Origin: Caenorhabditis elegans | Taxonomy: Eukaryota; Nematoda; Chromadorea; Rhabditida; Rhabditidae | Direction: 5' to 3' | DNA length: 64,000 nt | Assembly: GCF_000002985.6 (NCBI RefSeq) | Contig: NC_003279.8 | Coordinates: 6,200,001-6,264,000 of the forward strand | Part shown: piece after piece, positions 1 to 64,000 of the stretch | Layout of the letters: every line of letters starts with the position of its first letter | Numbering within the stretch: position 1 is the first letter of the stretch | The notes under the pieces: generated by a model | The model's input: the letters and a program-made list of their open reading frames with translations, nothing else | Told to the model about the DNA's origin: nothing | Database searches by the model: none | Position numbers and translations under genes: made by a program

Positions 1-193
1 ATCTGGTGGATCAGGAGCCTCAGGAGCACCAGGACAGCCAGGGCAAGCCGGTGCACAAGGAACTCCAGGAGCGCCAGGAAACTCTGGATCTCCAGGAGGA
101 GATGCTGCTCATTGTCCATGCCCATCTCGTTCCGTTGTAGTTCGTAAACATCGCAAGGTCTTCCGCAAGCGTGTTGACAAGGTTTCAGCTTAG
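1..193 (+). CDS. Cuticle collagen, C-terminal end (partial)
   Basis: The window opens inside an exon. Reading from base 2 gives Gly-X-Y triplets ([13 protein letters not shown] and further), ending in a short non-collagenous tail with a Cys-X-Cys pair (HCPCPSR) and a basic end, ...VDKVSA, with stop TAG at 191-193. This is the usual finish of a nematode cuticle collagen: the final Gly-X-Y block, then cysteines that form inter-chain disulfides. A poly(A) signal AATAAA lies at 214-219, directly after the stop. The N-terminal membrane segment and first Gly-X-Y blocks lie outside the window, so the specific collagen cannot be named. Confidence 0.9.
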
Positions 194-219
194 CTTCCCT
201 TTGTTTTCCTACAAATAAA

Positions 220-1020
220 TCATTTTGCATAAAAATTGTTAATTCGAGAATATACAAAACTGGTTGCAAAACATTTTCTAGGTCTGAACTGTCTTCTAAT
301 GGTATATTTGAACTCACACTCACGTATTTTATTTTATGGAATTGATTTCAAAGACACTAATCACGGTATACAAGCAGAGCATAGGTCAACATCATTAACC
401 ATTGTTGTCATTTCTTATCTAATCAGTTTTAGTTTTTCATGCAAAAATGATATTTGCACTTTTTCGCTACATCATCGACTTTTACAGATTCTAGAGTACT
501 CTCTCAAAAAACTCATCTCGATTTCACTCAAAAAAGAACATGGAAGATGAAACCACAATTGTTGGAAATATTGTAATAGCTTTCACTAATCTACCACCTT
601 CAGCACGTACTTTTCAAATTCCTCTTGAATTTGATTGATTTTTCCAACAGTTTTTATCGCTAGTCGTGTGTTTTACTTTTCATGTTGTGTTTCGATGTGA
701 AGTTCTCTGATTCTGCCTGTTATTTAAAATTGATAGTAAACTTTTCGTACACCTGTTTGGTTATAAAAATCCACGTTAAAAAGTGATTCCGATATTTAAT
801 GAAACATTTATTGAATAATTAAGAGAGTAACATTTTAAGATGGATTGAAAGAATGCCGAGGCGTTGAAAAATTAAGCCGTATTGTTTCGTATTACAACAA
901 ACGAAAAAGTGCAATGGAAATGGTAAAGTAAAAGCAATAGTATCAAATCGAAAAAATGCTAAAAAAGCGATAGTAGCTAAAAGAAGAAAAATTAACACGG
1001 AAAAAGTAATTGGGTGATAT
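220..1020. other. Intergenic, no gene seen
   Basis: AT-rich stretch between the collagen poly(A) signal and the convergent coiled-coil gene. One open frame of about 100 codons (236-550) shows no domain, codon bias or splice context that supports a gene. No tandem repeat or RNA gene was seen. Confidence 0.5.
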
Positions 1021-1024
1021 TAAA

Positions 1025-2066
1025 TTATTGATAATTGGTTACTTCTCCGGTTTCATCAAAATCTTCTTCATTTTGGAGTGTTTCCTTGATAGCAGACAAT
1101 CGTTTCTTAGCAGATGCCAGATGTTCTTTCATTTTAGGTGAAGTTGTCTGAGAAGAGACACGTTCCTCGTAGAACTTTGTGCACAATCTTTGGAACTTCA
1201 AGTTGAACTGTTCGAACTCTTTTTGAGATTCTTCATATTTCGACAAGGCTTCGGATTTCATTTTCTTGGTCTCTTCAAGTTCATGTTTCAAAGCTTTGGT
1301 TCCATTTTTCATTTCATCAAGTTCCTTAGAGGTGTCGTTGTTTTCAGATTTCAATGTAAGAATATCACTTCTCAGACACAAAATTCTGACTTCTCTTTCA
1401 TTGATTTCATGTACCAATACATCTTTCTCTTGTTTCAATTGTTGAGCTTCTTTGAAATATCTCTCTCTCGAATCCTTTTCCATATTCAATTCATATCTCA
1501 CTCCCATACAAATGGCCGATTGTCTTTTGATAAATTCGTTCAAATTTTTCTCAACTTCAGTCATTCTTTCCTTGTATTCTTCAAAGTTCTTTTTGATTCT
1601 CTTCAATTCCATTTCTTGTTTCATCAATGTCATTTTGTTCACATTGATCTTCTTCTCATCATAGAATTCTTCACAAGCCTCGATAAAAGCATCCTTTTCA
1701 TGAAGACGTTCTTTCAATTTTTCCAATGACTTTTGATGTTCTCCATTCAAATCTTCAACCTTCTTTTCCAAATTATTGATTATTGTGTAGAGACGATTGA
1801 GTTCCGAATCATGGCACTTCGCTTCCCCTTTCAGATCAGAGATCTCAAGTCGAGAATTGGCAAGCTCTCGTCGTCTGAAATTGAACATATTAAGAATGGG
1901 TTAGTACAATATAATCTATATAACAGGTTGCACGTTGTCCTAGAGTTCAAACAACTTACGTTTTCTGATGATCAAATCGTTCGTCATCCAATTTCATTTG
2001 AAGAAGTGCGATCTCCGATTTCAACTTGGACTCGGTGGGAGTGAAGAATGGATTTTCAGCAAACAT
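1025..2066 (-). CDS. Coiled-coil protein, function unknown
   Basis: Two exons are joined in frame: 2066-1960 and 1874-1025 (stop 1025-1027), giving 318 residues. The intron 1959-1875 has GT..AG ends. The start ATG (2064-2066) follows a TTTTTCAG acceptor by 10 nt (exon edge 2076), which fits a trans-splice site or a 5' UTR exon. The protein is almost all heptad-like charged helix: Glu, Lys, Leu and Gln rich from about residue 10 to 300, with no Pro in the long middle and no signal peptide or membrane segment. It starts MFAENPFFTP and ends ...EVTNYQ. Such proteins are usually structural or scaffold parts. I do not recognise a specific family. Confidence 0.8.
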
Positions 2067-2241
2067 AGTTTCAGTTCTGAAAAATATTTAATTGAAAAGA
2101 AACGTTTAGTGAAACTGCAGTAGAAAATACTAGAGCAAATAAATAAATGAAAAAAGGAAAGATGCACCTTTTGAGAATGTTAGGTGAGAATGAGTAATTG
2201 GATCGAAAAAACAGTGAGAGAGAACGATGGTGAGAATTTAC

Positions 2242-3275
2242 AGCGTCCAAATATGGATCGATATTCACAATTTTGGAAAAGCGTTGCATTGTATGGTGAT
2301 CTTCTGTCGAAGAACATAATATATTGATTGGATCGAGAGAAGTCATTCAGAATGTAGTTGACTCCAAATCTATGGCTATACTAAAATGGGCATTTTGTAA
2401 ACGTTGAAAGAAACTAAATTTCCAATTCCAATTAATCTAGCTCCCACTATTGTTAATTCAGTACCATCGATACAAATCTCGCAGGTTTTATCAATCTTTC
2501 ATCCCACTCAAACCTTAAGAAAGAAAAAAATGTTAACATTCAAAGATGTAAAAAAATTTTATCACTTTCAAGTTTCAAAAATTAATTTTGGCTATAAATA
2601 TGCTATTCCAGTTTTTAATTGAAAATCTAGCAGTCTCGAAGGCCATATAAGCTATTTAAAATCAGATATACGTGCAATACGATCAGGAAAAATCCGGTAC
2701 ATGAAAAACCAAAGTAATACTTTTTTACACTATTTTATTTACACTAGAAATGTCAGTATTCTGAAATAGAGGGCTCTATTCTCTTTTCGTCTTCGGTTGA
2801 AGATTTTTTAAAGGAATTAATACAAATACACAATTACTTACTAGGACTGCAACTGGGATATCTCAGAAAATTAAAACAATCAAAATAAGAACAAAAAAAT
2901 AAACGTACCGAATGGGACCTGGATAAAATGAGAAGAATGAATTGAGAACAACATGAATGAGAGTGAATGTTAGGTAGTTCATTACAGCGTCTGGATTTGG
3001 ATCGATATCCAGAAAGGCTCTATGAGATCGTCTGCTTATTGTCTCCCTCTCCCTGAAACGGCAGATTGAGAAGGTACCAAAATATAAGGTCACAAAAACT
3101 GGTACCCTAGATTTATAGAACCATGAAATAGCTAATGGAAGTTAAGTTTATATGTATGGGGCTCTTCAAACTAGGATTTAAAAAGAGACAAAGGAAAGAC
3201 TGAATTGAAGTATTAAAAACGTAATATATTTATTTGGCGGTCGCAGCGTCCGAACATGAATTGATATCCAGATTA
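2242..3275 (-). repeat. Three degenerate copies of an exon-like motif upstream of the coiled-coil gene
   Basis: On the minus strand a core like GGATATCGATCCAAATCCAG followed by ACGCT recurs at about 2242-2280, 2986-3010 and 3244-3272. The first two copies are followed by GT (gct|gtaaat, gct|gtaatg) and have CAG acceptors upstream, so they could be exons 2303-2242 (62 nt) and 3052-2986 (67 nt). The third has GC at that point and no donor. Splicing either one to the coding exon edge at 2076 reaches a stop codon (aac tga), so they would be alternative 5' UTR exons rather than coding sequence. The rest of 2077-4000 shows no gene. Confidence 0.35.
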
Positions 3276-4013
3276 AATCCGTTTTATTGTCAACTGTGGC
3301 ACCTCTTTATCCTTAAAGTGAAAATTAAAATCCATAAAATGTACTCTAGACTGACGATGACACTCGGCTGAAATTTAATTATTTTAAATCGTTCACTTAA
3401 GTAGCTTCATTGATCTATTGAAACCAAAAATACAAACGAAATCCCACCAATATTTGTTGTAATTCCTAAATACAGAAGTTATTCAGACATTTGCCAATAT
3501 TACCAACACTTCCATTTGATTTACCCTAGTTTTCAACACACAAATACTTGCATGTTGTTCTTAAATTTTTTTTTCTTTCTTAAGAAATAAAAAGAATATG
3601 ATTTCAAAATGTGGCATGCAAATCTGACTATCAGACAATTGATAATGAGTCAAATCTTTGTATATAATTTTTTTTAATTAGCAAGATCTTTGTAATATTC
3701 TACTTTACTAAAGCTATTCAAGCATTTGTTGCCTTCTATCAGTATTCATCTAAAAAGTTTAATAACAGGTTTTAGACAAATTTCAATTTTTTTTTCGGGA
3801 AATGCACTTTAAGAGTCTATTGTAACAATCACTTGATCGGTTTGTAGTCACTTGATTATCTAAAAAAAAAGCTCCTCCCTCTTTCTGATCAACTAGATGG
3901 AAAACCAAACAAAATGCAACATTTCTTATCGCAGAATTCGAATTGATAAAAAGAAACCTCCAAAAACTGCTTTGAAAATCAAGTGCTTATTTACATTTTC
4001 AGGTTTTCAAGAA

Positions 4014-6884
4014 ATGCTTCATGTTGATAAAGTGGACAGTCTCCAGACTGAAAAGGTTAATATTCGTGCAAGTGGGCTCGTTGAATGGAGTTGTTATACA
4101 TTCATTTTGAGGTGAGATCTCAATTTTTTTGTTATTCTTCATTTGTATCTTTGAGTTTTTGAAGATCATGATGTTTTAAGTGTATTCTGTAGATATCATG
4201 TTGATAAAGCTGTAGGCATAAACATGCCTTACTGAGCGCCTACAGGTGCCCGAGAATTCATTTTTATGCCAAAAATTTTGCCCATTTAGACTACATTATG
4301 ACCGTGGAACCTATGCATCGTTTTGTGTCGCTCGATCTGATTCCTTGGGATGTATTGATTTATCTCGTGATGCACCAATTCGAGGAACTTATACAGGTAT
4401 TTCTACTTCCTTCGTAACTGAAAGTCCAATTGTTCATTGTTTTAATATTTCCAGAAGTTGACCAAATGGGATTATTTATATCAATTGAACCAACTCAAAG
4501 TATCCGTCCAGGTCATTTTTTCAAAACTTATGACCCAAAAACGTATTATTACACATTACAGTGAGAATATCTGTATATATCTGAAAAATCAAACACATTT
4601 TTCTCAGGTTATTGGATGATTCTAAAAAAATCATAGATGAAATTCATCTGAAAAAACACTGGAAACATCCATTGGTTGAACAAATAAATGTAGAACAAAA
4701 TGGATTATATGGTACACTATTCAAACCACCTGGTAAAGGACCATTCCCTGCTGTTATATTTATTCCTGGATCAAATGGAATGTTAGAAAGTGGATATGCT
4801 GCTGTATTGGCTTCCGAAGGGTTTCTTACATTCACTTTTGCATATTTTGCATATAAAAAGGATTTGCCAAAATTGATCCCGGACGTTGACATTGAGTTTT
4901 TTGAGGTACTGTGATGCCAGAACAGTAGCTTCCTGAATTTAGCAATGTCGAAGAAACAGGGCCTTTTGCAAGTCCATGGCTCGTGTTTCCTGTTACTTTC
5001 CAGTTTTTCTATAGCAGTGTGAATGCTTCGTATATTTTATCACAGATAATCACTCAAATTATCAAAATTAACTAGCACCAAGCAATATTACGAACTTCAC
5101 GGAGCAATCTGTTTGATAAATAAAAACGATCCGCCGACCAAAAAAATTCAAAAAGCTTATTGCAGAAACCTATTGAATATGTACAAAATTCACCATATTG
5201 CTCCGGAAAAATTGGTTTGGTAGGACAATCATTTGGAGGTCTAACTGCAAATTATTTGTCTACAAAATATCATCAAGTGTCTGCAGTTGTTGCATTGAAT
5301 TGTTCAGCAGCATTTTGTAGAGATAATGCAGTTATGAAAGAAAATGGAAAACCAATGGAAACACAAATTTTAGATGAAGGAATGTCGGATTTTGTGAATC
5401 AAGTTTTACGCCAAAAACCAGCATTCAGAGATTTGTATAGCAATTTGACACCGACAACAAGTATTCCATGGGCAAGAGCACCCAAGAACACAGCTTATAG
5501 AATTGTGGTAATTTCTATGTTTAACCTAAAATGTTATTTAATCAAAAAATGTAGAAATTAACTAATTTACGAAAATTTTCGGGATCACGAATTACAAATG
5601 TTCCATAGAACATCATTCACTTTACTTTTGTACTTGTACTTTGAACGATATAGAGTGAACGCGATAAATTTGTTTTTGTGAATCAAATATAATGATATAA
5701 TCATAATTTGAAAAAAAAACGAACAGTAAGGCATTTTCAAAAACGTTCAACTAACAAAATATTGTTCATGTTGGGGGTTTATTAATTTTAAAAATAGTTA
5801 TTCACTAATTTTCTTGTTAAAAAATCTACAGCTGCAAGCGTCAAACGTGCTGATTTTCTGAAATCGGCTGTAACTCTAGAGCAAGTTGTTTTCACAAAAA
5901 ATCGTTTAAAAAAACATTTTTACTTCAACGTCAATGGGGATGTATGTAGTATAAATACACTTAAAATAACCCAAAATGGCATATTGTCATGATAAAATAC
6001 TTGGACGTCTTTTATTCAGAATTTTGGTAAATTGCCAAATTTATCAACCATGAGAGTTTTTTGAAGATATTGTGACATGTAGTACTCTTAAATGCTACAC
6101 ATTGAAACATAAATACAATTTGAAATTTGTAGAAAACACGTTATTTTTGTCGAATTTCAAAATTACGATAGGATATGGGCAACTTTTTGAATATAAATAA
6201 AAAAGTTGTTCAAAATAATAAAAGTTTTGTTATCAGTTTTGGTAAATTGAGAATCATAGGATTAGTTCTTACGAACAAAAAAAATAGCAAGACATTCATT
6301 CTAGATTTTTATTGCTAAAACTGTTTTGTAAAAACAACTCGCTATTGATTTGGAGGTTATTGCAGATTTTTAGTGAACTGAACATTTTTAAAACATCTTC
6401 TACAGTTTTTCGAGTTAGATTGTTTTATTTAATTTTCAACATCTTAATTTCCAGAACTGTAGAAAAAAGTTTATTTATTTTTTAGCAATGCTACGATGAC
6501 ATGCTTGTGGATGCAGTTCCATCGATTATTAATATTTGTGGAAACCTTAGAAAGACCGGACATCATGTTGAGGTGAGGCGTTCAACTTTTTTTGAAACCA
6601 ATACATTTTCTCAGTCTGAACTTGTTCCCGGTGGTCATTTCCTTTATTTTCCATATTTCCCCCACCACGGAATCATCTACAATGCTCAAATAAATATGTT
6701 ATGGGGATTCGGTGGAGAATGTTATCAACATTCAAAATCACAAGAAACGACCTGGAAAAAGAACGTTGAATTCTTCAAGAAGCATCTTGGTGACGTAAAG
6801 AGAATTCCAGAATGGAAAAGAGAAAGTACAGTAACCCTCCCAGTGTCTACGAAAAGTTCGAAATCGTTGCAATGCAAACTTTAA
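4014..6884 (+). CDS. BAAT / acyl-CoA thioesterase family alpha/beta hydrolase
   Basis: Seven exons stay in frame: 4014-4111, 4290-4396, 4455-4560, 4608-4905, 5166-5507, 6486-6572, 6615-6884; 435 residues, the normal length for bile acid-CoA:amino acid N-acyltransferases and type I acyl-CoA thioesterases. The N-terminal half has the family beta domain, including the VDLSRDAS-like motif (here IDLSRDAPIRGTYT). The hydrolase half has GLYGTLFKPPGKGPFPAVI, the nucleophile elbow GQSFGG, a DD pair at the start of exon 6 and a late His (GGHFLYFPYFP). The nucleophile is Ser, as in thioesterases, not the Cys of bile-acid conjugating BAAT, so acyl-CoA hydrolysis is the likelier reaction. The start lies 11 nt after a TTTTCAG acceptor. 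Poly(A) signal at 6906-6911. Intron 5 (978 nt) shows nothing. Confidence 0.88.
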
Positions 6885-7207
6885 TTATTACTAGGATATT
6901 TTCTGAATAAAGTTGTTTGTATTTTTCAATATATTAAATTTTGCAAATCCGGTAAAAATTGAATGTTGTTCATTCAAAAAAGAACAAAGAAAATGGAGCG
7001 GCGGTGAAAAAAGACTCGTAAAATGCTCTACCAATATTTTTACAACGAATAAATAAATAGGGGACACAAAATGTGCGGTCTGAAACTACAATCTATGGTA
7101 ACAAAAAAAGAGTCATCTTATAGGCACATAGAATACAAATACACACTGTTTATACTTAGGGGAAAATTGGCGAAAAAACAGCAATCGCGAAGATCAAGAA
7201 GAGATGA

Positions 7208-9743
7208 TTAGTTGTAAAACTTCTTTCCGCTCTTGGCATGATCCTTGAGAAGTTGACATGGCTCAAATTGAACTGCTTCGTAAGCTCCAGCAAACTTTTC
7301 CATTGATTTCACCAACTTATCAGCTCCATAGAGATCAACGAAACGGAATGGACCACCCCAGAATGGTGGGAATCCAACACCGAAGACAGAGGCGATATCT
7401 CCATCAGATGGTGAAGCAAGAACACCTTCTTCAAGACATAGAAGCGCCTCATTGACGAAACGAGAGACAAGACGGATTTGACGGTCTTCTGGTGATGAGC
7501 TATAAATCATAAAAGTGAAATGTAAATATTCTAATATTATCAAAGCCTCTTTGTAGAGTTAGATAATCATAAACATCAACGGTAGAAACTTTTGCAAATG
7601 GATTGAAACTTACACAGATGCGTTTGGTGTCAACTTGTACTTTTGAAGCAACTTGGTGGCTTCATCGTTAACCTTCTTGCTTCCCTTCTTTCCGTCTCCA
7701 TATACAAAGATACCCTTTCCAGTTTTACGTCCCTTGTGACCAGCCTTCACCAATTCGGACAACAAATCAGCGGATCCTCCACCAAGTCGTGGTCCCAAAG
7801 CTTTTCCAAGGAATTGAGCGACATGCTCGGCGACATCGAGTCCAACTTCATCAGCCAATGTCGCGGCTCCGACTGGGAATCCGAATTTGGTTGTGAGCTT
7901 GTCAAGTTCAGCTGGATCAACACCTTCTTGGAGAAGACGCATAATTTCAGCTGTCATTGGTCCAAGACAACGGACAACGAAGAATCCTGGACAATCTTTG
8001 ACAACGACAACGAGTTTTCCTTGTTTAAGACCAAGCTGGGCAGCAGTGGCAAGTGTTTCTTTGGATGTTCCATCATGAGTGATAATTTCAAGCAATTGCA
8101 TCTTCTCCACTGGTGAGAAATAATGCATTCCAATAACCTGAGGAAGTATGAAATATATTAATATTTTAAAAATGATAACTAACCTTATCAGGGCGGGAAG
8201 ATGCTGCAGCAATATCCTTGATCGGAAGAGCTGAAGTGTTTGATGCAATAATTGTGTTTGGTCCAACGACGCTCTCGATTTGTTTAATAACCTTGTGTTT
8301 GAGTTGAAGATCTTCGAAGACGGCTTCAATAACAACATCAGCATTCTTCATGGCCGAATAATCAATTGTTGGAACAAGATGGTTGTAGATTCGCTCTTTT
8401 TCCAATTTGTTGATCTTTCTTCTCTTGACTTGTTTATTCAAATGTGTTGCAATTTGATTCTGTCCTCGCTCGACTCCGGCCGGGTTGGCATCAAGAAGAA
8501 CTGTTCGGATACCCTTATCGATGGTCACATTTGCAATTCCGGCACCCATCAGTCCAGCACCGACGACTGCGATTTCATTGACTGGAAGTCCTTTGCCGTA
8601 TTTGTTCTTCTTTGCATCAGTAGATCCATCGAAAAGACCAATGAGAGCTTTAGATTGGAAAGTTTGAGAAAGCTCACCAAAAGCCTAAAAAAAAAACATA
8701 TTCTTGAAATATAATCAAAATAATTTACCTTTGCTTCGGCCTCGAATCCCTTCTTTGGGTCAACATAGGCGGTACGAACAACGTCGAGAATCTTCAGTGG
8801 AGCTGGATAATTTCCAGCGGTTAACTTCATCAGCTTATCTTTTGCCATCTTGAGAACCACATTGTCAAGGAACAACGAGTTGGTCATAACTGCTTGCGTA
8901 GCCTTATGCATGAATCCCTTGTCTCTGTTGATCTTGAGTTTTCCATTAGCAAGTTCCTGAGCAGCTTTTACTGCAATTTCTTCCAAATATTTATGGGTAT
9001 TCTCGGCTGCTGGTCCAAGTCCATCTCCAAGTGGCTGAATAACACGATCGACAATTCCAATCTTTTTAGCTTTATCAGCCTTGATCTTCTTTCCAGTCAA
9101 TGTCAAATCAAGAACATTTTGAACAGTAGTCAACTTTGGAAGTCTTTGGGTACCTCCAGCTCCTGGCAACAATCCAAGCATAACTTCTGGAAGGGACAAA
9201 AGTGTCTTCTTGTCATTTACAGCAATACGGTAGTGACATGCAAGTGCCAATTCGAGTCCTCCTCCCATACAGCTTCCCATAATAGCCGCAACGACTGGCT
9301 TCTGACTCTTTTCAATGCGGAAGAATTGTTCTTGTCCTTCACGGGAAAGTGTCTCAGTTGCTGTAGCAGTTCCTTCTGCCTTGATCATTTGGATGTCAGC
9401 TCCTGCAACGAAGCTGTTTGGCTTTCCGGACATGACAACAATGGATTTGATACTTTCATCGGATTGGAGCTAAAATAATGTTTCTTTTAACAAACAAATA
9501 GTGTCATTTCAGTTACTCGAAACTGTATCTTACCTTATCCAAAGTGGCCTTCATTTCAGCGAAAAGAGCCTTGTTGAGAACATTTTCTTTTGTGTTTGGC
9601 AAGTCAATCTTCACCACGGCAACATCTCCTTGTTTCTCAACTCGATGCGTAGTTTGCATGGCCGGTGCCGACTGTGAGAAGAGACGAAATGAAAGGTTTG
9701 TGCGAAGTGTCGACGACGACTGATGGACAAGACGCGACAACAT
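7208..9743 (-). CDS. ech-1.2: Mitochondrial trifunctional enzyme subunit alpha (enoyl-CoA hydratase / 3-hydroxyacyl-CoA dehydrogenase)
   Basis: Five exons: 9743-9534, 9469-8729, 8684-8184, 8137-7614, 7499-7208; 755 residues against about 760 for human HADHA. An Arg/Ser-rich N-terminus ([18 protein letters not shown]) is a good mitochondrial presequence. The crotonase domain shows FVAGADIQM, the oxyanion loop [17 protein letters not shown] and [19 protein letters not shown]. The dehydrogenase domain shows the Rossmann GxGxxG ([12 protein letters not shown]) and the catalytic His region [12 protein letters not shown]; the C-terminal domain repeats the NGFVVNR-type fold. It catalyses the second and third steps of long-chain fatty acid beta-oxidation on the inner membrane with a thiolase beta subunit. 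C. elegans has two paralogues; I assign ech-1.2 from memory of the neighbourhood. The ATG lies 3 nt after a TTTATAG acceptor. Confidence 0.92.
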
Positions 9744-9890
9744 TTCCTATAAAATAAGACTTTTATTGCCGAGTGTGGGTTCAAAATTGCTTTTTTGCGT
9801 TATTATCATTCGTGACAGAAAAATCTGTCTACATTAGAAATACATTATCCAAATAATCAAAATAATCGAAAACATACCGCTTTGTGTTAC

Positions 9891-9939
9891 CTTTTGATGG
9901 AATCGAAGAAGCGCCCACTGACGTGCTTCCCGGTGAAAC
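9891..9939 (-). other. Possible upstream exon of the trifunctional alpha gene
   Basis: Minus-strand bases 9939-9891 (49 nt) are bounded by a strong TTTTTCAG acceptor and a GTAACA donor. Joined to the acceptor at 9746 the exon is open and in frame with the ATG at 9743 (it would encode FHREARQWALLRFHQK plus E before the Met). No in-frame ATG lies inside it, so it is either 5' UTR or part of a longer isoform whose start lies further upstream, towards 10250. Confidence 0.4.
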
Positions 9940-11361
9940 CTGAAAAAGAACAGAATTGAATAATTTCGAGAATACAATCAGGACGTGGCGTTGCGTGAAC
10001 TTTTTTTTAAAATTAATTCAAATTCTATGTTTTCAAAAGCTGTTGTGAATAAGAAAAAAAGAACAACAAAAAACGAACAGCGGTGATGTGACAGAGACGG
10101 GTAAACAAAAAAAATCGACTTGAGAGATAAGAGAAAATGAGATGGGCGGGCTGGAAGATGGCCCAGTTGACAAACATAAGTATTGATATTAGAACACCTA
10201 ATGGTGATGATAGTGACAATAAAAATAAGATAATGTTGACGAAAAACACGTACCTTCTTACTATCGTAATTTTACAAGACTTTGAAATGCCTTCTTAAAG
10301 ACGCACGGATCTATTCAAATGGGTCTCGGCGCGCAGAAAGTTTAACGTAGTCTTTTTTGCGGTTGCTTCCTCGTTTATTTTCCTTGCCTTTTTCTTTTTT
10401 GTTTTAGCGAACTTTGTGGTTTTCATTGAAAAAAACAAGAAAGCTAAACGAAGAAACAGTCGCTAAAATTAAAAAGGGCTATTATCAGAAACTTTTTGCG
10501 CGCCCATCTGAACAAATCCTGTGTTCCTTCAATCAAAAAAGCATACCAAATCTTGTGAAATTACGATAGTGCATACTCCGAATGCTGCAAAAATGTCACC
10601 CTATTCACAATTAGGAGTTAGAATCGAAATGAAACAAAACTTTAAAATTGAAGAAATATACTTCTGGCTCTACGGAAGTAGATTGTGATATGAATTTTTT
10701 GTGCTTTCTAGTTTCTAGTTTTTTTTAAATAAAGAAAGACAATAGTAGAATAAAATAGCTAAAGAAAAATTAGAAGTAAACGGGGAAAATGACACAATTG
10801 TCATTTTAATTGAAAAAATGCCCAAGCACTAAAAATGGGTAAAAGTACATTAAATCAAAGAAACCTGTGAACTCATTGATAAAAACGCCGTGGAGAAGAC
10901 GTGTATTTCAACAGAACGAGGTTCAGAGCAATCAGAGAAAATAGGGATAACGAAAGAAATGGAGTCATAGAGATAAAAAGAATGCGAGAAAAATGGACTA
11001 CAAGATAGTAGACAACACAGTGGCTACAGAAAACGATAGAGGTGAAGGGGGCAAAGTACAAAGTATCTCACGAAAAATTACCGCCCGTGAACGTCATGAA
11101 AAAACATTGTAGATCGCTTTAATTTATACTTTCTAACTTTTCGATTAGAATAGTTGAGTACGTTTAGAAAGTAAAATTGTGTTTCTTTTCAGAATGAAAT
11201 AAATGATTAAAATAATTCAGCAATCGTTGCATTACGGCAATAACATTTTTAAAAAAAGAAAATAAATTTAAGATTTTAAAATTTTATTGATCTAGCAGAA
11301 ACGAACAAAACAAAGATCCTAAAAAATGAATCAAAAACACAAATATACAGAAGATTTCAAA
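9940..11361. other. Intergenic / promoter region of ech-1.2
   Basis: About 1.4 kb without a supportable gene. The short minus-strand frames at 10025-10249 and 10873-11061 are hydrophobic low-complexity translations without splice support. A poly(A) signal for the next minus-strand gene (mrpl-23) is at 11288-11283 (TTTATT on the + strand). Confidence 0.5.
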
Positions 11362-11884
11362 TTAAGCGCCAAGGAATTGTCCAACACGTCTGTTCCTATT
11401 GGCATATCGCTCATTGAGTTTATCCTTCAATTCTTCTTGTTGTTTCATTGCTTTCACTAATTCCAAATCTTCTTCCAATGCCTCGAACATTTGTGGATAT
11501 GAGAATTCGAAACCTTTTGACATGAACACGTATGCAATCTTTTTATCCTCATCCTTCCACATTGCTTTTTTGTATTGATGATCTAGTTTTGAATTCCATG
11601 TAATATCGCCCATTTGAACTTCTGTTCTCACATCACGAACCGGTAAATCGTAAATTTTTGTGAGATATTCACGAATATCATGACGAGACATTCGCGGATC
11701 AACCTACAATTATGGAAATTCACTTTTAAAAAACAGTGGAAAAAACCTCAAATTTAACACAATTCCTCGGAAGTCGATTCCTTCCAACACTTGGTGATTC
11801 TACCACAGCCATCCAGAAATCTGGAAGAAAGACGCGTCGTTGTGGATTTCCCGGTTGCCAAAGGCGTGCTAATCTGCTTGTCAT
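11362..11884 (-). CDS. mrpl-23: Mitochondrial ribosomal protein L23 (uL23m)
   Basis: Two exons, 11884-11747 and 11703-11362, give 159 residues. The sequence has the uL23m signature region RNRLPRNCVKFEVDPRMSR followed by HDIREYLTKIYDLPV, then a charged C-terminal helix ending QFLGA. It is a large-subunit protein of the mitochondrial ribosome near the exit tunnel. The ATG follows an ATTTACAG acceptor by one base, which suits SL2 trans-splicing: the upstream gene fars-1 ends 252 bp away on the same strand, so the two look like an operon. Both gene products serve translation. Confidence 0.88.
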
Positions 11885-11885
11885 T

Positions 11886-11895
11886 CTGTAAATAA
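11886..11895 (-). promoter_or_regulatory. Candidate SL2 trans-splice acceptor for mrpl-23
   Basis: The minus strand reads CTTATTTACAG immediately before aATG. The position one base upstream of the start, and 240 bp downstream of the fars-1 stop, is typical of a downstream operon gene. Confidence 0.5.
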
Positions 11896-12136
11896 GTTAT
11901 TAAGTCTAAAAATTAGTTATTTGAAAAGAAGATAGCGATAGATAAATGTAACAATATTAATAAGAGAATACACATTGAACTGTATAAAACAAGCATTTTC
12001 ATTATAATAATTTTCGGCTACAACAAAAACGAGAAAGGAAAACCCAACAATTTCCAAATAATTAAAAAGGAGAAGCAATATATTTAGAGGATATGATAAC
12101 CGGAAATTTCAAAAACAAAAAAAAGGATTAAATAAG

Positions 12137-14575
12137 TTACTTGTCGAGTCTACAGATTGGATTATTGTAGACCACATTCAAATCGATTTTGCTTCCGAAA
12201 AGATCACGAATGTTGTTAATTCCATACTTAATCATTGTCGGGCGCTCCAGGGACAAACCATAACCAGCGACATTCACATCAGCTGGCAAACCCATCGGCA
12301 GAAGCATTTCAGGGCGGAACATTCCAGAGTTTCCAATCTAAATCTTATTGATTCTCGTGTGATTTTGATTTTAGTACGTACCTCCACCCATTTAGTAAGT
12401 CCTTGATGGTACGCGAAAATTTCCATACTCGGCTCGGTATATGGATTGTATGTTGGCTTGAAACGAAGATTGGTGATTCCCAATTTCTTGAAGAACTCGG
12501 TGAAGATTCCGATAAGATGAGCCAAACTGAGATTTTTCTCAGCAATTACTCCTTCTACTTGATGGAACTCGGCCAAATGTGTAGCGTCGAGAGTCTCATT
12601 ACGAAAAACACGGTCAATCGAGAATAGTTTAGATGGACGGAAACCCTGAAAAAATAAGGTTTTATAATCGCATTTTTTTTACATAAAAAGTATAAAATTG
12701 TATTGCACATCGACTGGAGACATTCAGAACAAACTCTGAAATTTCCGTCGTTATGCAAGAATCTATTTTCCCGAGTCGGAAACCGTCATAACTATTAAAG
12801 TTGATCCGGGGCAAAGACCGGGCACACAGTGGGATTGAACCAGAGACCTGCTGACCGTTAGTCGCCAGTGTTCCCAACTGCGCCATGAGTGCAGTTTCCC
12901 CCCACAACCTCTCATCATGTAGACATTGGCAGACAGTGAGAGTAGTACACAAGACACACACTATCCCAATAACCCAAAATTTTTTGTCGACTAACTTCCT
13001 GAGCTAGCTGGTACAACTGCCGAGCAGATACGGCGGTTGTATGGGTTCTAAGAACATTCTTCTGAGCCTCTTCAATCTTCCAGTCGTAGTTATATCCAGC
13101 GGAACCATATCCCCCTTTCGAATGAACAGTTTTTACTCTCTCCAAATAATCTTCAGGGAACTTCGTGCTAATCGCGGGATCTTGAAAAATTGAAAAATGA
13201 ACAAGATGCAAAAACGATATGAAGAATCTAACCAGAAACGAAGAAAGTATCATGAGCATCTCTTGCAGGATGCTGTTGAGGTTGGAAAAGGGCATCAAAG
13301 TTCCAGAAAGACGACTCCACGTATCGATTTGTCGCCATTTCAGAAAATCCCATTGAGAAGAAGATTTGTCGGAATTCAGACCGCACTTTCATTAATGGAT
13401 GCAGATGCCCAGATGACGGAACAACTCCGAGTGAATCGAAATTATACTTTTTGAATTGCATGTCTTTCCATGAACCACTAAATTATGAGTTTTCCTATAG
13501 AAAAGTAATTGTAAGTAACTTACGAAGCAATCATTTCCGGAGTCAAATCAGCTTCCTGCTTTGCAAGACTAGTGGTGAAAGATGTTCCCTTGGAAACCAC
13601 CAATGCTTTGATGTTTCTAAAATTTGATTTCTGTTAAATATTAGAAACTATTGACAAAATGCATACACTTCACTGATAAGCTTTCTCTTCTTCAGCTCCT
13701 TCTTCTCATTTTCACTAACATCGGAACTTCCAATTCTTAACGACTCGAGCTGTTTTCTGGTGGAATCAGTTACTTCAGTGGCTTGTCGGACGACACGTCC
13801 CTTATCCACAGAAACCCATTTGAACTGCATAGCTTTCGCCATACCAATTTTTCCAAATGGTTTCTTCTGAAAAAATTGAATTAGAAACTTCGCTTGATGA
13901 TGTTTTTTTAACCTGAATGTCAGCTTGCGCGGCTCCATCAGTTCCAACAAACTCAAAAACGAGGTACTCCGGCGAACCTTCGTTAGCAAACTGTACTCCC
14001 TCGTTAGTTAATTCCAGCCGTTTCTCGGTCACATCTTTGGTGGTAAGAACCCCTTCGTTTGCAAGCAAACTTTTGATTGCTCCAATCACTTTCTGATGAT
14101 CGAGATTCCATTGCTGGGCGAGTTGAATTGAGTTGAATTCATTCGATTCTTGAAGGAAATCGAGGATTTGTTGGGGTAGGTTCTCCGTTGATCGGACATC
14201 AGTTTCAGCAGTCATTCTAAAAAAAATAATTATGTAAACTTGAGTAAAATGTGAAGTTAAAACTAAGAAACAGTAAGAAATCAATGAAAGAAGCTAGATA
14301 TGGATATCTTACTCAAAAGATGATAAATGCTGAAACCAGCGTTCCAAATGCTCTCGCCCTTTCAATTCTTTTTCTGTTATCGAAGCTCTCGCAGAGAAAT
14401 CGGCGGCCGATGGTTGCACGAACCTTCAATTTTTACTTTTTAGAACAAACCTCTAAATACTAGTTTTACAAGCACATCACACGTTTAATACAATACTCAT
14501 GCAATTTACAAAAATTCACCCTTCAATGTATGGTTGATCTTGTAGAATTTGGTTGAGACGATCCGGATCGGTCAT
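12137..14575 (-). CDS. fars-1: Cytosolic phenylalanyl-tRNA synthetase alpha subunit, with a GST-C/eEF1B-like N-terminal extension isoform
   Basis: Core exons 14215-13913, 13866-13667, 13616-13524, 13477-13233, 13180-12996, 12645-12382, 12337-12137 encode 496 residues (human FARSA 508). The N-terminal winged-helix DNA-binding-like region is followed by the class II catalytic core: motif 2 [25 protein letters not shown] and motif 3 [18 protein letters not shown]. It charges tRNA-Phe with phenylalanine as an alpha2beta2 enzyme. Two upstream exons, 14575-14520 and 14423-14313, splice in frame into base 14216 and give a 552-residue form. The added 56 residues ([14 protein letters not shown] ... 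[13 protein letters not shown]) resemble the GST-C-like N-terminus of eEF1B beta. The ATG at 14215 also directly follows a TTTTTTTAG acceptor, so a short form could start by trans-splicing. The acceptor of the second extension exon (TTGAAG) is weak. Confidence 0.9.
12822..12892 (-). other. tRNA-like element inside a fars-1 intron (probable tRNA pseudogene or tRNA-derived SINE)
   Basis: Minus-strand bases 12892-12822 (71 nt) have an A-box-like TGGCGCAGTTGG and a B-box GGTTCAATCC at proper spacing. A 7-bp acceptor stem has one mismatch (GCACTCA with TGTGTGC), and the anticodon stem is CTGGC/GTCAG with an irregular loop. The D stem and T stem are poor, so a working tRNA is doubtful. It lies in the same orientation as the host gene, in the intron 12995-12646. 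Confidence 0.5.
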
Positions 14576-14664
14576 CCGAAAAAAAACTGAATTTGAAATA
14601 TTGAAATTTTGCGTGACATGAGATCAGGCATTACGAATAAGAAAATGGGTATATTTCATTTAAA

Positions 14665-15532
14665 ATGTGGAGTTTTGTATTGTGTCTGTTAATTTGTTTC
14701 GAATATTCGTATCAGTGGCGTGAATATGTGAATAATCGAGTTAGAAATTACTGGAAAACTATGATTTTCAGAAAGCTTTCGAGTGTTATCACATTTCGGA
14801 GCCAGTGGAAAATATTCTCAATGGACAATTCAATCTAGAACGACAAAAATGCTATGGCACTGAAGGTTCTTCGCTATTCAATGTGAGAGTTTTAACGATT
14901 CATAATCAAATTAACTTGTAACAGGCTTGCAAGACAGATATAATTGATGGAATTGTCTACAGTGGATGTATGAACACTACACACTGGCGAACAAATTTTC
15001 TTTGCTCTCCTACGTCCAACAAACGAGAATTTATTAACAATTTGGTAACGCCTCAGGCATTTAATTTCATATTCCTGTGATTTCAGGACACAAATGGAAT
15101 TTTTATATTCGATGAAATAAAATCGTGTTGTTGTCGAGACACTCTATGCAATAATGCGAACTACTTGAAAGTCATGGTAAAAACTAAAAAAGGGAGGACT
15201 CTTTAGGTTTCGACTAAATTTTCAGAAAAACAAGTACTCTTCGACAAAATCAATTTTTTTGATCAATTAGTTACTGATGGTCTGATTGTGTTCAGCTTTT
15301 TTGCAGTTGTATTGTTTGTCCTTATGATAGAGATAATTTGCAGAGAGGTATGAATTTAAATGGAGCTTTTTACAATAAAACAAAAGTTTTTCAGCCAATT
15401 ATTGGAAGAATAGACACGCGGCAGTATATAATGGAAGCAAAGTAACTTAAAAATCATTTTATATTTGAAAAAGAATATGGAAATTTCAGGAAAACTATAA
15501 GAGACGTTCCTGAAAATGAAGAAATGAAATAA
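14665..15532 (+). CDS. Cysteine-rich type I membrane protein, Ly6/ET-module-like
   Basis: Proposed exons 14665-14727, 14772-14882, 14925-15044, 15087-15176, 15207-15347, 15395-15441, 15490-15532 give 204 residues. A signal peptide (MWSFVLCLLICFEYSYQ) is followed by a Cys-rich ectodomain ending in the CCCRDTLCNN motif, the CC..D.CN finish of three-finger and nematode ET-module proteins. Then come one membrane segment (LIVFSFFAVVLFVLMIEIIC) and a short cytoplasmic tail ending EEMK. Function unknown; a surface receptor or adhesion role is only inference. Keeping the frame between the ectodomain and membrane exons requires an intron of just 30 nt (15177-15206). Using the next TTTTCAG (50-nt intron) would end the protein before the membrane segment. 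Poly(A) signal 15711-15716. Confidence 0.72.
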
Positions 15533-15790
15533 TGTCACTCGTAAACCTACACCGCTCTTTCTCTTCCATGCGAGACCTGTCAAGCGTCCGATTCCTACGC
15601 GCCTTTAAGAGTGATGTCCGAAAACATTCGCTCTCCGTTTTTTCATCGATTCTTCTTGGTTTCACACGTTTTATTGCAATGCAAAATGTTTTATATTATA
15701 TTTGTTTTTGAATAAATCATTCTAGAACTACAAAATGTGTTAAATATAACTTTAAAATATCTGAAAATTTATAGAAAATTTCAAGTGAAC

Positions 15791-18700
15791 ATGCTACCTT
15801 TTGTGTTCAACGCTGATGATGACGGGAAAAGGGTTCAAAATGAGGAGGTAAAAAAATAAATTAAACGTGGAGTATAACTATGTTTCTATACTGGTTGCCA
15901 TCAAATTCAAATTTCCAGGGTAACTATGATCCTACCGACCATCAGCGCCAAATGGAAGACTATTACAAACAATACGAAGAACAGAGGGTTTGTGATCTGA
16001 GAATACGACTTGCAGAAAAATTCAAACTTTTAAAATTAATGTTAATTTTGTTCTAAAGCAGGTTGCCAATTCGTTTCACAACACCACTGGAAGACCTGAT
16101 TTGGTTGCAATGCAAGCACGTCTAGCAGAAACCGAACAAGCGATCCACCGGCTGAATGAAGAAAAAAAGTAAGGAGCTTTATCGACGACTGAACGCTAAA
16201 ATGTCTTTATTATATTTAATCAGATCCGTTTTTTTACATATTTTTCGAATTATCTGACAAGTTATTAATTATTGATTAAATTAAAAATAATCCAGACAAC
16301 CAATCTTCAACCAGCCGCCTCCCGTCATTCAAACTCGGCCAGTTTTTCCGGATTTCAGACAACCCCCACCAGGATTTCCTATAATGACGACACCGGCAAC
16401 GCAACCAGAAATTTCTATACCTCGTTCTGGAGAAAATAAAAGCTCTCGGTCACCTTCGTGGGCGCGTGAAGCAAGACGTTCTCGTTCCAGGAGCCGCGAT
16501 AGACGCGGAGGTAGAAGCAGAAGCAGATCACCATCTAGACGTCGAACTAGTCGTGATCGCCGAGATGACCGCAGCAGCCGTCGTAGAAGAGGTCCTATTA
16601 TCAACCAACTGAGCTGAAATTTGGCTGAATTTATACTCCTATTTAGTTCTGGAGATTAATTCTCGATGAGATTGTAGATCGAAGTCACTCGCGAAGCCGT
16701 TCACCACCTTCGTCTGCAAATGGTTCCTCTCATTGGTCGTCGTCAAACCGCCACTCCAGACGACGACGCTCCAGAAGCTACAGCAGAGAAAGGGTAGGTG
16801 AAAAAATAGAGAAAGGGTAGTCATTTATGGTGTTTACTTGTGAGTATGGTTTTGTCTATGGGCATATGAAATCTGTTCTCCAAAATATTCTAAATTCTTG
16901 AAAATTGCGCTCTTAAGATTTCGTAATTTGTTGATATCCGTGAGGTTTGACAAGCTTGATAAAAATTGTTTGTCGAAAAATTTGAATTTATCCATTTGAA
17001 CACTTTTAAATTTCAGGTCGATGGCGATGTTACCTTCTTTCAAAAGGTTTTCAATCAGTTACACAATATGATACCTCAAATTAAAACTAGTAAAATATTG
17101 AAGTAATTAAGTTTTTTTTCAGGATAGAAACTCGCGTCGCGATGATCGCCGCAGCAATCTTTCAAATAATGATCGATATTCGGATTGGAATCCTGGAGTT
17201 CCATCAAATAAACTCGCAATTTTGAATATGCCAAATGATGTGGACAACACGAAGGTATAGTTTTCTCGGCTGAAATTTCAGAAAAAAAAAAAGATTTTTC
17301 AGATAACACTTTCATTGGGAAAATGTGGATACCTTCCTCAAGACGTGCGCACCATGACAAAATTCGATAAAAATACAAAACAAATTCGTACTTTTGCTTT
17401 TGTTGAGTTCTCTAATCGAGAAACTGCAGAACAGTGGATGACGGATTACGAGGTACAAAACGGTTTTCAGTTGAATTATATGCAAAATCCGCTTTTCAGG
17501 GATGGTTGACTCTGGATGACGGAAGAACTCTGGCTGTAGAATATGCGAAGGGAGATCCTGCTGCTGGATCCGGAAACAAAGGGGATGATTGGATTTGTGC
17601 TCATGTACGCGAGAAAATTGAGCTATTATCAAAATATGAACAAATTTCAGTGCTCTATGAACAATTTTGTAAAGCGTCAAACCTGCTTCAAGTGTGAAAT
17701 TTCAAAGGATCAGTCAATGGAGCTTGAGAAACTCGGAGCACATATGGTCGGAATGACACCTTGCGACAGTCCGTGAAATTTCTTTAGTTGTCATACACAT
17801 TCAAATTGATTTTTCAGCTCTTCTAATTCGTGGTCTTCCTGATGGTATCAATAATAGTCTTATTTTTGATAGTCTCGGTGCTCTGGTTTGTCTCAGTTCG
17901 ATTAGCATGATCAAATTGTCGGAATCCAAAAGGTTTGCGTACTTGCAAATGAAAAGTGCGGATGAAGCAAAAATGTTACTCAATTTGACATATAAATCGC
18001 CCATTCGAATTAAGGATAAAGATGGTATGTTTTTTGCTGATTTCAAGATTTTACCATATTTTTTCAGTTCAAGTTTCCTGGTGTCGTGATTCAATGTCAA
18101 AACTCATTCAACAACAAATGACCATGCTAACCGCGGGACCTGGAAAGAATTCTGTGGCTACCGGAAGTCTGGCTCAAGGAAACAGTGAGTTTGATGGGAG
18201 AGAATATATTAAATTTTATAATTTTTTAGTGACTGGAGCTGAAATTGCTGCAGCTGCCCTTTCTAAAGCAAATGCTGTGCGCCAAGCTAGTCAACAAGTT
18301 GGTCAAATTGTAAGTTACATTTCTAATAGAAAATTCTAAAACTCTATTTCAGATGACTGGATTGCCTGCACCTGCTGCTAATATGATTCCTCCAAACTTC
18401 AGTGTTCCACCACCAAATTTGTCTGTTCCACCTCCAATGCAAGCCACTCAACCGGAACATCAAAATGGAGTCATTGGAATGACCCAGACTCCGAAAGGAC
18501 TTTTGCCAAGATACTGTATGGAAAAGCTCAAATATTAATTTTCAATTATTATTAACATTTCAGTACCACCCAATCCGCTTACATTCGCTCATGATCCGAA
18601 TCTTGGGTATTACGTAGATCCAATCACAAAATTCTGTTACGATTCAGCAACTGGTTATTATTTCAATAATGCAACTTCACAATGGTGTAATTGGGATCTT

Positions 18701-19837
18701 ACTCATCATACTTATTTCCCAGTTGAAACCCCAGCTGTAATCAATTCAGCTGACCCCGAAGAGGAAAAGATGAAGAAAAACGAAGAAGGGCCAAAAACAG
18801 CTCAGGATTTAGTGAAAGATATGGCAAAATGGGCTAAGAGACAAGAAAAAGACAAAAAGAAAGTTCAAATTTCTATAAAAGGAAAAGAGACGAAAGGAAT
18901 TGAATTGAAAAATGTATTTTCTAATGGTAATGGCCTTTATTTTAACTATTTTCTTTTTATCAATAACATTTTCAGAGAAACAGAAAAGAATAGCACAGAC
19001 TGCAGCACTTTTTGATGATGACGAAGAAGAGGATCAAGAGGAAGAAGTTCGGGGTCGTCGTTCTGAAGAACCGTCTACTTCATCCTCATTTTCATCTGTT
19101 CCACTTGCTCCTCGGAAATCCACTCTTCAAGATGTTAGAGATGCTATGGAAAGAGCACTTTACGATGAAACGAAGAAAACATGTATGCTCTGCAAACGAG
19201 CATTCTCTGATGTTGAAGTACTTCGGAAACATGTTGAAAAAAGTGATTTGCATAGAGTATGTTTAAAAGTTATTTCCTTGTTCTTAGACAGGAATCTTAG
19301 TTAAAGTTTTTTTAGAACAATTTGGAAGCGAAGCGAGCCGAATGGGGACGAGAAACAGCTGCTAAATTACAAGAAGAAGAAGAAGATGCTTCAGCTCCAG
19401 ATCTCCCTAAGATCGTTTACAGGGACAGAGCCAAAGAACGTCGTCGTCAGTTCGGGATTGATTCCACTGGTTATGCATTCGATGTGATGGGTGGGCCGCC
19501 AGGACCCACATCGGTGAGACATGAAGAGACCATCCGAAAAGTTAGTGAGGAAGCTTCGAAGCGCCCATTAGACGAATCAAACATCGGAAATAGACTGCTG
19601 AAAAGTATGGGCTGGAAAGAAGGACAAGGAGTTGGAAAGCATGCACAAGGTAAATCTACATTGCTTACAAGCTTGATATTATGGTTTTTCTCAGGTATTG
19701 TTAACCCGATTGAAGCTGAACGATTTGTTCAAGGAGCAGGTTTGGGTGCTGCTGGATCCAAAATGAGACATGGTGCAGAAGCGAGTCACAAAGAGAAGAC
19801 GCGGCAAGCACTCTACAGTCGTTATCACGACGCTTAA
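15791..19837 (+). CDS. RBM5/RBM10-family splicing regulator
   Basis: Seventeen exons keep one frame: 15791-15847, 15919-15987, 16062-16168, 16296-16591, 16678-16793, 17123-17254, 17303-17452, 17500-17604, 17651-17768, 17818-18024, 18068-18184, 18230-18309, 18353-18515, 18564-18926, 18976-19256, 19316-19649, 19695-19837; 945 residues (human RBM10 930). Order: Arg/Ser/Asp-rich region, RRM1 (about 245-325), RanBP2 zinc finger (DWICAHCSMNNF...CFKC, about 340-362), RRM2 starting CDTLLIRGLP (about 383-465), OCRE repeat (GYYVDP, YDSATGYYFN, about 573-640), acidic stretch, C2H2 finger (CMLCKRAF...H....H), G-patch (GNRLLKSMGWKEGQGVG...GLGAAGS). This is the full RBM5/10 architecture, a spliceosome A-complex factor controlling exon choice. 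I believe the locus is T08B2.5. Skipping the donor at 16591 would truncate the protein after the RS region (stop near 16617). Poly(A) signal 19887-19892. Confidence 0.93.
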
Positions 19838-20148
19838 GTTCCTAAAGTTTATGTTTCGCCTTCAGTGTACTATTTGTTTTCCGTTAAATAAAATAAAATC
19901 TAATAGCCTACGAATTAGTTTTTCTTCACAATAAGAACATTTTTTCAACAACTGGATGAACTCATCCACTCTAATACGACAAAGAGACCACTAATCAAAT
20001 CAGGTTTAACACCATTAGACGATTCATCCAGGAATGACATCAAGTCTCGATATATCTGGAAATTGATCAGCTATGTAAAAAGAACACATTTTGGCAGATT
20101 AAATATTTATTATCCACCACAACAATAACAATTAAACACAGGGAATAT

Positions 20149-20750
20149 TTACTTTCCCTTGTTCTTTCCTTGATCCTCAACGGTGACGTTTGGAAGGTTG
20201 AATCCCTGAAATGACGAGGATTTTATTTTAAATATTTTCCGTCCGGTAACGCCTCGACATACCGAACTGAAACACTCGAACGAGCGTTTTGGATAGGGAA
20301 AGCCTGAAAACCGGCAAAGCAGCTTTCAGGACTCCCATAACTGAATCTTAATTTTTTGAAAACTTACAGCGGCCTTGAGCATGTCGCTGGTATCAGTGTC
20401 AACCTTGATGGAGGTGAGTTGAGATGGATCAACAGTGGAGATCTCTGGCATGTAGTTGTCTCTGCGCTCACGCTCCTCTTCTTGAAGCTTGATGGAGATA
20501 CCTCTGACTGGTCCTCTCTCGATACGTCTCATCAAGTGAGTGATGTATCTGGAATGGAGAAATTGAATGAAAAAAAATTATGAATTGTGAGTTACCCAGC
20601 GATCTTGTTTCTGAGTGGCTTGCTTCCGATGATGGCAACCTCGTCACAGACGCGCTTGTTGTTATGGAAGTCATTGGTCATGCGAGTGTAGTACTTCTCG
20701 ATGAGGACACGGGAAGCCTTCTTGACGGTCTTGGTACGAACACGACTCAT
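20149..20750 (-). CDS. rps-17: 40S ribosomal protein S17 (eS17)
   Basis: Exons 20750-20596, 20548-20368 and 20205-20149 give 130 residues, the family length. It starts [20 protein letters not shown], the highly conserved eS17 N-terminus, and contains [19 protein letters not shown] (the Arg codon spans a splice junction) and DNYMPEIS. It is part of the small-subunit head. The ATG is preceded by a TTTTCCAG acceptor and a short leader (aacttcggttaaac). The gene converges with the RBM5/10 gene, 311 bp between stops. The 162-nt second intron contains two strong hairpins (see findings). Confidence 0.97.
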
Positions 20751-21284
20751 GTTTAACCGAAGTTCTGGAAAAGTTAATTTTTTAAATGTAAAACGACATT
20801 ACTATACAGATAAAAACGAAGTACGAAGAAGCGCAACGTAATAGATGAACAGGTCGAATGAGAAAAAAATTAATTGATATAAATTGACTTTTTGTTCAAC
20901 AGAAAAACGAAATTCCAGCTAAAAACTCGAAAAAGTTTAGGATTGATGTAGAAAACAGAAGAGGAGGCTGTGGTGGAATACGGTAACACTTGTTTCGCGT
21001 GTGTGTTTGCCGCTTTGAGACCACACGCCGTAAATTATCGCGCCTTTAATTTCTCTTCCAATTCTTTTGCAAAGTTTTGAGATTTGCCTTGTGCACAATT
21101 GTGAACTGGTTGGTGAATTTTTCAGGAAGTTAGAAAAAATTGGGAAAGATTAAAAAAGATTCCTCGTGTTAAAATGAAAAAATAGCCGAAGGAACAATTA
21201 TGTCGTAAAATTCCGAAATAAGATATATGATTGAACAAAAAATTGAATAAGATGCGTTTATTTTAGAAGAAAAACAGTCATCAG
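20751..21284. other. Intergenic, rps-17 promoter
   Basis: About 530 bp between the rps-17 start and the stop of the next minus-strand gene. It carries a pyrimidine-rich, CG-containing block at about 20970-21060 that is more GC-rich than its surroundings and probably marks the promoter. No gene seen. Confidence 0.4.
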
Positions 21285-22873
21285 CTATGGATTATTCATT
21301 GACGGTTGAGTACACTGCTCGATTTTCTTGCGGCATTTTTGAATTGAGGCAATAGGATGATGGCGCTGAAAATCGAAATATTGTTTTTAAAATGCACGGA
21401 AAAACTCACATCATAGTGTAAAACGATATTATTGATTAGATTAAATGTAATCGACGTCAAAGCTGTCTTCTGCTGAATCTGATCCGGATCCTTTGGTGGA
21501 ACAATGGATGTAGTACTTGGTGTTTCGGAAGCCGTAATTTCTTTAATGCCTCTTGCTCTTTCATCCAGTCCATCTCGTTTCATAGCAAACCGTTTAATCG
21601 CATCTGAAGAAGGTCGAGGATTTTGATTGAAAACTGACAGTTTATGTTACCTTCACTCAAATCGAACAAATTTTTAACAGTGTTATAGGTTACTGTATCC
21701 TGAGTAACATACTCACTATTAGACGCTAACTTCTCAACTGTAGCGAGTGGATCGAATTGATGGCTGAAAGATGATTAATTGAGAAACGACAATTAAAAAA
21801 ATAAACTTACTTTTCTGGTAAAGCTGGACCTCTAGGCATTGCACACGACATATAATCCTCCACATAATCCAGATATTTCCTTTCATCCATTTCCAAATTA
21901 TCTTCTGCAAGAGCAGCTGCCAATTCTGGGTTTGTGATTATTACTCCGTCCTCATCCTTTTCACATTCACTAGGCGGCTTGTCAGTCACCCATACAGGCT
22001 CTCCATTTGGTTTGAAGATTTCCAAATCAAGGACTGTTTTTGGCTTTTTCTGAGTCTTTTTCCGAAGAGATCTTGCAGAAACATTTAGTTGACTCGATTC
22101 GGGCATGACTTCTATACGCTGAAATACAATTTGATATTTAATTACATATATTCACAAGTTTTAAATTACATACCCTATCATCTGCTTTCTTCCGCGACTT
22201 ATGTGACTCTTGAATATGCTTGAAAAAATGTTTGGCCAAATCTTTGTTTAACTTTTGTTTGTTTTTTTCTTCTTCTGGTGGCTCTTTTGATCCATCCGAA
22301 TTTAGATCTACCTGCTTCTTACCAGATTCCGTTGAAGACTTTTTCTGCTCCGCTTTCGGCGCTTCGTTTTCGCCTGATGTCTGGCAATTTTATAAATATA
22401 AAAACATGAAAAAATAGATGATTGGCTCACTTTTCCTTCAAGTGATGCTGATAGGGAGCTCTTCTTTTTGCGGTGTGTAGTCTTAGGCTGCTCATGTTCT
22501 TTTTTTTCGATTGATTTCTCCTGAAATTAAACATAATTAATTTCATAATCTCTGTTCACATCATGTTACTTTTCTACGAGTGGCTTTCCCTTCCTTCACT
22601 GGTACATTAGGAGACATGGCAACAGGATCTTTTATCAGATTTGCCTGGAGCAGAACTGGTAAAACCACGACAGGCGGAGCAATTACTGGAGGAGGAGGAG
22701 TCACCAGACCACCACTTGAAGATTTTGAGGGAATACTAGAAGTACGCTTTTGACCAGCTCTGCAAAATTTCAATACAAAAATTAAAAAACATTTCAGAAA
22801 CTTACTGTGTTTTTCCATCTCTTCGTCTTTTTTTGTCTTCACTTCGACGGACTGGAGGATTGACAGAAGTCAT
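21285..22873 (-). CDS. Lysine-rich charged protein, family not recognised
   Basis: Eight exons stay in frame: 22873-22806, 22759-22570, 22520-22431, 22380-22174, 22118-21811, 21763-21651, 21603-21410, 21365-21285; 416 residues. The first third is basic and low in complexity (KKRRRDGK, TPPPPVIAPP, KTTHRKKKSS), then Glu/Lys-rich. The middle (VLDLEIFKPNGEPVWVTDKP to EDYMSCAMPRGPALPEK) and the C-terminal part (FDPLATVEKLASNSEYVTQ..., AIKRFAMKRDGLDERARG) look like folded, conserved segments. There is no signal peptide or membrane segment; the composition suggests a nuclear protein. Poly(A) signal at 21262-21257. I do not recognise the family. Confidence 0.8.
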
Positions 22874-23016
22874 GATAACGAATTAGAATTTTGAAAAAAT
22901 AATAACGTAATGCGAAATGAATTATTCAAAAGATGATTACTTCTTTTACGGATTTGGGTTTTTTTCTCTCGGAAATAAATTTCACGTGTTTCTGAACTTT
23001 TAACTAATTATACCTA

Positions 23017-23153
23017 ACAAGGAAAGGAAGCCAATCTAGTCCCGGACTTTAAATTGAGACGTATGTCATTTGGAAGCTTATGTTTAGACTAGATCACCAC
23101 AAAAATTTCAGCGGCGGAACTCAACTCTGAACCCCTGAAATCGCTATCTGAAA
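23017..23153 (+). repeat. Interspersed repeat, copy 1 of an inverted pair
   Basis: About 137 bp starting ACAAGGAAAGGAAG and ending CGCTATCTGAAA. It is found again, inverted and nearly identical (about 4 mismatches by eye), at 30765-30902. Confidence 0.85.
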
Positions 23154-23234
23154 ATTTTTCTCTGCGCCCTCCTAGTTTTCAATACTATTTCGTACTTATT
23201 CATTTTACTTACTCAGACAAACGCTTAGTAGCTT

Positions 23235-23465
23235 AATTAGATTTCAACCATATTAAACGAGATTTCAACCATATTTGTTTAGAAAATCCATATTGCATTA
23301 AATTTGCTCCATAGTAGATTAGATTAGAAATCCATGTTAGATTAGATTTCCTCCATATTTCATTAGAAAACAAATCTAATCCAATATGGTCGAAATCTAA
23401 TCCAATATGGCACGATCTCAGCCATATTTGATTAGATTTCGACCATATTGGATTAGAAATCTCAC
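23235..23465. repeat. Imperfect tandem / palindromic minisatellite (gattagatttcgaccatatt unit)
   Basis: A unit of about 20 bp, ATTAGATTTCGACCATATTG and variants, is repeated roughly ten times in both orientations. The copies at about 23373-23401 and 23430-23458 are reverse complements over nearly 30 bp and could form a hairpin. The minus-strand open frame here is only a translation of the repeat. Confidence 0.85.
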
Positions 23466-24304
23466 GAGAAATGGGCGTATTAAAATAAATAAATAAATAA
23501 GAAGAAAACGGAAAGTGCAAACGCGTAGGGCTTAAAATTTTTTAAATTAAAATTGAAGACCTTTAAAAAGTTTTAAAATAAAATTATGATTTGAAAATAA
23601 GAATTATCTCCTGCAAATAATAATCTAAAGATGATGTCCGCTGACTGACTTTGACGAATCTCCGAAAAGTCTCCAACTGGTAATGTTTTTTTCAGAAACA
23701 CTTTTTTTTTTCAAAATCCGGCAAGAAATTTCACGGCTACAACTGTGACAACTTCGATGGTTACAAACAACGAAATAACATATTCTATTAATTTAAATTA
23801 ACTCCTACAAACCATTACTTTTTTCGGTATAATTTGTGGAAAAATTATATCATTTCACACAAATGATACTAGAGCTCTTGCTGCGAAAAGCGGAAACAGT
23901 CAATACCGTACTTTTAAAGTTTTCATGAATTTTGTATTTTACGTCTGTTTTGTGCCAACCCGCAGACCATAGTTAAATATAATTACTTTTCCTAGCATTT
24001 ACATTTTGATACAAAATACTTTAATTCACACTTCCAGCAACCAAAAAGTATGATTTAACGATTTTTTTTTTTAGAAAAAACTCTTTTCCAAATTTTCTGA
24101 GACTAAAAAAATCTTTGTTCTCTTCTATTGGTTAGAGAGAGGAGAGGCTAAGATTAACGAAAGCGGTTAACAAACTTTTTCAAATGAAAAACCTTGATAT
24201 CAAGCCGTTCAAGACTTCAAAATACATTCCCTCTACTCAGTTCATCTAATTTTCCTTAACTTATCGAAGAAACAACGCGCGCCACCACCACCACACAGGT
24301 GATT

Positions 24305-24470
24305 CGCGTTTCATGCGTGACGCTTTGAGGCGCGTATGAGGCGCGTATTGGACGCGTAGCGAAAAGCGAGCCTCGGACGCATGTGTGAAGCATGCGTGAC
24401 GCACGAGAGGCGAAAGTGCCTCCCTTTTCGCCACGCATGCATGTAGCATGCGTGAAACACGATTGGCGAA
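24305..24470. repeat. GC-rich local repeat (gcatgcgtgacgc / gaggcgcgtatt motifs)
   Basis: A short GC-rich island in AT-rich DNA with repeated GCATGCGTGA (about 24390, 24448), GGCGCGTATG/GGCGCGTATT (about 24330-24350) and GAGGCGAAAG pieces, many self-complementary. The overlapping minus-strand frames of 60-80 codons are open only because of this composition. Confidence 0.6.
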
Positions 24471-25360
24471 AAAGAAGGAACAATAATCGATACAAATATT
24501 TTAGGCAATTTATTTTATTTTTCGCAGTTTATTTTGTAATTCCCCTGTTTTTCATTGTTTTTCCGTTGTGAAAAGTCACGATATTTATCTGGAGTGAACC
24601 TAAAAACGAATTTTTGCTGAAAAAAACGATAATTCATTCCAATTCCGTTCAATGTTCTGTTTTAAATTGTTACTGAAGAAATTAAGGTTTCCACCTTCTC
24701 TATCTTCGGAAAATTTTCCGCTGAGTTTTTGTGATTAGATAATTTGAAAGTTTTTTGCTTGAAATTTATTGTATAAAATTCGAATTTAAATCTCGCGCGG
24801 AAAGATTTTCATTCTCCGCCGTGTACTTCTCTCGGACAACTCGTGTAATCCTCTCGGACGATTAATTAATTAACATTTCGATATTCATCGATTTTGAATT
24901 TTATTCATTTTTTGAAGTGATTTTGCTAGATTTTTTAGAATTTTTGTCTTGAAACATATATTTCGACGTCTGTAAAAACATTGATTTACTGACTGTAACA
25001 TTTAAAAATAGTCGAAACTTCAGTTGTTTTGCCGATGACTCAGGAAACAGCTTTCGCGTCTAGTTCTAAAGTACGGTATTTTGTTCAGTTTCCCGTTTTG
25101 CACTGATAAAACAGTTTAATCATGTTTTAATCTTTCAAATTTTAATAGAAAATTACGCGTAATCCTGTTTAATATATCGTCGGGAGAAAAACCGAGTGCC
25201 CCCTTTTAAGTGAAATTTCAAAATGTTGCGAAATTACGATATATCTTTTATGAAAACTTTCATCATGCTTTTGAACATTTATTTGATTGAACTTTACGCC
25301 TCCTCGTAATTGCATTTTTTTTACTTTGTTGATTCTTACTCAAAATTTATATTTCAACAA
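24471..25360. other. AT-rich non-coding DNA
   Basis: No gene, tandem array or RNA gene supported. A CTCTCGGAC word recurs at about 24831 and 24852, and ATTAATTAATTAAC follows it at about 24862. Confidence 0.4.
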
Positions 25361-25361
25361 G

Positions 25362-25855
25362 AACCGCTGGAAAAGCTCAAACGCGCATCAGTTACAAGAA
25401 TGATTTGACTCTCAACAATACTCAGCTTTTACAACAATTCTTCAAGTAGGATCCCGAACAACTACTGACTCTCGGAGTTTGGCTGAAGGCCCTGGCAAGG
25501 CGATGTGGAGTTGAAGATGTATCAAATGGATCCCTAACTTCATATGCTTGGATTGTGATGCTTATTCACTATCTTCAACAAGTCGAACTGACTCTCGTGT
25601 TGACAAATGATCCGTTTGAGGCGGATCATTATTTGGCACAAAGAGTGGATCTGTCAGGTAAGTTATTAGAAACCTTGTTCATTCCATCGCTCTTCATATT
25701 GCAGTATACGAATACATTCAATCGTGTATGGAACACTCGAAGAAAGTATTCACGGATCGCCGCATGCGTTCAGAGTCATCTCCCACCACCCATCTCCAAC
25801 CACACCGGATCATGGTGCTTTCGAGGAATCGCTACGAGTCAATTGGATTACGTGG
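25362..25855 (+). pseudogene. Decayed terminal uridylyltransferase / poly(U) polymerase (cid-1/pup-like) fragment
   Basis: The translation reads ISYKNDLTLNNTQLLQQF, then a premature TAG at 25447-25449, then LGVWLKALARRCGVED and SLTSYAWIVMLIHYLQQVE, then DPFEADHYLAQRVDLS. This matches the palm and central domain of TUTase/PUP enzymes (VWLKAWAKRC, GSLSSYAYIIMLIHYLQ). A splice junction is preserved (GTCAG|GTAAG at 25659 to CATATTGCAG|TA near 25704), after which YEYIQSCMEHSKKVFTDRRMR continues. The copy therefore arose by DNA duplication, not by reverse transcription. The catalytic Asp region is missing upstream, so it cannot encode an active enzyme. Confidence 0.75.
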
Positions 25856-26279
25856 TAAATTTTTTAAAAATCAAAAAAAATGCTATTCGAAAAATTGTAA
25901 CCATAAAAAAATTTCCGAGGCTTTTCTTGCAAAATCTGTCACAAATCTAGCATACCAATATTGAATTCGAGGTTTTAAACATTGCCTTCGAATTTGTGTT
26001 TTTCTTCTACTTTTGAAATTGCTCCATCTCTAAAAATTATTAACACTTTTTAAAACTATTTTTTCCCTTTTTCCGTTTCAAATAAATTTTTTTCGATTTT
26101 CGATTTTTCTATTTTCACTGAAAAAACATCGAAAAATCGAAATAATATGAAAGCAACGAATTTTACCAGAAATTGCACAGAAACAACTAAGTAAACATGA
26201 GACTATAATATTTGATAAAAATTTTCATAATTTTTTTCAACAACTTCAAATATTGATTTATAGAAAAGTGCAAAACTTG

Positions 26280-27560
26280 TTGTTACTCCATGTTCAGAAC
26301 ACGATTAGTAGAACTGGTATTTTGTAAAACCAGTTCACTTGTTAAGTGTATATCTCTGTAAAAAAAATTTCTATGACAAAATGACAAAATGAAATTTCGT
26401 TTTTTAACCTTGTACGTTTTCTATCAAAAATTTTCTGACCGAGATATAAATATTACAATAGGAACACAATTTAAACATGAAGTTACACACTTCAAGCAGT
26501 TTTATATCGGTCAGCAATTTTTTGGTGGAAAGCTTTTCACTACAAAGTTGTTCTTCACAATGAGAACTACCAAATTTTAGTTGGTCATTTTGTTATAGAA
26601 ATTTTTCGCACGGAGATATAGGCTGATCTTATTTTACATCATACCAGTTCTAACATACCTACGTTTTTTATATGAATCAAGGGTGGGCGGCAATTGCCGT
26701 TCGGCAAATTGATTTGTCGACAAATTCGGCAAATTGCCGATTTGCCGGAATATTTCAATTCCGGCAATTTGCCGATTTGCCGGAATATGAACTCGTGTTC
26801 TGAACATTAGATCTGGACTAACATCAAATTTTGCACTTCTCTTTAACATCTGATCAATATTTGAGAAATTTCTAAAAAACAACTTTTTCGAAAGTTTTGC
26901 ACGGTATTTTTTTCTCAAAAAATCGGAAAAGTTATTTCAAAAATTATCAAATATTCATCAGATTTTGTAGAAATATGTTTACATTGTTGTTGCTACAAAA
27001 TTTCTTGTCAAATTCGTTGCGTTCGATATAGTATGAACCAAAATGGCAACCAAAAAAAGGTGCCATTTTTCGATTTTCGATGTTTTTCAGAAAAAAAATC
27101 TGAAAAAAATTTACTTTATCTCGACCTTAACACTACTTTATCTCGACCAACAAATGTTTTTATAAGAAACACTCAACTACAAAATTGCACTTTAGATTAA
27201 AATGAACAACTTTATAGTTGATCACATAGTCATGAAATATTTTTCCACGGAGATATAGGTATCCGAAGTGAATTCGTTTTTTTGAACTTAGGGGTTCTAC
27301 TAGACCTCAGGTTTTCGTCTGAAATCGTGTGCAGAACATTGAGACTAAAAACAACCAAACAAAAATTGCACTTTTCTAAAAGATCTAATCAAAATTTGAA
27401 AAGTTTTCAAAAAAAATTCCTAAAAAAATTTTGAAAAAGTTTTGTGAGGGACCCTTTGAATTTTTTGTCAAAAATCGGAAAAAAAAATTTCAAAAATAAT
27501 TAAATATTCATCAGATATAAATATGTTTACTTTAATGTTTTTGCATCAACAAGCATAATT
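26280..27560. repeat. Divergent duplicated AT-rich block
   Basis: Similar phrases recur about 500-650 bp apart: 'cacggagatatagg' near 26612 and 27248, 'ttctgaacattagatctggac...ttgcacttctcttt' near 26798 against 'gtgcagaacattgagac...ttgcacttttcta' near 27330, and 'aaatattcatcagatttt' near 26948 against 27508. No coding potential. Confidence 0.55.
26689..26788. repeat. Short palindromic repeat (ggcaaattgccgatttgccggaa)
   Basis: Two direct copies of GGCAAATTGCCGATTTGCCG (about 26728-26752 and 26763-26787) plus partial copies, each internally self-complementary (GGCAAATTGCC). This word family is common in C. elegans dispersed repeats, as far as I recall. Confidence 0.7.
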
Positions 27561-28401
27561 GTGTCTTTATTCAAACTGATTTATGAAGACAATTTATTTA
27601 ATCCTTTTATCATAAAAAATTTTTGAATATTTTTTACAGATTTTATAGCAAAATATAACTCTAAAAAGTACTGAAAAAAAAGTTTGTCACCTGGAAACTT
27701 TGGAGACTTTGTCTCCTCAAAGTTTGTCATCTCGGAGACCGGGCTTTTTTTTGAATCTAATTTTGTTTATATTGATGAGAAAAACATAATATTTTCCACA
27801 AAAAAGAAGAACAAAGACCAACATTTTATGCTAATTTTTGAAAAATCGAAAATTTTTTCGAAATATTGGAAAATCGAATACAAATATCCATTTTTTCAAA
27901 AATCAAAACATCCCAATTTTTTCGTTTTCGATTTTCTGCAAACATCGAAAAACCGACACCCTTGGTAGGAACTAGCAAAATTGTGTTGCTCTATAAAGTT
28001 AAGCAGTTTTTAAAAAAATAGTGGGGAAAGTGTTGAAAACTACTCCTCTAAGAAACAAAAAAATTTTTGAAAAATTGAACGCGGGAAATTAGATAAAAAT
28101 GCCGTTGAAAAATGAAAAGACAGCAAGTGCAAAAAAGACAGCAAGTGCACTCCGCCTAACTGTTTTGGAAGTTTCGGGAGGCAAAACTCGCCAACGTTGC
28201 CAAGTAGTGATGTGTGTGTATTTAAGTTAGCTGTTATATTATATGAAAAATACAAATCAATTTCAAAAAACCAGAAAAAATCGTAAGGAATACATATTTC
28301 TTAAATTTCTTTTTCAGGTTTCCCGAAATTCATCAATTTCTGTATTGTCTCTCTAAACTCTCCAGCCTTGATTTACATGCCAGTTGGCTTCAGGCTGGTG
28401 A

Positions 28402-28415
28402 CCCCCCCCCCCCCC
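28402..28415 (+). repeat. 14-nt poly-C tract (poly-G on the other strand)
   Basis: An uninterrupted run of 14 C followed by T and 5 more C. It lies inside the LINE relic. Confidence 0.95.
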
Positions 28416-28558
28416 TCCCCCACTGTCCGAGACTTAGGTCCTATTACAGATTGTAAACTAAACTTTGAACCCCATATTTGGAAAATTAACTACCAGGTCA
28501 GGCTAAACAAATCCTCAAGACTTTCTCTTTCAACTCTCCCAAGTTTTATAGTGACCTA

Positions 28559-29478
28559 CAGTGCCGGACATAATTCTATCCAATTTTCGATTTTTGATAA
28601 ATTTACAAATTTTTCAAACGAGCACAACTTAAAAACTGGGCATGCTATCGAAAAAAGTTCAACTAATGAAGTATTGTCCATAATTACGTCTACTTGTATT
28701 TGACTGTTTAAGTTGTTTACCAGTGTCATGACAAGAAATACAGCGGCCGACATCTCGTGAGCCCGTTTTTGACAACTTTTACTGATTCGGCCGTATCTCG
28801 AAAACTAATGTTTTTCTGGAAATGTTTTTGAAGTAAAATAATCTTCATACTATTTGCCATCATTTGTTCCTACTCACTTTGTTCCGAAAAATTCAGCAAA
28901 AAAGTTATGGAAGTGCAAACTAGTCCCTCACTTGGCACTGCTCATGCTCTACAACCAAAAAATCAGGTTACTTACTTCGAATATATTTTTTCGAGCATTT
29001 TTCAATTATTACAAATGTAAAATCACAATTAAAATATATTTAAACACGATATCAAGATTCAAGGAAAAAAATCTTCACTTGCGAGAAATACTCTAGGTAT
29101 AGTCGTACACTATTCAAGTTCAATCTCTCATAACTTTTTTGCTGAATTTTTCAGAACAACGTGAAAAAACACACATGATCGCAAGTAGTATGAAGATTAT
29201 TTTACTTTAAAAACACTTCCAGAAAAAAATTAGTTTTCGAGATACGGGCAAATCAGTAAAAGTTGTCAAAACGGGCTCACGAGATGTCGGCAGCTGTATT
29301 TCTTGTCATGACAATGGTAAACAACTTAAACAACTGAATACAAGTAGACGTAATTATGGACAATATTTCTTTAGTTGAACTTTTTTCGATAGCATGCCCA
29401 TTTTGTAAGTTGTGCTCGTTTGAAAAATTTGTAAATTTATCAAAAATCAAAAATTGGATAGAATTATGGCCGGCACTG
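28559..29478. mobile_element. Palindromic Tc/mariner-type non-autonomous element with TA target site
   Basis: Termini are TA|CAGTGCCGGACATAATTC ... GAATTATGGCCGGCACTG|TA, inverted repeats beginning CAGTGCCGG and flanked by TA on both sides (28557-28558, 29479-29480). The arms match over about 350 bp (28559-28910 against 29478-29127) with a central spacer of about 210 bp, so almost the whole element can fold back. No transposase frame. Total about 920 bp. Confidence 0.85.
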
Positions 29479-29869
29479 TATTTGATACTGGAAAAATCAC
29501 TGAGAACCTTTACCAAGCGCATCCTTCAAAGATGCGATGTTAAATTAACCTCCTACAAAAACATACTGTGTAAATATTAACTACTCTACCAGACATACGA
29601 GAATTAAAACTCAAGTGAAACTACTATGTAGACTTCTTACTGGTTCTTCACATTTCTCTAATTTAAATCAGTTCGTCAAATTCTCTAATTCTATTGAGCG
29701 GTCCATGATTCTGGCTATATTTGGAAAATGAGCTTTCTTTTTTTGATGATTGTATATTTTTGTATATACATAATTATTAGACGCTAGGTAGTTGTAAACC
29801 AGCACCAAGAAGACGTATTTATTACCCAACTCACCCTAAAAACTATTCTCTCGGGAATCTGTTTGAATT

Positions 29870-30145
29870 TTCAGCGTTATCGTTGTAGTTTTACGACCAT
29901 GTGTGGAGATGTACAAAATACACTCAAAACTGAGCTGAAAATTACAGAACGTGGACTATCATAAAGGATAGGAGTAAAATTGGACTGAAAAGAACCAAAG
30001 AAGCATGGTCGTCCACTTGCCAGAGAGAACATTCGTCGCACAAGCAATGGGAACCGGATTTTGGAAGGATCCAATGCACATTTTATGATATTCTAATTAT
30101 TATTTGTTTTTTAATTGTGTTTTATCCTTTTTTGATGAATAAATT
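29870..30145 (+). other. Orphan exon-like segment with poly(A) signal
   Basis: After a GAATTTTCAG acceptor (ending 29873), a frame RYRCSFTTMCGDVQNTLKT runs open for about 28 codons, with further open pieces in the same frame beyond stops, and AATAAA at about 30138. It could be the last exon of a lost gene, perhaps of the uridylyltransferase-like pseudogene upstream. No homology is clear enough to assign it. Confidence 0.3.
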
Positions 30146-30204
30146 TTGCCTAAAGCAATTTTTAGCAACCCCAGTTCACAAAAAATAAAAAATATATACA
30201 AAAT

Positions 30205-30402
30205 TAACACATACATTTCGTGTATAAAACATAAAATATACAGAAATTGTACGTATCGTGAGCGCGAGTTTTGTATTATACACGAATTATACATAAATTA
30301 TACACGCACAGTCGCGATTCATGATTTGTACATGTATTATACACATGTTAGCCGGTACTCGTTTTTTGTACATTTTGTGTATATTTTTTGTATAATACAC
30401 TA
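30205..30402. repeat. Tandem/inverted repeat of a TGTATAATACAC-type word
   Basis: Words such as TGTATTATACAC, ATTATACAC, TGTATAATACAC and GTGTATAA occur many times in both orientations. It is AT-rich with strong self-complementarity and no coding potential. Confidence 0.7.
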
Positions 30403-30764
30403 ACCGCGATTTACCTGTGAATGAAATAAAGGTCTCGCGTTCGATTCTTTCAGTGGAAATAATTTTTTTTCTTCAATTTTTAAAAACTGCAATCGGGTCC
30501 TTTGTAAAAAATTGTAAAATTTTGTAAAAAGGCTCAATTCGAAGAAATATGTAGCTTTTTGCATGCCCGGATACAAAAAAATAGTTTTGGAATTTTATCA
30601 AATCGAAAAAATCGAAAAAATTTCAGATTTTTTTCAAAAATATAAACATTTCCAAAAAGCTCCCACATTGTTTGTTAGACCCTAAAAAAATTTCTAATCT
30701 CTCAGAACCCCTTTTAAGGCCATTTACTTGACATAGAAGTCAGCGAAAAAATGCACTGGAGCAC

Positions 30765-30902
30765 TTTCAGATAGCGATTTCAGGGATTCAGAGTTGAGTT
30801 CCGCCGCTGAAATTTTTGTGGTGATCTAGTCTAAACATAAGCTTTCAAATGACATACGTCTCAATTTAAAGTCCGGGACTAGATTGACTTCCTTTCCTTG
30901 TA
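30765..30902 (-). repeat. Interspersed repeat, copy 2 of the inverted pair
   Basis: Reverse complement of 23017-23153 with a few mismatches. Together the copies bracket the repeat-rich island between the lysine-rich gene and the inverted gene pair. Confidence 0.85.
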
Positions 30903-31372
30903 AGTTTCGCTTACGTGCGTATAATAGCAATTATTTAGCGAGCCGAACTAAACTGATCACCAGTTTCTCAGAGCACGCCTTAAAATCCAAATTTTTACTT
31001 TGCACAAATGTTTTTTGACAGTCAGGCGTGAAGCAAGCACATTGACAAGGTTTAAGATAGGCACGTAGGCAGTCATAAGGTAGGCATAAGGTATAAGGCG
31101 CGCCATAAAGCATATATTGTAGAATCACAGTAGTGTTAGTAGTGTCGCACCCACACATACACTTATACACACTTTTATTTTGCCAAAGGTTCCATAGAAA
31201 ACTGGTAATGACGGAAAACTTAATAATCACATATTTTTATTAAATGAAACAGACTTCAATCAAATCATGGAACTTGTCCAAGTAATTATTTTTTGGGCAA
31301 TACTTGGGTAAGAAGTTGACGGCAAACTCCGAGATAGCGTAGTTTCGAGTTCAAGATGACAGTCCACAAGCA
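30903..31372. other. Non-coding, no gene supported
   Basis: A 99-codon minus-strand frame (31230-30931) contains several cysteines but has no signal peptide, splice context or family match. The sequence also contains TAAGGTAGGCATAAGGTATAAGG-type short direct repeats near 31075-31100. Confidence 0.4.
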
Positions 31373-32355
31373 AGCCGAACAGCTTAGATTGAGTTCAGAA
31401 ACAAAGACATATTACGATAATCACTTATTATTTTATTAAACGTAATAGCTATTGTCTATAGATTAATGGAATAAAGAATTTCGAAGAACTTGGTTATCAC
31501 ATAATATTTTATTGAGTTAGTATGAGTTAGCAATAGAGATCAATCAAATCATTGAACCAAAGCGAGAACGACCATTGGGACAACAAAGAAGGTTCCAGTG
31601 TTGTAAGCAGCTTTTGTGGCATTGGTTGAAGTTTCTCCGAGCAAGTCATCAACAGAAGTTACATTTGGTGCAACAGTCGATGAAAGCGATGGACGAGAAG
31701 CCCCTTCAGTTGTAGCTTCGATGTTATTGGCAGCTGGAGTATCAACTGGAGCATTGGTTTCAGCATCTTTAGTCTCTTGAGTGGCTTCTACAACAACAGC
31801 TTCTGTAGTTTCTTCAACAGCTTCGGTGGTTTGAACTGGTTCTGTAGCTGGTTCTGTTTCTGCAACGGCTTTGGCTGTTGTTTCGATGAGAGCCACAGTT
31901 GCATCTTCAGTGACTTTAGTTGCAGTCCTGGAATAGAAAAGTAAAAAAGAGTAATTATAGAGAACAACTCACACAGCAACGGCAGTATCGTCTCCATTGA
32001 CAATTGGAGCCAAGATGAGGAGCATGGCGAACAAGATGTTGATTGATTGCATGTCGATTGATTTGGTGCAAGTTTGCAAGATGATGGTTAGTCGAATGTT
32101 AATGTTCAAGTGAGAACTGATTTTATTTCAATTTTCTCATCTTCACATCAACTTTTATCTCGATGTTTGATCGACCTTTACGTGAAATACGTATTCATTG
32201 GACATTGGAAAAGCTCACGTTTATCTTCAAAATATTTATATTAAAATAAAAAATCATATGCTTTTTTCAATTAAATCAAACCTGCTGTTATGTACCACTA
32301 CAGCAACTTGAAAGTACCTGATAGTATCCTTACACTATCGGAGAACCCCAAAAAC
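31373..32355 (-). repeat. Left arm of a ~1-kb inverted duplication
   Basis: From AGCCGAACAGC at 31373 to about 32355 (ending near GGAGAACCCCAAAAACCACC), the sequence is the reverse complement of about 34475-35451. It covers 3' flank, gene and promoter. Confidence 0.88.
31549..32052 (-). CDS. Small secreted Thr/Glu/Ala-rich protein, left copy
   Basis: Exons 32052-31973 and 31927-31549 give 152 residues. A signal peptide (MQSINILFAMLLILAPIVNG) is followed by a low-complexity Thr, Glu, Ala and Val-rich body (ETEPATEPVQTTEAVEETTE), probably O-glycosylated. The C-terminus is hydrophobic (TGTFFVVPMVVLALVQ) after small residues, which fits a GPI-anchor signal. The single 45-nt intron is identical in the second copy. 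The product differs from the right copy only at the next-to-last residue (Val here, Ile there), as far as I could compare. Function unknown; a cell-surface or sheath mucin-like role is inference. The promoter region is shared on the inverted arm. Confidence 0.85.
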
Positions 32356-32776
32356 CACCCTCATTATATTTTACTAGAACCGGCAAACCGGATTTAGAGC
32401 CTGCTGAATCTTCAACTCTTTCCCATTCAAATTCAGATTTTCAAGCCAAAATTTAACCGTCCCAAGTTTTAGGAAATCAAAATGTAATTCAAATTGATTC
32501 CAAAGCTCACGTTTTATTAACTTCCGCTTCCCTGCTTCAACCTAAATGGTCAACTTGTCTAGTGGTCATCATGTAATACAAAAGAAGTTGTAATTTGTAA
32601 GAAAGTATCGCTTTTCACAGAAAGAGAATAGATCCGTGAAAATCCAGTCAAAAGAAGCCGCGAAGCGAAAAGTAACACGGCAATTATGTTTTGAAAAGAC
32701 ACTCAGACAATTCATTTTGGTTACCAGCATTTGAGTTATTTTGATGTTTTGACAATTCTCCAAATTCTATAAAATC

Positions 32777-34280
32777 ATGAAATCAATGCCTTGGATTCAT
32801 TTTTTATTCACTATAATTGTTATTTTATTTATTTTATCAATTGGCATTTTCTTCTACTTTTATTCGGAAATTCGAGATATCCAGAGAATTGCTGATGATG
32901 CCATTAAAGATTTTGAGGTAATTGAGGTTTTTAAAAAAGGAAGAAACATTTTTTTTTAATTTCAGATTTACGAAAAAATGTCCTGGAATGATCTACAAGT
33001 CGTACTGATTTCATTGAAATCCAGAGAAAAACGGTATTTTTTAATTAAATTTAATTTATTACGATACTAGCATATCGTGAGGTTAATAAGATTTTTCAGA
33101 GGAGAGTAAGAAATTATAAATTTTATAGTAAAAAGTAATTTTGTGGAACCAAAGCAATCTGAGACTCACATCGCCCGACCGCCTCCCGTCGCCTCCCAAT
33201 CGCTTCTTGTGAATAATGCCTCAAAAACCATTGAAATATCATAAGAAAAATAAAATGGTCTTTTAAGATCTCTCAAGAATTTTTTACCTGTTCATATTAA
33301 TGCAAATATCGTTGATACACCAGTGATACACCAATTTAATCGGTATATTTAGCTAAATATGTTCTTTAGTTTAATCGCCAAAATGTCGCTTTGTTAAACA
33401 CAGAACAAACTTTAATCATATTTTCTGCAGAAAAATTCGCAAGAAATCTCGTCGTCAAAGCGAAAAAGATTATCTTGTTGCATTCCCATCATCACCTTCA
33501 ATAAAACCACCAGAATGCCCATCAGGCCCTCCAGGTCGACCTGGAAAACCTGGATTAGATGGTGAACCGGGATTCGACGGGCTTCCGGGAAGAGACTATA
33601 ATTATATGGAATTAATGACGGAGCACTGTATTTTGTGTCCTGCTGGACCACCAGGAGATCCAGGTATGGAAGGATCTGATGGTATTCCAGGACCGCCGGG
33701 CCTCATTGGCCCCCCAGGCCCGAATGGAGAATCTGGAGTAATTGGATCAGTTGGGGCTGCAGGAAGAGAAGGAACTCCTGGGAAACGAGGAATAGGTGGT
33801 GAAGAAGGAGAACCTGGTCTTATTGTAATGAAAATGATGAATACAAGAGGCCCAAAAGGTTCTGTAGGACCGCGAGGTCTTACTGGGCAACCTGGAATGC
33901 CTGGAAGAACAGTCAATGGTTGGCTTTCCTCCATGCTCACTTTTCTATTTAGTTCCCAATTTCAGCACCACCTGGATCGCCAGGTATCAGAGGACGTCCT
34001 GGTATGCCTGGTGCAAGTGGAAGGTCAGGAATCATTGGAAAGGTAGCTCAATATTTTTGAAGTTTTAATATATTGAGTCACGTTTCAGAGAGGAATCCAC
34101 GGAGAGCCTGGACTCGACGCATCATATTGTCCCTGCCCACGCCGATCGTATCAAATGCAGAAAATGGTGGATCCAGCTCAAGAAAAGAAGTTTTCTTACG
34201 ATTATTATGAATTTGAAGTCGCGAAATCGAGGAGAAATAGAAAATCGATTTGGAACAGAAGGAGAATCAAATATATTTAG
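32777..34280 (+). CDS. Cuticle collagen with N-terminal membrane segment
   Basis: Exons 32777-32917, 32966-33033, 33431-33918, 33966-34042 and 34089-34280 give 321 residues. A type II membrane segment ([21 protein letters not shown]) is followed by the nematode cuticle collagen N-terminal helix and a basic proprotein cleavage-like site ([12 protein letters not shown]). Next come a first Gly-X-Y block ([15 protein letters not shown]), a Cys-containing break (EHCILCP), a long interrupted Gly-X-Y domain with insert [10 protein letters not shown], and after it a Cys-Pro-Cys (YCPCPRR). The C-terminal tail is unusually long, about 45 basic residues with repeated Arg/Lys. It lies between the two inverted copies of the secreted-protein gene. 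Confidence 0.9.
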
Positions 34281-34474
34281 TTTTTTATTATAACTTCATG
34301 AAGATTGTTATATTTTCTTTTTATCACTAACGCGGTATACTGGACCTATTTCATCTGACCCCCACAAATTTTGTGAGATTGAAAACGTAAAGTCATACTC
34401 CTGCTCGTGATGGATCCAATTTACTATCAATCCTGTTTGCCAGTCCTAATTAAATATAATTATAGAACATTTTC

Positions 34475-35451
34475 TTGGGTGGTTTTTGGGGTTCTCCGAT
34501 AGTACTTATAAGGATACTTTCAGGTTGCTGTAGTGGTACATAACAGCTGGTTTGCTTTAATTGAAAAAAGCATCTGAATATGATTTTTTATTTTAATATA
34601 AATATTTTGAAGATAAACGTGAGCTTTTCCAATGTCCAATGAATACGTATTTCACGTAAAGGTCGATCAAACATCGAGATAAAAGTTGATGTGAAGATGA
34701 GAAAATTGAAATAAAATCAGTTCTCACTTGAACATTAACATTCGACTAACCATCATCTTGCAAACTTGCACCAAATCAATCGACATGCAATCAATCAACA
34801 TCTTGTTCGCCATGCTCCTCATCTTGGCTCCAATTGTCAATGGAGACGATACTGCCGTTGCTGTGTGAGTTGTTCTCTATAATTACTCTTTTTTACTTTT
34901 CTATTCCAGGACTGCAACTAAAGTCACTGAAGATGCAACTGTGGCTCTCATCGAAACAACAGCCAAAGCCGTTGCAGAAACAGAACCAGCTACAGAACCA
35001 GTTCAAACCACCGAAGCTGTTGAAGAAACTACAGAAGCTGTTGTTGTAGAAGCCACTCAAGAGACTAAAGATGCTGAAACCAATGCTCCAGTTGATACTC
35101 CAGCTGCCAATAACATCGAAGCTACAACTGAAGGGGCTTCTCGTCCATCGCTTTCATCGACTGTTGCACCAAATGTAACTTCTGTTGATGACTTGCTCGG
35201 AGAAACTTCAACCAATGCCACAAAAGCTGCTTACAACACTGGAACCTTCTTTGTTGTCCCAATGGTCGTTCTCGCTTTGATTCAATGATTTGATTGATCT
35301 CTGTTGCTAACTTATACTAACTGAATAAAATATTATGTGATAACCAAGTTCTTCAAAAGTCTTTATTACATTAATCTATTGCAGTTAATAAAATAATATG
35401 TGATTATCGTAATATGTCTTTGTTTCTGAACTCAATCAAAGCTGTTCGGCT
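34475..35451 (+). repeat. Right arm of the ~1-kb inverted duplication
   Basis: Begins near 34480 (GGTGGTTTTTGGGGTTCTCC) and ends AGCTGTTCGGCT at about 35451. The coding part and intron are nearly identical to the left arm; the 3' flank after the stop is clearly more diverged, with small insertions and deletions. Confidence 0.88.
34785..35288 (+). CDS. Small secreted Thr/Glu/Ala-rich protein, right copy
   Basis: Exons 34785-34864 and 34910-35288 give 152 residues: the same signal peptide, acidic Thr-rich body and hydrophobic C-terminus as the left copy, ending LALIQ instead of LALVQ. Intron length and sequence match the left copy. Poly(A) signal AATAAA follows at about 35323. The two copies are transcribed away from the collagen gene that lies between them. 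Confidence 0.85.
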
Positions 35452-35740
35452 AAATTCTTATTCCATTCAGATTAGATTAAATTTAAGATGTGCTAACCAT
35501 TAACCTCGCAGGATTTCAATTCAGGACAGGAAAGCAAGAAGCAGGGTGGTAGTCATGAAGTCGTGCCTTCATTTCAGAAATTAGGCATCTCTAAAGTTGA
35601 TGAAGTTGGTTGAGAATTTGCGGGAAAGAGAAATAGTTCCAAACATGAGAAAATTACATATTACACAATTTTGTCGGTTCATCATCTTCCTCCAAAACCG
35701 AATAATCGTCTTTATCTGATTCGAAAAAAAAAACTTTATC

Positions 35741-35883
35741 AACCACTGGAAAACCTTTATTGTTGTCCCAATAGTGGCTTTCGCTTTGATTCAATGATTT
35801 GATCGATTTGTATTGCTCTCATACTAACTCAATAAAATATTATGTGATAACCAAGTTCTTCAAAATTTTTTATTCCATTAATC
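35741..35883 (+). pseudogene. Third, truncated copy of the secreted-protein gene 3' end
   Basis: ACTGGAAAACCTTTATTGTTGTCCC through the stop and the 3' UTR (ending TTATTCCATTAATC) matches the last codons and 3' flank of the two neighbouring genes, with a 2-base insertion that breaks the frame. The 3' flank is closer to the left copy (shares CATACTAACTCAATAAAAT). No upstream exon is present. Confidence 0.8.
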
Positions 35884-36211
35884 AAACAAGATTTCATGAA
35901 AAATCGCAATCTCTATCTTCCTGTCAACCGCAGTATACCTGTTAATAAATCTAATCATTATTATTATCATCTGATTCCTCATTTCTCTTTTTCTCTGTCT
36001 TTTTCATTCGTTCCTCAACCTTCTGCCAGCTTATGATGTACTATGTGTCAGTTGTTCCTCTTTCTTCTCCTTCCCTCATTTCCTCCCTCGAACCTCTTTG
36101 ATGGGCGTGGCTTGAGCTTCTTTCTGTGTCTGAGACCAACATACTTCTTGCCTCTTTTACTGCCCACCAAAAACTTTCTCCATTTCAGTACAGTCTAGGC
36201 CAAATGTGCCG

Positions 36212-39200
36212 ATGGCTTTTCTGGCACTGATATCACTTATCACATCTCCCCTAACTTTCGATCTACAAATCAACGGACCATCGGTTAATCCTGCACCAAT
36301 TATATTGAGCACACCGTCCAAAAACTTATCATTATCATTTCACAATGGACACATCTACGCGGATTCGATTCCTGTATCAGCTATTTCTGAAAATGAGACT
36401 ACATCATTCTCATTGAAATGTATTTCACATATTTCTTTACATTTTCAAAGTCCACATGCAAACTCTCTGGTTTATTCTCCAACATTGTGTTCAGCTCCAA
36501 ATATCGGTAAGTTACCGAAAGAATTAACGAACGAATTACTTCCTGACTGTAAAAACAACCTTGAAATTTTTTGAAACATTATATCTAATTGTGAAATCAG
36601 TAGAAAAATCTGACTCATTTCGCTTTTTTTTACAAAATGATTGCTTCAAACTCTCCGATTTGCGTTTGAAAAAAGACTTTTGAATTACTGCTCATGTTTG
36701 CTGGTTGCCAGTTTCTCGATGTCGATGATGACAACAAAACGAGTTTCTGCAACTTGAAAAATTCTTCCTAAAATTAGAGATTTCAATCTTCCCTCCCCGA
36801 TATTAAGTGAAAACCAATCTCATAAATCTGGAAAGACGCTTGCTGCAAGTGGCTAGAATAGTTTTTGTGCTAGAATCATAGCGGCTGCCTCAAAGCACAC
36901 CAACAAAAAGAGCACTTTAGTCTTCTTTTCGGCTCCTTTTGGAAGCTGGAGCCGGCGCCGGAAATGAGCAAAAGAGTACTCTTTGGAGTATTCTGGAGCA
37001 TCTCGGTATGTTGTTGTTGCTGTTCTCTATGTTTGTTCCGTAATAAACAATTGATGAAGATGAATGAATGAGAAAAGAAGAAGGAGATGGAGAGAGAGAG
37101 AGAGGAAGAAGCTTAAAAAGGAAAGAGAGTCATTGAAAATTCATCAGCAGATCATTCCGATGAACATGACATTTCAAATAGACCTAATAGAAATTTGTTA
37201 GCTTTTTTTGAAAATTGCTGAAAAGGACATACAAAGATTGTAAAACTTATTTTTTGAGTATGATTTCAGCATATTTTCAATTATTGCGCAAAATTGTTAA
37301 ATTGAACTTTTCGAGTATTTGCACAACAGTTCCGTTTTTTTCTTTACCCTGAATTCTTCACAAAAATTGGGAGTTGGGGTTTGCAGCTAATTTTTTTAAC
37401 TACCGAGTCAAAAAGTATAATAAGAAAACAATTTCTAAGAACTCGCTTCGAAGCCAAATCCCGCCATTTCTTCTTTTCCCGGTCAATAAAACTGTATTTT
37501 TTATCTCAAAATGTAGGCAGTAGATACCTCAAGATTCCCGGAAAAGTTTAACCCATTTCTTCAAAAAATCATAGTTGTTGGACTAATTAGCAAGTGTCAA
37601 CACATGTGTCCTTCCATCATCCCTGTTTATACTTGCACTTGTTCACCACCAACCGACACATTTTGTAAATTATATGTTTTCTCTTCTTCTTCTTCATTTT
37701 TATGAGCCATGTGTTAGAAGAGGATGCTTGAGTTGAATAGAAAAATAAAAAATATTAAAATACAAAGTTGAATTCAAACAAATTGTAGGGCTCACAATAA
37801 ACGAAACAGCGCTCAAAGGATGTATGTTTGATATCACTCAATCCAGCTCAATTTTGACTCAACGGATATGCGGGTGAGTTAAAACATTAAAAAAAGGAAT
37901 TAGATCTGGATTTACCGTTTGAGCGTTTCTGTGTCAAAAGAAACGTTAACTATGTTCAATCTAGACTTTCATGAAGGTACAGGCATATTGTAGGCATTCA
38001 AGGCATGTGTATCCAATGGCGACCTTATCCATACTATCATGTGAAGAAAATTTGAAATTCACTGCAAGTAGGCGTAGGCTGCATTTAAGGGTTTCCTTGT
38101 AGAAAATATACAAACTGACACTTCTATTAATTTCTCAGGTTCCAATTTAGTTCAAAAAATCGGTGTACTTTTCACAAGACAAACAAACAGACAAAAATGT
38201 ACGTGAAGGCAACATGTGTCTACTTTTAGTGACAACTCGACTGAAAATGTGTAGATCGTTTTCAGGCAGTATACATCTGCCTTATAGGTGTATATATCTT
38301 GAAGACTTTGACAATCAGACGTAACAAACATGTGTCCCTATCATTGAAACCATGAATAATGGGCGGTCTCGTTTTCACTCAATCATCAATCTGTCGTCCA
38401 GTCGGCAACTCTTTTTCCATTCCATTCTTCCAACATCTTGAAGCAATTTCTCTGCGACGAATCAAATCTCGCACTATTTTACCACATTATTATTATCCAT
38501 ATGTCTGCGTGTCCACATCATTTGGCACTGTTTCACTGGTTTAAAGTCAGTGATGACAGTGGAGTATCAAAAATTGAGAATCACGAAATAGTGCTGAATT
38601 GAGAGAGATTTAGGCAAAGAATGGGATACGCTGGATAGAGATGGAGACCACCAGAATTTGATACTTTGTGGCCGATAAAATTGGCACATTTGAGAGGGAT
38701 TTATGGGGTGGCGAGGCAGTGGCAAAGAGTTGTTTGTTAGTAAAAAAGTCAGTGGTCACTGAAAAATAACCTGTGACTATAGGTAATGGGGGATATTGAA
38801 TAAAAATAACAAATATGATAAAGTGAGGGACTTAAATGTTTTTCAGTTCATAGAAATCCGAAATAACTTTAATAACATCTATTTTAAAGAATGTTTAGGG
38901 AATTTTCCTAACTTACCCGTAAAGGCAAAATTTAGCAAGCCCATTTTTGAATGCATATCCTAAAGGTTCTGAAACTCAAACACATGATTTTACACTAATA
39001 CGTTCAAAAATATATCGTAAAAAATGAGTTCGGGAGATGTCTATCAATATATATTTCGTTGACTGTGTTAAAATATTCAACACATTACCAACATGATATT
39101 AAAATTATTTGCAACATTTTCAACATGCGTTAAAAATTCTGCCTTCCAATTTCCAGAATCGACTCAAAAAATGCGGCAAAAAATCCAGAAAAAGGACCGA

Positions 39201-42200
39201 TTTATGTGGCGGAGCCAGTAGAGGTAAGATTAATCTTTTACTCTGATGGAGAAGTATGGGACCGATTAATATACAATCTTTAAAATAGAGAAAACCAGGT
39301 ATTGAAACAAACAATGAGCACAAACTGTAACACTCAAATCTGCTTTGAAAAACAAAATTTCCATGTTAAAATTGACCACACTTTTTGCTCACTCCGCGGA
39401 TTAACACATGTTTTTTAGAACAAAAATTGTAGTACCTCATGGCTGCCTCTTAATAATTTTGGCAAAAGTCAAGGAGACAGGCTGAACTATTGAAGTATTT
39501 CGGTCAAAAAGTAATTTTCAGTTGAATGAAGGTGGATCCATGCCTCTGCAATGGAAAAATGTGTACTTCATGCCAAGCAGTCAAGATGTTAATTTTTCAC
39601 ATACTGATATATTCTTTACCGTTTGTTATACAAATTCCGATAACTGCAATTCAAAGAATACAATTTTAGATCGTTGAGAGTGCGAAACATGGAGAGGTTC
39701 GAATAGATGATGTTGTAACAAGTTCTTTTACGTATGCTCAGCTTTTGGCAAGAAGAGTGATTTACAAACATGATGGAACTGAAACTAGAGAGGATCGACT
39801 CTCTTTTCAGGTAAGTCCCAGCGCATTAAAATCCAAACGTTATAAAATATGAAATACCCAAAATGGTCAGAATTTCAGAAATTCCAAAATTGAAACGTTT
39901 TTCTTGTTTTACTTTTTTTGTAGAATTTCTGAATTTCTGAATATTTTTGAATATTTTAAAACAAACATCCACAAGGTCTCACAAGGTTTGAACGCATTGT
40001 TTTTTCTTTTAAAAACCTCTCCAATTAAAAAAAAACAGTGCTTTCAGATTGAATTTGCTGTTAAACACAAACAACTTATACCAGCTGAATCCAAAACTTA
40101 CTCATTGAGAATAAAAATTAATGGAGTCAATGACCCGCCGGAACTTGTAAAACGATCAAAAGACGAGAAACTATTGATTGCTTCACGTGGAAGTCGAGTG
40201 ATAACAAACGAGATTTTAATATTAACTGATGCAGATGATCGACCAGAAAAAGTTCGAGTACAAGTTGTAGAATCAAGCGGAGTTCATATAGAAGTTCATG
40301 GACAAAAAGTGAATGAGTTTAGTCACAAACAATTGATTGAAGAATTGGTTTCATTGGTTGATGAAGGAACAGAGTTGGGAAGTGGAAGAATACGGTAAAA
40401 TCGGTGTTCAGTTAATTATGAGAACACAACTTTCAGATTAATTGCGAGAGATCGAGAGGCTAGAAGTGGAGTTGTTATACTTGAAACACAAAGTACCAAA
40501 GTTGACGTGAAGTTGGTCCATAACACAGGACTAAAATTACTTCATCATTCCAGTGCACTACTTACAAATAAGTGAGGTTTTATAAGCTTTCAAAAATCGG
40601 AAATAAAATAAAAATTATTATTTTTTTCGCAAAATAACAAACTTGAAAAAAGTATCAAGAATTCCAGGCAAAACTTTTTCAACAGTTCTGCCAACTTTTT
40701 TGAAAATATCGCAAGTTCCTGGCAACTATCAGCTTTTGAGAAGCGTTGTTCTGAACGTTTGGCAATAAGTTGCCGTTAAATGCCGAGATGTTACGAGCCT
40801 TGAAAACAACCTTGTTTTCAGAAATCTATCTTTTGATGCTTCGATTCAAGACATGATTGTCGCCTATCGAATTGTTGATATGCCAGACACGGGTGTTGTT
40901 GAATGTCTTCAAGAGAATGATGACAAGTTCAGCATGTGCACAACGTTCACTCAAGCACAAGTGAACGAGGAGCAAGTCCGATTCAGGCACACAAGTCAAA
41001 GTTCTTCGCCGAGCGATATGTTCAGTTTTCAGGTAAATTTCGGACAACTTTTCAATTAAGAAATGGTCCTCGCTAAAACTTTTGGCAACATTCATAGCGC
41101 CCCCAATTAAAGCTATTAATTTGCAGGTTGAAGCTGGAGAATTCGCTTCAATGGTTCATGTCTTCCGAATTGACTTTATTCCAATGAATATTAAAGTTTT
41201 CACTCGTGAACCGTTTGTTCTGAATGGAACAGAAACTATGTCAATTAGCAGACAAAATCTTTTCTCTTGGACTTTTCCGAAAAGTTTTTCTGCTCACAAT
41301 TTGATATACCATATTGATGAGCCACCAAAACTGGGAACACTTTCAAGAAAACTCGCCGTTGGAAAACAGAGAAGAATAGGAGTTTCTTCAAATTTCACAC
41401 AACAAGATATTGATGAAGGTGCAATTAGCTACAAGTTACACTATCAACAATATTCAATTGTCAATGATTTTTTTGTTTTTCGAGTTGTATCGCCGGCTGT
41501 ATCATCTCCACTTTTAAGATTTGATGTGAGTTTTAAGACCTTATTTTGACAATTTTGAGATTATTTGGAGACTTTTTATTTACTGAAAAATATTCTAGAT
41601 TGTGTATGTTCCAAAAGAGTCATCAATCCGTCTTGTAAACAAAACAATTGTTGTAAAAGAAGAAGAAATTGCATCGGTAACTTTATTTGTAGAATTGTTT
41701 AAAATCTTTAAAAGTATAATTTCAGATAACACCCGATTTTCTGTCTCTTTCCACACCAGACGACTCAAACTTTATATTTCGTGTTGTTTCTCCAACACTG
41801 CATGGTCAAATCAGACTTCAAATTGGGGAAGTTTTGAAAAAAGATTCAAATTTTACAAGTGACGATATTGCAAAGCATCGATTGACATATTCTCATTCTG
41901 GAGATGAAACTCGTACTGATGAATGTAGATTATTAGCGATTTCAAGGCAAAATCCAATGAGAAAAGTTCCATTAACTCTCAGTTTTTCTATTATTTTGCT
42001 CAATGACAATGCACCGAAATTGGCTCAAAATGTGACAGTTTATGTGAGTTTTTTTCTTTACCTGGGAGAAATTCGCCAAGCTTTTACCTGGGAGAAATTC
42101 GTCAACTTAAGTTTATTGAAATATTGAAATTTTTCAAAATAGTCCAAAAAATGTATTCAAAAAATCATGTTTTTCAAAAAGTAATAATACAAGTAATGGC

Positions 42201-45200
42201 TGAAAATGCACAAAAACGTAATTGATAAAAGTTTATACTGAAAACTGTTAAAGTAGTCTGAAATTACAGATGGTGGAGCGCGGAGAACGAGTGCTTCACC
42301 CGTTCTTACTTCCATGGGTTGATGAAGATGTAGATGCTTCTGCTTTAATGTTTGACTTCACACAAAACAAGGATGCCGCAATTTTGTCTACAGTATCCCC
42401 GTATCTACCACTTACTTCATTCACTCAGCACGATATTGACGAAGGAAAAGTTATGATTAGACATTTAGGACACCATGGGGAATTTTATATTGGGTGAGGA
42501 TTTAATAGACTCCATTGAAACTTGATAACCTATTATTAGAAACTTCAACAAAAAAAAACGACAAATGTAACCATATTCTTTGTTACAGGTACACGGTTAG
42601 TGATGGAGTTCACCGAGTTGAAGGAAAGATGCATGTACTAGCTGCAAAACCCGATGTATGGATTGAAAAGGCTGAAATTGTTTTGATATGCGGAGCACAT
42701 TTTCCACAGACAATTCGTAATGCTTTAGAAGAGAATACATATATACTTTAACTACTAAATTTCAGGTCTCTCTTCGAATAATTTAACAGTATTGACAAAT
42801 TTGGATGTTCGACTGGAAGACATTATATATTCATGTAGTTCAAATTTTTCTCGGTTTTTTGTTGGAAGTCAAAGAAAACCAGCAAGAGGGTTCAGTCAAA
42901 AAGATATTGAAAATGAATCTGTATGGTATTCTGTTCCAAATGAGGATTCAATTGAGAGATTGAAAGTGGCCGTGGCTGATCGAAATTTGGAAGTTGAAGT
43001 GAGTAAGATATGCGAAATTATAATTTTTGAATTAAAAGTAATATTTTGGCGAAGTATAATCAACCGCTGAGATTGTTGTTTTTTATTGAGAACTCAGTGC
43101 GAACTTCTTGAAAAAATTTTTCCGAAAAGTTTGTTAAGATGCCAAAGTTCGAGTATGAAGTATTCTCTTCTATAATTTTAAAGATTTCCTTCTAAAACAT
43201 ACTGCAGAACCAATTTGAGCTAACTTCAGCTTCGTGTTCGATGTGAAAACTCCCGTGGCTCATTCTCATACCAACAGCATCGAATGCTCCGTGTGCCCGT
43301 TGGTGGAGCTGTTCTTATTGACAAGAACCTTCTGGAAATATCTCTGGTGGATGCTGAACGACCAATCATCTACAAAGTGATGAAGCAACCCAATAATGGA
43401 TATTTATCATTAGATTATGGTTAGATATTTTGAAAATATTAATTTGTAAAACATTTATTTTTCAGAAAAGAGCTTCTCTTCCCGAATATCTACATTCACT
43501 GACACAGATGTAACATCTGGAAGTGTTCAGTATGTTCATAACAATGCTGATCATTCCAATGATTCAATTGATTTCCAAGTTCATGTGATTTCAAGAAACT
43601 TGAGTTTTCATCTTAAACTTGAAATTGATGTTTTCCAGAGAAATGTACTTATTTTTTCAAGAGGCTATATGATTTTAAGATCTTTCAGATCACAATTTCA
43701 ACATCCTTATTCTCAGTACCAGCTGCAGGACGTGTTCCAATCACTTCTAACTTTTTGAAAGTGACAACTAGCGAAAATGAGGAAGCAGTGATTACTGTAG
43801 TCTCACCACCAACTTCAGGATGGGTAACAACTGATAGTGTACACAATATCACAAGTATCTCCTCAATTGGTCAGTTCAAAACAATTCGATATTAAGATCT
43901 TTAAAAATACTCCTTTCAGCTACATTCACAACTCGTATGATAGAAAATGGACAAGTGTGGTTTGTATCTGATGGATCACATGGAAATGATAGTATTGGGG
44001 TACGCGCATGCGTACATGATCAATGTACTGGAATACATCTGATGCAGATAACTGTTTCACGAATTAATGAGAAGGGTTTGCGGGATAAACTTTACTTTAA
44101 TATTTTCAAATATTTTCAGGGCCGGTTATGATTAGGAATGAAGTTTTGAGAGTGTCTGGTAACAAGGCATTAATTACAAATAGTCATTTGGATGTTGAAG
44201 TAAGTTTTAGATTTTAACATTTTCTCAATAGACAAACTGGATTATTTGGGAATAAAAAAGACCAAAAAACTTTTTTGCAAATGATCATTGAATTAACATC
44301 CAGTTTAGATTGAGTTGCGCTGTTACCAGCGTACATTATCATTATTTTGAGACATTTTGAACTGATAACAAATTTCAGGACACGGATACTCCTACCAACT
44401 CAATTACCTATATCATTGCTCAGCCATCAAACGGAAGAGTTGTCAAAGTAAGATCAATAATCAAATGAATTTAGTGTGAATCAAGTATTATGTGTGCAAT
44501 TTTTCATTCCAACATTTTAGGCTAGTCAAATGGAAGAAGTTATGACAAACTTTACTCAATTTGACATTGATCAATCCAATGTGGCATTTTTGGCAACAAA
44601 CCATAGTAATCCATTTGGAGGATTTTCATTTCATGTAACCGATGGGAAACATAAGGTTGGAAAGTTGATATTAAAATCATCGTATTAAAATCAACAGATT
44701 GGCCCTGAATGGTTTTCGACGGAATTATCATCAAGTTCAACTATTCTTGAAGCAAATGGAAGATTAGTGGCTTCTCCATCGTCAGCTACTGTTATTGGAA
44801 CTGAACTTCTTCGAGGAAATATGCCAGGAACCCGTCCAGATGAAATTATTTTTACGATTCTGAAGCCTGCTAGATATGGAGAAATATTAGTGGATGGAAT
44901 CAAAAACACCGTGTTTACGCAGTTACAGGTATCCCATATTACGTTTGAAAAGATGTTGCAAGAATGCTATATTTTTTTCGGGGTCACCGATCCCAAAACA
45001 CTTGATACTCGAAAAATTAACAGTGCTCGATTGACATCTCTGGTGTCTATCAAAATAATACAAATACGTGTGACGTCATGAAACTTCAATTTCAAAGACG
45101 AATATTTTTAAGAAACCTCAGTTATAGTTATAGTTTAATTTTTCAAGATAAATCGTCGCCAAGTTGTATATTCGACAGTTGGATTTTCTGATCAGAACGA

Positions 45201-48200
45201 ATGGAGTCGACGGGATTCTTTTTCATTCAGAGTTCACAAAAACAACTCGGCACAATTTCTGAATTCCAATGAAAAGTTAGTTTGAAGATAGATTGGTTTA
45301 TACGACATCTTTTGTTGTTTTTTAGATTCCGGATAACGACAACATTTGCGGCCATTTCGGATAAAGTACTTTCAAAATATATAACAACTCGACCTTTGGT
45401 AGTTTCACGTGGTGGATCTGCATGCTTTAATCAATCACATTTGGATGTTTCAGCTTTAGCGGATGCCGTTGATAAGGAGGTTAGTTTAGTGTAGGAATTT
45501 ATTTATCTTGCAATTTCCCGGAGAACAGCACAGTTTCAAAAAGGGAAAAATTGAGAAACTTTTGATAATGGAGTTTTGGGATTTTTCGAAACTCCTCTTT
45601 TGTAATTACTAAAATAACCAAATATAAAAACCTCGAAGTTCATACAAAAATGTAAAATCTAAAAAAACATTCAGTATTACATATCAAATTCTAACACTCT
45701 TTTTCATGTTTCAAATGTTTTTTAACCAATTCTTTCATTTTTGTACTGTACAAAAAATTTAAGCGAATGTACGAAGCAAAGTGTCCCAAGTTTCCAAAAT
45801 GTTTCAAAATGTTCCCTTCTTACAGTTAGATTATTATTTTCCCGGGTTGTAGGTGTTGTTTTCTGATGATGCACCTCGACTGGATGTGTATTGTTTAGAA
45901 AATTCAAATTACTGTGAAGAATATTTATTTTATACAATCTCAAATTATAATACAGCAATCACAAATTCTAGATTTCTTCTCTAATTTACTCTCAATCATT
46001 GTGTGACTTTCCGATCCATCATGACGAGTTTTTGGGTGATCGTGTTCTTCTTTTTCTTTCAAATACCGTACCTTTTGCATTTTCAAACGTTCCGTCTCAC
46101 AGTCCAATACCAAATTTTGAGTCATTGATCCCCATTCCAATTGTTTATTTGTAACACTTGACAGTTGCATTAGACCATTTTTCTCCTCCAATTGCAAAAT
46201 TCCATTTGTTGAATCACAATGAGAAATAGTTAAATGTCCTTCTGGAGCAAGCAATTTCATGTGTTCAAACGAAAACTTTTCAGGAAACTGATTTTTCACA
46301 CAAACTGTGAAACTTTTTGTCTCCGATGGGTTTAAGAGCATTGAAAGCTGTTCAGACGGAAATAGCTCTTTTTTGAAGTTTTGAATTGTAAAAATGGCAG
46401 ATTCGAGATTAATTAGAACTTCTTGAGGTTTTCTTGCCAAATTCTTCATCTCTACTTTAATAGATCCTCTAGTTGAAATTACAAAAAATTTTGGAGATAC
46501 TTCCAGCAAAAAACAATTCGGTTTCTTGTTCTTCTCATCACTTTTTTCAGATGAACTCTCATTGACAATTATCATTTTCTGAAATTAAATATTATGAATT
46601 AGATATTCCAAGACGAGGGAGCCGTTAAACAAGAAAAGTTAAGCTCACATTGTAGCAATCAAAATTTGAAATGGATATGTATTCTTATGTATGAACAATT
46701 GAGAAATAGTGTATTTTATTCATTTTTTTCGAACAATTGAGTAAGAAGGATTTCACGTTTACATTATTAACTATAAACTAAGTTTTTAATTTACAGATAG
46801 TAATGATTGAAATCGGAACAGAACCACGCGCGGGAACATTGGAATGGCTTGATAATGAGAGAAATCGGGTTTCGTGGACAGAACTGCGTACATCGTTTCA
46901 CCTTCTTTACAAACATACTGTAAGTTGTGTGCTGAATATCATTATTTTATTATTTCATTATTTTAGGCGACAGATTCTCTAAGTGATTCGCTGATTTTCC
47001 ATATTTATGCTGCCAGGGAATCAACAAGAAGAGCAAGTCGAATTCGAATTTCAGTTGACATTCAAATTACGAATCCACCAGATCCAGATGTTCAGGTTAG
47101 CTAGGAAAACCGTTTTTCAAAAATAAAACGTTGCAATTTTGCACTTTGCACACTGAGCGTTTCCTAAGTCTTATTTCTGTTTGATACTTTAATCTTAAAA
47201 TTATCGTATTTCAGGTTGTATTATTTCCTGATTCTGTATCTATACTGAACAGTGGATCAACACCTCTTCTGGCTGATATACTCATGACACGTCATAAAAC
47301 AGTTCCACCTCAATCAATTGTCTACAGTACCCAACAACGAGGCGCAAATGGGGTTACGATTCGACGTGGTGATGATGAAATCAAACAGTTCTCGCAGCAA
47401 GACGTTAACGATGGAAAAATATCGATTTGGCACACTGCCAACCGACATCAACCAGCCGCCACGTGGCATGACGTGATTGTACTCGACATTGAAGGACACA
47501 CAAGATCACTTATAATAGATATCAGGCCATTGGATTTAATGTTGAAAAATCATACGACAATATGGTATCCACAGGGAAAAACGTATGTTGTTTTGAACTC
47601 AGAACATCTTGGAGCATTTTCAATGGGAAATCGGAGTACATTGAAATACAAAATTACAAGTGGACCAGAAAATGGAACATTTTATTGGGTGGCTGGAGAG
47701 AAAGAAGCAAAAGAGTTTAGTCAAAAAGATATCGACGAAGGAAGAGTACTGTATGCACAATTGAATATGCATTCATTTCATGTAAGCCTTATATTATTAT
47801 TTTAATTGTTATCTAGTTTTCGATAGTTAATTGGTAATGGGAATTCTTACTCGAAATGTTTAGAATATTAAGAAGAAAACATCGAGAAAGTTTTAAAAGT
47901 CCAACTTCCACAACGCCATTTTCCTACTCTAGCTAATATCCTTGTTTCAATTTTTATAAAGTTAGAACTGTAAGACTAATCAGCGTTTTTTCAAGTTCAT
48001 TTTTGAACCAGAAAACAGAAGAAAACGTCGCTAATCTCTGATTGGTCTTTTTGTTGGTTTATTGAACATTAGATGTTTGTTGAGGCAAATTTTTTTCAGG
48101 ACAAGTTTGATTTTGTTGTTGAAAACGATTCTCGAGATGTGCTCAGAAATAGTTCAGAGCTGAGAGTTCGAGCACTTGTTTCCGTGCAACCAGTGATTGT

Positions 48201-49444
48201 AGAAGCAGATACAGCAACTCCACTGACAACTTCACAGATAAATGCATCAACATTACTAGTAAGAATAAACTTTAAATAATTCTTTCATAGAGTAGTGTAT
48301 AATTATTTTTCAGAATTCATCACCTCGGTTCTTTCTTACTTCCCCGCTCAAATTTGGACGCTTGACGTTTGATCCGAATACCAATTATTCCACATACTAT
48401 TTTACGAATACTGATATTCAAAAAGGAATCGTATATTATAAGGCATTTAGCACAGAGGAAGAAGTTCACGAGATTGTACAATTAGAAGTACGAGCCGATA
48501 ATGTTCAACCAGCACGATTTACTCTTCCAATCACCATACTTCGTGCTGATATGGAAAACTATGATCCTTCGACAACTGGAGATCAAATGATTCCATATTC
48601 AAATGGTGGATCTGACTCAACGAAATTCTCAATATTTGGAGAAAACAATCTTCCGGTAGTTATACTTGGAGCCATTGTTGCCGCAACAATATTCGTTTTG
48701 ATATGTAGAAGATGCGGAGAAGGAAAGAAGAAAAATAAAACAAGGACTCCGATTAATGCAAAATTGGATACACCAACCAGGCTTCCACCATCACCATCAG
48801 AGAGTATTGATCATGAAAAACCACCCGACTTGTTGGGTACAACTGTATTTGCATCAGTGAGACAAGCCGAGGATAGGATGACAATGAAGTCATTTAATAA
48901 ACCACCTAAACCAGAGGTAGGGATTTATATATTTTTTCATGTTATATTTAAAATTATTAATTAACAATAACAGTCAGTGCTTATCTCCTAACAGCCCACA
49001 GAAATAGATAAACTAGAAAGCCTCTAATTGGTCGGAAACTAAGCAGAGCTGATTGCTGATCGGTCTTGGAGTTCTCATTTTGGAGACACAGACAGGGAGA
49101 TCGTCCAGATTATTTTGATATTTAATTTTTTACTAACAAAATCTTCCTTGTGGTATTTCAAAATTACAGACTGTTCCCAGTAGTTTATAGACAAACTATA
49201 TCTACCTGTAATTCATGAAAGTTTTCGAGTCATCTAATCTTCTGGAAAATTAAAAACTTTCAAACCGAATCCGCACGGTTAATCAATAACTTTCCAGTCA
49301 TCTTCATCACGAAAACCTCCAAATCCTCGTCGTCAAAATGTATCTTCTCTGGATTACGCAGGAATAACATCTGATACTCCACCTCCAATGCGATTATTTG
49401 AGCAAGTTGCTCAAACACAACCGACAAATCATTATTGGGTATAA
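36212..49444 (+). CDS. CSPG4/NG2-like transmembrane proteoglycan core protein
   Basis: Thirty exons keep frame from 36212 to 49444, 1985 residues; edges include 36212-36506, 37789-37873, 39157-39223, 39522-39587, 39670-39810, 40048-40394, 41127-41525, 41726-42043, 42270-42493, 46797-46919, 47215-47781, 48314-48916 and 49298-49444. A signal peptide (MAFLALISLITSPLTF) leads into about 170 residues that resemble one laminin-G domain (LKGCMFDI). I count 15 CSPG repeats by their F(T/S)Q.DI..G.(V/I) motif (FTQQDIDEGAISYKLHY, FSQKDIDEGRVLYAQ and others). Next come one membrane helix (about 1849-1866), a basic RRCGEGKKKNK stop-transfer and a cytoplasmic tail of about 119 residues ending HYWV, a PDZ ligand like the QYWV of vertebrate CSPG4. 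Likely a matrix/adhesion co-receptor. I believe the locus is C48E7.6. The introns 36507-37788 and 37874-39156 (1.28 kb each) show no gene. Confidence 0.92.
45940..46575 (-). CDS. Nested single-exon gene, divergent MSP/PapD-fold-like domain
   Basis: A 211-codon intact frame on the strand opposite its host, wholly inside the CSPG4-like intron 45480-46796. The ATG follows ATTTAATTTCAG by 3 nt, a trans-splice-like context, and a poly(A) signal lies at 45929-45924. Residues about 18-110 (CFLLEVSPKFFVISTRGSIKVEMKN then LARKPQEVLINLES) resemble the start of a major-sperm-protein-type beta sandwich; the match is by eye and weak. The C-terminus is charged and ends CCIII, a possible tail modification site. 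Single-exon genes nested in introns are often germline or sperm expressed in worms; that is inference. Confidence 0.68.
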   Translation of the reverse strand: MIIVNESSSEKSDEKNKKPNCFLLEVSPKFFVISTRGSIKVEMKNLARKPQEVLINLESAIFTIQNFKKELFPSEQLSMLLNPSETKSFTVCVKNQFPEKFSFEHMKLLAPEGHLTISHCDSTNGILQLEEKNGLMQLSSVTNKQLEWGSMTQNLVLDCETERLKMQKVRYLKEKEEHDHPKTRHDGSESHTMIESKLEKKSRICDCCIII

Positions 49445-49609
49445 CAAGAAATCACTTCAATTTCCCGAAACTATTAATTTCCAATCAACCTACAGTGCCT
49501 TTCCGTTTCTCAAAATCATTCTCTACGTCTCTGTGATCTCATTGAATTCATTTTTAGTTATAAATGCAAATTTATTATTTCAAAAATATTTATTTAAAAA
49601 AATTACGAG

Positions 49610-50042
49610 TTACTTCTGAGTTTCCAAGAAATAATATTGTTTTGGAGTGCGACAAAGAAGAATATCAGTGCAAATCTTATCGGCTTCTTCGTGATCCTTC
49701 AGTTTATTGATAATGTATTCCAAATTCTTCTCGATCACCTTTTCACACATATCAACCATAAATGATGGAACATCTTCTTTGCAAAATTTGTCAACTGCCT
49801 GAAAATAAGCTTTAATTGGTTGATCAGAGGCATAATTGAAATAAAGAATTGTTAAAGGTATTTGAATCTCTTACCGCTTCAATATCACCTCCGTGTTCCA
49901 AAACCTGATCGAGCTGCTTTACAACATTAACACAAAGTCCGCAGAGTGGTTTTGACGTATCCGAATGCATTTTCTTGGCGCCTTCCACGTTTGAAACAGT
50001 CAAAGTTATTGCCAAAAAGGCAAGTAAAATAAGATAATTCAT
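49610..50042 (-). CDS. Saposin B-type secreted protein (spp family)
   Basis: Exons 50042-49875 and 49798-49610 give 118 residues. A signal peptide (MNYLILLAFLAITLTVSNVEG) is followed by one saposin B domain with the six-cysteine pattern CGLC...KFC...DMC...KIC...LLC, which forms three disulfides. Worm saposin-like proteins bind or permeabilise membranes and several act against bacteria in the gut; the role of this one is unknown. Poly(A) signal TTTATT on the + strand at 49571-49576. The gene converges with the CSPG4-like gene, 165 bp between stops. Confidence 0.9.
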
Positions 50043-50570
50043 TGCAATGAAAACGTGTGGAAAGAATAAACTTCTGACTTAGAAAAACAATAAGAATGCG
50101 GAGAAAGTGTAAAAAGAGTGACCGCGATCAGGAACAGCTGTTTGTCAGCAGTTATAAGAGGAAAAGTGTAAAGTGTTTACAAGTTTGACTCAATTTATTC
50201 ACTAACCAGAAACGTTTGGAGCTCTACAAACTACATACACTTCACACTCTGAACACATATTCAGATAGATATGATGAAAACGAATTTAGGTGTTAATGGC
50301 TCAATATGCTAAGTTTACAGTTTTGGAAAAACCTACAAATATTTGTAAAGAACACCGGTTCTTTGCTCTAACATCGCCTTCTGTCGCAACTGAAAATCAG
50401 CGAATATCAACAAAAAGTTTCGCACAAAATGTTTATTCCAATTATTTGCTGGAATCATATTTCATTTCAAATGTGCACATTATTTCACTATACCACCCAA
50501 ATATATTACTTTTATTATCAAGCTTTTACTGATAGGAACCTATTGATTGAGCCTAGTTTCTTCAACTAAA

Positions 50571-52800
50571 ATGGAAGAAAATTTACATTATTGCAACTTA
50601 GCAATCACATTAATTGCTGTTCTCGCGTTTTCTCATATTCATTACAGGCAAGTGATTCATCAAGAAGATATATTATAAAAAAACTGCAGAAAAAAATTAA
50701 TTTCAGAATTTGGACATTGGAATCCGAATGTCAATCTCTCACTGAACTAAATTTTCGTTCCAAACGTGATATTCCCCTATCAAGAGGCAAAAATGCTTCA
50801 GACATCCTGTGGCTAACATCCTTGTCTTCTGTAAAAATTGGAGAGCTAATGCACAAATGTACTGAAATTCATGAATACTGTAGTGAACAAGACGACGTGC
50901 GCGGGAAACCGGGCCCTGTTGGACCTGTAGGCCCACCTGGAAAGAGTGGACCTGCTGGACCACAAGGACGAAGAGGGTTAATGGGAATCCCAGGGCACCC
51001 TGGACCTGTGGGACCACCTGGAAATATTGGAAAAGATGCGGATTGTTCTTCATGCCCGATTAGAGATGAGCTGTTGATGGAAAGGGAGTTCAAATGTCCT
51101 ACTGTAAGTTTGAAAGGGGCTGGACCTACAACCTAGAAAGGTAGGTCGCAGATCGTGACTTCTAGCTGAAATATAAAGTTGTTCAAGATTCTGTGAGCTA
51201 TGTAGATTGTCTAACAACCTAGCTTCTCTGGGCTTCTCAAAGAAGGAAAGAATTTACAGATTGAAAATCTGGAATGCCCGAACAGAGAAGCCATTCCAAC
51301 AACTCCCTGGCCTTCAGTCACACATCAACCAATGCCTGGATTGGTTCAGCAGGTGACTTCAGTAATAACTTTCAGATCCAAAGCATATTTTCAGATCCTT
51401 TCCAACTACAGTGAAGTCGAGGGATGCGTGAAAATATGTTTGAAAAACTACACTCTCGATGAAGAAATTGAAGAGACCATTACGACTCCAGTTGCATATA
51501 TTCAAGGAGTTACTGCCCGTAAGTATTATATTCAGTCTTAAAAGGAGTTGAAGAATGTTAAGATTGCCGACTTCAAAACGTTGGAAAACCTGTGTTCCAT
51601 TCTCATTCTACAACATATTATGGAAGCTGGATGAGAGATGCATACCCTCCAACCGGCGATGTAAGTTTGGGAGCTTGAAAATGGAACTGAAAAATTTGCT
51701 CACACTTTATTCAACTCTTTCTGTATGTATGTTCGTGGTTCATTTTTCGGAGGCGTTTTCCGGTCGAGACGTTCGGGCATGAAAATGCTAAAAAACCGGG
51801 AAAAAGTAAAAAAAAGTTTGGAAAGCTGTCACAAACCGAAACTCACTGGTTCGCCGAGTACTGGTATACTGTACATTATGAGAAAGGCATATCTCAACAT
51901 ATGTATATCTTGTTTCAGGACGCTAGAAAACGATACGTAATGAACCATTTCCAAGGCCACGAGCTCATCGAATTTAGGAATGAAGCTGAAATGCGACGGG
52001 ACCATGTCGGAAAAGTGTATGGTTTTCTTTCAAAATTTTTCAAATATTTGAGAACTTTTTATTCTTTTTCAGCCATCGCCTTCCATATATATTCGATGGA
52101 ACAAATCATGTTATTTTCAATGCATCTCTTTTCTATCAAAGAGCAGGATATCCAATTATTGCAAAATACGAGTTCAACTCGAAACAGTACTCACAGTTTG
52201 AAATACCGGGAGCAGCTTATCGTGGGGATCAGGTGAGTTTTGAAATTGTTTTAAGTCAAAGTTTCCAATTTCAGTACCTTTATAATAATTCGATGAATTA
52301 TTTTGACTTGGCAATCGATGAAAATGCACTTTGGGTCATGTTTCACTATCAGGAAGAAGCTTTCTTATCAGTAGCTAAAGTAATTTTAAGTTGTTCATTG
52401 AAATCTATCTACTAGGTACTATTCCAGGTGGATATAAATAATTTGACAATTTATGAGGCATTCAACCTCACGACAGTAAATCATACAGATGTTGCAAATG
52501 GAATCGTCGTTTGTGGAACAATTTATTTGGTTTAGAATTTTTTATTTGATATCAAGCTTGACCAATAGCAAAATCAAATCAACATTATTCCAGGTGGAAA
52601 GTGCATCAGAACAATCCACGTATATCTCTACGGCATACGATTTCTACAGAAACACATACTCCCAACCTTTGATTAAATGGATTAATTTGTACAAGAACGC
52701 CAATATGATTAGCTATAATGCTTATGATAAGAGAATTTACATCTACGATCATGGTTATATGCTCTCTGTACCTCCACTTTTGCATTGGCTGGCTAAATAA
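50571..52800 (+). CDS. Colmedin: membrane collagen with olfactomedin domain (gliomedin/UNC-122-like)
   Basis: Ten exons in frame: 50571-50647, 50707-51103, 51260-51352, 51395-51518, 51563-51660, 51919-52016, 52073-52232, 52275-52379, 52428-52529, 52594-52800; 486 residues. A type II membrane segment (residues about 8-23) is followed by a furin-type site RSKR (about 43-46) and a short Gly-X-Y domain (about 92-136, [19 protein letters not shown]). The olfactomedin domain (about 231-486) shows [43 protein letters not shown] and a final [12 protein letters not shown]. Vertebrate gliomedin and worm UNC-122 share this layout and act at neuromuscular and glial contacts. Intron 1 starts GC rather than GT. 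Poly(A) signal 52836-52841. Confidence 0.9.
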
Positions 52801-53083
52801 TTTGTGTAGTACATAGTTCATTTACTATATTTTAAAATAAATTCAGTTTTATTCGAGAAATATAAAGTAATTAATTTATCGTGAATATCGTGAAAGTAGC
52901 TCTTTCCTATATATTTTTTCAGGAGTTTTAGTTCCCCTTTCTCGAATTTCTGTGGTGTCTCACGCAACGACGCTCCGTTTTACACACTCGCGCGTACTTT
53001 ATCGTAATTCCACAAAACCTTTTTTCCATCATTTTTCTATTAATTCCATAGTTTTCCTCGATTTTTTGTTGCAATTTCAAGCG

Positions 53084-53478
53084 ATGAGTGGAAATCGGAA
53101 GCGAAACACATCAGAGCCTCGTGAGGACGATGAAGATGACTATTCCACTAAACGAAAACGGAATAACGAAGCTGTGAACAGGTAAAATTTCATTTTTAGC
53201 CGCTAAAATCTAATTAAAAATTCCAGAACCCGACAAAAAAAACGCCAGGAAGAAAATGACACTGCAGAAAAAGTAGACGAATTAAAAAAGGAGAACGAAA
53301 CACTAGAAAGAAAGGTACTTGTTTACTTGATTTTTTAATTTTAATTAATTCCCTCTATCAGGTCGAGCAGCTACAGAAAGAGTTATCATTTCTTAAAGAA
53401 ATGTTTATGGCATATGCGAAAAACGACGGAAATGATGGACCACCACCACCGCCACCACCATCTTCTTCCGCCGTGTAG
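53084..53478 (+). CDS. cebp-2: C/EBP-gamma-like bZIP transcription factor
   Basis: Exons 53084-53181, 53227-53314 and 53362-53478 give 100 residues. Basic region NEAVNRTRQKKRQEE (the N..(A/V)..(S/T)R...R pattern of C/EBP), then leucine-zipper heptads (VDELKKENETLERKVEQLQKEL) and a Pro-rich tail of eight Pro ending SSSAV. It lacks a transactivation domain, like vertebrate C/EBP gamma, so it should act as a heterodimer partner. Poly(A) signal 53564-53569, then 132 bp to the next ATG: first gene of a likely operon. Symbol from memory of the C48E7 region. Confidence 0.9.
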
Positions 53479-53690
53479 ATAACAATTTAATCAAAGATTT
53501 ATCCACCATTTCTGTAAATTTTATACAAATAACTCAATTCACGCATTCCAATAACCAAAGAAAAATAAATTTAGAAAACGCTTTACTTTCTTTTTTAAAC
53601 TGTTTTTTTTTGTGTGGTACGTTTCCAACAATTTATCTTGAATGATCTTATTAATTAACTTTTTGAATTTGTGTTGTATCAAAAAAAACG

Positions 53691-53700
53691 TTTCTTTCAG
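53691..53700 (+). promoter_or_regulatory. Candidate SL2 trans-splice acceptor for lpd-2
   Basis: TTTCTTTCAG ends exactly at the base before the ATG (53701). It is about 130 bp after the upstream gene's poly(A) signal, the classic spacing for SL2 acceptance within a worm operon. Confidence 0.65.
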
Positions 53701-54840
53701 ATGACCGAAACGGAGCAAGAAGCGTTTGCTGATTTAGTGGCAGAACTGGAAACTCAAACTGCAGAAGCAGTAAAAGCTTTCAGTAAAGTTTTCGATCGGA
53801 TGGAGGAAACGAACGATGACAAAGAAGTGAAATGAAAACCTCAAGATTTATTCAAAAACTTTTTTATTTACAGGGGCTTAGTCTTCTGAAGCTGAAAAAC
53901 TATGAAATGACAGCGTACCTTGGAGAGTTGACTGTCCTTATGTCGAAAATGATGAAAGGAGAGTCAATTACAGTAGAACCATCTGTTAAAAGAGCTTTAA
54001 AGCATAGAGTGGTATGTATTTTAGTATTCCAACTGTTCCTAAAAAACTAGTTTCAGTTCATTGAAAAAATGAAACCAGTCGAGGATAAGATGAAACCTCA
54101 AATTGAAAAGCTACTAGGCCGGTCAAGCGCCGAGAGTGGAGCATCAAATGGTTCTTCCAAGGGAAATCACAGAGTTCGATTAGACAATATGGACGTTGAA
54201 GGAGATGAAGAAGAAGAGGAGGAAGATGAAGATGATGAGGAAGGAAAAGGAGCAAAGGAAGTTAAGAAATATGTGGCACCAAGAATTAGAGCAGTTCGAT
54301 ATGAAGGTATGTTCAAAAATTAGTTTTCCGTAAAGTTATGTTCATTTTAGAAGAAGACGAAGCTCCGAACAAGCAACAAGAAAAGGCAAAACGTCGTGCA
54401 ATGCAAAGTAGTCTTATTATGGAACTCAAAAATCAATACAGTGATGCTCCGGAAGAAATTCGAGAGATGAGTGAGAAGAAATATCAATATGATCGTGAGA
54501 GAGAACGTTATGAGGAGGATAACTTCACCAGAATTCGATTGAATAAGGATCAGAAACGACGAAGCGAACAACTAGGACGTTCGGAAACTCTTGATGATTT
54601 GCTCAGTTTTGGAGATTATATGATGAGAGGAGAAGATGGTAGAGCACTTTCCGAAGGAAATAAAAGGTAATCTTTAACTTTTAAAATTGTCCAACATATG
54701 ATCCATTATTCAGAAAGCGTGCTACATCTTCTGGTGCTGGCGGGGACACAAAACGACACAAAAAATCCCAAAAGGAACGAAAGAAAGCGGCAAAAGGAAA
54801 GAAGGAAGGACGAAAAAGGGCTATTCGCAGAAGACAATAA
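53701..54840 (+). CDS. lpd-2: Neuroguidin / Sas10-C1D family protein
   Basis: Exons 53701-53826, 53874-54011, 54057-54306, 54351-54666 and 54714-54840 give 318 residues, like human neuroguidin (315). The N-terminal Sas10/C1D helical domain includes GLSLLKLKNYEMTAYLGELT, a signature of the family. An acidic stretch of Glu/Asp follows (about residues 125-145), then YVAPRIRAVRYE, the neuroguidin/Lcp5 motif, and a Lys/Arg-rich C-terminus (KRHKKSQKERKKAAKGKKEG). Yeast Lcp5 works in the small-subunit processome, so a nucleolar role in rRNA processing is likely. The name lpd-2 was, as I recall, first given to this locus in a lipid-depletion screen, where it was confused with the adjacent C/EBP. Confidence 0.88.
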
Positions 54841-55024
54841 TGTTTTTTGTTGCATTTTTATTTGCCAGTTGTTGAATTTTTTGTTAACTTTTTATTTGTT
54901 TTGTTTTACTTGTTTTTATTGTATTAGAAACAACACTTAAAAAAAATATTTTCAAAAAACAATTTCCAGAGCGGTTGCAAAGCCAAATATCTGTAAAACT
55001 TCCAAGGAAAGCTTTTTTACTAAA

Positions 55025-55034
55025 AGACCTTCAG
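55025..55034 (+). promoter_or_regulatory. Candidate SL2 trans-splice acceptor for the Pol III subunit gene
   Basis: GACCTTCAG ends 7 nt before the ATG at 55042 and 194 bp after the lpd-2 stop codon. Confidence 0.5.
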
Positions 55035-55041
55035 ATCAAAA

Positions 55042-57520
55042 ATGGGTGGTGGAAAGTATGAGACTCAAATGTGTGTAATTATCATCGAAGATATTTTCGG
55101 AAAGGTAAGAATTTAAAAACTTTCTTTTTAAACTTTTTTTGAATTACAGATTGTGGCGAAAGTAATGGAGACGATTCTGAAAGAAAGCTGCCAGTTGTCT
55201 ACTCTTTTTTATAAACTGAAAGGACAAATTTCAAATACTCTAGTTAGTTATATTGATTTGGAGGATATTGAGTTCACTTGCAGAAAAAATAGATAAATTT
55301 TCAGATCAGAAAATCGGTTTCCACATTGATCAACTTTGGTTTTGTTACTTTCCACTTGGACACGAACAATCGAACCACATATGTTGCAGATTCCGACCAA
55401 ATTCAACATGTCATTTCCTCGCCGAGGTAAAAAGTTGTAAATATATTTTATAGAGCCAAATATATAATTTTCAGAGCTTGCCTCATTGCTAAAACGCTCT
55501 ACGGACCTGCTGCAGAGTCTATCTGCGTCGAACTTATTTCTCAAGGGCGGCTTACCGTATCCGAGACAATTCGTCGAATTCAAGCGACAGATGAGACGGC
55601 CGTGTTCAGTGACATCAAGAAATCTTTCGAAGAACTCGCAGCTGCACATTTTCTCATTCGAGTTCCGTCTGTAGAATCAGAAATTCATGGTTGTCCTCAA
55701 TTTGTGACCAATTTTGATCCATTTGCAATATCTACTAATATCATGGAAAAGAAAGAAGGTAATGAGAATAAAATAGTATAAAGCAATCTTTAAATTTAGA
55801 ATGCGGTCTGTATTGTATTGTATTGTATTTATTACGATTGAAATCGTGATCAAAAATAAATAGTGAATAGACATGTAGGAAAATGATTAAATTTATTTCT
55901 ATCATGCATGATACTTAAATTACTAAATATTGAAATCTAAATTTTTTAAAAATTTGTTTTAATTCGTGTTAAAAAGTGGTTCAAATGAGTTCGCTCTTAG
56001 AGAAATCTGAAGCACTATGAAATATAAATATTTCAAACATAATAAAACTGAAAAAAAACATTTGCTTGACAGCATCCAAACAAATTGGTGAAAAATGAGT
56101 TTTCACCGGTTTTTGGTTCAAAATATATGATTTTCCGAATTTTTTGAAATGTTTTATTATGATATACATATTCGGGCATTTTAGCACCATAGTAATCTTT
56201 TTAAATAAATTCCATATATTTTATTACAGGAACATCCACTAGCGACTCAACTTCAAACAACCGAAAGCGAAAAGCTGATTCAACTCCAGAGGATGGTGAT
56301 GCAGGTCAATATTGGAGAATCAATTGGATCCGATTCAATGGATATCTTCGCGATGAGCTTATTATTGATTATCTTATTGGAGGTGGTTCAAAAGGTACAA
56401 TGACAAATTTAAATGTCAAAAAAGAAGAAACCATCGAAGATCCACAAGGAGATAGAACTCAATACATCACACAGAATGTGGCTCATCTTATGTTCAAAAT
56501 TAACGAAACGAGAGCTAAACCAATGAGTATGGAGAGTATCACAGCCAGTGTAAGCCTACTTTTTGCTTGATTAGTGATTATTAAAAAATGGTTATTATTC
56601 CGTTTCAGTTGACCGATTTGCAACGACTTGTTAAAGAAAATGGACTGAACCTTGCCAAGCCAGATATTGAACTCGCTTGCCAGATCCTTGTTGATGAATC
56701 GGACGGAATTATCAGAAAACTTGGAGAATCAAATGGAGGTATTTTTATTGTCGGTATGTTTTTTTCTCTCTAAATTCTTTGAAGATTTTCAAATATGAAA
56801 GTTAAATTATTTCAGACATTCGTCGCGCTATTCGTCAAATCTGTCGTCATCACTGTGAATCGCTCATCAGAGAACAGTTCGAAGGACGTGCAATTCGAGT
56901 TATGAGACTTCTTGAAAATCGTCATTATCTGGATGAAGAACAAGTAGAGAAGTTGAGCATGATGAGTGGAAAAGAAGCAAGAGAAATGTTATACGCATTA
57001 GTTGAAGAAGGATATGTGTTCAATAAGGTAATTTTCGGTTGAATTATTCTACTTTAATTTACTGAATAGTTGGTATAACACGAATTCAAAAATTATTGTA
57101 CTTCAACATATTGAAATATTTCAGCCTGTCGGTCGTAGCAACGATTTCCAACCCGCTCGCACATTCTATCTCTACTATGTAGATCTACCTCGTACTATTC
57201 GTGGTCTCGTAGAGTACACTTGCAAATTGGTCCGAAACCTTATTGTTCGTCAACGACATGAACGAACTGAAAATAAATCGGTGCTCGACAAGGATGCGAA
57301 TGTTCAACCAATTATTGAAAACATTCGCTCTTCTGAGCAACTCGATGAAGCTTCAAAGTTGGCACAAATTGCAGAAGTTGAAGAAATGTACCTTCCTGGT
57401 CCAGATCGTGCACAATTGAATCGCTTCCGTAAAGCTCAGGCTACTTTGCTGGCTGCTCAGGATCAATCAATTCGAGTTTTGCTCTCTTTCAAATTGTTCT
57501 TGGCTTCAGGGGAAAACTAA
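55042..57520 (+). CDS. RNA polymerase III subunit RPC3 (POLR3C/RPC62)
   Basis: Exons 55042-55104, 55150-55242, 55305-55426, 55475-55758, 56230-56549, 56609-56753, 56816-57027 and 57125-57520 give 544 residues (human POLR3C 534). The sequence shows tandem winged-helix segments: LSTLFYKLKG..NTLIRKSVSTLINFGFVTF near the N-terminus, RIQATDETAVFSDIKKSFEELAAAHFL, and AIRVMRLLENRHYLDEEQVEKLSMM near the C-terminus. A DRAQLNRFRKAQATLLAAQDQSIRVL helix closes it. RPC3 forms the initiation subcomplex with RPC6 and RPC7 and opens tRNA and 5S promoters. I believe this is C48E7.2. It is the third gene of a + strand run with gaps near 200 bp. Intron 4 (471 nt) carries a short TGTAT repeat at about 55810. Confidence 0.9.
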
Positions 57521-60262
57521 AATTTGTTACTTCGTTGTTTTTTTAAAATTTATCCGAGTTGTTATGTTATCTGATTTTGTCATATTATCATTGTTAAAAA
57601 AAATGAACGTTTTTCAGTTATTTGGTTTTCCGTTTTTGTTGCTTCTACCTTCAATTCCATCACTTTGATAACTTTTTCTTTGTCCTTTGTTCTGTTCATT
57701 CTCTTTCAATTCCACATAAATATAAATATAAATAAGCATTTGTTACACCATTCGTTACACTTTCTTCCCTTTCATCCACCACTTTTTTGTGGTTTTTTCT
57801 CTTTTTATTCTCATCTGAATGATTCATTCGTTCGTGATGTGTTCCTGTAAAGATTGGCTTCATCACTAAACATGAGAATTGATGAAAGAGTCTATTTCAA
57901 CAAACTTAGCAAATTGAATATTTATTATGAATACCCCGAAGAGAAATGTTTTTATTGAAACCTGAAACAGGAAATTTTTTCTGTCTTTCTGTTCATTCTG
58001 CTTCACACCGTTCAATATTCGATAGTAAGCATAAAAGTTTTAATGATATTGTATTCATGACTATGTGAAACATAACTTTAAAGGCGCAAGTCATTGTATT
58101 TGGCTGGTTCCACCACGACTTCTAATCTAACTAACGAAACCGTAGATCTGACAAAAAAATTCAAATTTATTTTCTAAGAAAAATTCTAAATAAATGGCTT
58201 AAAACCAAGTCATTTATTTAGAATTTTGAGAACTCGTAGCTCTAGTCTTACTGTAATGAAACAATCTGGGTTTCCACTTAATTAAAGGTATATGAGTAGT
58301 CAGTTAGGATTTTGTCTAGAAACATTTACAATAGTGAAAGAATATCGGAATAAAACACTCTAAGCATTTCAAAACATTTGAAAAAGTTCCCTCAAAGTTT
58401 TTGGATATTACCAATTTTTAAAAAATTTGGGTTTTTTGCAGGAAACTCAAATCAAAGCAATACTGTTGTCCGAAACCTTATAATGTTAAAATGTAAATAA
58501 TTAAAACGTAATAGATGTAAATCTAGTAGAATGTATTGGTCGACTTTCAAAATTATGAGTGGCTGAAAGTGAATGATTGTCATTTTTTTCGATCTTATAA
58601 GAAAATGTGTTAATTTCACTCTCAGACTTCAAACGAGACAAGCCGTATTTACCAAAAATTTAAAGATAAAATCTCCACTTTCAGAATTATTCTTTATCAC
58701 ATTTTTTTTCAAACGTTTTGCACTGTTTTCGAGAACTTGCTTGAGGAATTGTGGTATGTTTAATTTTGAAGTCTAGGAATTGGCTCGAATACGTTTATTT
58801 TCAGATACATATTCTTCTTTCTACTTTGGATTTCCAATATGCAAAGAAACTGTTTAAGAATCTTTACTCGCTTGCCCTTTTCCCAAAGTTTACCTCCTTC
58901 TGCTTAATTAAGCAATCCATATCTATGTTGTACTATCTGGAACTTCCGTTTTCCATCTTGTATTTCTCTATTTCTCTCTGTCCACCACCACATTCATTCA
59001 CCACCAGTAGTAGCCACCCTATCAATTGATCTTGTCATCACCAATTCCCATCATGATTATCATTATATCATCTACATATCCCACCTCTTTCCATTCACTA
59101 CTACACATATTTATGATTCTTTACATCTTCTTTTTCTTCATCATTCTCGAAAAACTGAATTCTTGTTGACAAATCATTGGATATCATCAGTGATAACAAA
59201 TTCTTCCAAATTGATTAGAGTGAGACACAAAAATGTTTTAAAAGTTCCTGCCCGCCCAAAAATGTTGGGATACAGACATAAATTCTCGGCTCCACCCATC
59301 TGTTTACGATATTGTCCTGTATCTCTGGGTCTCTCTACCTCTCATTACTACCATTCCCGTCGCCAGCCATCTATGTATCTATCTGTGTGTATCCCATTGC
59401 CTTCTTCCGAAACGCCTTCACTCGTCTATCTTTTTCCTTTCTTGTTTTCCCGATTCGCTTACAATTTTCGACATCACGTCCTTCCTCCCATCCCGCATTG
59501 GGTCACATACACCTTTCACTATAAATTCAAGAATTTTGGAATTTCTGAAAATTTGCTTAGCATATCTTTCTACGACTTACTCTTTAAAAACTGTACAGTT
59601 CCTTTGCAACCCGATATCCAAAATATTTATTTTTATTTGCAACTATTTAATTCTTTTTAGTTGCGACTCACATAGTCAGGCTAGAAAAACTGTAATCTAG
59701 AGGTATACCTACTAGGCAGGTAACTCGTCTTTGAGGCAACCTTTTAACCCTTTTTTCTTCAGTGTTTTTTGATAAGCCAGATGTGATTTTCAGCAAAAAA
59801 TGTGTTCCTTGGTCTCGACGCGAACTAAAAGTTTAATGTATTACTGTAGTTTTCCCCTACTCTGTGGCTGTTTTCATTGATTTATCTTTGGTTTTTTATG
59901 TTTTTGGAATTAAAGAAATATTGTTAAGTTAAGTCCTAAAAATAAAATAATTCGTACTACGTTACTCCTTAAAGGAGCAAACTCTTTTACGTATAAACTT
60001 CTCGGTCGCTTCGAGACCGGCTACTGTATTTTTGAAAGTAGTACTTGTGAAAAACTTTGTATAAATCTTCCAAGTATCCAAAGAATTTCCTGCCTGCCTA
60101 GAGACCTACATCTGAAACTCACCAACAAAGTATATCCGTAGTAGGCAGGCATGGAGACGTACCTGCCTGTCATGAAACTTTGGTTCTTGTCCATCTTCTT
60201 CCCTAGAATATTCGTAAATTGTTCCACAATATTTGTGAATTGTTCCAGCCATTGTATCCAAA
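57521..60262. other. 2.7-kb intergenic region, no gene supported
   Basis: AT-rich with many pyrimidine tracts. The + strand open frames at 58751-59029 and 59163-59660 are Phe, Ser, Leu and Tyr-rich translations of these tracts without splice or homology support. It probably includes the promoter of the small membrane-protein gene that follows. Confidence 0.5.
60106..60175. repeat. Dispersed GCCTGCCTAC-type palindromic repeat
   Basis: GTAGTAGGCAGGCATGGAGACGT...ACCTGCCTGTC is a partial inverted repeat. Related AGGCAGG/CCTGCC words occur at about 59714-59722, 60090-60100 and 63270-63279. This word is, from memory, a common C. elegans dispersed repeat. Confidence 0.6.
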
Positions 60263-62946
60263 ATGCCATCAACTTCCAAATTGATCATTTTGGCAACCAT
60301 CGCGTTGATTGGCGCCGTCTCTGGTCAAGAACAACAGGCATGCGCTGTCAATCAACTCTTTAATGGACAAATTTGCACGTGCGCTCCAGGGTAAGAGACG
60401 CAGATTGAAATGGTTCGAATAAGAGATAGAAAAATGACAAATTGTGGTAGAGTATCTGATTATGAGAATCCTCTGAGACACCACTCCCATTTTTCACCAA
60501 ATTTTTCTATTTTCAATGATGAAATTTGGGTTCCGTACGATCACGGTTTGATAAATTAATTGATGACGGAAAACCTTGAAAATCAAAATATTAACAAGCA
60601 TTTGAATTTCGAAAAAAAACTATTTGCAGGTGGAATATTAAACTAACAATAGAAATAGTTAATTGAAACAGCTTTTCCAACTGCTAGAACAACGTTCAAA
60701 TTGCATTTAGTGTGTTTTTATCAAAAATAACATATTCCGATCAACTCAAGAAACTTTGATGCAAACGATCAAACAGCCAAGATATGGGCGGATTAAATGT
60801 GAAATTTGGAACATTATCAATCTAAAACTGATTTTAAACGGACTAAACGTAAAAAACTATGCTATATAAGATTAGAAACATCTGAACAAATATAATTGAA
60901 TTCGAAGAAAACACAAGAAAACATTCTCGAAGTACGATCCACCCATTTCTTGGATTTTCGTCTTTTTGAGTTTAATTTTCATTTAACTATATTACGTTTT
61001 GTTCCTAAATTGAAATAATTAATTGAAACAAATTGGCACAATATTCTTACAATTGATAGAATCTTTTGGAATCAGGGTGCAAAAATTCATGAAGTCATTC
61101 TGGGTTTATCTTCAAATTAAGATACTTTTTTTGAAATTACATGTCAAAGGTACCTTTTTTAATTTTAAATTTCTTTTCATTTTGCAACATTTGACATTTT
61201 GCAACAAATTTCGACAGAAAATTCCACCAAAATTAACTGTCCACTTACCTCCCCATCTCTCTCTCTCTCTGTCTCTCAACCCATGTTTCCTTTTTTCAGA
61301 TATTTCTCTTCAGCCAACGATGACTCAAAGGCGCGTTGCGATGATGAATGTGAAGAGGTAATGAACGGAACAAAATGAATAAGAATACTCAACCGGTTTC
61401 ACATATGTTGCAGGTGTATTTCTCCGTTTTCACCACCGGAAAGTGTGTGGACAACATCTTTGGCAAAGTGCCAAAGGATCAACAACCTGCATGTAATTTG
61501 AGATGTGGAGTGAGTTTATTTCAAAGAATTATACCAGGAATATATAAAATATTTTTTTTAAAAAGTATTTCACAAACTTGAAAAACATCGTTTTGTGCAA
61601 AAACATCGTTAGGTATGATACTCTTTTAAAACAATATCATACTAGTATTTAAATTATAGCCTCCTAGTATTTAAATTATAGCCTAAAAAGTTGCAATATT
61701 CAAAAACATAAAATTCCACACTTTTTTAAACGAAACATGTCTCAACTGAAATGTCATAAACTAAATGATTTCAAAAATGCAAAACTCACTTTGTGCCCCC
61801 GAAATTTTGCCTGGAAAAATTTCAGTACATTTTAAAGTTTACTTAAAAAACCGTAGAGTTAAATACTCCAAAAGCGTGGCTGGATGATTTAAAAGTGTTA
61901 AGTATATTCAATCTCTGTTGTTTTCCGGTTTTTAGTTTTTTCAGAAAAGTTTTCAGAATGCTGTGATATTTCTATCTTCGTGTTCTGTGTAACAGTCTCA
62001 CAGTTTTACAAAATTACAATGATGAGAAAGTCGCGAAATTAAAAAAAATAATCTTATAAGTTAACTTGACAATATTATAATTGACAGATTTTTCCGAGTT
62101 AAAAAATACACATTTTTAAATAATATAAATTTCAGATCAGAATTCGTCTTTGGGCAACCATTGCTGCATTCGTCGTTATTGCTGCTGCTCTCGTATCCCT
62201 TGTTCTTGCTCTTCCAATGTGTATCGCATCTTGCTCAGCCTGTTTGAATGCCAAAAAGGTCAGTTTATTTAAATGTTGAAATTAAAACTAAACCGTTTTT
62301 ACGACATCGCTAGATATCTAGTGACATAATCTCTGCCTCCTTTTCATCCGTTCATTCACCCATTTGAACCTCATTTTGCCTCTTTTCATTTTTAAATAGA
62401 AAAAGAGAGGAATAAGTGGACACTCTCTTGACATCAACGAGATTTTTTGAAAAAAAAAACATATGGAAGAAAGTGTCTATTTTGATGAAAAAATGGGAAA
62501 GAAATGAGAAGTAATGGGTAGAGGAACTTGACAGTTTGGAACATGTTGAAAGAGAAAAATTGGTAAAAATTAGTCTTAATTTTAAAAAATAGTTTTCCGC
62601 GTCAATTCCTTTGAAAAATTATTTTTAAAAAAGCGAAAAAATTCGATCTTGTAAACGGCGGTCTGACAGCATTTCAGTATTCGCAGAGCGTTCTGAACAA
62701 TAACTTATTGTTTTACTTAAAGTTGTGTTGTTAAAATTTTAAAAGGGTTTCCTACTTTGTTTATAATAGAATTATAACTAATCTGAAAAAATTATATAAA
62801 TCAATAAAAGTCTAATATTAGTCCTAATAATTAACATGATCTCATTTTTGTCTTCCAAATCATCCATGCCGAACTGAAAACCAACCGGTATCCTCCAGTC
62901 CATCAACCTTCCGGCAATTTTCTGTCCGTTAGGCATGACAAACTAA
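60263..62946 (+). CDS. Small EGF-like single-pass membrane protein
   Basis: Exons 60263-60390, 61300-61357, 61414-61509 and 62136-62258 are solid; a last exon at 62899-62946 (TCC ATC AAC ... TAA) is in frame but its acceptor (TATCCTCCAG) is weak. About 150 residues. A signal peptide (MPSTSKLIILATIALIGAVSG) is followed by a cysteine-rich, EGF-like start (CAVNQLFNGQICTCAPGYF) with more cysteines (RCDDECEE, GKCVDN, CNLRCG), a membrane helix (IAAFVVIAAALVSLVLALP) and juxtamembrane cysteines (MCIASCSACLN) that could be palmitoylated. Function unknown. Intron 1 is 909 nt, with a CT-rich run just before its acceptor. Confidence 0.7.
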
Positions 62947-64000
62947 CAAATATTGTATTTATACATCTTTTTCGCAAAAATTAAATCCTTTCAATATCTG
63001 AGTCTCTTTGTACAGGCTAGACACTGTGAAAAGAGGTAATAATAGGATTGATAGTTGAATGCAAAAAAAGGAAGAAAAACTGGTTCTTTTGTAAAAGGAA
63101 AAAGGTTTTATTTTACTTTTATGCCATTGTATTCTTGTTGTTATTGTTTGTGGTTGTTGTGGTGGCAAATAGTATTAAATTTTGAACAGGGGGACACTGT
63201 ACAGATTAAAAAAAAGTAATGGAATAACAGCTACAACCTAGACGCTTTACTTCTTCAGTCGACCGAGCACGCCTGCCTGGCCCCCCCCCCCCCCCCCCCA
63301 TTTTTTGATTTCCAGACTCTTTTTCCAAAATTTCAAATTTAAAAAAGTTGTGCGATTTATTTTGGGCATAGAAACTTGAGTAGAGACAAGGCGGTACGGT
63401 AGTTTATCACTCAAGCCATTTTTTTTTCAGATTTAGACTTTGCAGAACTGCTAGTGATATTTAAGCTATAGACAATTGACCGGACATTTCCAAAGCTTAA
63501 GACTTCTTGGAATTTTCGGAAATTCATATCATTCTGCGTATCATATAAAGGTCAATAGGGAGACATTGCCGTTTCGAACTTATCATTTATCACTTGATAA
63601 CGGATAGATTGTGACACAATGAGAGGATAAGACATAAACCGCGCATAACCTAGATTTTTGATACATTTTTATTATCGATAACACAATTAAACTTAACGAG
63701 ACTGTTTCTTAGAATTACGGAAAGAATCTTGTGAGGGAAATTGGGAAATAAAATGCAAGCGTTTTTTAACCTAGGTAGATTATAAAATTCTGAAAAACTT
63801 TGCATCAAAATATTTTAAAGTATTTATACGTAAATAGCAATTTAAATATTAATCTGAATGCTATTCTGATACAATGAAATACAACAAAGATATTAACATG
63901 GAAAATTGGGATAACAAAATGAAAGACTAATAGACAATTTCCGTATCCGCCAGTTTATCTGTAAGACTTTTTATCGTGAGAAATATTTACTTCCGAGAGG
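62947..64000. other. 3' flank, no gene supported
   Basis: AT-rich, apart from the C tract. No open frame with splice support. A CAGTTTATCTG-type ending and poly-A/T runs only. Confidence 0.4.
63281..63299 (+). repeat. 19-nt poly-C tract (poly-G on the other strand)
   Basis: An uninterrupted run of 19 C, preceded by GCCTGCCTGG. On the minus strand it is a G19 tract able to form a quadruplex. Confidence 0.95.

Follow-up and report, generated by a model that had tools for sequence, protein, structure and literature searches.

Does the gene for the alpha subunit of phenylalanyl-tRNA synthetase (PheRS) in Caenorhabditis elegans encode, ahead of its usual start, a domain of the kind found at the N-terminus of elongation factor 1B (eEF1B), and if so, what would that domain bind? 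The question is raised by a stretch of 64,000 nucleotides (C1:6200001-6264000, hereafter the window, meaning the whole stretch that was analysed). An earlier note, made from the letters of this DNA alone, had proposed that two upstream exons lengthen the PheRS alpha product by a piece resembling eEF1B. We followed up this proposal with analyses of the gene and its splice signals, with sequence comparisons, and with searches of the window, of family libraries and of the genome (100,286,401 bases in 7 contigs).

The PheRS alpha gene and its two upstream exons

The minus strand of the window carries a gene for the cytosolic PheRS alpha subunit (FARSA), and both FARSA markers, the tRNA-synt_2d exons and a PheRS_DBD1 domain (62.2 bits), are present in its product. 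The core of the gene (12137..14215, minus strand) runs through seven exons from an ATG at 14215 to a TAA stop at 12139-12137 and encodes 496 aa. Because of its position and family match, we take it to be T08B2.9, the C. elegans cytosolic PheRS alpha gene, which is also named fars-1 and let-396 (PMC9593246). This gene is listed among the essential genes under sDp2, in the left part of chromosome I, and its allele h217 is described there as a nonsense change of Q to stop (PMC4039747). In a scan of viral contigs, residues 1-101 of the core found no relative.

Two elements lie inside the gene and one beside it. The 350-nt intron 7 (12995-12646) harbors the H/ACA snoRNA ceN43 at 12696-12824 on the minus strand (Rfam RF01633, 163.1 bits against a gathering threshold of 50). 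Directly upstream of the snoRNA, a tRNA-like stretch (12820-12893, minus strand) contains TGGCGCAGTTGG and GGTTCAATCCC, which we take to resemble the A and B boxes of pol III promoters. ARAGORN made no tRNA call for this stretch, and the genome search found it in one copy; it could be a promoter for pol III, or it could form a tRNA-snoRNA unit. Beyond the 5' end of fars-1, an open frame on the plus strand (14665-14838) starts with MWSFVLCLLICFEYSYQ, looks like a signal peptide by eye, and is divergent to fars-1 exon 1, from which about 90 bases separate it.

The proposed coordinates of the two additional exons proved exact. Exon 1 (14520..14575, minus strand, 56 nt) runs from an ATG to ACATTGAAGG, is followed by the donor GTGAATTTTT, and would supply the first helix and the YIEG turn of an eEF1B-like domain. 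Exon 2 (14313..14423, minus strand, 111 nt) begins behind the acceptor ...AAAAATTGAAG, ends at the donor GTAAGATATC, and would supply the remainder of the domain, including an S-x-x-D box and RW..H..SFE. The two introns on this strand, intron 1 (14424..14519) and intron 2 (14217..14312), are each 96 nt long and in phase 2, with GTGAAT and GTAAGA as their respective donor sites, a weak acceptor in intron 1 (AAATTGAAG) and the acceptor ...TTTTTTTTAG in intron 2. Joined to base 14216, the exons stay in frame and, as the earlier note had it, add 56 residues before the usual FARSA start methionine, such that the product grows from 496 aa (from the ATG at 14215) to 552 aa. As sequence, the in-frame splicing of both exons onto fars-1 is confirmed; their use in transcripts we infer.

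The 5' region also bears on how a short product could be made. The core exon, from 14216, opens with AATG, placing the second ATG one base behind the acceptor TTTTTTTTAG. This acceptor could also serve a short form beginning at that ATG, presumably by trans-splicing. Ahead of the first ATG, by 11 nt, stands a putative trans-splice acceptor, AAATTCAG, the last G of which is base 14587. This site and the acceptor-adjacent second ATG together make the pattern expected of two alternative 5' ends, and two fars-1 isoforms, long and short, are plausible. A 552-aa isoform is presumably annotated in WormBase. The published literature includes a fars-1 mutant given as Thr412Gly (PMC7426821); since residue 412 is Thr when the 496-aa form is counted and Phe when the 552-aa form is, that name evidently follows the short form.

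Such numbering would suit a history in which a domain was gained and its exons survive as genuine relics, now rarely spliced in, leaving the long form with little role. The acceptor of exon 2 fits this history as well, being by eye the weakest of the gene's eight and having no run of three T, which all seven of the others possess, and none of the titles and abstracts that searches of the open PheRS literature returned describes a long form. However, an intact frame, GT-AG signals and preserved key residues of the domain would be unexpected in a long-unused relic, as would the codon choice of the extension, which leans to that of the core: with the FARSA core's own codons as the reference, the extension beat 4940 of 5000 uniform synonymous recodings, and only the remaining 60 scored as high. 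We regard a relic with little role as improbable, though not negligibly so.

Similarity of the extension to the N-terminal domain of eEF1B alpha

The earlier note had likened the added residues to the GST-C-like N-terminus of eEF1B, and the likeness stands above background in single-sequence searches, shuffles, profile comparison and scans of the window alike. Searched with phmmer against 177,635 distinct PDB sequences, the 56 residues retrieved human EEF1B2 (elongation factor 1-beta, 5dqs_D) as the top match (E=4.2e-4), and three GST1-4 sequences, all distinct, came next (E=0.041); these four were the only matches up to E=10, and no EPRS, MetRS or AIMP chain was among them. The local alignment score of the extension against the human EEF1B2 stretch was 89, a value reached by none of 5000 shuffles, which scored 19.2 +/- 3.7 (s.d.). 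An hhalign comparison with a two-sequence eEF1B profile gave a probability of 96.1%. The worm's own eEF1B.1 scored 76 against the same human stretch (0 of 5000 shuffles), and the extension against worm eEF1B.1 scored a weak 38, which 8 of 5000 shuffles reached. By these scores the extension lies closer to the human protein than to worm eEF1B.1, which is itself divergent. Identities, taken from one alignment, were 39% to the human stretch and 24% to worm eEF1B.1.

YIEG, PS.AD, RW and SxE are common to the fars-1 extension and the N-terminus of human EEF1B2 (5DQS chain D). S-x-x-D is the N-cap box motif of GST C-domains, and it reads PSAAD in fars-1, PSQAD in human eEF1B and LSGED in worm eEF1B.1. 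The fars-1 domain differs from eEF1B alpha in being shorter (56 aa), in having a loop that is longer by one residue ahead of PSAAD, in having no GEF domain behind it, and in being fused to PheRS alpha.

Read in six frames and cut from stop to stop, the window yields 2746 segments that are 15 aa long or longer. Among these, a profile of human and worm eEF1B built without fars-1 ranked the exon-2 segment first and the exon-1 segment second, with E-values of 0.54 and 1.1, neither of them significant singly. With the human eEF1B sequence alone, exon 2 again ranked first (E 0.031) and exon 1 fourth (E 13) of the 2746. We also scanned both strands of the window for open two-exon joins. Each had to begin with an ATG exon, 30 to about 155 nt in length, that ended at a GT donor; an AG acceptor had to follow at a distance of 40 to about 160 nt, with at least 75 nt open past it, and no second donor was required. 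Of the 6402 such joins, the one proposed scored highest against the human EEF1B2 stretch (89), its runner-up was the same join with another acceptor (60), and the top unrelated join reached 37.

Family libraries returned less. In Pfam, the 56 residues matched only Arc1p_N_like, at 15.5 bits and under the cut-off of 27, and with a 113-residue piece (the extension plus 57 core residues) that family was no longer listed. The N-terminus of worm eEF1B.1 also fails this cut-off (14.3) and the human one passes it (33); a worm eEF1B domain thus misses the cut-off too. In NCBIfam neither the human nor the worm eEF1B piece had a match, and the extension had only an irrelevant one to a galactokinase at E 0.068. 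As the human EEF1B2 N-terminus has no model of its own in Pfam or NCBIfam, the failure of the libraries says little, and both scans are weakly informative for so short a piece. The whole-genome searches, which run exon by exon, are similarly weak for such short pieces: the 56 residues found fars-1 itself and no further copy, 111 residues of human eEF1B found only exon 2 of eEF1B.1 (E 0.287) and missed fars-1, and 49 residues of human eEF1B found nothing, missing eEF1B.1 as well.

The missed Pfam cut-off and the single-exon E-values in the six-frame scan would be in keeping with a resemblance that arose by chance, the two exons being 5' UTR or noise. Against this stand the shuffles, the phmmer E-value and the gap between the proposed join and the top unrelated one, and, as set out below, an intron whose place and phase fars-1 has in common with worm eEF1B.1. 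On these grounds a chance or 5' UTR origin was rejected; we consider it extremely improbable. As judged from sequence, homology between the 56 residues and the GST-C-like domain at the N-terminus of eEF1B alpha is solid.

An intron position shared with worm eEF1B.1

The worm eEF1B.1 locus (L013, on C3) reads MVADVKSPAGLAAFNTTLAEQAFATG|FVLSGEDAQLF..., with a phase-2 intron right behind the conserved G. An intron after this glycine and in this phase is common to fars-1 (YIEG|F) and eEF1B.1 (FATG|F), and intron 1 of fars-1 thereby matches the first intron of the eEF1B.1 coding sequence in both place and phase. Because the residue and the phase are the same in the two genes, the shared intron fits descent of the fars-1 domain, together with its intron, from an eEF1B gene. 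Intron 2 of fars-1, which follows SSF, is not matched in eEF1B.1; there the second coding exon continues past that point.

The C-terminal GEF domain of eEF1B (PF00736) matched at the C3 locus and at a second, eEF1B-delta-like locus on C4 (L012, 6,001 bases), and nowhere in the window. We scanned the open segments of at least 15 aa on both strands of L012 for motifs of the YIEG, FATG and RW(Y/F/H) types and found none; the same scan of L013 as a control gave both known pieces of eEF1B.1. The gene at L012 has a feature of its own. Its leucine-zipper-like frame (L012:3155-4267) continues, ahead of the GEF exon that lies in the frame from L012:4378, into an rRNA methyltransferase domain of BMT5-like type (PF10354, 101.9 bits). 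The worm genome may encode a product combining an eEF1B-type zipper with a methyltransferase.

A candidate docking domain for eEF1B gamma

Human eEF1B alpha has been crystallised with the GST-like N-terminal domain of EEF1G, in the unpublished structure 5DQS (described in PMC10452860). The worm genome has one match to eEF1B gamma (PF00647, E 3e-45), and an exon upstream of this match fits GST_C at 36.5 bits, above the cut-off of 20.7. We hold it probable, with some reserve, that fars-1 encodes a 552-aa form with an eEF1B-alpha-type docking domain, which would most likely bind worm eEF1B gamma.

If the long form is expressed and folds like its relatives, its first two exons would make an eEF1B-alpha-type GST-C-like docking domain on PheRS alpha, and the long subunit would bind eEF1B gamma by the same face that eEF1B alpha uses. 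PheRS is described as an alpha2beta2 enzyme (PMC12680543), and therefore one enzyme could carry two docking domains. A synthetase with up to two such domains would be fastened to the complex that recharges eEF1A, Phe-tRNA would be made beside its carrier eEF1A, and how much of the PheRS is tethered would be determined by which 5' exon or trans-splice site is chosen.

A human parallel points in the same direction. A splice variant of human CARS1 with an insert at its N-terminal GST domain is described as inhibiting EEF1G (PMC9166799), and by analogy a similar arrangement on PheRS alpha leads to the prediction that long FARS-1 binds eEF1B gamma. As the CARS1 variant is said to inhibit its partner, the outcome of binding could be restraint of eEF1B and not channelling of Phe-tRNA.

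Alternatively, the domain could anchor PheRS to the multisynthetase complex of the worm, where its partner might be, for instance, a p38-like scaffold or the GST-like domain of GluRS. GST-like domains are described as driving such assembly in human MetRS and GluProRS and in worm GluRS (PMC4394549), and a profile that includes the extension also picks up chains of AIMP3 (EEF1E1), at about 1e-4, with weak matches to the GST domains of p43 and EPRS. The single extension sequence, however, matches eEF1B first and, up to E=10, none of the EPRS, MetRS or AIMP chains. The purified worm complex, in the composition quoted by the same review, contains the Arg, Gln, Glu, Ile, Leu, Lys, Met and Val synthetases and no Phe enzyme (PMC4394549), and because PheRS is missing from that list we find eEF1B, through its gamma subunit, better supported as the tether than the multisynthetase complex. 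Docking in the latter we consider quite improbable.

Returning to eEF1B gamma as the partner, a bolder version of this reading concerns ValRS. Vertebrate ValRS sits on the eEF1 complex, and worm ValRS is described as having no GST-like domain and as belonging to the multisynthetase complex (PMC4394549). It is conceivable, but on balance doubtful, that in the worm PheRS takes the place at the elongation factor that belongs to ValRS in vertebrates: it would have acquired an eEF1B-type domain together with its intron, would join the complex through eEF1B gamma, would give the first known case of a class II synthetase bearing its own domain of this kind, and would be switched by the choice of 5' exon.

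Relation to known systems

N-terminal GST-type docking domains are familiar on other synthetases. ValRS, MetRS and GluRS/EPRS carry them, as long fars-1 would, yet the GST-like domains of these enzymes are absent from the four PDB matches of the extension. Human FARSA shares the core of the fars-1 product; to our knowledge it has no extension like the one that precedes the usual FARSA start in the worm. CysRS, GluRS-E, MetRS and ValRS are all class I synthetases, and an EF1-associating domain of a human CysRS variant was reportedly described by Kim in 2000. Human VARS1 has a predicted cGST domain of residues 1-213 (PMC10452860), against 56 residues in fars-1. Human CARS1-N6 is similar to fars-1 in that a synthetase gains an N-terminal piece by exon choice, a piece that in CARS1-N6 acts on eEF1B gamma; it differs in being a different synthetase, and we liken the two by description, the CARS1 variant being reported as an inhibitor of EEF1G (PMC9166799).

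The AARS Online table of 2024, as given in its description, places GST domains on CysRS, GluRS-E, MetRS and ValRS only (PMC11580382), which agrees with the synthetases that the earlier note had named as carriers. A plant survey similarly lists GST domains on human CysRS, MetRS and ValRS and on plant GluRS, and gives PheRS alpha a DNA-binding domain (PMC7564348). The relevant portions of accounts of Plasmodium (PMC2813244) and of three fungi (PMC4301749) make no mention of a GST domain on PheRS. In the titles and abstracts that searches of the open literature returned, a scope outside which most subscription papers fall, we found no GST- or eEF1B-type domain on PheRS alpha. The kind of domain is thus already known, and its presence on PheRS alpha seems, within the literature searched, not to have been published before.

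Docking domains on synthetases are among the principal clues to the route by which charged tRNAs arrive at the ribosome. If the proposed role is true, the elongation factor complex can accept one more synthetase, and does so in an animal in which ValRS is without a GST-like domain. The fars-1 domain would then allow a compact test in C. elegans of what direct handover of Phe-tRNA to eEF1A is worth, with the catalytic core of the synthetase untouched.
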